Part shown: in pieces, positions 1-43,661 of the stretch
How the letters are laid out: every line of letters begins with the position of its first letter
How positions within the stretch are numbered: the first letter of the stretch is position 1
Source: Gammaproteobacteria bacterium
GTDB taxonomy: Bacteria > Pseudomonadota > Gammaproteobacteria > SURF-13
NCBI GenBank assembly: GCA_016195665.1
Contig: JACPZD010000012.1
Location: 1 to 43,661, forward strand
Reading direction: 5' to 3'
DNA length: 43,661 bases
Notes under the pieces: generated by a model
Databases searched by the model: none
The model's input: only the letters and a program-made list of their open reading frames with translations
Told to the model about the DNA's origin: nothing
Translations under genes and position numbers: made by a program

Positions 1-139
1 ATTGCGCAAGGCCGCCAAACGTACAGTCAGCGATTTGTGGGATGAAATCGGAAAACTCCTTGATGCGTTCTCGCTAGACGAATGCAAAAACTATTTTGCG
101 TCTTCTGGATATGTATGTGCTTAAATCAAAAATGCTCTA
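1..139 (+). mobile_element. Right end of an IS630-type insertion sequence
   Basis: The segment consists of the transposase tail plus about 15 bases to a CTAG. The last five codons and stop of the lipoprotein gene on the opposite strand (encoding RAFLI) fall inside this segment, so the insertion replaced the original 3' end of that gene. The exact boundary at the TA of CTAG is an inference from IS630 target preference. The other end is outside the window. Confidence 0.55.
2..124 (+). CDS. IS630-family transposase, C-terminal fragment (window edge)
   Basis: The reading frame is open from the window edge to a TAA at 122-124. It encodes about 40 residues containing the TVSDLWDEIGKLL and ECKNYFASSGY stretches typical of the extreme C-terminus of IS630/Tc1-like transposases, which cut and paste at TA dinucleotides. 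The catalytic DDE core would lie outside the window. The stop is followed within about 15 bases by CTAG (137-140), a plausible target containing the duplicated TA, so the IS end probably lies there. It converges on the neighbouring lipoprotein gene and overlaps its last codons. The family call rests on the short tail only. Confidence 0.75.
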   Translation: MRKAAKRTVSDLWDEIGKLLDAFSLDECKNYFASSGYVCA

Positions 140-471
140 GCAGCCTGCTGGTCCCTGACGCGGGTGTAATCAATGCGGATGCCGCCGATCTCCGTATAAA
201 TGTGATCCCTGTCCACCACATGCACCACCAGCCCTATACCGCTCTCGCCTATGACGTGGACAGTACTGCCCTCGGTCTTGTAGGTAACCTTGTGCATCTG
301 GCCGTTGAGTTTCATGGTGTCGCGGGTAAATTCCAGACCGGGGGTGATGTCTATGCTGATCCCCATCACATTCACCGGTTTGGTCTCCCACTTTCCCAGA
401 ATCGGATTGCCGGAGCAGGCCGTCAACACGGCCAGCAGCACCGCCACCAGTAGCCATCGCAGTTGTCTCAT
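121..471 (-). CDS. Small lipoprotein, 3' end altered by IS630 insertion
   Basis: This is a 116-residue protein with a type II signal peptide. A positive MRQLRW start is followed by a hydrophobic stretch and an LTAC lipobox, putting the acylated cysteine at about residue 19. The mature part (GNPILGKWETKPVNVMG onward) is a small beta-rich domain of a kind seen in lipocalin-like lipoproteins, but I do not recognise a named family. It lies 24 bases downstream of trkH and probably ends that operon. The final residues RAFLI and the stop come from the adjoining insertion sequence, so the native C-terminus has been replaced, probably by only a few residues. It is likely anchored in the inner or outer membrane; function unknown. 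Confidence 0.7.
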   Translation of the reverse strand: MRQLRWLLVAVLLAVLTACSGNPILGKWETKPVNVMGISIDITPGLEFTRDTMKLNGQMHKVTYKTEGSTVHVIGESGIGLVVHVVDRDHIYTEIGGIRIDYTRVRDQQAARAFLI

Positions 472-495
472 CGCTCCTCCTCGTTACCGGGTAGT

Positions 496-1950
496 TCATC
501 TGCGCCAAAAGGCGGGGGTCAATATCACAAACAAGGTAAACAGCTCCAACCGGCCTAACAGCATGGCCAGCGACAGCAGCCACTTGGCGGCCTCGGGCAG
601 CGCGGCGAAGTTGGCGGCAGGGCCCACCGCGCCGAGGCCGGGGCCGGTGTTGTTGATCGCCGCTGCGGTGGCGCTGAAGGCGGTGACGAGGTCCACACCC
701 ATCGCCGAGATACTCAAGGCGATGATGGCGAAGCTTGCAAGATAAGTTGCAAAAAACGCGGACACCGCGGCGATGGTGCGCTCCGGTACGGGTTTACCGG
801 AGAGCTTTAAGGGTACGATGGCATGCGGATGGATCAAGCGCTGGATTTCACACAAGGTCTGTTTGAACAGCAGCACGACGCGCACCACCTTCATGCCGCC
901 CGAGGTGGAGCCCGCCGAGCCGGAAAAAAAGCTGATGATCATGAGCAAGGCGCCCAGCACCGGCGGCCAGGCGCCGAAGTCCGCGCTCATATAGCCGGTG
1001 GTGGTGGCCATGGTGACTACTTGAAATACCGCATAGCGGAAGGACTGTAGCAGCGTGGGATAGGTCTCCGTGAGGAACAGGTAAAGTCCGATAAACAAGG
1101 TCGCCGCGATGATGATGGCGGAATAAACACGAAACTCGGTGTCTTGCCAATAGCTGCGCAGACTGCGTCCGCGGAATGCCAGAAAATGCAGCGCGAAACT
1201 CGTGCCGCCTAAAAACATGAACAGCGTGAGTATCATTTCAATGGCGGGGCTGTTGAAATAAGCTATGCTCGCGTCATGGGTGGAAAAGCCTCCTGTGGAG
1301 ACCGACGCGAAGCCGTGAAACAGTGCGTCAAACGGCGTCATGCCCGCGGCCCACAAGGCCAGGGCGCAGGCCGCGGTGAGTCCCAGATAGATATACCACA
1401 GCGCCTTGGCGGTTTCTTTAATGCGCGGCGTGAGCTTGCTCTCCTTCATCGGCCCCGGCGTTTCGGCTTTATAGAGCTGCATGCCGCCTACGCCCAGCAT
1501 GGGCAGGATGGCCACTGCCAGAACCACAATGCCCATCCCGCCCATGAACTGCAAGATACCGCGCCATAAATTCATCGAAGGCGCGAGATGATCGAGGCCG
1601 GTGAGTACGGTAGAGCCGGAGGTGGTCAGCCCGGACATGGTTTCAAAATAGGCATCCGCCATGAGCGAGGTGGTGCCGACGAATTGGAAAGGCAGCGCGC
1701 CGAACAACGCGAGCAGGGTCCAAAACAGGCTCACGATGACAAAGGCATCGCGCGTACGCAGCTCCCTGCCCTGGCGCCTCACTGGCAGCCACAACAGAAA
1801 ACCCGTCACTAAAGTAATGAGGCAGGCTTTGAGGAACGGCGCAAAACCCCCGTCCTGATCGAACCAGGAAAGCACGATGCAGGGCAGCATGGTAAGGCTG
1901 AACAGCATCAGCAACAAACCCATGATGCGTTGAATGACGAGGAATTGCAT
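496..1950 (-). CDS. trkH: Trk potassium uptake system, membrane subunit TrkH
   Basis: This is a potassium-translocating polytopic membrane protein of 484 residues (family about 483). Four pore-loop filter segments can be seen: SGLTTSGSTVLTG, ASVSTGGFSTHD, TMATTTGYMSAD and AAINNTGPGLGA. They are separated by hydrophobic helices, as in the SKT (superfamily of K transporters) fold. It should work with cytoplasmic TrkA encoded just upstream. I chose the start at 1950 (MQFLVIQRIMG). An upstream in-frame ATG would add seven residues encoded by the heptad repeat between trkA and trkH, so I reject it. The trkA-trkH junction is filled by a 96-bp inverted repeat element. Confidence 0.95.
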   Translation of the reverse strand: MQFLVIQRIMGLLLMLFSLTMLPCIVLSWFDQDGGFAPFLKACLITLVTGFLLWLPVRRQGRELRTRDAFVIVSLFWTLLALFGALPFQFVGTTSLMADAYFETMSGLTTSGSTVLTGLDHLAPSMNLWRGILQFMGGMGIVVLAVAILPMLGVGGMQLYKAETPGPMKESKLTPRIKETAKALWYIYLGLTAACALALWAAGMTPFDALFHGFASVSTGGFSTHDASIAYFNSPAIEMILTLFMFLGGTSFALHFLAFRGRSLRSYWQDTEFRVYSAIIIAATLFIGLYLFLTETYPTLLQSFRYAVFQVVTMATTTGYMSADFGAWPPVLGALLMIISFFSGSAGSTSGGMKVVRVVLLFKQTLCEIQRLIHPHAIVPLKLSGKPVPERTIAAVSAFFATYLASFAIIALSISAMGVDLVTAFSATAAAINNTGPGLGAVGPAANFAALPEAAKWLLSLAMLLGRLELFTLFVILTPAFWRR

Positions 1951-1955
1951 AACTA

Positions 1956-2051
1956 CAGATGCAAGATACAAGATACAAGATACAAGTTAAACATGATGGC
2001 AGCATGATTGTGCTGTTTTTTTTGTATCTTGTATCTTGTATCTTGCATCTG
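1956..2051. repeat. Heptad-arm inverted repeat element 1 (trkA-trkH junction)
   Basis: The left arm (1956-1986) contains CAGATGCAAG followed by repeated AGATACA heptads. The right arm (2022-2051) is its perfect reverse complement over 30 bases and ends CTTGCATCTG. About 35 bases lie between the arms. It fills the space between the trkA stop (2056) and the trkH start (1950). It is a member of a family with four other copies in this window. Confidence 0.9.
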
Positions 2052-2055
2052 TTTT

Positions 2056-3429
2056 TCAGATAAACGTCACGCCGACCTGAAACAACCGTTCCACCTCGGC
2101 GATCCGGCGCTTGTCCACCAGAAACAGGATGACGTGATCCTCGGCCTCGATCACGGTGTCGTGATGGGCGATAAGCACCTCATCGCCGCGGACGATGGCG
2201 CCGATGGTGGCGCCGGCGGGCAGCTTGATGTCTTCGATGGCGCGCCCGATCACCCTGGAGGTGCGGCTGTCGCCGTGCGCCACCGCCTCGATGGCCTCGG
2301 CGGCGCCGCGCCGCAGCGAATGCACCACGGCCACGTCGCCGCGCCGGATATGGGCCAACAGGCTGCCGATCATCGCCTGCTGCGGCGAGATGGCGATATC
2401 TATGCTGCCGCTCTCCATCAAATCTACATAAGCGGCGCGGTTGATGAGCGCCATCACCTTGCGGCAGCCGAGTTTTTTGGCCAGCATGGCGGAAAGGATA
2501 TTGTCCTCGTCGTCATTGGTGAGCGCGCAAAAGATGTCGGTGTCCTGAATATTCTCTTCGCTCAATAGGTCTTCATCGGTGGCGTCGCCTTGCAGCACCG
2601 TGGCGTTGTGCAGCTCCTCCGCGATCTGGCGGGCGCGCCCCGGATTATGCTCGATGAGCTTGACCTGGTAATCGTCTTCCAGCGCCTTGGCGAGGCGTTT
2701 TCCGATGTTGCCGCCGCCCGCTATCATGATACGTTTGTAAGGATTGTCGAGCCTGCGCAGCTCGCTCATCACGGCCCGGCAATTTTTGGTGGCGGCGATG
2801 AAAAACACGTCGTCATCCTCTTCAATCACGGTGCCGCCCTGCGGGACGATGGACTGCCCGCGGCGGAAGATCGCCACCACCCGCGTCTCGATACCCGGCA
2901 TGTGTTCGCGCAGTTCGCGCAGCTCGCGCCCCACCAGCGGCCCGCCATGGTAGGTCTTGACCGCGACCAACTGCACCAGACCGCGGGCAAAATCCAGCAC
3001 CTGCAAGGCGCCGGGAAATTCGATCAGGCGCTGTACATAATCGGTGACCAGTTGCTCGGGGCTGATGAGCACGTCCACCGGAAAGGCGTCGGGCGAAAAT
3101 AGCTGCGGATAGTTGAGATATTCAAGAGAACGTACGCGGGCGATCTTGGTCGGGGTATGGAACAGATTATAGGCGACCCGGCAGGCGACCATGTTGGTCT
3201 CGTCGCTGTTGGTGACCGCGAGCAGCATGTCCGCATCCTCGGCCCCGGCGCGCGCCAGCACGTCGGGGTGCGAGGCCTGCCCCACCACGGTGCGCAGATC
3301 AAAACGCACCTGCAACTCCTGCAGACGGCGCGCATCGGTGTCCACCACCGTGATGTCGTTGGCCTCGCTGCACAGGTTTTCGGCGACCGATGAACCGACC
3401 TGACCGGCGCCTAGGATGATGATTTTCAT
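2056..3429 (-). CDS. trkA: Trk potassium uptake system, NAD-binding regulatory subunit TrkA
   Basis: This is a 457-residue cytoplasmic protein that binds NAD(H) and gates TrkH. It has two RCK halves, each with a Rossmann glycine motif: [16 protein letters not shown] at the N-terminus and [18 protein letters not shown] at about residue 230. Each half is followed by a TrkA-C domain (for example [18 protein letters not shown]). The length matches E. coli TrkA (458). The start at 3429 (MKIIILGAG) is clear. An upstream in-frame ATG adds [10 protein letters not shown], which is translated heptad repeat and not protein. It is co-directional with ntrYX upstream and trkH downstream. Confidence 0.96.
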
Positions 3430-3436
3430 ATTGAGG

Positions 3437-3523
3437 CAGACACAAGATACAAGATACAAGATACAAGGGAAGGGGCGATAGGAGTTGGCATATCGGCGTA
3501 TTTTATCTTTTCTCTTGTATCTG
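3437..3523. repeat. Heptad-arm inverted repeat element 2 (ntrX-trkA junction)
   Basis: It begins CAGACACAAG and continues with three further GATACAAG-type heptads. It ends CTTGTATCTG at 3514-3523, giving inverted ends around about 46 bases. It occupies almost the entire ntrX-trkA intergenic space, so the trkA ribosome-binding region lies at its edge. Confidence 0.8.
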
Positions 3524-3525
3524 TT

Positions 3526-4893
3526 TTATTCCGATTTCTCATGTTTTGCGGCTAGACCCAAGCTGCGCAATTTACGGTACAAATGGGTGCGCTCGATACC
3601 CGCGAGCTTTGCGGTTTTACCCACACTGCCGCCGGTCTTGGCCATCAAGTGCTCCAGATAGGCCTTTTCGAACTGGTCGCGGGCCTCGCGCAAGGGCAGG
3701 TCGAAGTTCGCTGCGGCCGTCGTGACCGTCTCGCGCGGCGCAGCCCCCAGCGCAGCATCCACCTCCGCGAGACTGATCTCTTCCCCCGAGCCCAGAATCA
3801 GCAGCCGCTGCACCAGATTCTTGAGTTCGCGCACATTACCCGGCCAGCCGTAGTTGCGCAAGCGGTTTTGCGCGGCGACGCTGAATTTCCGGTAAGGGAG
3901 ATTTTCCTGATCAACAATGGCGTTTACATAAAAGTTCAACAAGTCCGGTACGTCTTCGCAGTGATCACGCAACGGCGGAATGGTGAGTGGCACGACATTG
4001 AGATGAAAATAGAGGTCCTCGCGGAAACGTCCGGCCTGCACCTCCTCGCGCAGGTCACGATGGGTGGCGGCGATGATGCGCACATTGGTCTGCACCGGCT
4101 CGCTGCCGCCCAGGCGCAAAAAGGAATGGGTCTGCAGGGCGCCCAACAGGCGGGCCTGAATCGCCGGATCCATATCGCTCACGTCATCAAGAAACAATGT
4201 GCCGCCGTTGGCCTGTTCCAGGCGTCCGAAGTGGATGTGCCCTCCTTCTTCGCTGCCGAACAACTCTGCCGCCGCGTTTTCGCGCGCCAGGGAGGCGACA
4301 CTCACGTCCACAAACGGCCCGCCGCTGCGCGCGCTCAACGCATGCAGAGTGCGCGCGAAGGTCTCCTTGCCGCTGCCCGGCTCACCGCTGATCAGCACCC
4401 AGCTTTCATGCGGCGCAATGCGTTTGATCTGTTCGCGCAATTGCTGGATGGGCGGACTCTTCCCGACGGGTTCGGAGACGGCCTGGACGTGACGGCGCAG
4501 TCCGATATTTTCCTTGTGCAGCTTATCCGCCTCCAGGGCGCGCTCCACGGTAAGCAGCAGCTTGGCGAGCGACAAGGGCTTTTCGATGAAGTCATAGGCG
4601 CCGAGACGGGTCGCCTCGATGGCCGTCTCCACCGAGCCGTGCCCGGACATCATGATGACCGGCGAGGGCAGCGTACCGCCGTTCGACCACTCCTTGAGCA
4701 GCGAGATGCCGTCTATGTCTGGCATCCAGATGTCGAGCAGGGTGAGGTCCGGGCGACGCGCGCGGCGCGCCTGCCGCGCCTCGTTGCCGCCCTCGGCGAC
4801 CGTGACCTCGTAGCCCTCGTCCTCCAGGATCTCCCTGACCAGGCGCCGGATCTCGGGTTCGTCGTCTACCACCAAAATGTGCGCAGTGCTCAT
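3526..4893 (-). CDS. ntrX: Two-component response regulator NtrX, AAA+ type lacking GAFTGA
   Basis: This is a 455-residue regulator. The receiver domain (1-120) has acidic residues at 10-11, phospho-acceptor D54 (LTLLDIWMPD) and a conserved K. The AAA+ domain (about 140-370) has Walker A GEPGSGKE and Walker B GGTLFLDD. The C-terminal Fis-type helix-turn-helix is GSVGKTAKLAGIERTHLYRK. Where sigma-54 activators carry ELFG..KGAFTGA, this protein reads ELFGSEEGGHIHFGRLEQA, so the sigma-54-contacting GAFTGA loop is missing. Similar NtrX proteins, as in Neisseria, are thought to act without sigma-54. The partner kinase NtrY is encoded directly upstream. Its likely role is control of respiratory or nitrogen-related genes; targets are not visible. 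Confidence 0.92.
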   Translation of the reverse strand: MSTAHILVVDDEPEIRRLVREILEDEGYEVTVAEGGNEARQARRARRPDLTLLDIWMPDIDGISLLKEWSNGGTLPSPVIMMSGHGSVETAIEATRLGAYDFIEKPLSLAKLLLTVERALEADKLHKENIGLRRHVQAVSEPVGKSPPIQQLREQIKRIAPHESWVLISGEPGSGKETFARTLHALSARSGGPFVDVSVASLARENAAAELFGSEEGGHIHFGRLEQANGGTLFLDDVSDMDPAIQARLLGALQTHSFLRLGGSEPVQTNVRIIAATHRDLREEVQAGRFREDLYFHLNVVPLTIPPLRDHCEDVPDLLNFYVNAIVDQENLPYRKFSVAAQNRLRNYGWPGNVRELKNLVQRLLILGSGEEISLAEVDAALGAAPRETVTTAAANFDLPLREARDQFEKAYLEHLMAKTGGSVGKTAKLAGIERTHLYRKLRSLGLAAKHEKSE

Positions 4894-4906
4894 ATAGTTA
4901 CTAAGC

Positions 4907-4978
4907 TGTTCAGTAAGTAAGATGACATTTCCGCCTCGTTCCCGCCCCCTGTTTAGGGGGCGGGACAGGGTGGGGGTA
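4907..4978. repeat. GC-rich dispersed repeat, copy 1 (ntrY-ntrX junction)
   Basis: It contains CAGTAAGTAAGA followed by a hairpin-forming CCCGCCCCCTG...AGGGGGCGGGACAGGG and GTGGGGGTA. Related copies lie at 7210-7350 and 27036-27105. The hairpin (4948-4968) could also attenuate or terminate transcription between ntrY and ntrX. Confidence 0.75.
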
Positions 4979-4997
4979 AGTGAAGGGTTTTTTTACG

Positions 4998-7202
4998 TTA
5001 TGCCGCCGTGCCGCTATCACTGACCTGCAACGTAGACAACACCGGAAAACGAATCTTCAGGCACGCTCCGCCCTCCTTGGGATTTTCCGCGGTCAACGTG
5101 CCGCCATGCTCCTCGACGATCTTCTTCACGATCGCCAATCCTAGCCCAGTCCCCTTGGGTTTGGTAGTCACGTAGGGCTCGAACAATTGGGCCATGATCT
5201 CCTCGGGGATCCCGGGCCCACGATCCTCCACCCACAGCTCGACAAACCGGGTATCGTGATCGAGGACGCTGCGCGTGCCGACGATGATGCGCGAACCGCG
5301 CTTGCCGCTCATCGCCTCGAGCGAGTTCTTGATGAGATTATGCAACAATTGGCGTAAGCGTCCGGGGTCGGCCTCAATCAGCGGCAGATCCGGCTCCAGA
5401 CGCACGTAAAATTGCGCACCCGCCCCTCCGCCGCGATACAGGTCCAGCACCTCGTTGACCAACGGGTTCAACTGCAGCGGCCGCGGCTGCATCTGCGGGT
5501 TGCGGGCGTACTCGGCAAACGAGTTGACCATGTCCTTCATCACCTCCACCTGCTGCACGATGGTGTGGGTGGAGCGGTCCAGCACCTCGGCGTCCTTGGC
5601 GTCCATGGTCTTGAGGTACTTGTGACGCAGGCGCTCGGCGGAGAGCTGGATCGGCGTCAAGGGGTTCTTGAACTCATGCGCCAGACGGCGCGCCACCTCG
5701 CCCCAAGCGGCGTCGCGCTGCGCCTGGATCAGGGCGGTGACGTCATCGAACACCACCAGATAATCCGGCTTCGCTCCGTCGGCGCCCGGCAGCAAGGTGC
5801 CGCGGCACATCAACGTCTGCCGCCCGGCGGGCGTCGTCATGACGCACTCTTCGCGCCAGTCCTGTTGAGAGGGCGCGGAAAGATGCCGGCCGATGGCGCC
5901 GCCGAATTCCGCTAGGTGCGGGTGTGCGGCGGCGATCTCCTCCCACGTACGGCCCAGCGCCGCGCCGAGGTCGGTGTTCAATAACTGACTCGCCGCGGCG
6001 TTCGCGGTGCGCAAGTGCTGCTGCGAATCCAGCGTCAGTACGCCCGAGGAAAGCCGCTCCAGCAGGGCCGTCAGATAGACGCGCTGACTCTCGGCCTGCT
6101 GCCGGCTCATGCTCACCGCATCACGCGCCTGCGCGATCTTGCGCGTCATATCGTTGAAGGATTGCACCAGAAAACCCAATTCATCATTGGACGAAACCGG
6201 CAGGCGCTTGCCGTAATCGCCGGCGGCCACCGCACGGGTGCCTTCCGCAAGATCGCGGATCGGCGCGACCAGCCGGCGCGTGGAAAAGAAGGCCGCCCAC
6301 ACGGCCGACAACAGGCTGAGCGCCAGCACCAGTGACAAGGTCATCGTGAAGCTGTCCTTGAGCGGCTTGCGCAGGAAGGCGAGCTTTTTATACTGGGCGA
6401 AGGCGGACTGCACGCTGTCGGCGAGGCGGCTCTGCCGCTCGGCGATGGGCGCGAGCGCCTGCAGCACCCGCAACTCGGCGTTGGGATGCGTCACCGGGAC
6501 GCTCACCACCACGCGCACGTGCAGGCCGGCGTCGCGGATCGGGTCCAGCGCCACGTAATTGCGGCCCTGCCGCACCTGCGCCAGTATGTGCTCGGGCGGC
6601 AGACTCGGCGTGGCCATGGTCGGATTGACGCTGCTGGAGGCGATGATGCGCCCGTTCTGCGCCAGCAGGGTGAGCTCCTCCGCCGCGCTGCGGCCGCGCA
6701 GGTCATTGATGGTCAGCGCCGCGCCGGCGTCGGTCACGTCGGCGAGCTCGTCGGCGAGCAGTTCGGTTTGCCGCAACAGCTCGCGCAACCTTACATCGAG
6801 CGCGGCGCGGCTCAAATCCAGCGCGTCGCTCAAGGCCTGCTCGACGCGCACATCGAACCAGCTATCGATGCCGCTGCGCAAAAATCCCACGGAGAAATAA
6901 AACACCATCGAGACCGGCGCGACCGACAAGACGACAAACATAATCACGAGCCGCACAGTGAGCCGCGAACCCGCGGCGCCCGCGCGGTATTGCCGCACCA
7001 GGCGCGTGAGCTGGATGCCGATCAGCGCCGCGAGGATCACCAGCCCTACGCCGTTCAGTACGAGCAACAGATAATAGATGCGCCCGAATTGCTCGGAGTT
7101 CTGCGTGATATCGCTCACCAGATAGAGCGACGCGAACAGCAGGATGAACAGGATCGCCACCCAGGTGAGGCCGAGGCGCGGGCGTCTCAGTGAACTAGCC
7201 AT
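4998..7202 (-). CDS. ntrY: Sensor histidine kinase NtrY
   Basis: This is a 734-residue membrane kinase. Three N-terminal hydrophobic helices (about 15-110) precede an extracytoplasmic segment (about 110-285) and another membrane helix (about 287-310). A HAMP domain follows (DLAEGTRAVAAGDYGKRLP), then a PAS domain (about 375-490) beginning ALLERLSSGVLTLD. The H box is RRLAHEFKNPLTPIQLSAER with H509 as predicted phosphorylation site. The HATPase domain has an N box (LHNLIKNSLEAM), G1 (VEDRGPGIP) and G2 (KGTGLGLAIVKKI). The layout matches the NtrY family. It phosphorylates NtrX, encoded next. The signal sensed is not evident from sequence. Confidence 0.94.
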   Translation of the reverse strand: MASSLRRPRLGLTWVAILFILLFASLYLVSDITQNSEQFGRIYYLLLVLNGVGLVILAALIGIQLTRLVRQYRAGAAGSRLTVRLVIMFVVLSVAPVSMVFYFSVGFLRSGIDSWFDVRVEQALSDALDLSRAALDVRLRELLRQTELLADELADVTDAGAALTINDLRGRSAAEELTLLAQNGRIIASSSVNPTMATPSLPPEHILAQVRQGRNYVALDPIRDAGLHVRVVVSVPVTHPNAELRVLQALAPIAERQSRLADSVQSAFAQYKKLAFLRKPLKDSFTMTLSLVLALSLLSAVWAAFFSTRRLVAPIRDLAEGTRAVAAGDYGKRLPVSSNDELGFLVQSFNDMTRKIAQARDAVSMSRQQAESQRVYLTALLERLSSGVLTLDSQQHLRTANAAASQLLNTDLGAALGRTWEEIAAAHPHLAEFGGAIGRHLSAPSQQDWREECVMTTPAGRQTLMCRGTLLPGADGAKPDYLVVFDDVTALIQAQRDAAWGEVARRLAHEFKNPLTPIQLSAERLRHKYLKTMDAKDAEVLDRSTHTIVQQVEVMKDMVNSFAEYARNPQMQPRPLQLNPLVNEVLDLYRGGGAGAQFYVRLEPDLPLIEADPGRLRQLLHNLIKNSLEAMSGKRGSRIIVGTRSVLDHDTRFVELWVEDRGPGIPEEIMAQLFEPYVTTKPKGTGLGLAIVKKIVEEHGGTLTAENPKEGGACLKIRFPVLSTLQVSDSGTAA

Positions 7203-7209
7203 AAGTCTG

Positions 7210-7350
7210 CCTAAGTAAGACTACACTTAACGATACGTCCCCGCCCCCTGTGTAGGGGGGTGAGGCAGCGAGGCTGCCGAACGGGTGCACAGGGATGTGC
7301 ACCCTGGACTTTTGCGCGGCGCAGGAAGCACAGCGCAAAAGACAGGGTGG
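7210..7350. repeat. GC-rich dispersed repeat, copy 2, interrupted by a second hairpin repeat
   Basis: The outer parts (TAAGTAAGAC, CCCCGCCCCCTGTGTAGG and GACAGGGTGGAGGTAG) match the copies at 4907 and 27036. Compared with those, about 85 bases are inserted at about 7258-7340. The insert holds two hairpins of its own: GGTGCACAGGGATGTGCACC and TTTTGCGCGGCG...CAGCGCAAAA. This looks like one small repeat nested in another. Confidence 0.7.
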
Positions 7351-7371
7351 AGGTAGATAAAACACGGTCTT

Positions 7372-7426
7372 TAACTCAGGAGTCACATTATGGGCGATGT
7401 AACCTTACTTTGTGACTCCTGAGTTA
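7372..7426. repeat. 55-bp palindromic element, copy 1, overlapping the DUF4390 3' end
   Basis: The ends are perfect 15-bp inverted repeats, TAACTCAGGAGTCAC (7372-7386) and GTGACTCCTGAGTTA (7412-7426). The core reads ATTATGGGCGATG then TAACCTTACTTT. A second copy with the same arms lies at 27119-27173. Here the element encodes the last 13 residues (TQESQSKVTSPIM) and the stop of the DUF4390 protein. Confidence 0.88.
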
Positions 7427-7991
7427 GCGGCCATGTGTACCACTCGCTTTGGACGCGCCACTGCGGTGACAGATACGCCAGCAGGCGCAAGGGTCCGGGT
7501 AGTGACTCGGCATCGAGATTAGCGCGCAGCCGCGCCGTGTAGCGCGTGCCGGGATCGAGCAGGCGTTTGTCGAGCAGCGGCAGATCGCTGATCTCGCCGA
7601 GCGCCTCCAGGCCGCCCTGCCGGGTAGGGAAATTGTATTGAATACCGCTGTTGAGGTTTTTCACCAGGTATTGCTGAGTGAGGGCGTGGTACTGCAGCTG
7701 GTAGCGCTGCACGAGTGTGGTGAAGGTCTCATCCCACAGCCACTCCCGCGGCCGCAGTATCTCGACGTCCAGCCTGATGATCAACGGCACGCCGCTCTCC
7801 AGCGCCTCCAGCACGTCCGGGTTGAAGTGATACGAAATCCGCGCATTAAGCACATAGACCTCTTCTACGAGACGGGTGCCGGCGTGCTCCACCACAAAAC
7901 GCTCCAGTGGTTTAGGCCCCTCTTCGGCGCCCGCCGCGCCTACACACATCCACCCTAATGCCAATAGCCCCAGCAGGGCATTCTTCAGCAC
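7383..7991 (-). CDS. DUF4390 domain exported protein
   Basis: This is a 202-residue protein of the DUF4390 family, commonly encoded between rsmB and ntrY in gammaproteobacteria. I set the start at GTG 7991, giving MLKNALLGLLALGWMCVGAAG, a clean signal peptide. The frame stays open for 89 more codons upstream, but that part translates a dispersed repeat (NNLPRRTQRNTLKK) and overlaps rsmB, so it is not coding here. The body (RISYHFNPDVLEALESGVPL; EWLWDETFTTLVQRYQLQYH) is family-typical. The C-terminus TQESQSKVTSPIM is supplied by a palindromic repeat. It is probably periplasmic; its role may be tied to NtrYX, but this is only an association. Confidence 0.85.
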   Translation of the reverse strand: MLKNALLGLLALGWMCVGAAGAEEGPKPLERFVVEHAGTRLVEEVYVLNARISYHFNPDVLEALESGVPLIIRLDVEILRPREWLWDETFTTLVQRYQLQYHALTQQYLVKNLNSGIQYNFPTRQGGLEALGEISDLPLLDKRLLDPGTRYTARLRANLDAESLPGPLRLLAYLSPQWRVQSEWYTWPLTQESQSKVTSPIM

Positions 7992-8021
7992 TGCCTTAGG
8001 GCATATCCATACATAGTTCCC

Positions 8022-8130
8022 CTGTGTCCCTTGCGGTGAAAAAGCTTCACCACGGAGGGCGCGGAGGAGAAACAAACCCTTCTTGAGGGTATTCCTCTGC
8101 GTCCTCCGCGGTAAATTATTTATGGATAAG
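8022..8130. repeat. CCGCGGAGG-type dispersed repeat, copy R1
   Basis: It runs from CCCTTGCGGTGAAAAAGC through CACGGAGGGCGCGGAGG and CCTCTGCGTCCTCCGCGG to AAATTATTTATGGATAAG. The two GC-rich parts are imperfect inverted repeats of each other, so the unit can fold. Nearly the same sequence occurs at 9500-9599 and, inverted, at 16625-16730. It lies between rsmB and the DUF4390 gene. Confidence 0.88.
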
Positions 8131-8133
8131 TTC

Positions 8134-9486
8134 TTAGGCCTTACGCAAGCGTGCATAATAAAATCCATCCATCCCCTGTTCCCCTGGCAAGATATAGTCG
8201 CCCACCGGCGCCAGCGCCTGCTCATGCCAGGCAAACCGTATTTCATCGGCGCGCGCATCCGGATGGGTTGTAAGAAAATGTAGTATTGGCTGCTCGTTTT
8301 CCCGCTTCAGGATTGAACAGGTGACATACAACAGCATACCGCCTGCGCGCAGCAAGGGCCACAGCGCCGTGAGCATCTCTTGCTGCAGGCGGCTCTGTAT
8401 CCCGATGTCAGCCGGGGTGCGCAGATGTTTGATGTCCGGATGACGGCGGATCACGCCGGCGCCCGAACAGGGCGCATCGAGCAGGATGCGATCAAATAAT
8501 TTGCCATCCCACCAATCCTGCGGGCGGCTCGCATCGCCCGTCACCAGACGCGCCTGCGATTGTAGGGCCGAATTCATTCGGCCAGGCGCGACCAACCCCA
8601 GTCTCGTGAGATTTTCCCGGATACGCGCGCTGCGCCGCTCATCATTGTCCACGGCCACCAGCTCGCCCAGTTCGGGTTGCAGCTCCAGGATGTGACAGGT
8701 CTTGCCGCCGGGCGCGGCGCAGGCATCGAGAATGCGTTCTCCCGGCTGGGGGCCGAGCAGCAGCGCCGCCTGCTGGGCCGCGGCGTCCTGTACCGACACC
8801 AGACCTTGCTGAAAACCGGGCAGCGCGTCCACACCCACCGGCTCTTCGGGCAACACCGCCTGCGGACTGTGCGGCGAGGCGCCGGCCTTTATACCCGCCG
8901 CAGCGAGTTGCTCCAGATAGGCATCCGGCGTGGTGCGCCGGATGTTGACGCGGAGCCACAGCGGCGGCCGTTCGTTATTGGCCTTGACGATGGCGGGCCA
9001 GTGTCCGGGCCAGTCGTGCTTCAGCCGCTCCAGCAGCCAGGCCGGGTGGGCATATAGGGCCTCATCCGATAGATCGAGTTCGCCCAGCAGCGCGGCGCTG
9101 TTACGAAGAAAGTTGCGCAGCGTCGCATTGATAAGCCCCTTGGCCCACGGCTTTCCCAAGTCCTTGCAGGCCGCAACCGTCTGATCCACGGCCGCATGCG
9201 CCGCCACCCGCAGGTAGAGCAGCTGATAGAGGCCCACCAGCAGCAGCGCATGAATCGCCGCGTCTTCGATGGGTTTGTGCAGCACGCGCTCGGCCAGAGC
9301 CTCCAGGCGTAACCGCCAGCGCAGCACACCGTAGCAAAGCTCCTGCGCCAGCCCCCGCGGCCCCGCTTCGACTTCAGCCAGCGCCGGCGGCAGCGCCTTA
9401 TCGAGTGACCGTCCTTGCCCCAACACCTGGACCAGCACCTTGGCGGCAGCCGCGCGTGGATTTATCAATTTTTGTTTAGTACTCAA
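8134..9486 (-). CDS. rsmB: 16S rRNA (cytosine-967-C5)-methyltransferase RsmB
   Basis: This is a SAM-dependent m5C methyltransferase acting on C967 of 16S rRNA. An N-terminal NusB-like helical domain (about 10-140) is followed by a Rossmann domain with motif I ILDACAAPGGKT, motif IV LLDAPCSGAGVIRRHPDIK and motif VI VTCSI. The two catalytic cysteines of the family sit in the PCS and TCS motifs. I chose TTG 9486 (MSTKQKLINPRAAAAKVL), giving 450 residues. Upstream codons are translated repeat R2. Between RLGL and RLVTGDAS there are about 10 extra residues (APGRMNSALQ) encoded by an 18-bp palindrome at 8566-8583, an in-frame insertion absent from relatives such as E. coli RsmB. The start has no strong ribosome-binding site. 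Confidence 0.93.
   Translation of the reverse strand: MSTKQKLINPRAAAAKVLVQVLGQGRSLDKALPPALAEVEAGPRGLAQELCYGVLRWRLRLEALAERVLHKPIEDAAIHALLLVGLYQLLYLRVAAHAAVDQTVAACKDLGKPWAKGLINATLRNFLRNSAALLGELDLSDEALYAHPAWLLERLKHDWPGHWPAIVKANNERPPLWLRVNIRRTTPDAYLEQLAAAGIKAGASPHSPQAVLPEEPVGVDALPGFQQGLVSVQDAAAQQAALLLGPQPGERILDACAAPGGKTCHILELQPELGELVAVDNDERRSARIRENLTRLGLVAPGRMNSALQSQARLVTGDASRPQDWWDGKLFDRILLDAPCSGAGVIRRHPDIKHLRTPADIGIQSRLQQEMLTALWPLLRAGGMLLYVTCSILKRENEQPILHFLTTHPDARADEIRFAWHEQALAPVGDYILPGEQGMDGFYYARLRKA
8566..8583. repeat. GGCCGAAT/ATTCGGCC palindrome inside rsmB
   Basis: The sequence is GGCCGAATTCATTCGGCC, with 8-bp arms and a short centre. The same sequence follows the topA stop (16590-16607), and a variant follows the oxidase gene (28317-28334). 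Here it is translated in frame as part of RsmB. Confidence 0.85.
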
Positions 9487-9499
9487 TATGGCGTGCAGG

Positions 9500-9599
9500 C
9501 TTGCGGTTGAAAAAGCTTCACCGCGGAGGGCGCTGAGGAGAAACAAACCCTTCTTGAGGGTATTCCTCTGCGTCCTCTGCGGTAAATTATTTATGGCTA
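9500..9599. repeat. CCGCGGAGG-type dispersed repeat, copy R2
   Basis: It is nearly identical to R1 (8022-8130) over the span GAAAAAGCTTCACC to AAATTATTTATGG, including the shared central AACAAACCCTTCTTGAGGG. It lies in the fmt-rsmB gap and covers the region where an rsmB ribosome-binding site would be expected. Confidence 0.88.
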
Positions 9600-9629
9600 A
9601 TCTTGGCGTCTTCGCGTTGAGAATTTTCG

Positions 9630-10580
9630 TCAACCGAATCTACACCCTTCCAGGTGTTGTGCATTGACAAAATCCGCCGCCGTGACAGCTCGCCCGCCCG
9701 GAAATTGCATTTCCAAGAGACGCAGCGCGCCTCGCCCCGTTGCGACATCAATGCCGTCCCGGCCGGTGCGCAAAATGTTCCCGGGCTCTGCATCAACCGT
9801 TTCATTTAAAGGCTGGGCGAACCAGATGCGCAGGGTGCGGGGTTCGCGGCCGGGGCAGTTCAGCGTGGTCTGCGCCACGGGGCTCGGGTTGAAGGCGCGC
9901 ACCTTGCGGGCCAGCGCGGCAGCTTCGTCCCGCCAGTCCAGCATGGCTTCTTGTTTAGACAGTTTGGACGCATAGCAGGCCTCGTTCTCATCCTGTGGGC
10001 GAGGGGTGATCGCGCCCTCTTGCAGCGGGCCGAGGGTCTCGATCAGCGACTCGGCCCCCAAAGCAGCCAGACGGTCATGCAGGGTTGCGGCGGTATCCGT
10101 GGTTAAAATCGGGCACGAACGCTGCGCCAGGATGGCGCCGGTGTCCAGTCCCTCGTCCATCTGCATCAAGGTGATGCCGGTCTGTTCATCGCCCGCCAGG
10201 ATGGCGCGCTGGATGGGCGCGGCGCCGCGCCAGCGCGGCAGCAGCGAGGCGTGGATATTGACGCAGCCGAGGCGCGGCGCGCTCAGCACCGTGGCAGGCA
10301 ATAGCAGCCCATAGGCCGCCACCACCATGAGATCGGCGCGCAGCGCCCGCAGCGCCTCTTGCGCCGAGGGCTCCTTGAGGCTATACGATTGAAACACGGG
10401 AATATGATGGCCCAACGCAAGCTGTTTGACCGGGCTCGCCCGCAGCGTGCGTCCGCGCCCGGCGGGCCGGTCCGGCTGGGTATATACCGCACAGACCTCG
10501 TGCGCCGAATCCAGCAGGGCCTGCAATGCCGCCACCGCGAATTTAGGGGTGCCGGCAAAGATGATTTTAAGAGGCCTCAC
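9630..10580 (-). CDS. fmt: Methionyl-tRNA formyltransferase
   Basis: This is a 316-residue enzyme that formylates initiator Met-tRNA using 10-formyl-tetrahydrofolate. The N-terminal formyltransferase domain contains NIHASLLPRWRGAAPIQRAI, which includes the catalytic N-x-H, and the D of MDEGLDTG. The C-terminal OB-like domain begins at about residue 205 (VRAFNPSPVAQTTL). The start is GTG at 10580 (MRPLKIIFAGTPKFAV). It follows def, which is the usual pair, since the deformylase removes the formyl group later. Confidence 0.96.
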   Translation of the reverse strand: MRPLKIIFAGTPKFAVAALQALLDSAHEVCAVYTQPDRPAGRGRTLRASPVKQLALGHHIPVFQSYSLKEPSAQEALRALRADLMVVAAYGLLLPATVLSAPRLGCVNIHASLLPRWRGAAPIQRAILAGDEQTGITLMQMDEGLDTGAILAQRSCPILTTDTAATLHDRLAALGAESLIETLGPLQEGAITPRPQDENEACYASKLSKQEAMLDWRDEAAALARKVRAFNPSPVAQTTLNCPGREPRTLRIWFAQPLNETVDAEPGNILRTGRDGIDVATGRGALRLLEMQFPGGRAVTAADFVNAQHLEGCRFG

Positions 10581-10633
10581 AGGGTGTGGCGCGATACCCT
10601 ACCCATAAAAATCTGCGGCCGAGGCCGCGCTGA

Positions 10634-10683
10634 CTCCCTTCTCCCGCTGGGAGAAGGTGGCCCGAAGGGCCGGATGAGAGAGG
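10634..10683. repeat. REP-like double hairpin between def and fmt
   Basis: Two adjacent hairpins, CTTCTCCCGCTGGGAGAAG and GGCCCGAAGGGCC, are followed by GGATGAGAGAGG. This is the form of a widespread extragenic repeat in proteobacterial genomes. It fills much of the def-fmt gap and may be an mRNA-stabilising structure. Confidence 0.7.
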
Positions 10684-10692
10684 TCGGCTCGT

Positions 10693-11229
10693 TCATAGAC
10701 TCAAGCGGCGACGGTGGGAGTCGGACGACCTCTCCATTTTCTCCTGCTTCTCCAGACGCTTGCGGAGGCGCTGCTTTTTAAGGGCGGAGAGATAATCCAC
10801 GAATAACTTACCGTCGAGGTGATCCAGCTCATGCTGGATGCAGGCCGCGAGCAAGCCCTCCGCCTCCATCTCGAACGGCCGCCCGTCCCGCCCCAGAGTG
10901 CGCACCTCGACCTTGCTGGCGCGTTCGACGACCTCGAACTCATCAGGTACCGACAGACAACCTTCTTCCGAGCTGATCTCGCCTGCGCGGGCCAGGATCT
11001 CGGGATTGATGAGACACAGCGGCTGATTGCGCTCCAGGGAAATATCTATCACCACCACGCGCTTGCTCACGTTGATCTGCGGCGCGGCGAGGCCGATCCC
11101 CGGCGCGGCGTACATGGTCTCGAACATGTCGTCCACCAGTTTGCGCAGGGCGTCGTCCACCGCGGCCACCGGCGCAGCCTTAATGCGCAGGCGCGGATCC
11201 GGGAAATGCAGTATCGGAAGCAAAGCCAT
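10693..11229 (-). CDS. def: Peptide deformylase
   Basis: This is a 178-residue metallohydrolase that removes the N-formyl group from nascent proteins. All three family motifs are visible: GIGLAAPQ (motif 1), [10 protein letters not shown] (motif 2, metal-binding Cys) and QHELDHL (motif 3, the HExxH metal and catalytic site). The start is ATG 11229 ([14 protein letters not shown]), as in relatives. A longer frame adds [10 protein letters not shown] and is less likely. It is the first gene of the leftward def-fmt-rsmB-DUF4390-ntrYX-trkAH run and is divergent from tsaP, with about 125 bp between for promoters. Confidence 0.96.
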
Positions 11230-11354
11230 AAGATCTCGATTGGACAGTAGTCGTGACAACGTTTAATCTGGTACATTGTAAAGGATATATGGGCGGCTCG
11301 CCACCCTCCGCATAGGGGTGACGGCCAGCAACGTTAGCTAAAAAGGGGGCACCC

Positions 11355-12518
11355 GTGACGATGACAAAATGGTTCGGTCTCATGCTCGTGCTGAGCATTA
11401 CCAGTGTTGCCGCAGCGCCTGTCGAACTCAATCCCAAACACCCCGACAGTTACACCGTGGTCAAAGGCGACACGCTGTGGGACATCGCGGGACGTTTTCT
11501 CGCCAAGCCCTGGCGCTGGCCGGAGATCTGGAAGGCCAATCCCGGCATCAAGAACCCCCATTTGATCTATCCCGGCGATGTCGTCGTGCTCACTTACCAG
11601 GACGGCGCGCCGCGACTCGGCCTACAACGCGGCTCGCTCCGCGGCAGCACCGTAAAGCTTTCGCCGCGCACCCGCGTCACCGCTCTGGAACGCCCTATTC
11701 CCACCATCCCCTATGAGGCCATCGCCCCGTTTCTGACCAAGCCGCGAGTCGTCACGCAGGAGGAGATGGGGGCCGCCCCCTACGTCGTCGCCAGCGCCGG
11801 CGAACACCTGGCCAGCGGCACGGGAGATCGCGTCTATGTACGCGGGTTGAAGGAAAATCCTGACGTACAGGGACGTACTAATGTCGCGGGAGGCAGGATG
11901 CCGGGAGCGACGGCTGGCCGCTATCATATCCTGCGCCTCGGCCAGCCCTACCGCAAGCCGCCCCCCGTGAAGCTGGAAGAAGAACCGCCGATTATGGACC
12001 CGACCCAGGTCCATAAAGAGGAACAGCCCAAAAAAGAGGACGAGATCCTCGGTTACGAGGCCCTTTACGTCGGCGAGGCCACAGTAGAGAAGTGGGGTGA
12101 TCCGGTCACTACGCTGAGCCTGGTGCGCGCCGAGCGCGAGACCGTCATCGGCGACCGCTTGCTGCCCATCACGGGCGAGCGCTACGAACAAAACTTTTTC
12201 CCCCACCCCCCCAAAAACACCGTCGAGGGCAACATCATCTCAATCTTTGAGGGTGTTAGAAGCCTCGGCCGCTACCAGGTCGTCGCGCTCGATCTCGGCG
12301 CCGAACAAGGCATGGAACAGGGCACCGTGCTCGCCGTCTATCAACGCGGACAGGCCGTGCGCGACATCGTGAGCCCGCCGTCGGATGACACCGTTCAATT
12401 ACCCGACGAACAGGCCGGCGTCCTCATCGTGTTCCGCACCTACGACCGGATCAGCTACGCCCTGGTGATGGAGGCGACCGGGCCGCTGCGGCTCAATGAC
12501 GTGGTGAGAAATCCCTGA
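11355..12518 (+). CDS. tsaP: LysM peptidoglycan-binding protein, TsaP-like (type IV pilus secretin-associated)
   Basis: This is a 387-residue exported protein. The signal peptide ([19 protein letters not shown]) precedes a LysM domain at about 33-80 ([17 protein letters not shown], then [21 protein letters not shown]). A long C-terminal region with repeated short beta motifs follows ([33 protein letters not shown]). A LysM gene divergent from def-fmt and upstream of dprA matches Pseudomonas tsaP, whose product anchors the PilQ secretin to peptidoglycan. The start is GTG 11355 after AAGGGGG; ATG 11361 is an alternative. Residues 169-185 ([17 protein letters not shown]) come from a 48-bp repeat inserted in frame in a segment that normally reads on to a GxYxIxRxGxPY stretch. 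Confidence 0.8.
11862..11909 (+). repeat. 48-bp coding-sequence element, copy A (in tsaP)
   Basis: It begins GACGTACAGGGACGTAC (a small palindrome) and continues to GTCGCGGGAGGCAGGATGCC and GGGAGCG. It is the same length as copies B (13340-13387) and C (20847-20894, opposite strand). By eye it matches C at about 44 of 48 positions and B at about 41. It reads in frame as [16 protein letters not shown]. Confidence 0.9.
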
Positions 12519-12525
12519 GGGGCTA

Positions 12526-12604
12526 GTGAGGGGCAAAAACAGTGAGGGGTGAGGAGTGAGGCGTAAAACCGATTTCCCCTCACGCCTCACCCCTCACGCC
12601 TCAC
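12526..12604. repeat. GTGAGGGG inverted repeat between tsaP and dprA
   Basis: The left side carries GTGAGGGGTGAGGAGTGAGG (12542-12561) and the right side CCCCTCACGCCTCACCCC (12576-12593) followed by TCACGCCTCAC. Together they can form a long imperfect hairpin. It ends exactly at the dprA start region, where the missing N-terminal part of DprA would be expected. Confidence 0.8.
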
Positions 12605-13618
12605 TTGTCGGTTACGCCCTTTGCCGTTATGAAAAGCCCAGCCGCCGCCGAACACGAGATCGCCTGGCTGGCGGAGCCCAACCATCACCTTATCACCCTC
12701 TCTGACCCACGCTATCCCCCACTGCTGCGCGAGATCGCCGACCCGCCCGCCGTGCTTTACGTGATTGGCGACCCTGATCTCCTGTCGGCTACCCAACTGG
12801 GCATCGTCGGCAGCCGCAACCCGACGCCGGGCGGCAGCGAGACCGCGCATGCCTTTGCCAGCTACCTCACCCAGTCGGGGCTGACCATCACCAGCGGGCT
12901 TGCATTGGGCGTAGACGCCGCCGCGCATCGCGGGGCGCTGGCGGCAGGGGGTAAGACGATCGCCGTCGCCGGGACGGGGCTCGATCGCGTCTACCCGGCG
13001 CGGCACCGCGAACTCGCCCATGAGATCGCCGGACAGGGGGCGCTGATCTCGGAATTTCCGCTCGGCACACCCGCCCTGCCTTCAAATTTCCCGCGCCGCA
13101 ACCGCATCATCAGCGGCCTCAGTCTGGGTGTGCTGGTCGTCGAAGCGGCACTGCAAAGCGGTTCGCTCATCACCGCGCGGCTCGCCGCCGAGCAGGGCCG
13201 TGAGGTATTCGCCATCCCCGGCTCCATCCATAACCCCCTGGCGCGCGGCTGCCATGCACTGATCCGGCAGGGGGCCAAGCTCGTCGAAACGGCGGCCGAC
13301 ATACTGGAAGAGCTGGGTCCTATAGCCCGGGTCACCGCTGCCGTACAGGGAAGCACTAACGTCGCGGGAGGCAAGACGCCGGAAGCGACCCCGGCGCACC
13401 AAACTGACGGCGCAGGGAACATAGCGACCGGGCTGGGTGTCGAAGCTACGACACTGCTCGACTGCCTGGGTTTTGACCCAACCCCTGTGGACAGTCTGAT
13501 TGAACGCAGTGGATTGACGCCGGAGGCGGTTTCCTCCATGCTTCTGGTACTGGAATTGCAAGGCCATGTGGTATCGGCGCCCGGCGGACACTATACCCGC
13601 GTGACTAAGAGGGTTTGA
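12605..13618 (+). CDS. dprA: DNA processing protein DprA (Smf), lacking the N-terminal helical domain
   Basis: DprA binds single-stranded DNA and loads RecA during natural transformation. The Rossmann core is complete: GIVGSRNPTPGGSETA, then TSGLALGVDAAAH, then NFPRRNRIISGLS, SGSLITARLAAEQGREVFAIPG. The C-terminal winged helix is present (TPVDSLIERSGLTPEAVSSM). The protein starts directly at AEHEIAWLAEPNHHLITLSD. About 60 residues of the N-terminal SAM-like domain seen in E. coli Smf are missing. An in-frame stop at 12557 and an inverted repeat lie immediately upstream. The start is TTG 12605 or ATG 12629, both with poor ribosome-binding sites. Residues 246-261 (AVQGSTNVAGGKTPEA) are copy B of the 48-bp element, in the core to winged-helix linker. 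Activity is uncertain. Confidence 0.88.
   Translation: MSVTPFAVMKSPAAAEHEIAWLAEPNHHLITLSDPRYPPLLREIADPPAVLYVIGDPDLLSATQLGIVGSRNPTPGGSETAHAFASYLTQSGLTITSGLALGVDAAAHRGALAAGGKTIAVAGTGLDRVYPARHRELAHEIAGQGALISEFPLGTPALPSNFPRRNRIISGLSLGVLVVEAALQSGSLITARLAAEQGREVFAIPGSIHNPLARGCHALIRQGAKLVETAADILEELGPIARVTAAVQGSTNVAGGKTPEATPAHQTDGAGNIATGLGVEATTLLDCLGFDPTPVDSLIERSGLTPEAVSSMLLVLELQGHVVSAPGGHYTRVTKRV
13340..13387 (+). repeat. 48-bp coding-sequence element, copy B (in dprA)
   Basis: It runs GCCGTACAGGGAAGCAC to GTCGCGGGAGGCAAGACGCC and ends GGAAGCG. It is in the same orientation and the same reading frame as copy A in tsaP (QGSTNVAGGKTPEAT versus [15 protein letters not shown]). It lies in a flexible interdomain linker. 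Confidence 0.9.
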
Positions 13619-13619
13619 C

Positions 13620-14099
13620 ATGAAGGAAAATGTACTTGATGTACTGATGTACCTCTTCGAGAACTATATGGATGAAGAGGTCGAGGTCGACTCCGATCAA
13701 GAGACCCTTATGGCGGAACTGCTGGAGGCGGGTTTCCCGCGCAGCGAGATCAGCAAGGCCTTTGCGTGGATGGATGGGCTGGCCGCGTTAAGACAGCATC
13801 ATCCGGCCGAGACCTTTTCGAACAGCCAGTCCATCCGCATTTACACCGAACGCGAACAGGGCAAACTGGGCACCGAGCTGCGCGGCTTCCTGCAATTTTT
13901 GGAGGAGGTCGGTGTGCTCGACCAGCGTAACCGCGAACTGGTGATAGACCGCGTGATGGCGCTGGAGACCGAAGAGATTGATCTCGATCAGGTCAAGTGG
14001 GTGGTATTGATGGTACTGTTCAACCAGCCGGGCCAGGAGGCAGCCGTCGCCTGGATGGAAGACCTGGTCTATGAAGAAATGACCGGTACGATGCATTAA
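13620..14099 (+). CDS. smg: Smg family protein (DUF494)
   Basis: This is a 159-residue acidic, mostly helical protein of the Smg/DUF494 family (MKENVLDVLMYLFENYMD; SEISKAFAWMDGLA; VLDQRNRELVIDRVMAL). Smg is encoded with dprA in many gammaproteobacteria and its molecular role is not firmly known. It starts one base after the dprA stop, so it is probably translationally coupled. A terminator follows. Confidence 0.92.
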   Translation: MKENVLDVLMYLFENYMDEEVEVDSDQETLMAELLEAGFPRSEISKAFAWMDGLAALRQHHPAETFSNSQSIRIYTEREQGKLGTELRGFLQFLEEVGVLDQRNRELVIDRVMALETEEIDLDQVKWVVLMVLFNQPGQEAAVAWMEDLVYEEMTGTMH

Positions 14100-14141
14100 T
14101 CGACTCCGGCGACATATAAAAATCCACGCAATTTTTTTACC

Positions 14142-14168
14142 AAGCCCGCGCGAGCGGGCTTTGCTTTA
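14142..14168 (+). terminator. Rho-independent terminator after smg
   Basis: The stem AAGCCCGC/GCGGGCTT with loop GCGA is followed by TGCTTTAT. It lies 43 bases after the smg stop. The T-run is imperfect. Confidence 0.75.
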
Positions 14169-14174
14169 TAAAGG

Positions 14175-14286
14175 CAGATACAAGATACAAGATACAAGAT
14201 ACAAGATACAAGATACAAGAGAAAAGATACAAGAAAACAGGGTTCCCCTTTCCCCCTTTTCTCCTTTCTCTTGCCTCTTTTCTCTG
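14175..14286. repeat. Heptad-arm repeat element 3 (smg-topA junction)
   Basis: The left side is CAGATACAAG extended by five more heptads and a GAGAAAAGATACAAG unit (14175-14233). The right side is a degenerate inverted copy, rich in CTCTT and CTTTTCTCTG. It ends six bases before the topA start codon, so it covers the topA leader. Confidence 0.75.
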
Positions 14287-14291
14287 AATAT

Positions 14292-16589
14292 ATGAACTAT
14301 CTCGTCATCGTTGAATCGCCCGCCAAGGCGAAGACCATAAAAAAATATCTGGGCAAGGGCTTTGAGGTCCTCGCCTCGTATGGTCATGTGCGCGATCTGC
14401 TGCCCAAGGAAGGCGCGGTGGACCCCGACCACGACTTCACGATGAAATACCAGCTCATCGAAAAAAATGAAAAGCATGTAGACGCCATCGCCAAGGCCGT
14501 GAAAAAGGCCGACGCGCTGTATCTCGCCACCGACCCGGATCGCGAAGGCGAGGCCATTTCCTGGCATCTGTACGAAATCCTCAAGGAAAAGAAATTGCTC
14601 AAGGGCAAGGACGTCAAGCGCGTGGTGTTTTACGAGATCACCAAGCGCGCGGTGAACGAGGCGGTCGAGCATCCGCGCGAATTATCCACCGAATTGGTCA
14701 ACGCCCAGCAGGCGCGGCGCGCGCTGGATTACCTGGTGGGCTTCAACCTCTCGCCGCTGTTGTGGAAAAAGATCCGGCGCGGACTCTCCGCCGGCCGCGT
14801 ACAGAGCCCGGCTCTGCGCATGATTGTCGAGCGCGAACAGGAGATCGAAAAATTCATTCCCCGTGAATACTGGACGATCGAGGCACAGGCGGCATGTAAG
14901 GCTCAGAACTTCAGCGCCAAGCTCATCGAATATCAGGGCAAGAAGATCACCCAGTTCAGCATCACCGACACCGCACGTGCCCACGAGGTGCAGGCCGAGC
15001 TGCTTACGTCCGCAGCGGGTAAACTGGTGGTCGGCAAGGTGGACAAGAAACAGCGCAAGCGCAACCCGGCGGCGCCCTTCACTACTTCCACCTTGCAGCA
15101 AGAGGCCGCGCGCAAGCTCGGTTTCACCGCGCAACGCACCATGCGTGCCGCGCAGCAATTGTACGAAGGTATTGATGTCGGCGGCGGCAGCGTCGGTCTC
15201 ATCAGCTATATGCGCACCGATTCGGTGAATCTCGCGCAGGAGGCGCTCGATGAAATCCGCGCGCTCATCGCAACCCGCTACGGCAGCAACAACGTCCCCG
15301 CGCAACCGCAGTTCTACAAGAACAAATCCAAGAACGCCCAGGAGGCCCACGAGGCGATCCGCCCGACCTCGGCGGAACGGGTGCCCGAGACGATCAAGGA
15401 ATACCTCAGCGCGGATCAGCTCAAACTCTATCAACTCATCTGGAAGCGCACCGTCGCCTCCCAGATGATACACGCCACCATAGACACCGTGGCGGTGGAT
15501 CTGCGCGCCGGAAATGCCGGGCTGTTCCGGGCCAATGGCTCGATCGTGGTGGACCCCGGCTTTATGACGGTCTACCAGGAAGGGCTGGACGAGGGCAAGA
15601 ACGAAGACGAAGACCGCCTGCTGCCGCTGATGCTGGTGGGCGAGGCCGTGGACCTGCTCGGCATCCGCCCCGAACAACACTTCACCGAACCGCCGCCGCG
15701 TTTCACCGAAGCCAGCCTGGTGAAGACGCTGGAAGAATACGGCATCGGCCGTCCCTCGACGTACGCCAGCATCATCTCCACGCTACAGGCGCGCGAATAC
15801 GTAGTGCTGGACAAGCGCCAGTTTGCCCCCACCGATGTCGGCCGTGTGGTCAACAAGCTCTTGACTGAGCACTTCGCAAAATACGTGGATTACGACTTCA
15901 CCGCGAAGCTGGAAGATGATCTCGACGCCGTGGCGCGCGGCGAGAAGGAATGGATACCGCTCATGAAGGATTTCTGGAAACCCTTCAAGGAGCAAGTGGA
16001 TCTCAAAGAGGAAACCGTCACGCGCAAGGATGTCACCCAAGAAGCGATGGATGAGATGTGCCCCAAGTGCGGCAAACCGTTATCCATCCGTCTCGGCCGG
16101 CGCGGAAAATTCATCGGCTGTACCGCTTATCCCGAATGCGATTACACGCGCAATCTGGATGACAAGCCCGGCCTCGTCGAACCCGAGATCGTGGCGGACC
16201 GCACCTGCCCGGCATGCCAGTCGCCCCTGGTCATCAAGCAGGGCCGCTACGGCAAGTTCATCGGCTGCACCAACTACCCGAACTGCAAACACATCGAACC
16301 GCTGGAAAAACCCGCGGACACCGGTGTCGAGTGTCCCCAATGCCATCAAGGCACACTGCTCAAACGCAAGTCACGCTACGGCAAGATTTTCTACTCCTGC
16401 TCGACCTATCCCGCCTGCACCTACGCGGTGTGGAACGAACCCGTCCCCGGCCCCTGCCCCAAGTGCCAGTGGCCGATCTTGACGATCAAGACCACCAAAC
16501 GCCGCGGCGCCGAAAAAGTTTGTCCGCAGAAAGAATGCGGCTACGCCGAACCGTACGAAGTAAGGGCCGCAGCTGCCGTTGAAGCGTAA
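14292..16589 (+). CDS. topA: DNA topoisomerase I (type IA)
   Basis: This is a 765-residue enzyme that relaxes negative supercoils through a 5'-phosphotyrosine intermediate. The Toprim domain (1-150) begins YLVIVESPAKAKTIKKYLG and includes DPDREGEAISWHL. The catalytic tyrosine lies in GLISYMRTDSVNLA (about residue 309). Four zinc-ribbon-type repeats end the protein: CPKCGKP...CTAYPEC, CPACQSP...CTNYPNC, CPQCHQG...CSTYPAC and CPKCQWP...CPQKEC. I chose ATG 14292 over an in-frame ATG seven codons earlier, which falls in repeat sequence. The smg-topA order is typical of gammaproteobacteria. Confidence 0.97.
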   Translation: MNYLVIVESPAKAKTIKKYLGKGFEVLASYGHVRDLLPKEGAVDPDHDFTMKYQLIEKNEKHVDAIAKAVKKADALYLATDPDREGEAISWHLYEILKEKKLLKGKDVKRVVFYEITKRAVNEAVEHPRELSTELVNAQQARRALDYLVGFNLSPLLWKKIRRGLSAGRVQSPALRMIVEREQEIEKFIPREYWTIEAQAACKAQNFSAKLIEYQGKKITQFSITDTARAHEVQAELLTSAAGKLVVGKVDKKQRKRNPAAPFTTSTLQQEAARKLGFTAQRTMRAAQQLYEGIDVGGGSVGLISYMRTDSVNLAQEALDEIRALIATRYGSNNVPAQPQFYKNKSKNAQEAHEAIRPTSAERVPETIKEYLSADQLKLYQLIWKRTVASQMIHATIDTVAVDLRAGNAGLFRANGSIVVDPGFMTVYQEGLDEGKNEDEDRLLPLMLVGEAVDLLGIRPEQHFTEPPPRFTEASLVKTLEEYGIGRPSTYASIISTLQAREYVVLDKRQFAPTDVGRVVNKLLTEHFAKYVDYDFTAKLEDDLDAVARGEKEWIPLMKDFWKPFKEQVDLKEETVTRKDVTQEAMDEMCPKCGKPLSIRLGRRGKFIGCTAYPECDYTRNLDDKPGLVEPEIVADRTCPACQSPLVIKQGRYGKFIGCTNYPNCKHIEPLEKPADTGVECPQCHQGTLLKRKSRYGKIFYSCSTYPACTYAVWNEPVPGPCPKCQWPILTIKTTKRRGAEKVCPQKECGYAEPYEVRAAAAVEA

Positions 16590-16607
16590 GGCCGAATTCA
16601 TTCGGCC
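16590..16607. repeat. GGCCGAAT/ATTCGGCC palindrome after topA
   Basis: GGCCGAATTCATTCGGCC begins immediately after the topA TAA, identical to the copy inside rsmB. It could act as a weak 3' hairpin but has no T-run. Confidence 0.85.
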
Positions 16608-16624
16608 TACCCCGCGCGTTAAGA

Positions 16625-16730
16625 GCTTATCTATAAAATAATTTACCGCAGAGGACGCAGAGGAATACGATCAAAAGACAGTTTGATTCTCCTCCGCATT
16701 CTCTGCGGTGAAGCCTTTCACCGCAAGGGA
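16625..16730. repeat. CCGCGGAGG-type dispersed repeat, copy R3 (inverted)
   Basis: It reads AAAATAATTTACCGCAGAGG, then ACGCAGAGGAATAC, then CTCCTCCGCATTCTCTGCGG and TTTCACCGCAAGGGA. This is the reverse complement of R1 and R2 with a different centre. It fills the convergent gap between topA and cysB. Confidence 0.87.
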
Positions 16731-16758
16731 CCGGGGGAGGGACTATTACGGATATGCT

Positions 16759-17682
16759 CTAAGTAGCCCGCATCGCCTCATCCACCGCCCCGCGCGTGAG
16801 ATGCGGCGCAAACAATTCGATGAAGGCATACAGATAGCCCCGCAGATACGTGCCGCGGCGCACCGCTATGTTCGTGGTGCTGGTCTCGAACAGATGCGCG
16901 GCGTCCAGCATACGCAGATTTTTATCGCGCTCCGGTTCAAAAGCCATTTTGGCGAGCAGGCCCACGCCCAGCCCCACCTCCACATAGGTCTTGATGACAT
17001 CCGAGTCGAGCGCGGTGAGCACCACGTTGGGTTTCAAGCCGCGCGCCTCGAAGGCCTTGTTGATGAGCGAGCGGCCGGCGAAGGCAAAGTCGTAGGTCAC
17101 GATGGGATAACGCGCCAGGGCCTCCAGAGTGAGCGGCTTCTCCTGTAAAATGGGATGATGGGGCGGCGCGACTACGCAACGGTTCCACTGATAGCAGGGC
17201 ATCACCACCAACTCATGATGCGAGGCTAAGGCTTCGGTGGCGATGCCGACATCCGCCAAGCCGGACTCGACCATCTCGGCGGTCTGGGTGGGGTTGCCCT
17301 GGTGGATGTGCAGATTGACCTGCGGATAGCGCTCGGTGAAGGCCTTGATGACCTTGGGCAGCACATATCGCGCCTGGGTATGGGTGGTGGCGATGGATAG
17401 GCTGCCGCCTTCCTCGTTGGTGAACTCGGTGCCGATCTGCTTGATGTTTTGCAGGTCGCGCAGCACCTCTTTGGCCTGCGTGAGGATAATACGCCCCGGC
17501 GGGGTGATAGCGGTCAGCCGTTTGCCGCTGCGCTCGAAGATGCGTACTCCCAGCTCCTCTTCCAGGAGATGAATCTGTTTGCTCACACCCGGTTGGGAGG
17601 TGTGCAGGCTCTCGGCGGCCAGGGAAATATTCAGGCCCTGGCGCTCGACCTCGCAAATGTAACGCAGTTGTTGTAGGTTCAT
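16759..17682 (-). CDS. cysB: LysR-type regulator CysB
   Basis: This is a 307-residue regulator of sulfur assimilation. The N-terminal winged helix-turn-helix (MNLQQLRYICEVERQGLNIS; AAESLHTSQPGVSKQIHLLE) precedes a periplasmic-binding-protein-like effector domain. That domain has CysB-type motifs: TTHTQARYVLP, HQGNPTQTAEMV, YPIVTYDFAFAGRS and VIKTYVEVGLGVGLLA. In E. coli, CysB with N-acetylserine activates the cys genes. It is divergent from the TauE-sulfite reductase-cysHDN operon and probably controls it through the AT-rich intergenic region. Its end faces topA. Confidence 0.94.
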   Translation of the reverse strand: MNLQQLRYICEVERQGLNISLAAESLHTSQPGVSKQIHLLEEELGVRIFERSGKRLTAITPPGRIILTQAKEVLRDLQNIKQIGTEFTNEEGGSLSIATTHTQARYVLPKVIKAFTERYPQVNLHIHQGNPTQTAEMVESGLADVGIATEALASHHELVVMPCYQWNRCVVAPPHHPILQEKPLTLEALARYPIVTYDFAFAGRSLINKAFEARGLKPNVVLTALDSDVIKTYVEVGLGVGLLAKMAFEPERDKNLRMLDAAHLFETSTTNIAVRRGTYLRGYLYAFIELFAPHLTRGAVDEAMRAT

Positions 17683-17696
17683 GGGTTAAATATCAA

Positions 17697-17797
17697 TCCC
17701 CGCGGCTTTGCCGCGGGCACCTAAGCAATGGGGTTTCCAAAGGGGAGAGGCGCTAGCTCTCTCCTTTGGTCGCCCGCGCGGATTCAATCCGCGCGGT
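17697..17797. repeat. Three consecutive hairpins upstream of cysB
   Basis: Three palindromic blocks lie in a row: CCCGCGGCTTTGCCGCGGG, CCAAAGGGGAGAG...CTCTCTCCTTTGG, and CCGCGCGGATTCAATCC followed by GCGCGG. They are in the cysB leader (minus strand), so they could be a structured 5' UTR or a composite of small repeats. Confidence 0.6.
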
Positions 17798-17804
17798 GCG
17801 AAAT

Positions 17805-17885
17805 CATATTGACTTATAACCAAATACTATATATTTATACTATCATATTCTTTATTGAGTATATAAATTCTGCTATAGTTTGCCC
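17805..17885 (+). promoter_or_regulatory. AT-rich regulatory region between cysB and the cys operon
   Basis: This is about 80 bases of AT-rich sequence in otherwise GC-rich DNA. It contains a possible -35 TTGACT (17809) and several TAT-rich -10 candidates, including TATAGT (17874-17879). It is a likely site for CysB binding, because CysB sites are long and AT-rich, and for the divergent promoters. No single promoter pair is convincing. Confidence 0.45.
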
Positions 17886-17934
17886 CTACTTTCCACAGTT
17901 ATAGGGCTTACTTTGAGGCGCCGTGGGGGATTAT

Positions 17935-18702
17935 ATGGATTGGGCCTATACCGTATCAGGTTTTGCAGTCGGCATGTTGGTCGGCCTCACGGGCGTGGGC
18001 GGCGGCTCGCTCATGACGCCGCTGCTGATCCTGTTCGGCATCCCGCCGGTCAAGGCGGTGGGCACGGATCTCTTGTTCGCCTGCATCACCAAGGTGGGTG
18101 GGGTCTGGGTGCACGGCCGGCGCGGCACGATAGACTGGAGGATCGTCGGCCTGCTTGCGGCGGGCAGTTTGCCTGCATCGCTGTTGACCCTCTGGCTGCT
18201 GCAATACTTAAGTGCACAAGGCTGGAAGGTGGACGTGCTGATTGTGCCGCTCATTGGCGTGGCCGTGATCCTGACCGCGTTCGCGTTGATCTTTAAGGCG
18301 CAACTGCAACGCCACCCGTGGTTCAAGTCGCCGACCGCCGGTGCGAGCCTCTCCGCGTCTACGGTGGTGACGGGTGCGGTGCTGGGCACGCTCGTCACGC
18401 TCACCTCTATCGGCGCGGGAGCGATAGGCGTGGTGGCGTTATTTTTGTTGTATCCGCTGATACACACCACCAAAATCGTCGGTTCGGACATCGCCCACGC
18501 CGTGCCGCTCACCCTGGTGGCGGGCTTGGGGCACCTCGGCATGGGCAACGTGGACTTCGTGCTGCTGGGAAGTCTATTGCTGGGCTCGCTGCCGGGCATT
18601 TATCTGGGCAGTCACATGAGCGTCAACATCCCGGAGAAGGTGTTGCGCATCGCGCTCGCCAGCATGTTGATGCTGGTCGGATTTAGGTTGATCGCGCATT
18701 AA
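17935..18702 (+). CDS. TauE/SafE family membrane permease, first gene of the cys operon
   Basis: This is a 255-residue membrane protein with about eight hydrophobic helices. It has the TauE/SafE (DUF81) signature GMLVGLTGVGGGSLMTPLL near the N-terminus and its repeat in the second half (GTLVTLTSIGAGAIGVVAL). The family moves sulfite, sulfoacetate or related organosulfur anions. ATG 17935 is preceded by GGGGA at good spacing; the in-frame GTG at 17923 is less likely. It lies 24 bases before the sulfite reductase gene, so sulfate uptake or sulfite export is a reasonable role. Confidence 0.85.
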   Translation: MDWAYTVSGFAVGMLVGLTGVGGGSLMTPLLILFGIPPVKAVGTDLLFACITKVGGVWVHGRRGTIDWRIVGLLAAGSLPASLLTLWLLQYLSAQGWKVDVLIVPLIGVAVILTAFALIFKAQLQRHPWFKSPTAGASLSASTVVTGAVLGTLVTLTSIGAGAIGVVALFLLYPLIHTTKIVGSDIAHAVPLTLVAGLGHLGMGNVDFVLLGSLLLGSLPGIYLGSHMSVNIPEKVLRIALASMLMLVGFRLIAH

Positions 18703-18726
18703 GTTTGCGCGTTTAAGGAGAAAGTT

Positions 18727-21159
18727 ATGAACGACCCAACAGTATTGGTCAATCTCGACGAGATCGAACGCTATGAACAAGCGGTGGGTGCCTTTTTAGG
18801 CAAAGAGCTGGACGCCGACCGCTTCATGGCCACGCGCCTGCAACAGGGCGTCTATGGCCAGCGCCAGGACGGCGTGCACATGATCCGCGTCAAGGTGCCG
18901 GGCGGTAAGATGCTACCGCATCAACTGGTGGCCATCGCCGAGGTGCTGGAGCAGTACGTCCAGCACGACGTGGTGCACGTCACCACGCGCCAGGATTTTC
19001 AGATTCACTACGTGCCCACCGCCGACACGCCTGCGGCGCTGCGCCACTTGGCCGCGTCCGGGCTCACCACGCGCGAGGCGTGCGGCAACACGGTGCGCAA
19101 CGTCACCGCCTGCCCGCTGGCCGGCGTGTGCCCGCGCGAACATTTGGACGTCATACCGGTGATGGACGGCGCAGTGGCGCACTTTCTACGTCACCCGCTC
19201 ACCCAACATCTGCCGCGCAAGTTCAAGATCAGCTTCTCCGGCTGCGAGCACGACTGCGCGCAGGGCATGATGCACGACCTCGGTGTGGTGGCCGTACAAA
19301 AAGACGGACGTTACGGCTTTAAGGTGCTGGCGGGCGGCGGCCTGGGCCACAAGCCGCACGAGGCGATTACCGTCGAGGAGTTCATCGAGGAACAGGATTT
19401 ACTGCCCTGCATGGAGGCCATCGTGTCGTTGCACCACCGCTATTCGGATCGCGTCAAGCGCGCCAAGGCGCGCATCAAATTCCTGGTGGACCGCTTCGGC
19501 CCGGAGGGCTTCCGGGAAAAATACCGCGAGGAATACGCGCGCACCAAGGCGGCGTTCGAGGGCAAGGTTTACCCCAAGGGCGAGTGGACGGGTGTGGTAG
19601 AGCCGGGCCCGGCCTGCGGCATGGGCGCGCCGCGTGGGGTGTTGGCGCAGAAACAGCGCGGCCTGAACGTGTTCCCCATCAGCCTCAAGATCGGCGACAT
19701 CAACGCGGCGCAACTGCGCGGCATCGCCAAGATTATGCAAGATGAAGACTTGAACGACATCCGCACCACGCAGGATCAGAACCTGATGATTATGAGTGTG
19801 CCGGGCGCGCGTATCGAGCCGATACGCAAGGCGCTTGCGCCTTTGGGTCTGGCCGAGCCCAAAGCCGGCGACGACGTGGTCGCCTGCCCCGGTACCTCCA
19901 CCTGCCGCTTGGGGATAACCTCCAGCAAAGTCATCGGCGCCAAGCTTTCCGGCGGCGAGGCCGATCTACGCATCCGCGCCAGCGGCTGTCACAACGGCTG
20001 CGCGCAGCCGGAGACCGGCGACATCGGCATCTACGGTGAAGGCAACCGTCTGCACGGCAAGCTGGTGCCGCACTATCAGATGTATTTCGGCGGCGACGGC
20101 CGTGCGGGAGGCGGCTTGGGCTTCAAGAGCGTGTCGGTGCCCGCCTTGCGCGTGGAGCAGGCCATCGCGCGCGTGCAAGAAACCTTTTCAAAGGATCGCG
20201 TCAACGGCGAGACGTTTTTTCAGTGGACACGCCGGCGCGGCAAGGAATCCTTCAAGGAACTGCTCGCCGATCTCACCGTGGTCAACCCGGAAGATGTCCC
20301 CGTGCTGTTGAGCGATCACGGCGAGGCGGGGGCCTTCAAGGTGCTGCAACTGGGTGGCGGCGAGTGCGCGGGCGCGGCGCAGGAGCTGGTCTCGGCGCGC
20401 TTTTCAGAAGCCGCCTACGAACGCAGTTGCCGCAACGCCTTCATCTATCAGCACAAGCTGCTTGATGCCACCGAGTGCGCCGAGGCCATGGCGCGACTGG
20501 TTGGCCAGTCGCTGCTGTTTGTCACCGGCCAAAAATCGCTCGATGATCTCAGCGAGATCGCCCAGGCCGCGCGCACTGAATTACAGGCATTACGCCCGGA
20601 ATACGCGCCCCTCGCGAATACGCTCGGCGAATTCGCGCACGCGCTGCACGCCCTTAAAGAGAGTCAGGACGAGGCGCGCTTTAACACGCTGATGGCCGAT
20701 CTCGACGCGTGGATGATCCAGTCCGCGCGCGCCTGCGAAAGCTTCGATCCGCAGCTCGACCTCTCCGCCACGCTGCCGCCGGTCAATACGCCGGTATACG
20801 TCGCGCCTGCGCACGGGCGGGCGGCGAAATCCAAGCTCAATGGGGCCGCTTCCGGCATCCTGCCTCCCGCGACACTAGTACATCCGTGTACGTCGGAAGC
20901 CGCAGCTACGCCGGGCGCAACGGTGAGCACGGTAGACTTGTCTACCTATGCCTGTCCGGTACATTTCATGAGGGCGCGCATCGAGCTTGGCAAACTATCC
21001 GCAGGCGGAGTCATCGAATTTCTGCTGGAGTCCGGCGACGCCACGCAGCAGGTCTCGGAAAGCCTGGAGAAGGAAGGGCATGCGATACTCGCCTCGACCA
21101 GCGAGGGGGCATTGACCCGCGTGCGGGTACAAAAGGCCACCGCCGTCGCCCATGCCTAA
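18727..21159 (+). CDS. Siroheme [4Fe-4S] sulfite (nitrite) reductase fused to a TusA-like domain
   Basis: This is an 810-residue multidomain protein. Residues 1-545 form a complete siroheme reductase with two ferredoxin-like half domains and the cluster/siroheme motif C387-x5-C393 (CPGTSTC) plus C421-x3-C425 (CHNGC). It should reduce sulfite to sulfide with six electrons. No cysJ flavoprotein is nearby, so a ferredoxin donor is likely. Residues 550-700 are helical and unrecognised. Residues 735-810 are TusA/SirA-like (TYACPVHFMRARIELGKLS, with C743 at the sulfur-carrier position). The linker holds copy C of the 48-bp element, read antisense to copies A and B. AAGGAG precedes the start. The fusion suggests the product sulfide or persulfide may be passed to a carrier. 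Confidence 0.88.
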   Translation: MNDPTVLVNLDEIERYEQAVGAFLGKELDADRFMATRLQQGVYGQRQDGVHMIRVKVPGGKMLPHQLVAIAEVLEQYVQHDVVHVTTRQDFQIHYVPTADTPAALRHLAASGLTTREACGNTVRNVTACPLAGVCPREHLDVIPVMDGAVAHFLRHPLTQHLPRKFKISFSGCEHDCAQGMMHDLGVVAVQKDGRYGFKVLAGGGLGHKPHEAITVEEFIEEQDLLPCMEAIVSLHHRYSDRVKRAKARIKFLVDRFGPEGFREKYREEYARTKAAFEGKVYPKGEWTGVVEPGPACGMGAPRGVLAQKQRGLNVFPISLKIGDINAAQLRGIAKIMQDEDLNDIRTTQDQNLMIMSVPGARIEPIRKALAPLGLAEPKAGDDVVACPGTSTCRLGITSSKVIGAKLSGGEADLRIRASGCHNGCAQPETGDIGIYGEGNRLHGKLVPHYQMYFGGDGRAGGGLGFKSVSVPALRVEQAIARVQETFSKDRVNGETFFQWTRRRGKESFKELLADLTVVNPEDVPVLLSDHGEAGAFKVLQLGGGECAGAAQELVSARFSEAAYERSCRNAFIYQHKLLDATECAEAMARLVGQSLLFVTGQKSLDDLSEIAQAARTELQALRPEYAPLANTLGEFAHALHALKESQDEARFNTLMADLDAWMIQSARACESFDPQLDLSATLPPVNTPVYVAPAHGRAAKSKLNGAASGILPPATLVHPCTSEAAATPGATVSTVDLSTYACPVHFMRARIELGKLSAGGVIEFLLESGDATQQVSESLEKEGHAILASTSEGALTRVRVQKATAVAHA
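20847..20894 (-). repeat. 48-bp coding-sequence element, copy C (in the sulfite reductase gene, opposite strand)
   Basis: Read on the minus strand it is GACGTACACGGATGTAC, then GTCGCGGGAGGCAGGATGCC and GGAAGCG. It is bounded on the plus strand by GCTTCC (20848-20853) and GGAAGC (20895-20900). It is translated on the plus strand as [16 protein letters not shown], in the linker before the TusA-like domain. Confidence 0.88.
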
Positions 21160-21186
21160 ACGCCTAGCAGCGTCTACACCTATATC

Positions 21187-21888
21187 ATGGATATTAAACA
21201 CAAGGTCTCTGAGGCAACAGAGACACTAAAAACCATTGCCCGCGAATACGCGCCGGCCGCCCTCGCCTCCAGTCTGGGCGCCGAGGATATGGTGCTCACC
21301 GATCTCATCTGCAAGCACGCACCGGCGATAGAGATATTCACGCTCGATACCGGCCGCCTGCCGGAGGAGACCTATCGCCTCATCCAACTCATTCGCAGCC
21401 ACTATGGGCGCGCGTTGACGGCCTACTTTCCGCGCGCCGAAGCTGTGCAGCAGTATCTTCAACAACACGGCCCCAATGCCTTTTACGAGAGCGTGGAGTT
21501 ACGCAAGGCGTGCTGCCATATGCGTAAGGTGGAGCCGTTGCGGCGCGCCCTCGAAGGCAAAAAGGCCTGGCTTACCGGTATGCGCCGGCAGCAGTCGCTG
21601 AATCGCAAAGACCTCCCCCTCGCGGAATGGGACGAAGATCACCAGTTGCATAAATTCAACCCGCTGGCCGGTTGGACGCGCGACGAGGTGTGGGAGTATA
21701 TCCGCAGCTTTGATGTCCCGTATAATGCCTTGCATGACAAAGGTTATGCGAGCATCGGCTGCACGCCGTGCACGCGCGCCCTCGCTATGGGCGAGGATGA
21801 ACGCGCCGGCCGTTGGTGGTGGGAAGAAGAGACTGCCAAAGAATGCGGCCTGCATCCGAAACAGACGACAGATGTAACACAGCAATGA
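21187..21888 (+). CDS. cysH: Assimilatory adenylylsulfate (APS) reductase, CysH family
   Basis: This is a 233-residue thiol-dependent reductase converting APS to sulfite and AMP. It has the PP-loop-like SLGAEDMVLTDLI and LDTGRLPEET. The four cluster cysteines are present as KACCHMRKVEPLRRAL and IGCTPCTRA. This CC...CxxC pattern marks the [4Fe-4S] APS-using class rather than the cluster-free PAPS reductase. The tail RAGRWWWEEETAKECGLH carries the catalytic cysteine. It stops inside the cysD start (ATGA overlap). APS use fits the absence of an APS kinase gene (cysC) here. Confidence 0.94.
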   Translation: MDIKHKVSEATETLKTIAREYAPAALASSLGAEDMVLTDLICKHAPAIEIFTLDTGRLPEETYRLIQLIRSHYGRALTAYFPRAEAVQQYLQQHGPNAFYESVELRKACCHMRKVEPLRRALEGKKAWLTGMRRQQSLNRKDLPLAEWDEDHQLHKFNPLAGWTRDEVWEYIRSFDVPYNALHDKGYASIGCTPCTRALAMGEDERAGRWWWEEETAKECGLHPKQTTDVTQQ

Positions 21889-22829
21889 ATACATTGGTTA
21901 TGGAACTTAATATTTCTACGGCGACCGCGCCAGGCGCGGTGCTCACGCACTTGCAGATACTGGAGAGCGAGGCCATCCACATCATGCGTGAGGTGGCCGC
22001 CGAATGCAAAAACCCGGCGCTGTTATTCTCCGGCGGCAAGGATTCCATCGTCATGCTGCGTCTGGCGGAAAAAGCGTTTCGTCCGGGGCGCTTCCCGTTT
22101 CCGCTCATGCACATAGACACCGAGCACAACTTTCCCGAGGTGATCGCATTCCGCGACAAACGCGCCGCCGAACTCGGCGAACGCCTCATCGTGCGTTCGG
22201 TGCAGGATTCCATAAACAAGGGGCGCGTGAAGCTGCGCCAGGAAAACGAAAGCCGCAACGTGATGCAGACCGTGACATTGCTCGACGCCATACAGGAATT
22301 CGGTTTCGACGCCTGTTTCGGCGGCGCGCGGCGCGACGAGGAAAAGGCGCGCGCTAAGGAGCGCATCTTTTCGTTCCGCGACGAATTCGGCCAGTGGGAC
22401 CCGAAAAACCAGCGCCCCGAACTGTGGGACCTGTACAACACCCGCGTGCACCCCGGCGAGCACATGCGCGTGTTTCCCCTGAGCAACTGGACAGAGATGG
22501 ACATCTGGCAATACATCGCGCAGGAAAAGCTCGAAGTACCCATCATTTATTACGCGCACAAGCGCGATGTGGTGTGGCGCGGCGGCTGGCTGCCGGTGTC
22601 ACATTTGGTGCAGCCCAAGGAAGGGGAGGACGTAAAAAATCTCATGGTGCGTTTTCGCACCGTGGGCGACATGAGTTGCACCTGCCCGGTGGAGTCCGAC
22701 GCCGCGACGCCCGAACAGATCATTGAAGAAACCGCCGCGACCCGCATCACCGAACGCGGCGCCACGCGCATGGACGACCGGACCTCGGAGGTCTCCATGG
22801 AACTGCGCAAGCGCGAGGGCTATTTCTGA
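21885..22829 (+). CDS. cysD: Sulfate adenylyltransferase subunit 2 (CysD)
   Basis: This is a 314-residue small subunit of ATP sulfurylase. It has the PP-loop SGGKDSIVMLRLAEKAF, LMHIDTEHNFPEV, and the family C-terminus DRTSEVSMELRKREGYF. ATG 21885 overlaps the cysH stop by four bases; ATG 21900 is an alternative giving 309 residues. With CysN it makes APS from ATP and sulfate, feeding the APS reductase encoded just before it. The stop overlaps the cysN start by one base. Confidence 0.96.
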   Translation: MNTLVMELNISTATAPGAVLTHLQILESEAIHIMREVAAECKNPALLFSGGKDSIVMLRLAEKAFRPGRFPFPLMHIDTEHNFPEVIAFRDKRAAELGERLIVRSVQDSINKGRVKLRQENESRNVMQTVTLLDAIQEFGFDACFGGARRDEEKARAKERIFSFRDEFGQWDPKNQRPELWDLYNTRVHPGEHMRVFPLSNWTEMDIWQYIAQEKLEVPIIYYAHKRDVVWRGGWLPVSHLVQPKEGEDVKNLMVRFRTVGDMSCTCPVESDAATPEQIIEETAATRITERGATRMDDRTSEVSMELRKREGYF

Positions 22830-24061
22830 TGGACCTATTACGCTTCAGCACCGCAGGCAGCGTGGACGACGGCAAGAGCACGCTCATCGGCCGTTTGCTC
22901 TACGACTCCAAATCCATCTTCGAGGATCAACTCAAGGCTATCGAACTCACCACGCAGCGCCGTGGCGGCGCCATCGTGGACTTGTCCCTGCTCACCGACG
23001 GCCTGCAGGCCGAGCGCGAGCAGGGCATCACCATAGACGTCGCCTACCGCTACTTCGCCACCCCCAAGCGGAAATTCATCATCGCCGACACCCCCGGCCA
23101 CGAGCAATACACGCGCAACATGGTGACCGGCGCCAGCACCGCCAATCTTGCCATCATACTTATTGATGCGCGCAAGGGTATGCTTATTCAGTCACGGCGT
23201 CACGCCTACATCGCCCATCTGCTCGGCATCCCGCACATCGTCGTGGCGGTGAACAAGATGGACCTGGTGGATTACGCCCAAGATATTTACCAAACCATAC
23301 GCTCCGAGTTCAGCGCCTTTGCCGATAAGCTGGGTATCAAAGACGTGCGCTATATTCCTCTCTCCGCCTGGTACGGCGACAACGTGGTGGACAAGGGCGC
23401 GAACATGCCCTGGTATCAGGACGAAACCTTGCTGGATGTTTTGGAGACGGTAAAAATCGCCCAGGACATCAATCAGCGTGATTTTCGCTTCCCGGTCCAG
23501 TACGTATGCCGCCCTCCAGATATGCAGGACTTCCGTGGCTACATGGGTCGCATCGAATCGGGGAGGGTCACGGTGGGAGACGAAATCACCGTGTTGCCTG
23601 TAGGGCTACGCTCCCATATCAAGGAGATTGTTACCTATGACGGCCCGCTGCGCACCGCCTGTGCGCCGCAATCCGTCACCCTCACGCTCACCGACGAGAT
23701 TGATATTTCCCGCGGCAACATGTTGGTGCGCTCCGCGCAGCCGCCGCGAGTGGACAAGGAATTCAGCGCCATGCTGTGCTGGATGAGTAACGAACCGTTT
23801 GCGCCCCATCGCAAATATCTCATCAAACACACCACGCAAACCGTCAAGGCCATGATGCCTGAGATCGAATACAAGGTGGACATCAACACTTTGGCGCACA
23901 ACGCGGCGGCTGAATTAAAGATGAATGACATCGCGCGCGTGCGCGTCAAGACCCTTAAGCCGCTGCTGTGTGATTCCTACCGCGACAACCGCGCCACCGG
24001 CGCCTTCATCGTCATAGACGAGCACAGCAACAACACCGTCGCGGCGGGGATGATTGCGTAA
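22829..24061 (+). CDS. cysN: Sulfate adenylyltransferase subunit 1 (CysN), GTPase
   Basis: This is a 410-residue GTPase subunit of ATP sulfurylase. It has the P loop GSVDDGKSTLIGRLLYDSK, switch 2 DTPGHEQYTRNM, and the NKMD guanine motif. Elongation-factor-like beta-barrel domains follow (RGYMGRIESGRVTVGDEI). It lacks a CysC kinase extension. It is shorter than E. coli CysN (475), mainly in the N-terminal segment before the P loop. TGATG coupling to cysD. It is the last gene of the operon, with a convergent porin gene 10 bases away. Confidence 0.95.
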   Translation: MDLLRFSTAGSVDDGKSTLIGRLLYDSKSIFEDQLKAIELTTQRRGGAIVDLSLLTDGLQAEREQGITIDVAYRYFATPKRKFIIADTPGHEQYTRNMVTGASTANLAIILIDARKGMLIQSRRHAYIAHLLGIPHIVVAVNKMDLVDYAQDIYQTIRSEFSAFADKLGIKDVRYIPLSAWYGDNVVDKGANMPWYQDETLLDVLETVKIAQDINQRDFRFPVQYVCRPPDMQDFRGYMGRIESGRVTVGDEITVLPVGLRSHIKEIVTYDGPLRTACAPQSVTLTLTDEIDISRGNMLVRSAQPPRVDKEFSAMLCWMSNEPFAPHRKYLIKHTTQTVKAMMPEIEYKVDINTLAHNAAAELKMNDIARVRVKTLKPLLCDSYRDNRATGAFIVIDEHSNNTVAAGMIA

Positions 24062-24071
24062 GACACACATC

Positions 24072-25151
24072 CTAAAACTTATGCAACACCCCCAAGGCAA
24101 AGGAATGCGGGTCTCTGCCCGGAATGCCGGGGAGCACAATATTAGTCGAGCCGGTCTGGCCTAAGCCATAAGTACCGTCGGCCGCGTTATCCATACGTGT
24201 GTAGAGACCGTAGATCTCGGTGCGTTTGGAAAAGGTGTGAGATATTCCAAGGGCGAAATAACGCGCGCCGTCATCGGCTAAACTTCCATCGCTGTCCTGA
24301 GCTTTGGCATAAGCGAAACGCAACGTGCTGTTGCCCAGTTTATGCGTCAACCCTAAATACCAGGCGTCGCGGTCGGAGGTCCGTGGCGTCGTGGCCGTAT
24401 CCTCATCTGAGCGCAGGGATTCGTAGAGGGCAATCAGCGTCGTGGCGCCATTGAAGGCATAGCTGCCGGCGAACTTGTCTGCACTGCGGCTATTAGCGAC
24501 GTTAAAATTATTTTGTGCCGCGTGCGCGTAGGTAAAGTACCAGGGTCCGTTGCTGTAATTGATCTGCGCGCCCCAGCGGTCGCGATTATTGCCCTCGTTC
24601 TCGCCGAAACCGTATTGCAACTGGCCGCCAACCCCGTGCGATTTCGGTGCAAAATAAATGATGGAATTGGTGATGCTCGTATCGTAGAGATTGGCGCCAT
24701 GCACATTGGCCATGATCGAGGCGTAATCGGCGATGATCCCGCCGAACACATCCAGCGCAGCCGTGGCGGTCTTATACGGTTGACCAAAAAACCCTAACGC
24801 GACGGTCCCGTATTCGGCACTGCTCAAACCCGCATAGCCTTCACGTGCGCCAAAGAACGAACCGCCCGCACCCGGCGCCGCGCCGCTGTCCATGCCGTCG
24901 GCGCTGGCTTCTATCAAGAATACCGCTTTTAAACCTCCAGCCAATCCCTCCCAACCCTTCACGCCAAGGCGTGAACCATTGCTCGCGATATTGGTTCGTT
25001 GTCCCAGGTTTGACCCTCCCCCTCCTTGAGAGCTGATCTCCACGGCCAAATTGGCCTGGCCGTAGAGCGTCACTTGACCCTCATCCGCCTGAAGAGGCGG
25101 CGCCATGCCCAGTGTTTCAGCGATGGCTAATGCGATAATTTTTTTATTCAT
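24072..25151 (-). CDS. Outer-membrane porin (Gram-negative porin family), paralog 1
   Basis: This is a 359-residue beta-barrel porin. The signal peptide (MNKKIIALAIAETLGMAPPLQA) precedes DEGQVTLYGQANLAVE and alternating amphipathic strands, and the protein ends HSFALGVLHKF with a terminal phenylalanine typical of outer-membrane insertion. It has loop 3-like and GWEGLAGGLKAVF motifs of the 16-strand porins of beta/gammaproteobacteria. It is clearly homologous to the porin at 29392-30453 across its length. It is convergent with cysN. Substrate is unknown; placement next to the cys genes might suggest anions. Confidence 0.9.
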   Translation of the reverse strand: MNKKIIALAIAETLGMAPPLQADEGQVTLYGQANLAVEISSQGGGGSNLGQRTNIASNGSRLGVKGWEGLAGGLKAVFLIEASADGMDSGAAPGAGGSFFGAREGYAGLSSAEYGTVALGFFGQPYKTATAALDVFGGIIADYASIMANVHGANLYDTSITNSIIYFAPKSHGVGGQLQYGFGENEGNNRDRWGAQINYSNGPWYFTYAHAAQNNFNVANSRSADKFAGSYAFNGATTLIALYESLRSDEDTATTPRTSDRDAWYLGLTHKLGNSTLRFAYAKAQDSDGSLADDGARYFALGISHTFSKRTEIYGLYTRMDNAADGTYGLGQTGSTNIVLPGIPGRDPHSFALGVLHKF

Positions 25152-25322
25152 GGCCTATATGATTTCAATTTGTGTTAAAAAACGACACTCATTGTACGTC
25201 TTCCGCCTAGGCGCATCGTGGCTTTCATGTTCATTGCCTGTCCTCCTCCCGTTCAGGATCCGGACCTTGCAGCGCAGATTTTCCGCATTGGCTTTGGTGT
25301 TGGACGAAAGTTAACGGGCAGC

Positions 25323-25703
25323 CTATCCAATTGAAGGAATATACTGCTGCAACTCTTCTTTTAAATGAGCAACCTCCCCGATGATTCTGTGCACTTCCTG
25401 GCCATCATGGAGAATTATTAATTCCGGCAGGTACTTCACGCCCAGATCGCGCGCCACCCCAAAGTTTCGATCCACATTCAGTTCCACCAATTGAAACGCC
25501 CCGGGATACTCCCGTAGAAAACTCAATAACTCTTGTTCAAGAATACGACATGACGCGCACCAAGGAGCCCAACAGCGCAGTACGGCGCTCCCAATGAACT
25601 CCGCAAGCAACCATGAACAATTGCTGCTATCCAGGGTAAACTGAGGAGTATCGGACAGAACGGCCGGCCGTATCGTTTCGGTTGTCACGGGATGAATTTT
25701 CAT
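25323..25703 (-). CDS. Thioredoxin-fold protein with WCASC active site
   Basis: This is a 126-residue thioredoxin-like protein. The redox site is CWAPWCASCRILEQEL at about residue 48 (canonical thioredoxin has WCGPC). The cis-proline region is VKYLPELIILHDGQEV. ATG 25703 has GAGGA upstream. A longer frame overlaps the preceding gene and is not supported. It starts seven bases after the nadA-like stop and is therefore co-transcribed with it. It may reduce a disulfide in, or protect, the iron-sulfur NadA-like enzyme; that is inferred from the pairing alone. Confidence 0.85.
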   Translation of the reverse strand: MKIHPVTTETIRPAVLSDTPQFTLDSSNCSWLLAEFIGSAVLRCWAPWCASCRILEQELLSFLREYPGAFQLVELNVDRNFGVARDLGVKYLPELIILHDGQEVHRIIGEVAHLKEELQQYIPSIG

Positions 25704-25710
25704 ATCGTCC

Positions 25711-26748
25711 TCACGCCGCTTGGTGCATGATACGTTCGCTGCGCTGATAAGCGGCCTGGATGCTTTCGAGTATCGGCGGCGTAAAAATGATGGTGTTCTC
25801 GATCGGCAGTTCTCCCTGCAGTGCAAGCAGTATGTTTTCCAGATTGATGGTTTTCATGAAGGGGCATAGTGAACAAGTGCCTATGAACTTCTTGCCCGGG
25901 TATTCAACCCGCAACTGATCGCTCAGGCCGCATTCGGTCACCATAAAGAAGCTGTTGATCTCGGGATGATCCGCGACAAACTTCTTCATTGCGCCGGTGC
26001 CGCCGTGCATATCCCCGTGGCTATAAAGCGAAGGATCCACCTCGGAGTGAAATAACACCGCCGTGTCAGGGTGCTTTTTTCTAAAGCTGATGACCTGATC
26101 CACGGTGTACGTATCGTGCACCACGCACTTGCCTTCCCAGGTGACGATCTCCTTGTTCAACGCCTGCTGTTCCTGCTGCAGAGATTTGCCGAACGCATGA
26201 TCGGGATAAAACAATACCTTGGGGGCGGGAATATTTGCGATCACCTTACGCGCGTTGGCTGAGGTGACGATATAATCCGATACCGCCTTCACCTCGGCGG
26301 TGGTCGTGGCGTAGGCCACCGCCGGGGCACCGGGGTGGTGCGCCTTGAGTTCCAGCACCTCGTCCACCGTGATGCTGTCCGCCACGGAGCAGCCTGCCTC
26401 TATACTGGGACAGATCACCGTTTTCTCAGGCGAGCCGATCTTGATCATCTCGGCAAGCGAGGTCACCGCGCAGGCGATAATCACCCCGGCATCGGATTCC
26501 TCACCCCGCCGGATGAGCCCCAAGGCATCCTCCGCATAATCCGCCACGCCATAGACGATGTCCGGTGTCATATAGTGATGCGCCAGGATGAGCGCGTTCT
26601 TTTCTCTTTTTAGTTTGTTGATGGCATAGGTAAACGGGGCAATGACCTCACAATCATCCCTGCGGTAACCCGTCTTGCTGAGTTTGTCATATAGTCTCTC
26701 TGTTTCTTTCTCCAGTGCTTCAATATCAATGCCGTCTAGTGGATTCAT
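25711..26748 (-). CDS. Quinolinate synthase-like protein (divergent NadA)
   Basis: This is a 345-residue protein of the NadA family, which normally condenses iminoaspartate with dihydroxyacetone phosphate to quinolinate using a [4Fe-4S] cluster. The three cluster cysteines are kept (C93 in ACAVTSLAEM, C208 in EGKCVVHD, C295 in CSLCPFMK). Several substrate-site motifs differ: the usual YxN[CT]SAAVKA reads YATTTAEVKA, HPEC reads HSEV, TEPG reads TECG, and GST reads GGT. So it may be a functional NadA variant or a paralog with another substrate. ATG 26748 follows AGGAGG at ideal spacing. It is paired with a thioredoxin. An operator-like palindrome lies about 200 bp upstream (26947-26962). Confidence 0.85.
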   Translation of the reverse strand: MNPLDGIDIEALEKETERLYDKLSKTGYRRDDCEVIAPFTYAINKLKREKNALILAHHYMTPDIVYGVADYAEDALGLIRRGEESDAGVIIACAVTSLAEMIKIGSPEKTVICPSIEAGCSVADSITVDEVLELKAHHPGAPAVAYATTTAEVKAVSDYIVTSANARKVIANIPAPKVLFYPDHAFGKSLQQEQQALNKEIVTWEGKCVVHDTYTVDQVISFRKKHPDTAVLFHSEVDPSLYSHGDMHGGTGAMKKFVADHPEINSFFMVTECGLSDQLRVEYPGKKFIGTCSLCPFMKTINLENILLALQGELPIENTIIFTPPILESIQAAYQRSERIMHQAA

Positions 26749-26946
26749 GCCATGCCTCCTAGCATCCCTCATGGGTATCGAATGAGTGAAATATCTGTAG
26801 AAAAATCTGAAAACTCTTGCGTCAAGCCCTTAAATGAGTGCACGCGCCGGGCTTGCCTACAGGAATCAAACACCCGGATGATTGATTTGTTGGATCGGAT
26901 CAGCTCGACTCGGTCCTATTTAATCGTTCTCTTAGGTCGCTGTAAA

Positions 26947-26962
26947 TACCTACTAGTAGGTA
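26947..26962. promoter_or_regulatory. Operator-like perfect palindrome upstream of the nadA-like gene
   Basis: TACCTACTAGTAGGTA is a perfect 16-bp palindrome. It resembles TACCATCCTATAGGTA at 27342-27357 (11 of 16 positions, with identical TACC and TAGGTA ends). The size and symmetry fit a TetR-type operator, and a TetR gene lies 1.7 kb away. Confidence 0.5.
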
Positions 26963-27035
26963 GACTTCAGGATAAGCTCTAACTCTAATTAAGTAATTAA
27001 ATTTAAAAGTGACTCTTTAAATAGTTACTCATAGG

Positions 27036-27105
27036 TCAGTAAGTAAGACACACTTCCGATCGCGTCCCCGCCCCCTGTGTAGGGGGCGGGACAGGGTGGG
27101 GGTAG
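27036..27105. repeat. GC-rich dispersed repeat, copy 3
   Basis: CAGTAAGTAAGACACACTT is followed by CCCCGCCCCCTGTGTAGGGG, then GCGGGACAGGGTGGGGGTAG. It matches 4907-4978 and the outer parts of 7210-7350. It is followed, as at 7210, by the 55-bp palindromic element. Confidence 0.8.
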
Positions 27106-27118
27106 TAAAATAGGGTAT

Positions 27119-27173
27119 TTACTCAGGAGTCACCTCATAAGCATTGTTGCCTTACTTTGTGACTCCTGAGTAA
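27119..27173. repeat. 55-bp palindromic element, copy 2
   Basis: The arms are TTACTCAGGAGTCAC (27119-27133) and GTGACTCCTGAGTAA (27159-27173), perfectly inverted. The core ends CCTTACTTT, as in the copy at 7372-7426. This copy is non-coding. Confidence 0.88.
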
Positions 27174-27309
27174 TAACACCGCCCTTGGCTCCCACCCCCA
27201 ATAAGTTGCATGGACAGACCTTATGAAGTACATGTCACTGTATTTTCAGGATAATTTGAAGATAAGCGGGGATCGGGTTCAGCTCATCAAGCGCTGGCTT
27301 AACATCACC

Positions 27310-27338
27310 TTGACAAGACCTCGGGTACTGACTAACGT
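27310..27338 (+). promoter_or_regulatory. Putative promoter of the oxidase gene
   Basis: A perfect -35 TTGACA (27310-27315), a 17-base spacer and a -10 TAACGT (27333-27338, four of six). A palindrome begins four bases downstream, around the expected transcription start. The leader to the gene would be about 225 bases. Confidence 0.5.
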
Positions 27339-27341
27339 ATC

Positions 27342-27357
27342 TACCATCCTATAGGTA
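27342..27357. promoter_or_regulatory. Operator-like palindrome downstream of the oxidase promoter
   Basis: TACCATCCTATAGGTA is an imperfect palindrome with CTACC/GGTAG ends, overlapping the expected start of transcription. It is similar to the palindrome at 26947-26962, so one repressor could control both divergent units. Confidence 0.45.
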
Positions 27358-27568
27358 GTATTTCTCTCGGAAAGCATCACTGGGGGAGGCGCCGGCGCAC
27401 AGATTTGGTACGCAGGGTGAATCACCCAGCCTGCAAGGGACATTACCGATCACAAAGGCCTAAAAAGCGCCGGATAGCATAAAGCGAGGTCTACGGTTAC
27501 TTACGTCAACGCCGCGGCTGTATCTACACCTACGTGTACATACCTTGACTAACCTCAGGAGGCATACT

Positions 27569-28315
27569 ATGCGAATGAATAGCACGGAGCTTTGGGAAAT
27601 GGTGGATGACACCCGCCTACAAACAGAATACACCGTAGATCATCTTGTCATCAGCTTACAAAGCGCCTCACTTGAGGCCCTGCAAAACATCTTTCTTCAG
27701 TACCGCTATTTCACAAAATATTACAGTGGTGACTTAGGACTGCTGATTTTTAAGGTACCTGATGGGAAATTCAAAAGCCTGATGGCCGAGATCCTCTACG
27801 AAGAGCTGGGAAACGGCGACCCTGTGCGCGCTCACACTAAGTTGTTGGACCATTTCCTGCTGGGTATAGGGGTAGATGGCGAGGACCTGGAAAACTCGCT
27901 CGAATCTGAAAACGCCTTGTTGCTGGAGGAGGCACGCCAGCTTATGCTGGCGAACCCTCCGGCGTACGCGATCGGGTTACGCGGCATGGGTGGCGAGTGT
28001 CTATGCCAGATCTACCTTACCGCCGTGTTCAAACAGCTGCTCAAAAATCCGGTCATCCTAAAAATAAAAAACAACATTGATTGGACCTTCTGGGAGATTC
28101 ATACCGGAGAGGTAGACATCGAACATCGCCAAAAGGTGCGAGCGGCCATCAATGAAATCGTTGACACTGATCCGAGCAGTGTAGAACAGATTGCTGCCGG
28201 TTATACCAAGGCCAAGCACGCTTGGGACAGCTTTTGGGCGAATAGTCATCGTTTAACTCATAGCCATAAATTCTCCCGCTCCCCATATCGGTCGAACTCG
28301 TTGACTGCTCGATAG
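27569..28315 (+). CDS. Haem-oxygenase-like putative diiron oxidase (iron-containing redox enzyme family)
   Basis: This is a 248-residue all-helical protein. The pattern fits haem-oxygenase-like diiron oxidases and oxygenases (relatives include CADD, UndA and SznF). It has E79 and H89 in YEELGNGDPVRAHTKLLDHF, E143 in GLRGMGGECLCQIYL, and H178, D183 and H186 in FWEIHTGEVDIEHR. The last motif is one residue longer than the common H-x3-D-x2-H, so metal binding should be tested. ATG 27569 is preceded by AGGAGG; the in-frame TTG at 27545 is rejected. The C-terminal 25 residues are Ser/Arg-rich. Substrate unknown. Neighbours are a NadA-like enzyme and a TetR regulator. Confidence 0.78.
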   Translation: MRMNSTELWEMVDDTRLQTEYTVDHLVISLQSASLEALQNIFLQYRYFTKYYSGDLGLLIFKVPDGKFKSLMAEILYEELGNGDPVRAHTKLLDHFLLGIGVDGEDLENSLESENALLLEEARQLMLANPPAYAIGLRGMGGECLCQIYLTAVFKQLLKNPVILKIKNNIDWTFWEIHTGEVDIEHRQKVRAAINEIVDTDPSSVEQIAAGYTKAKHAWDSFWANSHRLTHSHKFSRSPYRSNSLTAR

Positions 28316-28640
28316 TGGCCGAATCAATTCGGCCCTCCGTCCTTCGATAAACTCAGGACTTAGGATTGAACCTACGCGGGTGCGAATTTCGCACGTCAAC
28401 TTTTTATTGAAGTGAGGGATGCTTCTTTGCGGCGACCCTGCCTACTTCTGGCGTTGCTTTTGGTATAATAATTAAGCAATTTAACTATACTACTGCAAGC
28501 GGACCCGCGGGTTTTAGCTGCCATGTACGGCGCATCGTACACCGGCACGCTGAGCGCAGGGCGAGCCGCGGCAAGCCTGTTCTGAGCCCTTTACTTCATC
28601 AGAATAAACTCCGTCGCAGGGACCAAAGGATTAAACTTTA
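28316..28640. other. 325-bp intergenic region upstream of the TetR gene
   Basis: No gene is visible. It begins with a GGCCGAATCAATTCGGCC palindrome right after the oxidase stop. It holds a good -10 box TATAAT (28464-28469) without a clear -35, followed by an AT-rich patch, and a GC-rich segment just before the TetR start. The TetR promoter probably lies at about 28440-28470. Confidence 0.6.
28317..28334. repeat. GGCCGAAT/ATTCGGCC palindrome after the oxidase gene
   Basis: GGCCGAATCAATTCGGCC shares its 8-bp arms with the copies in rsmB (8566-8583) and after topA (16590-16607); only the centre differs. It starts one base after the stop codon. Confidence 0.82.
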
Positions 28641-29294
28641 ATGAAAGACCGGAGGGAACAACTCCTGGATGTCGCGCAGGACATTATTCAGCGTCGTGGA
28701 TACAATGCCTTCAGTTATCAGGACCTCTGCAATAGAGTCCACATCCGCAAGGCAAGCATTCATCACCACTTCCCAAAAAAGGAAGATATCGGACTTGCAC
28801 TCATCAAGCGCTACACCGAGAAATTCTCAGAAATAATACATAACATACCCGCGGAGCACACCAGTCCACGTGCACAGATCGAAGCCTATTGTTACCTGTT
28901 TGACTACACCCTGAGCAGCTCCAATTATGAAAAGCTTTGTCTCGGGGGGATTATGGGTGCGGAGCTCCTTACTCTGCCAAAAACCATCCACAGGGCCATC
29001 GCTGAGTTTTGCCGCGTTAATGAGGAATGGCTGAAAGAAGTGATCCAAACCGGAATCACTCAAGGCGTGTTCAAGCCCGAGACAGATCCTGACAATATGG
29101 CGCGTTTGATCTTCAGCAGTCTTGAAGGCGCTATGCTGGCCGCCCGCATTGAAGGCCGAGAGGAATACGTGCGTCAGGTGGTACAGCAATTCCGCGATCT
29201 GCTTTATATAAAGCCATCACGCGCAACGGCGCCACGTCAAAAGCGGCCAAAGACCGGGGTGACTGCGCAACGGCGCACGCGATCTGCAAAGTGA
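28641..29294 (+). CDS. TetR/AcrR family transcriptional regulator
   Basis: This is a 217-residue repressor-type protein. The N-terminal helix-turn-helix is RREQLLDVAQDIIQRRGYNA, then FSYQDLCNRVHIRKASIHHHF, then PKKEDIG. The C-terminal ligand/dimer domain (about 60-190) resembles TetR_C proteins (LCLGGIMGAELLTLP; MARLIFSSLEGAMLAARIEG). The tail is basic (RATAPRQKRPKTGVTAQRR). It probably responds to a small hydrophobic or electrophilic molecule. The two similar palindromes upstream of the oxidase and nadA-like genes are candidate targets. It ends at a bidirectional terminator. Confidence 0.9.
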   Translation: MKDRREQLLDVAQDIIQRRGYNAFSYQDLCNRVHIRKASIHHHFPKKEDIGLALIKRYTEKFSEIIHNIPAEHTSPRAQIEAYCYLFDYTLSSSNYEKLCLGGIMGAELLTLPKTIHRAIAEFCRVNEEWLKEVIQTGITQGVFKPETDPDNMARLIFSSLEGAMLAARIEGREEYVRQVVQQFRDLLYIKPSRATAPRQKRPKTGVTAQRRTRSAK

Positions 29295-29339
29295 AGTGAG
29301 AGCGAGGAAGGACTGAATACCCCTGCCTCGCCTCCAAAA

Positions 29340-29363
29340 AAACGGGCGCCGAGGCGCCCGTTT
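29340..29363. terminator. Bidirectional terminator between the TetR gene and porin 2
   Basis: AAACGGGCGCC and GGCGCCCGTTT form a perfect 11-bp inverted repeat two bases apart, flanked by an A-run on one side and T-rich sequence on the other. It serves both converging genes. Confidence 0.88.
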
Positions 29364-29391
29364 AAACAACTATTATTGTTATTAGGTAGAC

Positions 29392-30453
29392 TTAGAAGTT
29401 GTGCTTGAAGCCAACTGAAAAGGCACTGACATCTTGTCCGGGAGAGGCAGGAAAGGTAACGCCGCTGGTGGCGTTTTGGCTTCCACCCAGGTTGTAGTTA
29501 CCATTGCTGTCATTGTTGGTTCTGGCATACAAACCATAGACTTCAGTACGCTTGGAAAGGTGGTGCGACACACCAGCGGCCCAGAACGTAGCGCCATCAT
29601 TGCCGCCCGGAGCATTACTGTTATCGGCTTTAGCATAGGCCAGCTTGAAGGTGTTATTGCCCAGATTGTGTGACACACCTAACCACCAAGCATCACGCTC
29701 ATTGGCGCTGGCTGATGCATCCGACTGGATGTTGTCATAGATGGCGCTAACGGTTGTAGCACCGCCGAAGGTATAGCTTAGTGAAACCTTATGGGCGGTG
29801 ATGTCTTCGAGACCAACGCCATTCTTCTGGTCACTATAGGCATAGGTAGCACCCCAGGGTCCATTGCTATAATTGACTTGGGCGCCCCATTGATCACTGT
29901 TCTTGGACGGAGTTTCGTCAAAGCCATACTGTGCATGCCCGCTAAAGCCATTGACAGAAGGAGCAAACCAGATGATGGAATTACCAATACCACTGTCGAG
30001 ATAGACACCGCCTTTCGTGCTACCGATAATTGAGCTGTAATCGGCGATGGTGTTTACAAAGATATCTACGTTATTGGTAGCCGTTTTCCAGGGGCGGCCT
30101 TGCGCGCCAAGGGCGACGGTGCCGAAGGCGCCCGCTAAACCGGCCCAGCTGTCACGGGCACCCCCTAAGAAGGCAGGTCCGCCCAGCCCGGTAGCACTGC
30201 TTCCGGTATCGTAACCAGCGAAGACGTCAAAGTGGAATACGGCCTTCAGACCGTTGCCCAAGCCTTCATAGCCTTCTACGCCGAGTACGGACTGATTGCT
30301 GGATACATTGGTAGTACGGTCTTTGCCGTTATCGATGGAGTCGACAGATACGTTAGCCGAACCATAGAGCTTAACATTGCCTTCATCAGCAAGCGCAGTC
30401 ATTGGGGCGGTAATGGCGCCTGCGATTGCTACAGCAAGTAGTTTTTTATTCAT
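29392..30453 (-). CDS. Outer-membrane porin (Gram-negative porin family), paralog 2
   Basis: This is a 353-residue porin. The signal peptide (MNKKLLAVAIAGAITAPMTA, cleaved before DEGNVKLYGSANVSVD) precedes a beta-barrel with the GYEGLGNGLKAVFHFDVFAG motif and a terminal phenylalanine (SAFSVGFKHNF). ATG 30453 is preceded by AAGGAG; a 32-codon upstream extension has no support. It is homologous along its length to the porin at 24072-25151 (for example NYSNGPWGATYAYSDQ versus NYSNGPWYFTYAHAAQ). An AT-rich upstream region (30480-30580) suggests a strong promoter. Confidence 0.92.
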   Translation of the reverse strand: MNKKLLAVAIAGAITAPMTALADEGNVKLYGSANVSVDSIDNGKDRTTNVSSNQSVLGVEGYEGLGNGLKAVFHFDVFAGYDTGSSATGLGGPAFLGGARDSWAGLAGAFGTVALGAQGRPWKTATNNVDIFVNTIADYSSIIGSTKGGVYLDSGIGNSIIWFAPSVNGFSGHAQYGFDETPSKNSDQWGAQVNYSNGPWGATYAYSDQKNGVGLEDITAHKVSLSYTFGGATTVSAIYDNIQSDASASANERDAWWLGVSHNLGNNTFKLAYAKADNSNAPGGNDGATFWAAGVSHHLSKRTEVYGLYARTNNDSNGNYNLGGSQNATSGVTFPASPGQDVSAFSVGFKHNF

Positions 30454-30583
30454 TTGTTTCTCCTTAATTAGGGTTACAAAGCGTCTATTGACGGGGGTAA
30501 ATATATCAAGACTGTTCAGCATTGCAACAGTTTTTTTGAAAAAAACCACAAAATATTTTTATTGTTGTAAAAAAGATACAGTT

Positions 30584-30997
30584 TTATCCGGTGACTAAGG
30601 CCAGACCGGCCCGTTTGGCCGCCGCTTTCAATCGGCCATCTCGCGTGGCGAGCGGCAAGCCTTCCCGCATGGCGAGTTCAAGATAGGCCGCGTCGTAGCT
30701 GGAGAGCTTATATTCACGGGCAAGGGGTAATAGCACTGTTATCACGGGGGCAAATTCGATTGAGCGAATATGTATTCTAAATTTGGAGATCCGGTTGGTG
30801 AAGTAATCCACCTTTGCCCTGGTGAGACGCCGCGTTCGTTCAGCCACCAGCAGGCAGTTCATGACCTCCAGGGACCAGATGGCGGGCGCCCAGGCATCAC
30901 CCTCCCTCAAGAGTTCAAGAGAGGCATCGGAACAGGCATCGCGCTCTTCGTCGAAAGCCCAGGACATCGTGACGGAACAATCCAGCACAAAGCTCAT
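30584..30997 (-). CDS. vapC: PIN-domain toxin, VapC family
   Basis: This is a 137-residue putative RNase toxin. The acidic PIN residues are visible: D6 (FVLDCSVTMSWAF), E44 (WSLEVMNCLL), D100 (LSSYDAAYLELA) and D119 (LATRDGRLKAAA). Its ATG overlaps the antitoxin stop by one base (TAATG), typical of a coupled toxin-antitoxin operon. VapC toxins usually cut tRNA or rRNA loops; the target is not predictable here. Confidence 0.9.
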   Translation of the reverse strand: MSFVLDCSVTMSWAFDEERDACSDASLELLREGDAWAPAIWSLEVMNCLLVAERTRRLTRAKVDYFTNRISKFRIHIRSIEFAPVITVLLPLAREYKLSSYDAAYLELAMREGLPLATRDGRLKAAAKRAGLALVTG

Positions 30998-31239
30998 TAG
31001 TAGCGGCGACCTTCTTCGATCATTTCCCGGATGGTCAGGCCATCGAGCCTGTTACCTTTACTGAAGGCGCGCAGCTCCTCAATTACTTTTTCTATATCGG
31101 GTTTTGCCTGAAGGGATGCGGAAACGAGCTTGGCCACGGGCGTACCGTGCCGGGTTATGGTAATCTCTTCACCCTTAGCGACTTCATCGAGCAGGCTTGA
31201 TAAATGGGTTTTAGCCTCGAAAGCGCCGACAGTTTTCAT
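30997..31239 (-). CDS. vapB: Phd/YefM-type antitoxin partner of the PIN toxin
   Basis: This is an 80-residue protein with the Phd/YefM fold: MKTVGAFEAKTHLSSLLDEV, then GEEITITRHGTPVAKLVS. The C-terminal region (LDGLTIREMIEEGRRY) probably wraps around the toxin. It should bind its own promoter; the AT-rich stretch at 31245-31285 is a candidate operator region. It is encoded first, as expected for the labile antitoxin. Confidence 0.9.
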   Translation of the reverse strand: MKTVGAFEAKTHLSSLLDEVAKGEEITITRHGTPVAKLVSASLQAKPDIEKVIEELRAFSKGNRLDGLTIREMIEEGRRY

Positions 31240-31292
31240 GTATATCCTCTGTTCAGTCTGGTTGCTAAACTAGTTTATATCAACTTGAATGG

Positions 31293-31907
31293 ATGTCAAT
31301 CAGTGAGGCTTCATTGAACGCCCCCGGACGCAATGACCCCTGCCCCTGTGGCAGCGGACTAAAATATAAAAAGTGCCACGGCGCCGCCAAACCGGCGGCG
31401 CCCAAGGTTATCCCTATTTCCATGATAGGGACAAGAAGTCAAACGCAGGTCGGTACGCCGCGCCCTTGCGGAGACTGTTCGCTGTGCTGCGACGGCTGGC
31501 TCAGGACGCATGTGCTCGGCCATGATATTTATCTCGGCCACCCCTGCGTCTACAGCGACGGGCATCGTTGCACCATACATGAAAGACGGCCGGAAGATCC
31601 GTGCCGCGTGTTTTTCTGCGGCTGGGCGGAGGCGGGGAGTCATCTCCCGGAGTGGATGTGGCCCAATAAAACCGGCGTGATCGTGCTCACCGGCCGTTCG
31701 CAATGGCGCGGGCAACCGGTGGATGTGCTGGTATCCGCCGGGCGTGACCCGGATGAGCGGATATTGGGCTGGTATCGTGACTATTCCACCAAAACGATGC
31801 GCCCGTTTATGTATCAGATCAATGAGCAGTGGTTTGGTTATGGCCCCGCGGCCTTTCAGCAGGAGATGGCGGCCAGGGTGGCCAGGGGGGAGCGGTTGTG
31901 GACTTGA
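31293..31907 (+). CDS. SEC-C motif and cysteine-cluster protein
   Basis: This is a 204-residue protein. An N-terminal SEC-C zinc motif ([17 protein letters not shown], residues 14-30) is followed by a CxxCxxCC-type cluster ([11 protein letters not shown], about 58-68) and further cysteines ([24 protein letters not shown]). The second part resembles YkgJ-type metal-binding domains. No enzymatic role is assignable. The stop precedes a heptad-arm element and the tRNA-Gln gene. Confidence 0.8.
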
Positions 31908-31911
31908 AATA

Positions 31912-31989
31912 CAGATACAAGATACAAGGGCAAAGATACAAGTTAAAGAAGCTATACGCCCCTTCCCTCAAGCTTGTATCTTGTATCTG
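31912..31989. repeat. Heptad-arm inverted repeat element 4 (left of tRNA-Gln)
   Basis: ACAGATACAAGATACAAG (31911-31928) is perfectly inverted as CTTGTATCTTGTATCTGT (31973-31990), with 44 bases between. The centre contains another AAGATACAAGTTAAA unit, also seen in element 1. It ends eight bases from the CCA end of the tRNA-Gln gene. Confidence 0.9.
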
Positions 31990-31997
31990 TCGTTGTA

Positions 31998-32071
31998 TGG
32001 CTGGGGGACGAGGATTCGAACCTCGGTTAACGGAGTCAGAGTCCGTAGTCCTACCGCTAGACGATCCCCCA
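31998..32071 (-). tRNA. tRNA-Gln (anticodon CTG)
   Basis: This is a 74-base cloverleaf on the minus strand. The acceptor TGGGGGA pairs with TCCCCCA. The anticodon arm is ACGGA-CTCTGAC-TCCGT with anticodon CTG. The T arm is CGAGG-TTCGAAT-CCTCG. GCCA at the 3' end is encoded. It closely resembles E. coli tRNA-Gln. It is flanked on both sides within about ten bases by heptad-arm elements. Confidence 0.96.
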
Positions 32072-32079
32072 ATTGACAA

Positions 32080-32524
32080 CAGATACAAGGGAAAAGATAC
32101 AAGATACAAGGGGGAAGAGTAAAGCTAAGCGTCTATTTACCGGTACTGCTGATTTTTTGAATGAGGACTTGTAGCATTCGCGCTATCTCAGTGGCCTCTT
32201 GGATGAAGCGCCCGGTACTTACTTTATCAAGCAGCCCTACTTCAATGCCGATATAAAGCTGGGTACGCAACTCCCCACAAGAACCTTTGGCAATCTTAAG
32301 AAAACGAGCGTACTCGTTCGCCGAGCTTCTTTCGTAACCTTCCGCTATGTTGGAAGGTACTGACAATGCAGATCGAGTAATTTGATCCTTGAATACCCAG
32401 TCTTTGCAATTATCTAGAGTCTTGTAAATTTCGGCACAAAGGCGAGAGCTGCGCTTCCATACTTCAAGCTTCTCAAAAGCATCCACGCCCTAGCTTGTAT
32501 CTTTTCCCTTGTATCTTGTATCTG
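32080..32524. mobile_element. Heptad-arm inverted repeat element 5, carrying a four-helix-bundle ORF
   Basis: The left arm 32080-32110 begins CAGATACAAGGGAAAAG and the right arm 32494-32524 ends CTTGTATCTTGTATCTG. Both are 31 bases built from the same units (CAGATACAAG, ATACAAG, GGAAAAGATACAAG), with the inner two in swapped order. The 445-bp unit holds one ORF (32133-32486) that fills 80% of it. The shorter elements at 1956, 3437, 14175 and 31912 share the arms but have no ORF, as expected for non-autonomous relatives. Mobility is an inference. Confidence 0.65.
32133..32486 (-). CDS. Four-helix-bundle protein of the 23S rRNA intervening-sequence (S23/IVP) family
   Basis: This is a 117-residue helical protein with family motifs FEKLEVWKRSSRLCAEIY, SALSVPSNIAEGYER, FLKIAKGSCGELRTQLYIG and ARMLQVLIQKI. 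Members are found in intervening sequences of 23S rRNA and scattered on chromosomes; the Avd protein of diversity-generating retroelements has the same fold. Function is unsettled. The start is GTG 32486. The gene is framed on both sides by inverted heptad arms, directly after rpsI, so it looks like cargo of a small element rather than part of the ribosomal operon. Confidence 0.88.
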   Translation of the reverse strand: MDAFEKLEVWKRSSRLCAEIYKTLDNCKDWVFKDQITRSALSVPSNIAEGYERSSANEYARFLKIAKGSCGELRTQLYIGIEVGLLDKVSTGRFIQEATEIARMLQVLIQKISSTGK

Positions 32525-32528
32525 CGCT

Positions 32529-32921
32529 TTAGCGCTTCGAATATTGCGGCGCTCTGCGTGCCTTGTGCAGACCCACCTTCTTGCGCTCGACTTCGCGGGC
32601 GTCGCGGGTGACGAAACCGGCCTTGCGCAGGGCGGGGCGCAGGGCCGCGTCGTATTCGAGCAGGGCGCGGGTAATGCCGTGCCGGATGGCGCCGGCCTGG
32701 CCGCTGCTGCCGCCGCCCCGCACCACCACGCTGATGTCGAAGTTATCAACCAGATTCACCGTCTCCAGGGGTTGCCGCACCAGCATGCGCGCGGTTTCGC
32801 GCCCGAAGTAATTATCGAGGGTGCGGCGGTTGACGGTGATGGCGCCCTTGCCGGGCTTGAGATAGACGCGCGCGGTGGAACTCTTGCGGCGGCCGGTGCT
32901 GTAGTAAAGTTTGTCTGCCAT
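32529..32921 (-). CDS. rpsI: 30S ribosomal protein S9
   Basis: This is a 130-residue protein, full length. It has [38 protein letters not shown], and the basic C-terminus [17 protein letters not shown] that reaches the ribosomal P site. It lies nine bases after rplM, the standard S9/L13 pair. Element 5 begins four bases beyond its stop. Confidence 0.98.
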
Positions 32922-32930
32922 AGTTTTCTG

Positions 32931-33359
32931 CTAAATATCCAGGATTTGCGGTTGTTGCGCGGCGTGTTGATGCTGGCTGCCGGCATACACCTTGAGTTTG
33001 CGAAACATGTCGCGCCCCAACGGGCCCTTAGGCAACATGCCCTTGACGGCGATCTCGAGCACTTGCGCCGGGGCCTTCTGGATAAGCTTGGCGAAGGTGA
33101 TGGTCTTGAGCCCGCCAATGTAGCCGGAGTGCCGGTGGTAGAGCTTGTCTTGGGCCTTGTTGCCCGTGACCCGCACCTTTTCGGCATTGACGACGATGAT
33201 ATAATCGCCGGCGTCCATGTAGGGGGTGAATTCGGCTTTGTGCTTGCCGCGCAGGCGGCGGGCGATCTCGCTCGCGAGCCGGCCCAGGGTCTTGCCTGCG
33301 GCATCTACCACATACCAGTCACGCCGGACGGTCTCGGACTTGGCGTTAAAGGTCTTCAT
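32931..33359 (-). CDS. rplM: 50S ribosomal protein L13
   Basis: This is a 142-residue protein. [40 protein letters not shown] and [20 protein letters not shown] are diagnostic. ATG 33359 gives the family length; the upstream extension MYIGSSA is rejected. The promoter is probably within 33360-33440. Confidence 0.98.
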
Positions 33360-33506
33360 TGCGCTGCTCCCGATGTACAAAGAATGTAAATTTTACCTAA
33401 ATGCACGGTCCGCGGCAAGTCTGATGATTATCCAAGGCTCATTACCTCTTCACCCTTACGAGGCCCAACCGCGACTCCCGATCACTTTGACGGCGCTCAA
33501 ACTCGC

Positions 33507-36047
33507 TTATGACGTTACGAAATGGCGATAGAACCAGCGCTTGCCCATTTCCACGATGACCAGATAGGCCGCAACCATAGCCGCGAGGATAACAAAAAAG
33601 GCCGGCGGCAGCGGCACAAAACCGAACTGCGCGGCCAGGGGGGTGTACGGGAGCAGCGCCCCAATGGCGACCACGGTCAAAGAACTCCAAATTAACCAGG
33701 CATGGGGTCTGGACTTGAACGGATTGCCGCGGGTGCGGATTACAAAGATCACTAAAACCTGCGTGGCGAGCGATTCCACAAACCAGCCGGTTTGAAACAG
33801 GGCCTCGCCGGCGTGCAAGACCTTGAGCATCACGTAAAAAGTGAGAAAATCAAACACGGAACTGACCGGCCCGATGCTCAACATGAAATTACGCACGAAG
33901 GCCATGTCCCAGTGGCGCGGGCGCTTGAGATCGTCTTCATCCACGCTGTCCAGGGGTATCGCGATCTCGGAGATGTCATAGAGGAAATTGTTGAGCAGGA
34001 TCTGCAACGGCAGCATGGGGATAAACGGCAGGACCAGCGCCGCCCCGGCCATGCTGAACATGTTGCCGAAGTTGGAGCTGGTCGCCATCATGATGTACTT
34101 CATGACATTGCCGAAAGTGCGGCGGCCTTCCAGCACGCCGTCGTGGAGCACATGCAGATCCCGCCTCAGCAAAATCATCTCCGCCGCCTCCTTGGCGACA
34201 TCCACGGCGCTGTCCACCGAGATCCCGATGTCCGCCGAGTGCAGCGAGGGCGCGTCATTGACGCCGTCGCCGAGATAACCCACGGTATGGCCCCTTGCCT
34301 TGAGCGCCAGGATGATGCGGTTTTTTTGCGCGGGCGTGACGCGGCAAAAGAGATTGACGGCCTCGGCCTGCGCCTGCAGCGCCGGGTCGTCCAACTGCTG
34401 GATTTGCGACCCGTTCAGCATGCCGGTGACCGCCAGCCCCAACTCCTTGCACACGTGACGGGTAACGAGTTCATTGTCGCCGGTGATGACCTTGACCGCC
34501 ACACCACTGCCCGCGAGTGCGGCCAGCGCCCCCGCCGCACTCTGTTTCGGAGGATCGAGAAAGGCCGCCAAACCGGCAAACACCAGTCCGGTCTCATCGC
34601 TCACTACCGCGTGCGGATGGTCGCGCGCCACCTCACGAAAGGCGATGCCGAGCACCCGGAAGCCCTCGCGGCCCAGATCATCGTAGAGTGATTGAATCCT
34701 GGAGAGCGTCGCCTGATCGAGCGGCTGGTGCGCCGCTTCGGCGCCGGCGAGGTAGTGAGTGGAGAGACGCAGAATATCCTCCGGCGAGCCCTTGACCGCG
34801 AGGAGCCGCGTAGCCCCGTTGTCCACCAGCACCGACACGCGCCGCCGCTCGAAATCAAACGGCGCCTCGTCTATCTTTTGCCAAGCGCTGACGTCAATCT
34901 CTTCGTGTTCGAGGATGGCCTCATCGAGCGGACTTTTAAGGCCGGTTTCAAAATAGCTGTTGAGGTAGGCGAGCCTGAGCACCTCCGTGCTGTCGCGCCC
35001 GTAGGCGTCGAGGTGGCGCTCGAGACGAATGCGCGCCTCTGTGAGCGTGCCGGTCTTGTCGGTGCAGAGTACATCCATACTGCCCAGGTTTTGTATCGCT
35101 ATCATCTGTTTGACAACGACGTGCTTCTCGGCCATGCGCAGCGCGCCGCGCGCCAGCGTGACCGTCACCACCATCGGCAACAGTTCCGGCGTCAATCCCA
35201 CCGCGAGCGCCAACGCAAACAGCAGCGACTCCAGCATCGGCCGGTGAAACAGCGCATTCACCAATAAGACAAACACTACAAGCAGGAAGGTCATGCGCAG
35301 GATGAGCAGGCCGAACTGGCGGGTGCCCAGCTCAAAGGCGGTGCGCGGGGCCTTGCGGGCAAGCGTTTGGGCAATGCCGCCGACAGACGTTTCCGCGCCT
35401 GTCGCGCACACCAGTATCTTCGCCATGCCGCTCACTACCGATGCGCCCATGAACACCGTGTTCTGCGCGCCGCCCATCTCCTCGACGGCGCCCGCAAGGT
35501 CGCCCGGGTGCTTTTCAACCGGGTAGGGCTCGCCGGTGAGCAGGGCCTGGTTGACGAAGAAATCGCGTGCCTCCAGCACCCGGCCATCGGCGGGCACGAT
35601 ATCACCGGCGGTCAGCAGCATGATGTCGCCGGGGACGATCTTGGCGACCATCACCTCGCGCGATTGACCGTCGCGCACTGCTTGCGCGTGCACGGCGACC
35701 GACTGGCGCAGCTTTTCCGCCGCGCGTTCGGCATGCCGTTCCTGTGCGAAGTCGAGCGCGACGCTGGACATCACGATGACGCCGATGATCAGCGCTCCCG
35801 TCACCTCACCGGTGAAGGCCGACACCGCCGACGCGGCGAGCAACAGCAAAATCAGCGGATTATTGATGCGCAGCAAAAACTGAATCATCAGGGCCCGCTC
35901 AGGCCTCTTTTGCAATACGTTGGGCCCGTAGCGGCGTAGCCGGTCCTTCGCCTCGGCCTGGGTCAACCCCTCCGGGCGCGCGTCGAGCCGAGCAAGCAGC
36001 GCGTCGAGCGGAAGGTTCCAAAATGCAGCTTCGATTGTTTTATACAT
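33507..36047 (-). CDS. mgtA: Magnesium-translocating P-type ATPase (MgtA type)
   Basis: This is an 846-residue P3B-type ATPase for Mg2+ import. An N-terminal cation ATPase domain (LARLDARPEGLTQAEAKDRL) is followed by the actuator motif LLTGEPYPVEK, the M4 motif GLTPELLPMVV, the phosphorylation site DKTGTLT, KGSPEDIL, and the hinge GDGVNDAPSL. The M6 motif NNFLYDISEIAIPLDSVD corresponds to MgtA's NxxYDxSQxxxPxDxVD. There are about ten membrane helices. A long structured Mg-sensing leader as in enteric mgtA is not evident upstream, where a repeat occupies part of the region. Confidence 0.92.
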   Translation of the reverse strand: MYKTIEAAFWNLPLDALLARLDARPEGLTQAEAKDRLRRYGPNVLQKRPERALMIQFLLRINNPLILLLLAASAVSAFTGEVTGALIIGVIVMSSVALDFAQERHAERAAEKLRQSVAVHAQAVRDGQSREVMVAKIVPGDIMLLTAGDIVPADGRVLEARDFFVNQALLTGEPYPVEKHPGDLAGAVEEMGGAQNTVFMGASVVSGMAKILVCATGAETSVGGIAQTLARKAPRTAFELGTRQFGLLILRMTFLLVVFVLLVNALFHRPMLESLLFALALAVGLTPELLPMVVTVTLARGALRMAEKHVVVKQMIAIQNLGSMDVLCTDKTGTLTEARIRLERHLDAYGRDSTEVLRLAYLNSYFETGLKSPLDEAILEHEEIDVSAWQKIDEAPFDFERRRVSVLVDNGATRLLAVKGSPEDILRLSTHYLAGAEAAHQPLDQATLSRIQSLYDDLGREGFRVLGIAFREVARDHPHAVVSDETGLVFAGLAAFLDPPKQSAAGALAALAGSGVAVKVITGDNELVTRHVCKELGLAVTGMLNGSQIQQLDDPALQAQAEAVNLFCRVTPAQKNRIILALKARGHTVGYLGDGVNDAPSLHSADIGISVDSAVDVAKEAAEMILLRRDLHVLHDGVLEGRRTFGNVMKYIMMATSSNFGNMFSMAGAALVLPFIPMLPLQILLNNFLYDISEIAIPLDSVDEDDLKRPRHWDMAFVRNFMLSIGPVSSVFDFLTFYVMLKVLHAGEALFQTGWFVESLATQVLVIFVIRTRGNPFKSRPHAWLIWSSLTVVAIGALLPYTPLAAQFGFVPLPPAFFVILAAMVAAYLVIVEMGKRWFYRHFVTS

Positions 36048-36089
36048 AGCGACAGAAATCGTAGCGAGCGGGTTTCAGGCGGGGGCGGC

Positions 36090-36142
36090 GGAGCGCAGGA
36101 ACCGGAGTGTACATAAGAGTACATGAGGATTCCGAGCACCGC
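36090..36142. repeat. REP-like imperfect inverted repeat upstream of mgtA
   Basis: GGAACCGGAGTGTAC and GTACATGAGGATTCC are imperfect inverted arms around ATAAGA, flanked by GAGCGCA and GAGCACCGC. It lies in the divergent gap between mgtA and the DUF1134 gene. Confidence 0.6.
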
Positions 36143-36274
36143 ACGCACCCGCATCAAAGCCGCGCAGTAGATTTATGACGCTATGTATAGCGGGCTGTAA
36201 CACAGGAAAAGTATACTCTCCCAAGCTGTTGTATTATGCTTATCGGCAGTAGACCGCTAAGGAGGTAACTCGGT

Positions 36275-36826
36275 ATGCGTGTGCTCTCTTTTTTGCTCAT
36301 CAGTCTGTTCAGCGCCGTTGTCTGTGCCGCCGGCAACGATAACGACACTTACGACAAAGACTCTATCCTCAAAGAGGCTAATTCCTTCTTCGGCGAGACC
36401 ACGGCGGGACTTGCCGGGGTGATCGAAAAGGCCTTTGCCGACCAGGGCCGTCCAAACGGCTATATTAAAGGTGAAGAGGTGAGCGGCGCTTTAGGTGTGG
36501 GGCTGCGCTATGGCAATGGCAGCCTTACCCTGAAAAAGGGTGGCGGCCGCAAAGTGCACTGGACGGGGCCTTCGATCGGTTTCGACGTGGGCGCCAACGC
36601 CTCCAAGGTGTTTGTGCTGGTCTACCATCTGCCGAACGCTAACGCCATCTATCAGCGCTATCCCGCCGTCGAGGGCAGTTTTTATTACGTGGCCGGGGCA
36701 GGCATCAATTACCAGCAGCGGGGCAACATCATCCTCGCGCCAATCCGGGTGGGAGTAGGCCTGCGCGGCGGGGTGAATTTAGGTTATATCAACTACACCA
36801 AAGAAAAAACTTGGATACCGTTCTGA
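36275..36826 (+). CDS. DUF1134 family exported protein (EipA-like)
   Basis: This is a 183-residue protein with a signal peptide (MRVLSFLLISLFSAVVCAAG) and a DUF1134 domain: VSGALGVGLRYGNGSLTLKK, VHWTGPSIGFDVGANASKVF, GNIILAPIRVGVGLRGGVNL and the ending TWIPF. The Brucella member EipA is a periplasmic envelope-integrity protein. AAGGAGG lies 10 bases before the ATG. It converges with parB, with seven bases between stops. Envelope function is inferred from the family. Confidence 0.88.
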   Translation: MRVLSFLLISLFSAVVCAAGNDNDTYDKDSILKEANSFFGETTAGLAGVIEKAFADQGRPNGYIKGEEVSGALGVGLRYGNGSLTLKKGGGRKVHWTGPSIGFDVGANASKVFVLVYHLPNANAIYQRYPAVEGSFYYVAGAGINYQQRGNIILAPIRVGVGLRGGVNLGYINYTKEKTWIPF

Positions 36827-36833
36827 GAACCCA

Positions 36834-37700
36834 CTATTTGATATGGGCTAGAATGCCTTCCAGTTCATCCAGGCTATTATACTGAATGACTAGCTTGCCC
36901 CTGCCTTTGCTGCCCTGCTGAAAGATGACGCTGGCGCCGAGCCTTTCGGAGAGTTCTTCCTGGAGGTTGCGGATATTGGGATCGAGCGGTTTGCCCGTTG
37001 GCGAACGCGGCTTGGGTTGAGCCTGCAAGCGCTGCACCAGATGTTCGGTCTCACGCACCGATAGCCCCTTCGCCACCACGGTATGCGCCGCTTCGCTCTG
37101 CGGCCCGCCTTCAAGCCCTAGCAACGCACGGGCGTGGCCCATCTCCAGGTTGCCTTCTTCGAGCAGGCGTTTCACATCCTCGTTGAGTGTGAGCAGGCGC
37201 AGCAGATTCGAGACTGCGGCGCGCGAGCGGCCGACCTCTTCGGCGACACGCTGGTGAGTCAGCTCAAATTCGTTGATGAGGCGTTGCAGCGCGTTGGCCT
37301 CTTCTAAAGGGTTGAGGTCTTCGCGCTGGATGTTTTCGATAAGCGCCATTGCGACGGCGGCCTGATCGGGCACATTGCGTATGACCGCCGGGATTTCGGT
37401 GAGGCCCGCAAGCTGGGCCGCGCGCCAGCGGCGCTCGCCGGCGATGATCTCATAACTGCCCGGTGTGCTTAACGCGCGCACCACGATAGGCTGCACCACG
37501 CCCTGGGCGCGGATGGAGTTGGCGAGATCTTCAAGGCTCTCGGTGTGCATGTTCGTGCGCGGTTGATATTTGCCGCGCTGGATGACGTCGAGCGGCAGAT
37601 GGCGTAGCGCTCCCTGAGTACCGCCCTTTCCCTCATCGGCGCGAGCGCCGGAGAGCAGCGCCTCCAGGCCGCGCCCCAGGCCGCGTTTCTTGACTGTCAC
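36834..37700 (-). CDS. parB: Chromosome-partitioning protein ParB
   Basis: This is a 288-residue parS-binding CTPase. It has the N-terminal KKRGLGRGLEALLSG, Box I (QPRTNMHTESLEDLANSI; QPIVVR), Box II GERRWRAAQLAG, and IENIQREDLNPLEEA. The helix-turn-helix is LTHQRVAEEVGRSRAAVSNL. The C-terminal dimer domain ends GKLVIQYNSLDELEGILAHI. It follows parA in the mnmG-rsmG-parA-parB order that marks origin-proximal DNA. I did not find a parS-like site in this window. Confidence 0.97.
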   Translation of the reverse strand: MTVKKRGLGRGLEALLSGARADEGKGGTQGALRHLPLDVIQRGKYQPRTNMHTESLEDLANSIRAQGVVQPIVVRALSTPGSYEIIAGERRWRAAQLAGLTEIPAVIRNVPDQAAVAMALIENIQREDLNPLEEANALQRLINEFELTHQRVAEEVGRSRAAVSNLLRLLTLNEDVKRLLEEGNLEMGHARALLGLEGGPQSEAAHTVVAKGLSVRETEHLVQRLQAQPKPRSPTGKPLDPNIRNLQEELSERLGASVIFQQGSKGRGKLVIQYNSLDELEGILAHIK

Positions 37701-37718
37701 CTTGCCTCGTCTCCTTTT

Positions 37719-38528
37719 CTAAACCGCAGCGCCAGACGCCGCCTCATTGGCCGCCCCGGCCAGCCCGGCGTCTTTTTTCAGCATCTCGCCGGCCAAGGCC
37801 AGATAGGAAAGCGCGCCCCGCGAGGCGCGGTCATAGACCAGCGCCGGCAGCCCGTGACTGGGGGCCTCGGCCAGGCGCACATTGCGGGGGATCACGGTGG
37901 CGTAGACCTGGTCGCCGAAGTGCTGGGCAAGCTGGGCCGCCACGTCGTTGGCGAGATTGTTGCGCGGGTCGAACATGGTGCGCAACAGGCCTTCGATCCT
38001 GAGGGTGCGGTTATGCGCCTCGCGGATCTTGTCTATCGTGCTGAGCAGGGCGGACAAACCCTCCAGCGCATAGTACTCACACTGCATGGGAATCAGCACC
38101 GAGTGCGCCGCCACCAGGGCGTTGACCGTCAGCATGTTCAGGGAGGGCGGGCAGTCAATCAGGATGTAGTCGTACTGGTCGCGCACCGGCTCCAGCGCGG
38201 CGCGCAGCCGTGACTCACGATCCTCACGCTGCATCAGTTCGACCTCGGCCGCGGTGAGGTCGGAGTTGCCGGGCAGCACAAAGAACCGTTTGATGCGCGT
38301 CTCGACGGCGGCATCGGCGACCGTAGCCTGGCCCATCAGCACTTCATAGGAGGAGGATTGCAGTGTATTCTTGTCTATCCCGCTGCCCATGGTGGCGTTG
38401 CCCTGCGGGTCGAGATCAATCAACAGCACGCACCGCCCGCACGCGGCCAGCGAGGCGGCCAGATTAATGCCGGTGGTGGTCTTGCCGACGCCGCCCTTCT
38501 GGTTGGCCAATGCAATGATTTTTCCCAT
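37719..38528 (-). CDS. parA: Chromosome-partitioning ATPase ParA (Soj)
   Basis: This is a 269-residue Walker-type ATPase. It has the deviant Walker A NQKGGVGKTTTGINLAASL, Walker B YDYILIDCPPSLNMLT, and the DNA-binding-type C-terminal half (TVIPRNVRLAEAPSHGLP). It cooperates with ParB to segregate the origin region. Its first base overlaps the rsmG stop, so the genes are coupled. Confidence 0.97.
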   Translation of the reverse strand: MGKIIALANQKGGVGKTTTGINLAASLAACGRCVLLIDLDPQGNATMGSGIDKNTLQSSSYEVLMGQATVADAAVETRIKRFFVLPGNSDLTAAEVELMQREDRESRLRAALEPVRDQYDYILIDCPPSLNMLTVNALVAAHSVLIPMQCEYYALEGLSALLSTIDKIREAHNRTLRIEGLLRTMFDPRNNLANDVAAQLAQHFGDQVYATVIPRNVRLAEAPSHGLPALVYDRASRGALSYLALAGEMLKKDAGLAGAANEAASGAAV

Positions 38529-39175
38529 TAAATTACATTTTTACCGATGCGCACGAGATGACGTTGCTCGTCCAGGCCGGGCACCACCAGCTTGCAGACC
38601 TCCAGAACCTTGAAGGGTGAGATGACCTGTCCCAGCTCGTCTTTGGGGTAGCTGCCTTTCATGGCCAGAAATTCGCCGTCTTCCGTCAAGAGATGCCCCG
38701 CAAGCCTCAACATCTCGGCAAGGCTCGCAAAGGCGCGTGTAAGCAGTGTATCGAATTTTTGCGCCGGCCGGTACCTCTCTACCCGCTCGTGCACCACCTG
38801 CACGTTGTCAAGCCCAAGCTCACCCTTGGCCTGAAGCACAAAGCGGGTCTTTTTGGCATTGCTGTCCAACAAGGTAAATTGATGCTGCGGGCAAGCGAGG
38901 GCCAAGGGAATCCCCGGCAGGCCGGCGCCGGTGCCGATGTCCAGGATGTTCGGCCCCTTCAGAAACGGCCGCACCGCCAGACTATCGAGAATATGGTGCG
39001 TAATCATTTGCACAGGATCACGCACCGCGGTGAGATTATAGGTCTTGTTCCACTTGTCGAGCAGCGCCACGTAGTCCAGCAGGCGCCGCCCGGTCTCAGC
39101 GGGCAGTGCCAACCCCAACTCCTTCAGACCCAGGCGCAACACCTTATCTTGCAGGTTCCTCAGCGGCTCGGGCAT
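38528..39175 (-). CDS. rsmG: 16S rRNA (guanine-527-N7)-methyltransferase RsmG (GidB)
   Basis: This is a 215-residue SAM-dependent enzyme that makes m7G527 in 16S rRNA. Diagnostic motifs are KTYNLTAVRDPVQMITHHIL, LDIGTGAGLPGIPLAL (SAM site), DSNAKKTRFVLQA and LLTRAFASLAEML. It lies four bases after the mnmG stop and overlaps parA by one base. Loss of this gene in other bacteria gives low-level streptomycin resistance. Confidence 0.97.
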   Translation of the reverse strand: MPEPLRNLQDKVLRLGLKELGLALPAETGRRLLDYVALLDKWNKTYNLTAVRDPVQMITHHILDSLAVRPFLKGPNILDIGTGAGLPGIPLALACPQHQFTLLDSNAKKTRFVLQAKGELGLDNVQVVHERVERYRPAQKFDTLLTRAFASLAEMLRLAGHLLTEDGEFLAMKGSYPKDELGQVISPFKVLEVCKLVVPGLDEQRHLVRIGKNVI

Positions 39176-39179
39176 GAGG

Positions 39180-41057
39180 TTACCGTGCGCGATACTGTTT
39201 GATGTGTACCAGCAACAACGAAAGGGCTGCGGGCGTAACCCCGGAAATACGGCCCGCCTGGCCCAGCGTGGCTGGCTTGTGGCTGTTCAGTTTTTGCTGG
39301 ATTTCCCTGGACAACCCGCGCACGTTCATATAATCGAAATCCGACGGCAACGCGGTTTCTTCGTGCCTGCGCTGACGTGCGATTTCATCGTGCTGGCGCT
39401 CGATGTAGCCGTGGTATTTTGCCTGTATCTCCACCTGTTCGGCGGCCTTGTCGTCCGCCAGCGCCTCGCCTGCGCCCGGCAACGTCATCAAGGAGCGATA
39501 AGTGACATCCGGACGGCGCAGCAAATCCAGCAGATTATATTCGCGCGTTATCGCCTGGCCGAGCACGCGCTCGGCATCGCCGGCAGATAACGATTCCGGC
39601 CGCACCCAAGTCGTCTGCAGGCGTTGCTGCTCTTTTTCTATCGCCTCGCGTTTGGTTTCAAATATGCGCCAGCGCGCGTCATCCACCACACCGAGTTCGC
39701 GCCCCCTGGGCGTCAACCGCAGGTCGGCGTTATCCTCGCGCAGCAACAAGCGATACTCCGCGCGGCTGGTGAACATGCGATAAGGCTCACTCGTGCCGCG
39801 TGTGATGAGGTCGTCGATGAGTACGCCGACATAGGCCTCGTCGCGGCGCGGACACCACGGGGCTTTATCCTGCACGCGCAACGCGGCGTTGATGCCCGCG
39901 ATGATGCCTTGCGCGGCGGCCTCTTCATAGCCGGTGGTGCCGTTGATCTGGCCCGCGAAAAATAAATTACTAATAATTTTGGTTTCGAGCGACGGCTGCA
40001 AATCGCGCGGATCGAAATAATCGTACTCAATCGCGTAACCGGGACGCGTGAGATGCGCGTTTTCAAAACCCTTGATGGAGCGCACCAATTCCATCTGCAC
40101 GTCGAACGGCAGGCTCGTTGAAATGCCGTTGGGATAGACTTCGTGCGTGGTCAGCCCCTCTGGCTCGACAAAAATCTGGTGCGAAGTCTTGTCGGCAAAG
40201 CGCACGATCTTGTCTTCGATGGACGGGCAGTAACGCGGCCCCACGCCCTCGATCACGCCGGTGTACATGGGCGAGCGGTCGAGACCGTTACGAATGATCT
40301 CGTGCGTTTTTTCGTTGGTGTGCGTGATGTGGCAGGACACTTGGCGCGGGTGATCTTCGGCGCGCCCCATAAAGGAAAACACCGGCAGCGGATCGTCCCC
40401 CGGCTGCGGCGTGAGCTTTGAATAATCTATCGTGCGCCCGTCTATGCGCGGCGGCGTGCCGGTTTTCAAACGTCCCACACGAAACGGCAAATCGCGCATG
40501 CGGCTCGCCAGCGCGTTCGCGGGCGGGTCGCCCGCGCGCCCGCCTTGATAATTGGAAAGCCCGACATGAATCCGCCCGGCGAGAAACGTGCCCACCGTCA
40601 TCACGACGCATTGCGCATTGAAACGCACGCCCATTTGGGTGACCACACCCGTGACGCGCTCGCCTTCGATAATTAAATCTTCCACCGCCTGCTGAAAAAT
40701 CGAAAGATTGGGTTGCGTCTCCAGCGCATGGCGCACGACCTGCCGGTACAGCACACGGTCCGCCTGCGCGCGCGTGGCGCGCACCGCCGGACCCTTGCTC
40801 GCATTCAAAATACGAAACTGTATGCCGGCCTGATCCGCCGCGTGCGCCATCAGGCCGCCGAGCGTATCGACCTCTTTCACCAGATGCCCCTTGCCGATGC
40901 CGCCGATGGACGGATTGCAACTCATCTGGCCCAGCGTCTCGATGCTCTGCGTGAGCAACAGCGTGCGCGCACCCATGCGCGCCGACGCCAGAGCCGCTTC
41001 GGTGCCGGCGTGCCCGCCGCCGACGATAATGACATCGAATTTATTTTGGTACTGCAT
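39180..41057 (-). CDS. mnmG: tRNA uridine-34 modification enzyme MnmG (GidA)
   Basis: This is a 625-residue FAD enzyme that, with MnmE, makes cmnm5U34 in tRNAs. It has the FAD site [71 protein letters not shown] and [19 protein letters not shown]. The C-terminal helical MnmE-binding domain is [20 protein letters not shown]. In most gammaproteobacteria mnmE, yidC, rnpA and rpmH lie upstream. Here the upstream side holds a toxin-antitoxin-like pair and an integron, so the locus has been rearranged or invaded. Confidence 0.98.
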
Positions 41058-41069
41058 AGTACAGTTTGT

Positions 41070-41408
41070 TCAGGTATTGCTAATTTCCACTAGACTTTCC
41101 CCGGATGTTAAAAGCTTTAATGCCGCTGGGAGAGCCTTGATAAAAACCTGTTGGAGATAAGCATTCGAGGTATTGCCACAGGTGATCCAAATAATCTGTG
41201 GTGGTGCCCCATGTTGCTCAAACAAGCGCACAAAACCGGCGTCTTTGGTCATTACCACTGCGGATGCTTCCCTCGCAGCAAAAAATATCCGTTCATCACT
41301 TGCATCTCGAAGCCCTAAGTCTCGTAAGGCGTTGGCCTCAACTGAAAACTGCTCTCTCATCCAGGAGGGTAGGGCGGGAGAAAGCTGGGCGTCCACCCAG
41401 ATAATCAT
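41070..41408 (-). CDS. DUF5615 PIN-like protein, putative toxin
   Basis: This is a 112-residue PIN-like protein of the DUF5615 family. It has the N-terminal acidic site MIIWVDAQLSPALPSWM, the DASDERIFFAARE segment, and the second acidic motif VVMTKDAGFVRL. Members are usually encoded right after a DUF433 protein, as here (4-bp overlap), and are regarded as a VapBC-like toxin-antitoxin type. It lies 12 bases upstream of mnmG, so mnmG may be read from this module's promoter. Confidence 0.87.
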   Translation of the reverse strand: MIIWVDAQLSPALPSWMREQFSVEANALRDLGLRDASDERIFFAAREASAVVMTKDAGFVRLFEQHGAPPQIIWITCGNTSNAYLQQVFIKALPAALKLLTSGESLVEISNT

Positions 41409-41629
41409 GCCGCAATTACGGGATGATCAATTCTCCTTGCGGCATAGAGCAGCGCCGCTTTCAGGTCATCCACCTCCAAGTCAGGCATTTCCTTCAGTAT
41501 TTGCTCGGCACTCAGCCCTGCTGCGAATAAATCCAGAACGTCTACCACCCGGATACGCATACCCCGAATGATCGGCCGTCCGCCGCATTTTTCCGGATCA
41601 ACTGTGATTCTCGTCAGTAAACTTGTCAT
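41405..41629 (-). CDS. DUF433 protein, putative antitoxin
   Basis: This is a 74-residue protein with the DUF433 pattern ITVDPEKCGGRPIIRGMRIRV, then LDLFAAGLSAEQILKEMP, and LEVDDLKAALLYAARRI. It has a helix-turn-helix-like C-terminal half. It overlaps its DUF5615 partner by four bases, and GAGGAAAT lies upstream of its ATG. It is probably the DNA-binding antitoxin. Confidence 0.88.
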   Translation of the reverse strand: MTSLLTRITVDPEKCGGRPIIRGMRIRVVDVLDLFAAGLSAEQILKEMPDLEVDDLKAALLYAARRIDHPVIAA

Positions 41630-41672
41630 GATTTCCTCCAGTTAGAGCAGCACGTCGCACTTCAGCGATGCC

Positions 41673-42008
41673 TCAAGCGCTCCATAAAATACCTTCCTCT
41701 TTTATGCGTTGCCGAAAGCCATCATCCGCATTGGATAAATCCACCACCTCCACGCGGTAAGGGATGGTGCTTTATTCCATCCTTTCACGCAAGCGCGCCA
41801 ATGCACCAGGTGGTAGGGCTTCGAGCGGCTCCACGGCGATATCCACATCAGAAGTGCGTTTCGGCGTGCCCCGCGCCCATGAACCGAAAAGATAAACGCG
41901 CGCTTGTATGTCACGCAACTCATCAAGCACCAAATTACGCACCGCCTGCACGTAAACCTGTCCGCGCCCTATGGCGCCGGCATCATACGTTTTTACAGTC
42001 TTGGTCAT
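41673..42008 (-). pseudogene. MNT-type nucleotidyltransferase gene with an in-frame stop
   Basis: The N-terminal 78 codons encode a minimal nucleotidyltransferase with the signature FGSWARGTPKRTSDVDIAVE (G-S-x10-D-x-D). A TAA at 41774-41772 follows RLRERME. In the same frame the sequence continues STIPYRVEVVDLSNADDGF and RQRIKEEGILWSA, the expected C-terminus of this family, to a TGA at 41675-41673. A single nonsense change (for example from CAA or GAA) explains this. No HEPN partner gene is adjacent. It may be a dead toxin-antitoxin component, or a truncated protein that still folds. Confidence 0.85.
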
Positions 42009-42015
42009 CGGCCCT

Positions 42016-43014
42016 CTAAAATAGCTGATCCAGCGGGCTCTTTACACCCTTACCGCCGCGGTTCAGCACGTGCGTGTAAATCATCGTCGTGCTTACGTCT
42101 TTATGGCCCAACAGTTCCTGCACCGTACGAATATCATATCCCGCCTGCAATAAATGTGTGGCGAAAGAGTGGCGTAAGGTATGGCAGCTTGCCGGTTTAG
42201 CTATCTCTGCATCGCGCAGCGCCTGCTTCACGGCGCGCTGCAAAACATTTTCATCCACGTGATGCCGCCGCACCACGCCGCTGCGCGGGTCCACCGAACG
42301 CTTGGCCGAAGGGAACACATATTGCCAGCCCCATTCACGCGGCGCAGCCGGATACTTCCGCTCCAGCGCAAACGGCAGATACACCGCGCCGAAGCCCTCC
42401 TCCAAATCCTTCTGATGTAATGCCTTCACCTTCTGTAAATGCAGCTTGAGCGGCTCCACCAGCCTGTCTGGCAACATCGTCACACGATCCTTCATTCCCT
42501 TGCCATCGCGCACCGTGATTTGGTGCTGCTCATAATCAACATCTTTCACCCGCAGCCGCAAACACTCCATGAGACGCAAACCCGCGCCATATAATAAGCT
42601 CGCCATCAGCCACTTGGTACCGCCAAGCCGCGCCAGCACATCATTCACCTCACGCTGCGAGAGCACCACCGGCAAACGCGAAGGCTTCTTGGCCCGCTCC
42701 ACATCATCCAGCCACGCCAACTCCTTTTTCAGCACCTCGCGGTAAAGAAACAGCAACGCCGAAAGCGCCTGATTCTGCGTCGAAGCCGTGACGTTTTGTT
42801 TAGCGAGCGAAGTCAGAAACGCGGTGATTTCATGCTCGCCCATCGTTTCCGGGTGACGCTTGTCATGAAACAAAATAAACCGCCGCACCCAGCCGAGGTA
42901 ACTTTGCTCAGTGCGAATGCTATAGTGCTTATAACGAATCGCATCACGCATCCGCTCCAGCAGCTTCGGCTGTATAGCCGGAACATCTGAAAGACTCCTG
43001 TCCACAACCCGCAA
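42016..43014 (-). CDS. intI: Integron integrase IntI
   Basis: This is a tyrosine recombinase of up to 332 residues. The SAM-like N-terminal domain ([20 protein letters not shown]) is followed by the catalytic residues: Arg in [51 protein letters not shown] with the nucleophilic Tyr. The extra IntI-specific domain is present ([20 protein letters not shown], then VFPS), which separates integron integrases from XerC/D and phage integrases. The start is TTG 43014 or GTG 43005; no ATG is available. It is divergent from the cassette, the standard integron layout. Confidence 0.95.
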
Positions 43015-43151
43015 CGTTGGGCGGGGGTAATTTAATTCTTTATTTAGTTAGCATGACTGTATAACCTATTGACCTATAAATATAAAATTTATATTATTGC
43101 TACAATGATGCAAAATCATACATCATATGGGCTGTCTATTTCTAGTTAGGC
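43015..43151 (+). other. Integron attI/leader region with the cassette junction core site
   Basis: The AT-rich leader between intI and the first cassette ends in GTTAGGC (43145-43151). This fits the GTTRRRY core at which IntI inserts cassettes, between the G and the first T. It is exactly complementary to GCCTAAC at the start of the cassette's attC (43500-43506). The left limit of attI is uncertain; another GTTRRRY match (GTTGGGC, 43016) lies beside the intI start. Confidence 0.8.
43069..43097 (+). promoter_or_regulatory. Predicted cassette promoter (Pc-like)
   Basis: The -35 TTGACC (five of six), a 17-base spacer and the -10 TATTAT (five of six) point toward the cassette, with a predicted start about 60 bases before the SMR gene. 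Unlike class 1 integrons, where Pc lies inside intI1, this one sits in the leader. Confidence 0.7.
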
Positions 43152-43526
43152 ATTCACAACATATGCAGTGGATCTATCTGGCAATAGCAATCGTGTCGGA
43201 AGTTATCGCAACCTCCGCACTCAAAGCCGCAGAGGGCTTTACCCGCTGGGTACCCTCCGTGCTTGTCGTCGTCGGGTATGCGTCAGCGTTCTACTTTCTT
43301 TCACTCACGTTGCGCACCATCCCGCTCGGCGTTGCCTACGCTATCTGGGCTGGTGTTGGGGTGGCCCTTGTCGCACTCGTTGGGTGGGCGGTCTATCATC
43401 AGTCACTCGATATTGGCGCAATCATCGGCATCACCCTCATTGTTTCTGGTGTAATCGTGCTTAACCTTTTTTCCAAGACAGTGGCACATTGAACGCAATG
43501 CCTAACATTGCGTTCGAGAGGGACGC
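43146..43526 (+). mobile_element. First gene cassette (SMR efflux), attC truncated
   Basis: The cassette runs from TTAGGC of the junction through the SMR gene into an attC beginning GCCTAAC, then ATTGCGTTCGAGAGGGACGC. The first attC arm is present for about 27 bases. The loop, second arm and terminal GTTRRRY are absent because unrelated IS sequence follows at about 43527. The cassette can therefore no longer be excised by its own attC unless the IS leaves. Confidence 0.75.
43163..43492 (+). CDS. Small multidrug resistance (SMR) efflux protein, Qac-like cassette gene
   Basis: This is a 109-residue membrane protein with four helices. It has the N-terminal WIYLAIAIVSEVIATSALKA with essential glutamate E13 (E14 in EmrE), GFTRWVPS, then FYFLSLTLRTIPLGVAYAIW and AGVGVA, ending VIVLNLFSKTVAH. 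It resembles the qacE/F/H group carried on class 1 integrons, which export quaternary ammonium compounds by proton exchange. ATG 43163 is preferred; a 12-codon upstream extension crosses the cassette junction. It is driven by the leader promoter. Confidence 0.93.
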   Translation: MQWIYLAIAIVSEVIATSALKAAEGFTRWVPSVLVVVGYASAFYFLSLTLRTIPLGVAYAIWAGVGVALVALVGWAVYHQSLDIGAIIGITLIVSGVIVLNLFSKTVAH

Positions 43527-43551
43527 TAATCTTCCCCCAAAATAGTTGACA

Positions 43552-43577
43552 CCTCCCCCTAACGGAACGGAGGTGTT
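43552..43577 (+). promoter_or_regulatory. Hairpin covering the IS transposase ribosome-binding site
   Basis: CACCTCC (43552-43558) pairs with GGAGGTG (43569-43575) around CCTAACGGAA. The right arm contains the GGAGG ribosome-binding site that precedes the ATG at 43580. Read-through RNA from the cassette promoter would hide the site, limiting transposase made from external transcription. This is inferred from other insertion sequences. Confidence 0.45.
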
Positions 43578-43579
43578 TT

Positions 43580-43661
43580 ATGGGCAAATCAAGACCGCCA
43601 AAAGTGCATCGTTACAGCATGCAGTTCAAGGCAACCGCAGTACGTTTAAGCGAGCTTCCCG
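43580..43661 (+). CDS. IS3-family transposase OrfA, N-terminal fragment (window edge)
   Basis: The first 27 codons encode MGKSRPPKVHRYSMQFKATA followed by VRLSELP, the start of a helix-turn-helix OrfA of the IS3 family. GGAGG precedes the ATG at seven bases. It is cut by the window end, so OrfB and frameshift signals are not visible. Confidence 0.75.
   Translation, partial: MGKSRPPKVHRYSMQFKATAVRLSELP

Follow-up and report, generated by a model that had tools for sequence, protein, structure and literature searches.

A 51-bp two-hairpin repeat that probably spreads as a non-autonomous mobile element in Gammaproteobacteria, mostly within genes

The window analyzed here is the whole of a 43,661-nucleotide stretch (contig JACPZD010000012.1, positions 1 to 43,661) of assembly GCA_016195665.1, from a bacterium of the gammaproteobacterial lineage SURF-13. 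It contains three copies of a short repeat, each located within a protein-coding gene: a tsaP-like gene, dprA and a sulfite-reductase-like gene that encodes NIR_SIR and TusA domains (Table 1). The original prediction described three 48-bp copies of 16 codons each, the first two read in one frame and the third antisense. The copies lie close to where they had been placed, and the frames were read correctly (the two plus-strand copies are sense in frame 1, the third is antisense in frame 0), whereas the unit measures 51 bp, or 17 codons, and its exact bounds differ. Two arrangements establish this length: head-to-tail copies adjoin with a spacing of exactly 51 bp, in the source genome and in others, and nested copies add up to 102 bp (51 + 51). 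Copy 1 is identical to a common family form, and its second hairpin contains a 4x4 internal loop (GGGA/GGGA) and the loop AGGAT (CsrB-type CAGGAUG). Copy 2 is more diverged, with AAGAC in loop 2, and has the DNA_processg_A domain of DprA on one side and the winged helix on the other, while copy 3 is positioned between the reductase and TusA domains of its host. The element pattern gave no match in 100 shuffles of the window. The interval between tsaP and dprA (12526-12610) holds a distinct inverted repeat of the GTGAGG(C/G)GTGAGG type; an Rfam search returned only chance microRNA-type matches, nearly all of them on this unrelated repeat.

Table 1. Element copies and hairpins in the window, and loci of the variant forms.
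Feature	Location	Strand	Description
Element copy 1	11861-11911	+	51 bp; in-frame in tsaP-like LysM-domain gene (ORF 11355-12518), +17 residues
Hairpin 1 of copy 1	11865-11878	+	stem GTAC/GTAC, hexaloop AGGGAC (ANGGAN, CsrA/RsmE-type)
Hairpin 2 of copy 1	11883-11911	+	outer stem GTCGC/GCGAC, inner stem GGC/GCC
Element copy 2	13339-13389	+	51 bp; in-frame in dprA; adds VQGSTNVAGGKTPEAT
Element copy 3	20845-20895	-	51 bp; antisense to host ORF 18727-21159, +17 residues
69-bp subfamily	L107, L111, L114, L123, L126, L127, L134, L143, L150, L152, L154, L166		
Inverted nested composites, first class	G000:C2:4515, C11:8620, C28:90935, C37:99394, C37:108014		
Inverted nested composites, second class	C5:12500, C5:19621, C11:53356, C39:7401		

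The repeat was modeled as two separate hairpins, in a scheme drawn after inspection of the copies. In unit numbering, hairpin 1 pairs positions 5-8 with 15-18, and hairpin 2 pairs positions 23-27 with 47-51 and 32-34 with 40-42. Two-sided changes occur at 6 of the 13 pairs among 52 distinct copies from one set, and at 8 of 13 in a set drawn mostly from other genomes; because the alignment of the latter was fitted to the model, it is the 52-copy set that serves as the independent test of covariation. The covariation was lost when the pairing partners were slid, and its score was matched by none of 500 shuffles. Base 1 additionally pairs with base 21 in the 52 copies without exception (C-G in 27, T-A in 25). 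Every copy folds into two covarying hairpins, and in other genera the stems change while the loops are kept.

The source genome (2.38 Mb in 41 contigs, 99.4% complete) contains at least 104 matches to the 3' half of the element, 55 forward and 49 reverse, as compared to none for a reversed control pattern. A profile search of the stretches around these copies recovered about 100 near-full copies, of which 84 are 51 bp long and 13 belong to a 69-bp subfamily, in which hairpin 1 is enlarged, being replaced by a longer segment containing AGAGCGACAGCGAAGGGTTCT, and this length, too, is divisible by three. Four near-full copies measure 50 or 52 bp, and all four are among the copies outside intact ORFs. 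A further copy (L063:1239-1316, present also in L233) has a 27-bp insertion in hairpin 2, for a total of 78 bp, also a multiple of three. At several loci a copy is nested in opposite orientation within another, at one or the other of two positions next to the hairpin 2 internal loop. Such composites gain exactly 51 bp (or 69) over the host copy with no extra duplicated bases, and it is on these nested copies that target duplication was judged, the linkers of orthologous proteins being too diverged to place an insertion site to the base. The first class of nested inserts has a TGCC start in common, an indication that the composites are propagated as 102-120 bp units. The flanking bases point to a weak target preference: positions -4, -3 and -1 upstream are enriched in C, in C or T and in G or C, respectively, and 70 of 84 copies are followed directly by C.

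Comparison of four host proteins with their orthologs separates insertion from ancestry. The additional residues are cleanly absent from all 15 TsaP orthologs and from all seven orthologs of the sulfite reductase-TusA protein, two of which are close relatives from the same family. They are likewise absent from 21 of 21 DprA orthologs, in a linker that varies in length, and from 21 of 21 orthologs of enolase, which is encoded elsewhere in the source genome and carries a 17-residue insert; five of these enolases come from the same family. The 17-residue blocks are insertions rather than ancestral sequence, because the orthologs of all four proteins lack them. In the five same-family genomes, the element insertions in these four genes (enolase, DprA, TsaP and sulfite reductase) are not common with the source genome.

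Most copies reside in genes. A strict test, in which codon usage was modeled from the retrieved stretches, placed the copy in an intact ORF with an identical coding frame before and after it in 58 of 101 cases, and a simple gene caller placed 74 of 104 within genes, so that the two tests put the in-frame share in intact genes at about 57-71%. Sense frame +1 is used 33 times, sense +2 nine times, antisense 0 14 times and antisense 1 twice; these are exactly the four open frames, the two remaining ones holding stops. Genic copies are more often sense than antisense (49 versus 25, p = 0.007), and the intergenic copies that lie between co-directed genes favor neither strand (10 sense versus 7 antisense). 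Many of the host genes are usually essential or central, the Pfam-confirmed hosts including enolase, valyl-tRNA synthetase (two copies), DnaG, UvrA, PriA, RecG, MnmE, TrpE, phosphofructokinase, SucC, phosphoglycerate mutase, QueC, FtsQ and PcnB (two copies), together with a CheA-like kinase that holds four copies, a UvrD-like protein with two, a PD-(D/E)XK helicase-nuclease with three and a CsoS2-containing protein with five. Two adjoining helicase-nuclease genes (L115, G000:C5:7300-14100), one UvrD-like (1195 aa) and the other PD-(D/E)XK (1037 aa), contain several copies each, some of them nested. On the minus strand of another contig (L122:2732-6136, G000:C11), a CbbX-like AAA domain and a mid-region of the carboxysome scaffold CsoS2 lie in one uninterrupted ORF of 1135 aa, in which five or six peptides of element origin serve as linkers; the arrangement may be a true fusion or an artifact of assembly. 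The placement in linkers between domains that had been proposed applies to many copies, whereas at least a dozen fall within Pfam domain envelopes (QueC, SucC, iPGM, ManC and PFK), where they presumably sit in surface loops; in QueC, SucC and iPGM, the Pfam match exceeds the model length by approximately the length of the insert. The original prediction of an in-frame inserted repeat resembling the Rickettsia palindromic elements (RPEs) is borne out by the ortholog comparison, in which no distant ortholog sharing the residues was found, by the genome-wide search and by the tally of frames, but it had overlooked the true length, the genome- and class-wide scale, the hairpins with loops resembling CsrA sites, and the existence of 69-bp and composite forms.

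The family extends well beyond the source lineage. It was found (E 0.001 or better) in at least 57 of 273 good-quality gammaproteobacterial genomes drawn across the class, and because about 21 candidates were scored per genome in this survey, its per-genome copy counts are lower bounds. All five same-family genomes examined carry the repeat, as do the cultured Thiohalophilus thiocyanatoxydans (loci L073 and L084) and metagenome-assembled genomes of Muproteobacteria and Chromatiales, and host genes in other genera encode ValRS, MurD, UvrD, MnmG and PelB. Searches of plasmids and E. coli genomes gave no convincing match, viral contigs gave no exact match, and phages gave a single partial match (28 nt), to a faecal phage record lacking annotation, and otherwise nothing convincing. 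A full-text literature search for the element sequence found none, and the literature on CsrA sites in mobile repeats and on protein-coding palindromes yielded no description of the family.

The loops of both hairpins resemble binding sites of the RNA-binding regulator CsrA. The CsrA SELEX consensus is RUACARGGAUGU, most selected ligands having a hexaloop between AC and GU and at most 4 base pairs; RsmE complexes contain an ANGGAN loop, and CsrB repeats read CAGGA(U/A/C)G (PMC7652899). Hairpin 1 of the element has the form GTAC-ANGGAN-GTAC and hairpin 2 the form GGC-AGGA(T/C/A)-GCC. Judged as GGA in a hairpin loop, either in ANGGAN with C-G closure or in CAGGA(U/A/C)G, the motif is present in loop 1 (as ANGGAN) of 102 and in loop 2 (as AGGA(T/C/A)) of 106 of the 112 distinct copies; the match has moderate weight because it was noticed after the fact. 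The source genome encodes one CsrA, which scores above the Pfam cut-off, has the usual N-terminal MLILTRR and VHREE motifs and is strongly conserved. The CsrA of E. coli K-12 looks almost identical. The Rfam CsrB model (RF00018) has no match in the source or same-family genomes, and a CsrB sRNA was rejected on this account as the origin of the element. From these comparisons, we tentatively propose that the hairpins (C-ANGGAN-G and C-AGGAH-G) could be CsrA/RsmA-binding sites, with the sense RNA binding a CsrA dimer. The importance of such binding would lie chiefly in the spread of the element or in a small number of transcripts, and not in each gene that harbors a copy. Slightly more doubtful is the fuller scenario, in which the transcript of a mobile element would act as a minimal two-site CsrA ligand, the element would spread by, or be tolerated through, CsrA binding, and landing in-frame would both lengthen proteins and join their transcripts to the CsrA network.

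Three other explanations were considered. That the peptides are ancestral low-complexity linkers or chance similarities would fit their glycine- or proline-rich composition, which is that of natural linkers, but we consider this exceedingly improbable: near-identical DNA is read in four frames, on both strands and in unrelated proteins, its base pairs covary, and the ortholog alignments already contradict it. The repeats might instead be a domesticated CsrA operator or sponge, kept by the host so that each RNA binds a CsrA dimer through its two hairpins, thereby controlling many mRNAs or titrating CsrA. The agreement of loops and closing pairs with the SELEX consensus, the ANGGAN hexaloop and the CsrB repeat (PMC7652899) speaks for this, as do the conserved CsrA in a family lacking a CsrB match and the sense excess of genic copies. 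So does the pattern of variation: free variation among the roughly 25 unpaired positions is confined to 10, 14 and 39, which coincide exactly with the variable bases in the two CsrA motifs, and loop 2 occurs in other genera both as AGGAN and as ANGGAN. However, loop retention in genic copies does not differ with orientation (1.1% of loop GGA bases changed in antisense copies versus 0.9% in sense), evidence against the view that each copy has a regulatory role. The absence of orientation bias among intergenic copies means that the sense excess may only reflect tolerated peptides, frame +1 being suited to them, and the insertions in the four tested genes are not common to relatives. A domesticated function is accordingly unlikely in our judgment. 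G-U pairs (19) show no clear excess over A-C mismatches (16), a comparison that is not decisive between RNA and DNA pairing. Together with the equal retention and the lack of intergenic bias, it suggests that loop conservation may reflect recent copying from active elements, and it is possible that the hairpins are conserved for a reader at the DNA level, such as a transposase.

A new GTAG- or CGTC-like REP family mobilized by a RAYT (a Y1 tyrosine transposase) would account for a short palindromic unit that forms composites without detectable target duplication; intragenic REP copies are known (PMC3733652), and the source genome has nine Y1_Tnp genes. Against it, the element has no terminal GTAG tag, its stems are 3-5 bp as compared to 8-9 bp in CGTC REPs, and its copies are mostly intragenic. 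Nor do its copies accompany these transposases: in 50 Y1 loci, a subset of the Y1 genes across genomes, no strong copy was found at a border and the nearest lay more than 1 kb away, two overlapping loci showing a weak partial match, and the copy-rich genome G219 has no Y1 match at all. A flanking Y1 transposase was rejected as the partner of the element in the loci scanned, and a REP/RAYT origin appears to us about as unlikely as domestication.

The explanation that we consider probable is that the repeat constitutes a family of very short, non-autonomous mobile elements (51 bp, with a 69-bp subfamily and composites of 102 and 120 bp) that spread through gammaproteobacterial chromosomes and are commoner in genes than between them. 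Its survival inside genes would depend on three properties, namely a length that is a multiple of three, four open frames out of six, and two open frames, one sense and one antisense, that would give small, flexible or proline-rich 17-residue peptides. We infer that an enzyme acting in trans, or another mobilizing enzyme, copies the element without detectable target duplication, probably via a folded single strand; the search for a gene encoding the mobilizer found none.

An in-gene way of life familiar from Rickettsiales here occurs in about a fifth of the sampled gammaproteobacterial genomes, with the majority of copies inside genes, including glycolytic, replication and tRNA-synthetase genes. 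The copies provide a natural insertional scan of the sites at which proteins accept 17 extra residues, and blocks of 17-24 element-derived residues should not be taken for homology in annotation. If the CsrA reading is true, a mobile element carries sites for a global RNA-binding regulator; this putative link is specific and cheap to test.

Several known systems share features with the element. ERIC, NEMIS and RUP, which are MITEs, are likewise non-autonomous repeats able to form in-frame fusions, but the element is much shorter, shows no target duplication detectable at its nested copies and lacks terminal inverted repeats, its start (TGACGTAC) differing from the reverse complement of its end (GTCGCTCC). 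GTAG and CGTC REPs are short palindromes found in single, paired and clustered copies, some intragenic, and CGTC REPs are defined by a terminal CGTC, a stem of 8-9 bp and a loop of 4-5 nt (PMC3733652). In contrast, the element ends in YGAC and GCGAC with no unpaired terminal GTAG, has a 4-bp stem with a 6-nt loop, is mostly intragenic and has no RAYT at its borders in the scanned loci; it fails the tested marks of classical MITEs and of both REP types. With CsrA/RsmA-binding hairpins it shares the C-ANGGAN-G hexaloop on a 4-bp stem and the CAGGA(U/A/C)G loop (PMC7652899), but it appears as a two-hairpin, mobile-type repeat inside mRNAs, in contrast to an sRNA gene or a leader. It is from Rickettsiales that palindromic elements within protein-coding sequence are best known. 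RPEs (RPE-1 and others, with Wolbachia equivalents) are short palindromes inserted in-frame in many conserved genes, tolerated in the protein and also found between genes (PMC2229807, PMC10969869). The element resembles them in its in-frame insertion into intact protein genes (58-74 of about 104 copies) whose orthologs lack the inserts. It differs in that RPEs are about 100-150 bp long, form one long stem-loop and occur in Rickettsiales, whereas the element is 51 or 69 bp long, forms two short separate hairpins, belongs to Gammaproteobacteria and has most of its copies in genes; its sequence is probably distinct as well. While placed in no described family, it is best viewed as a variant of the protein-coding palindromic repeats, RPE-like in manner.
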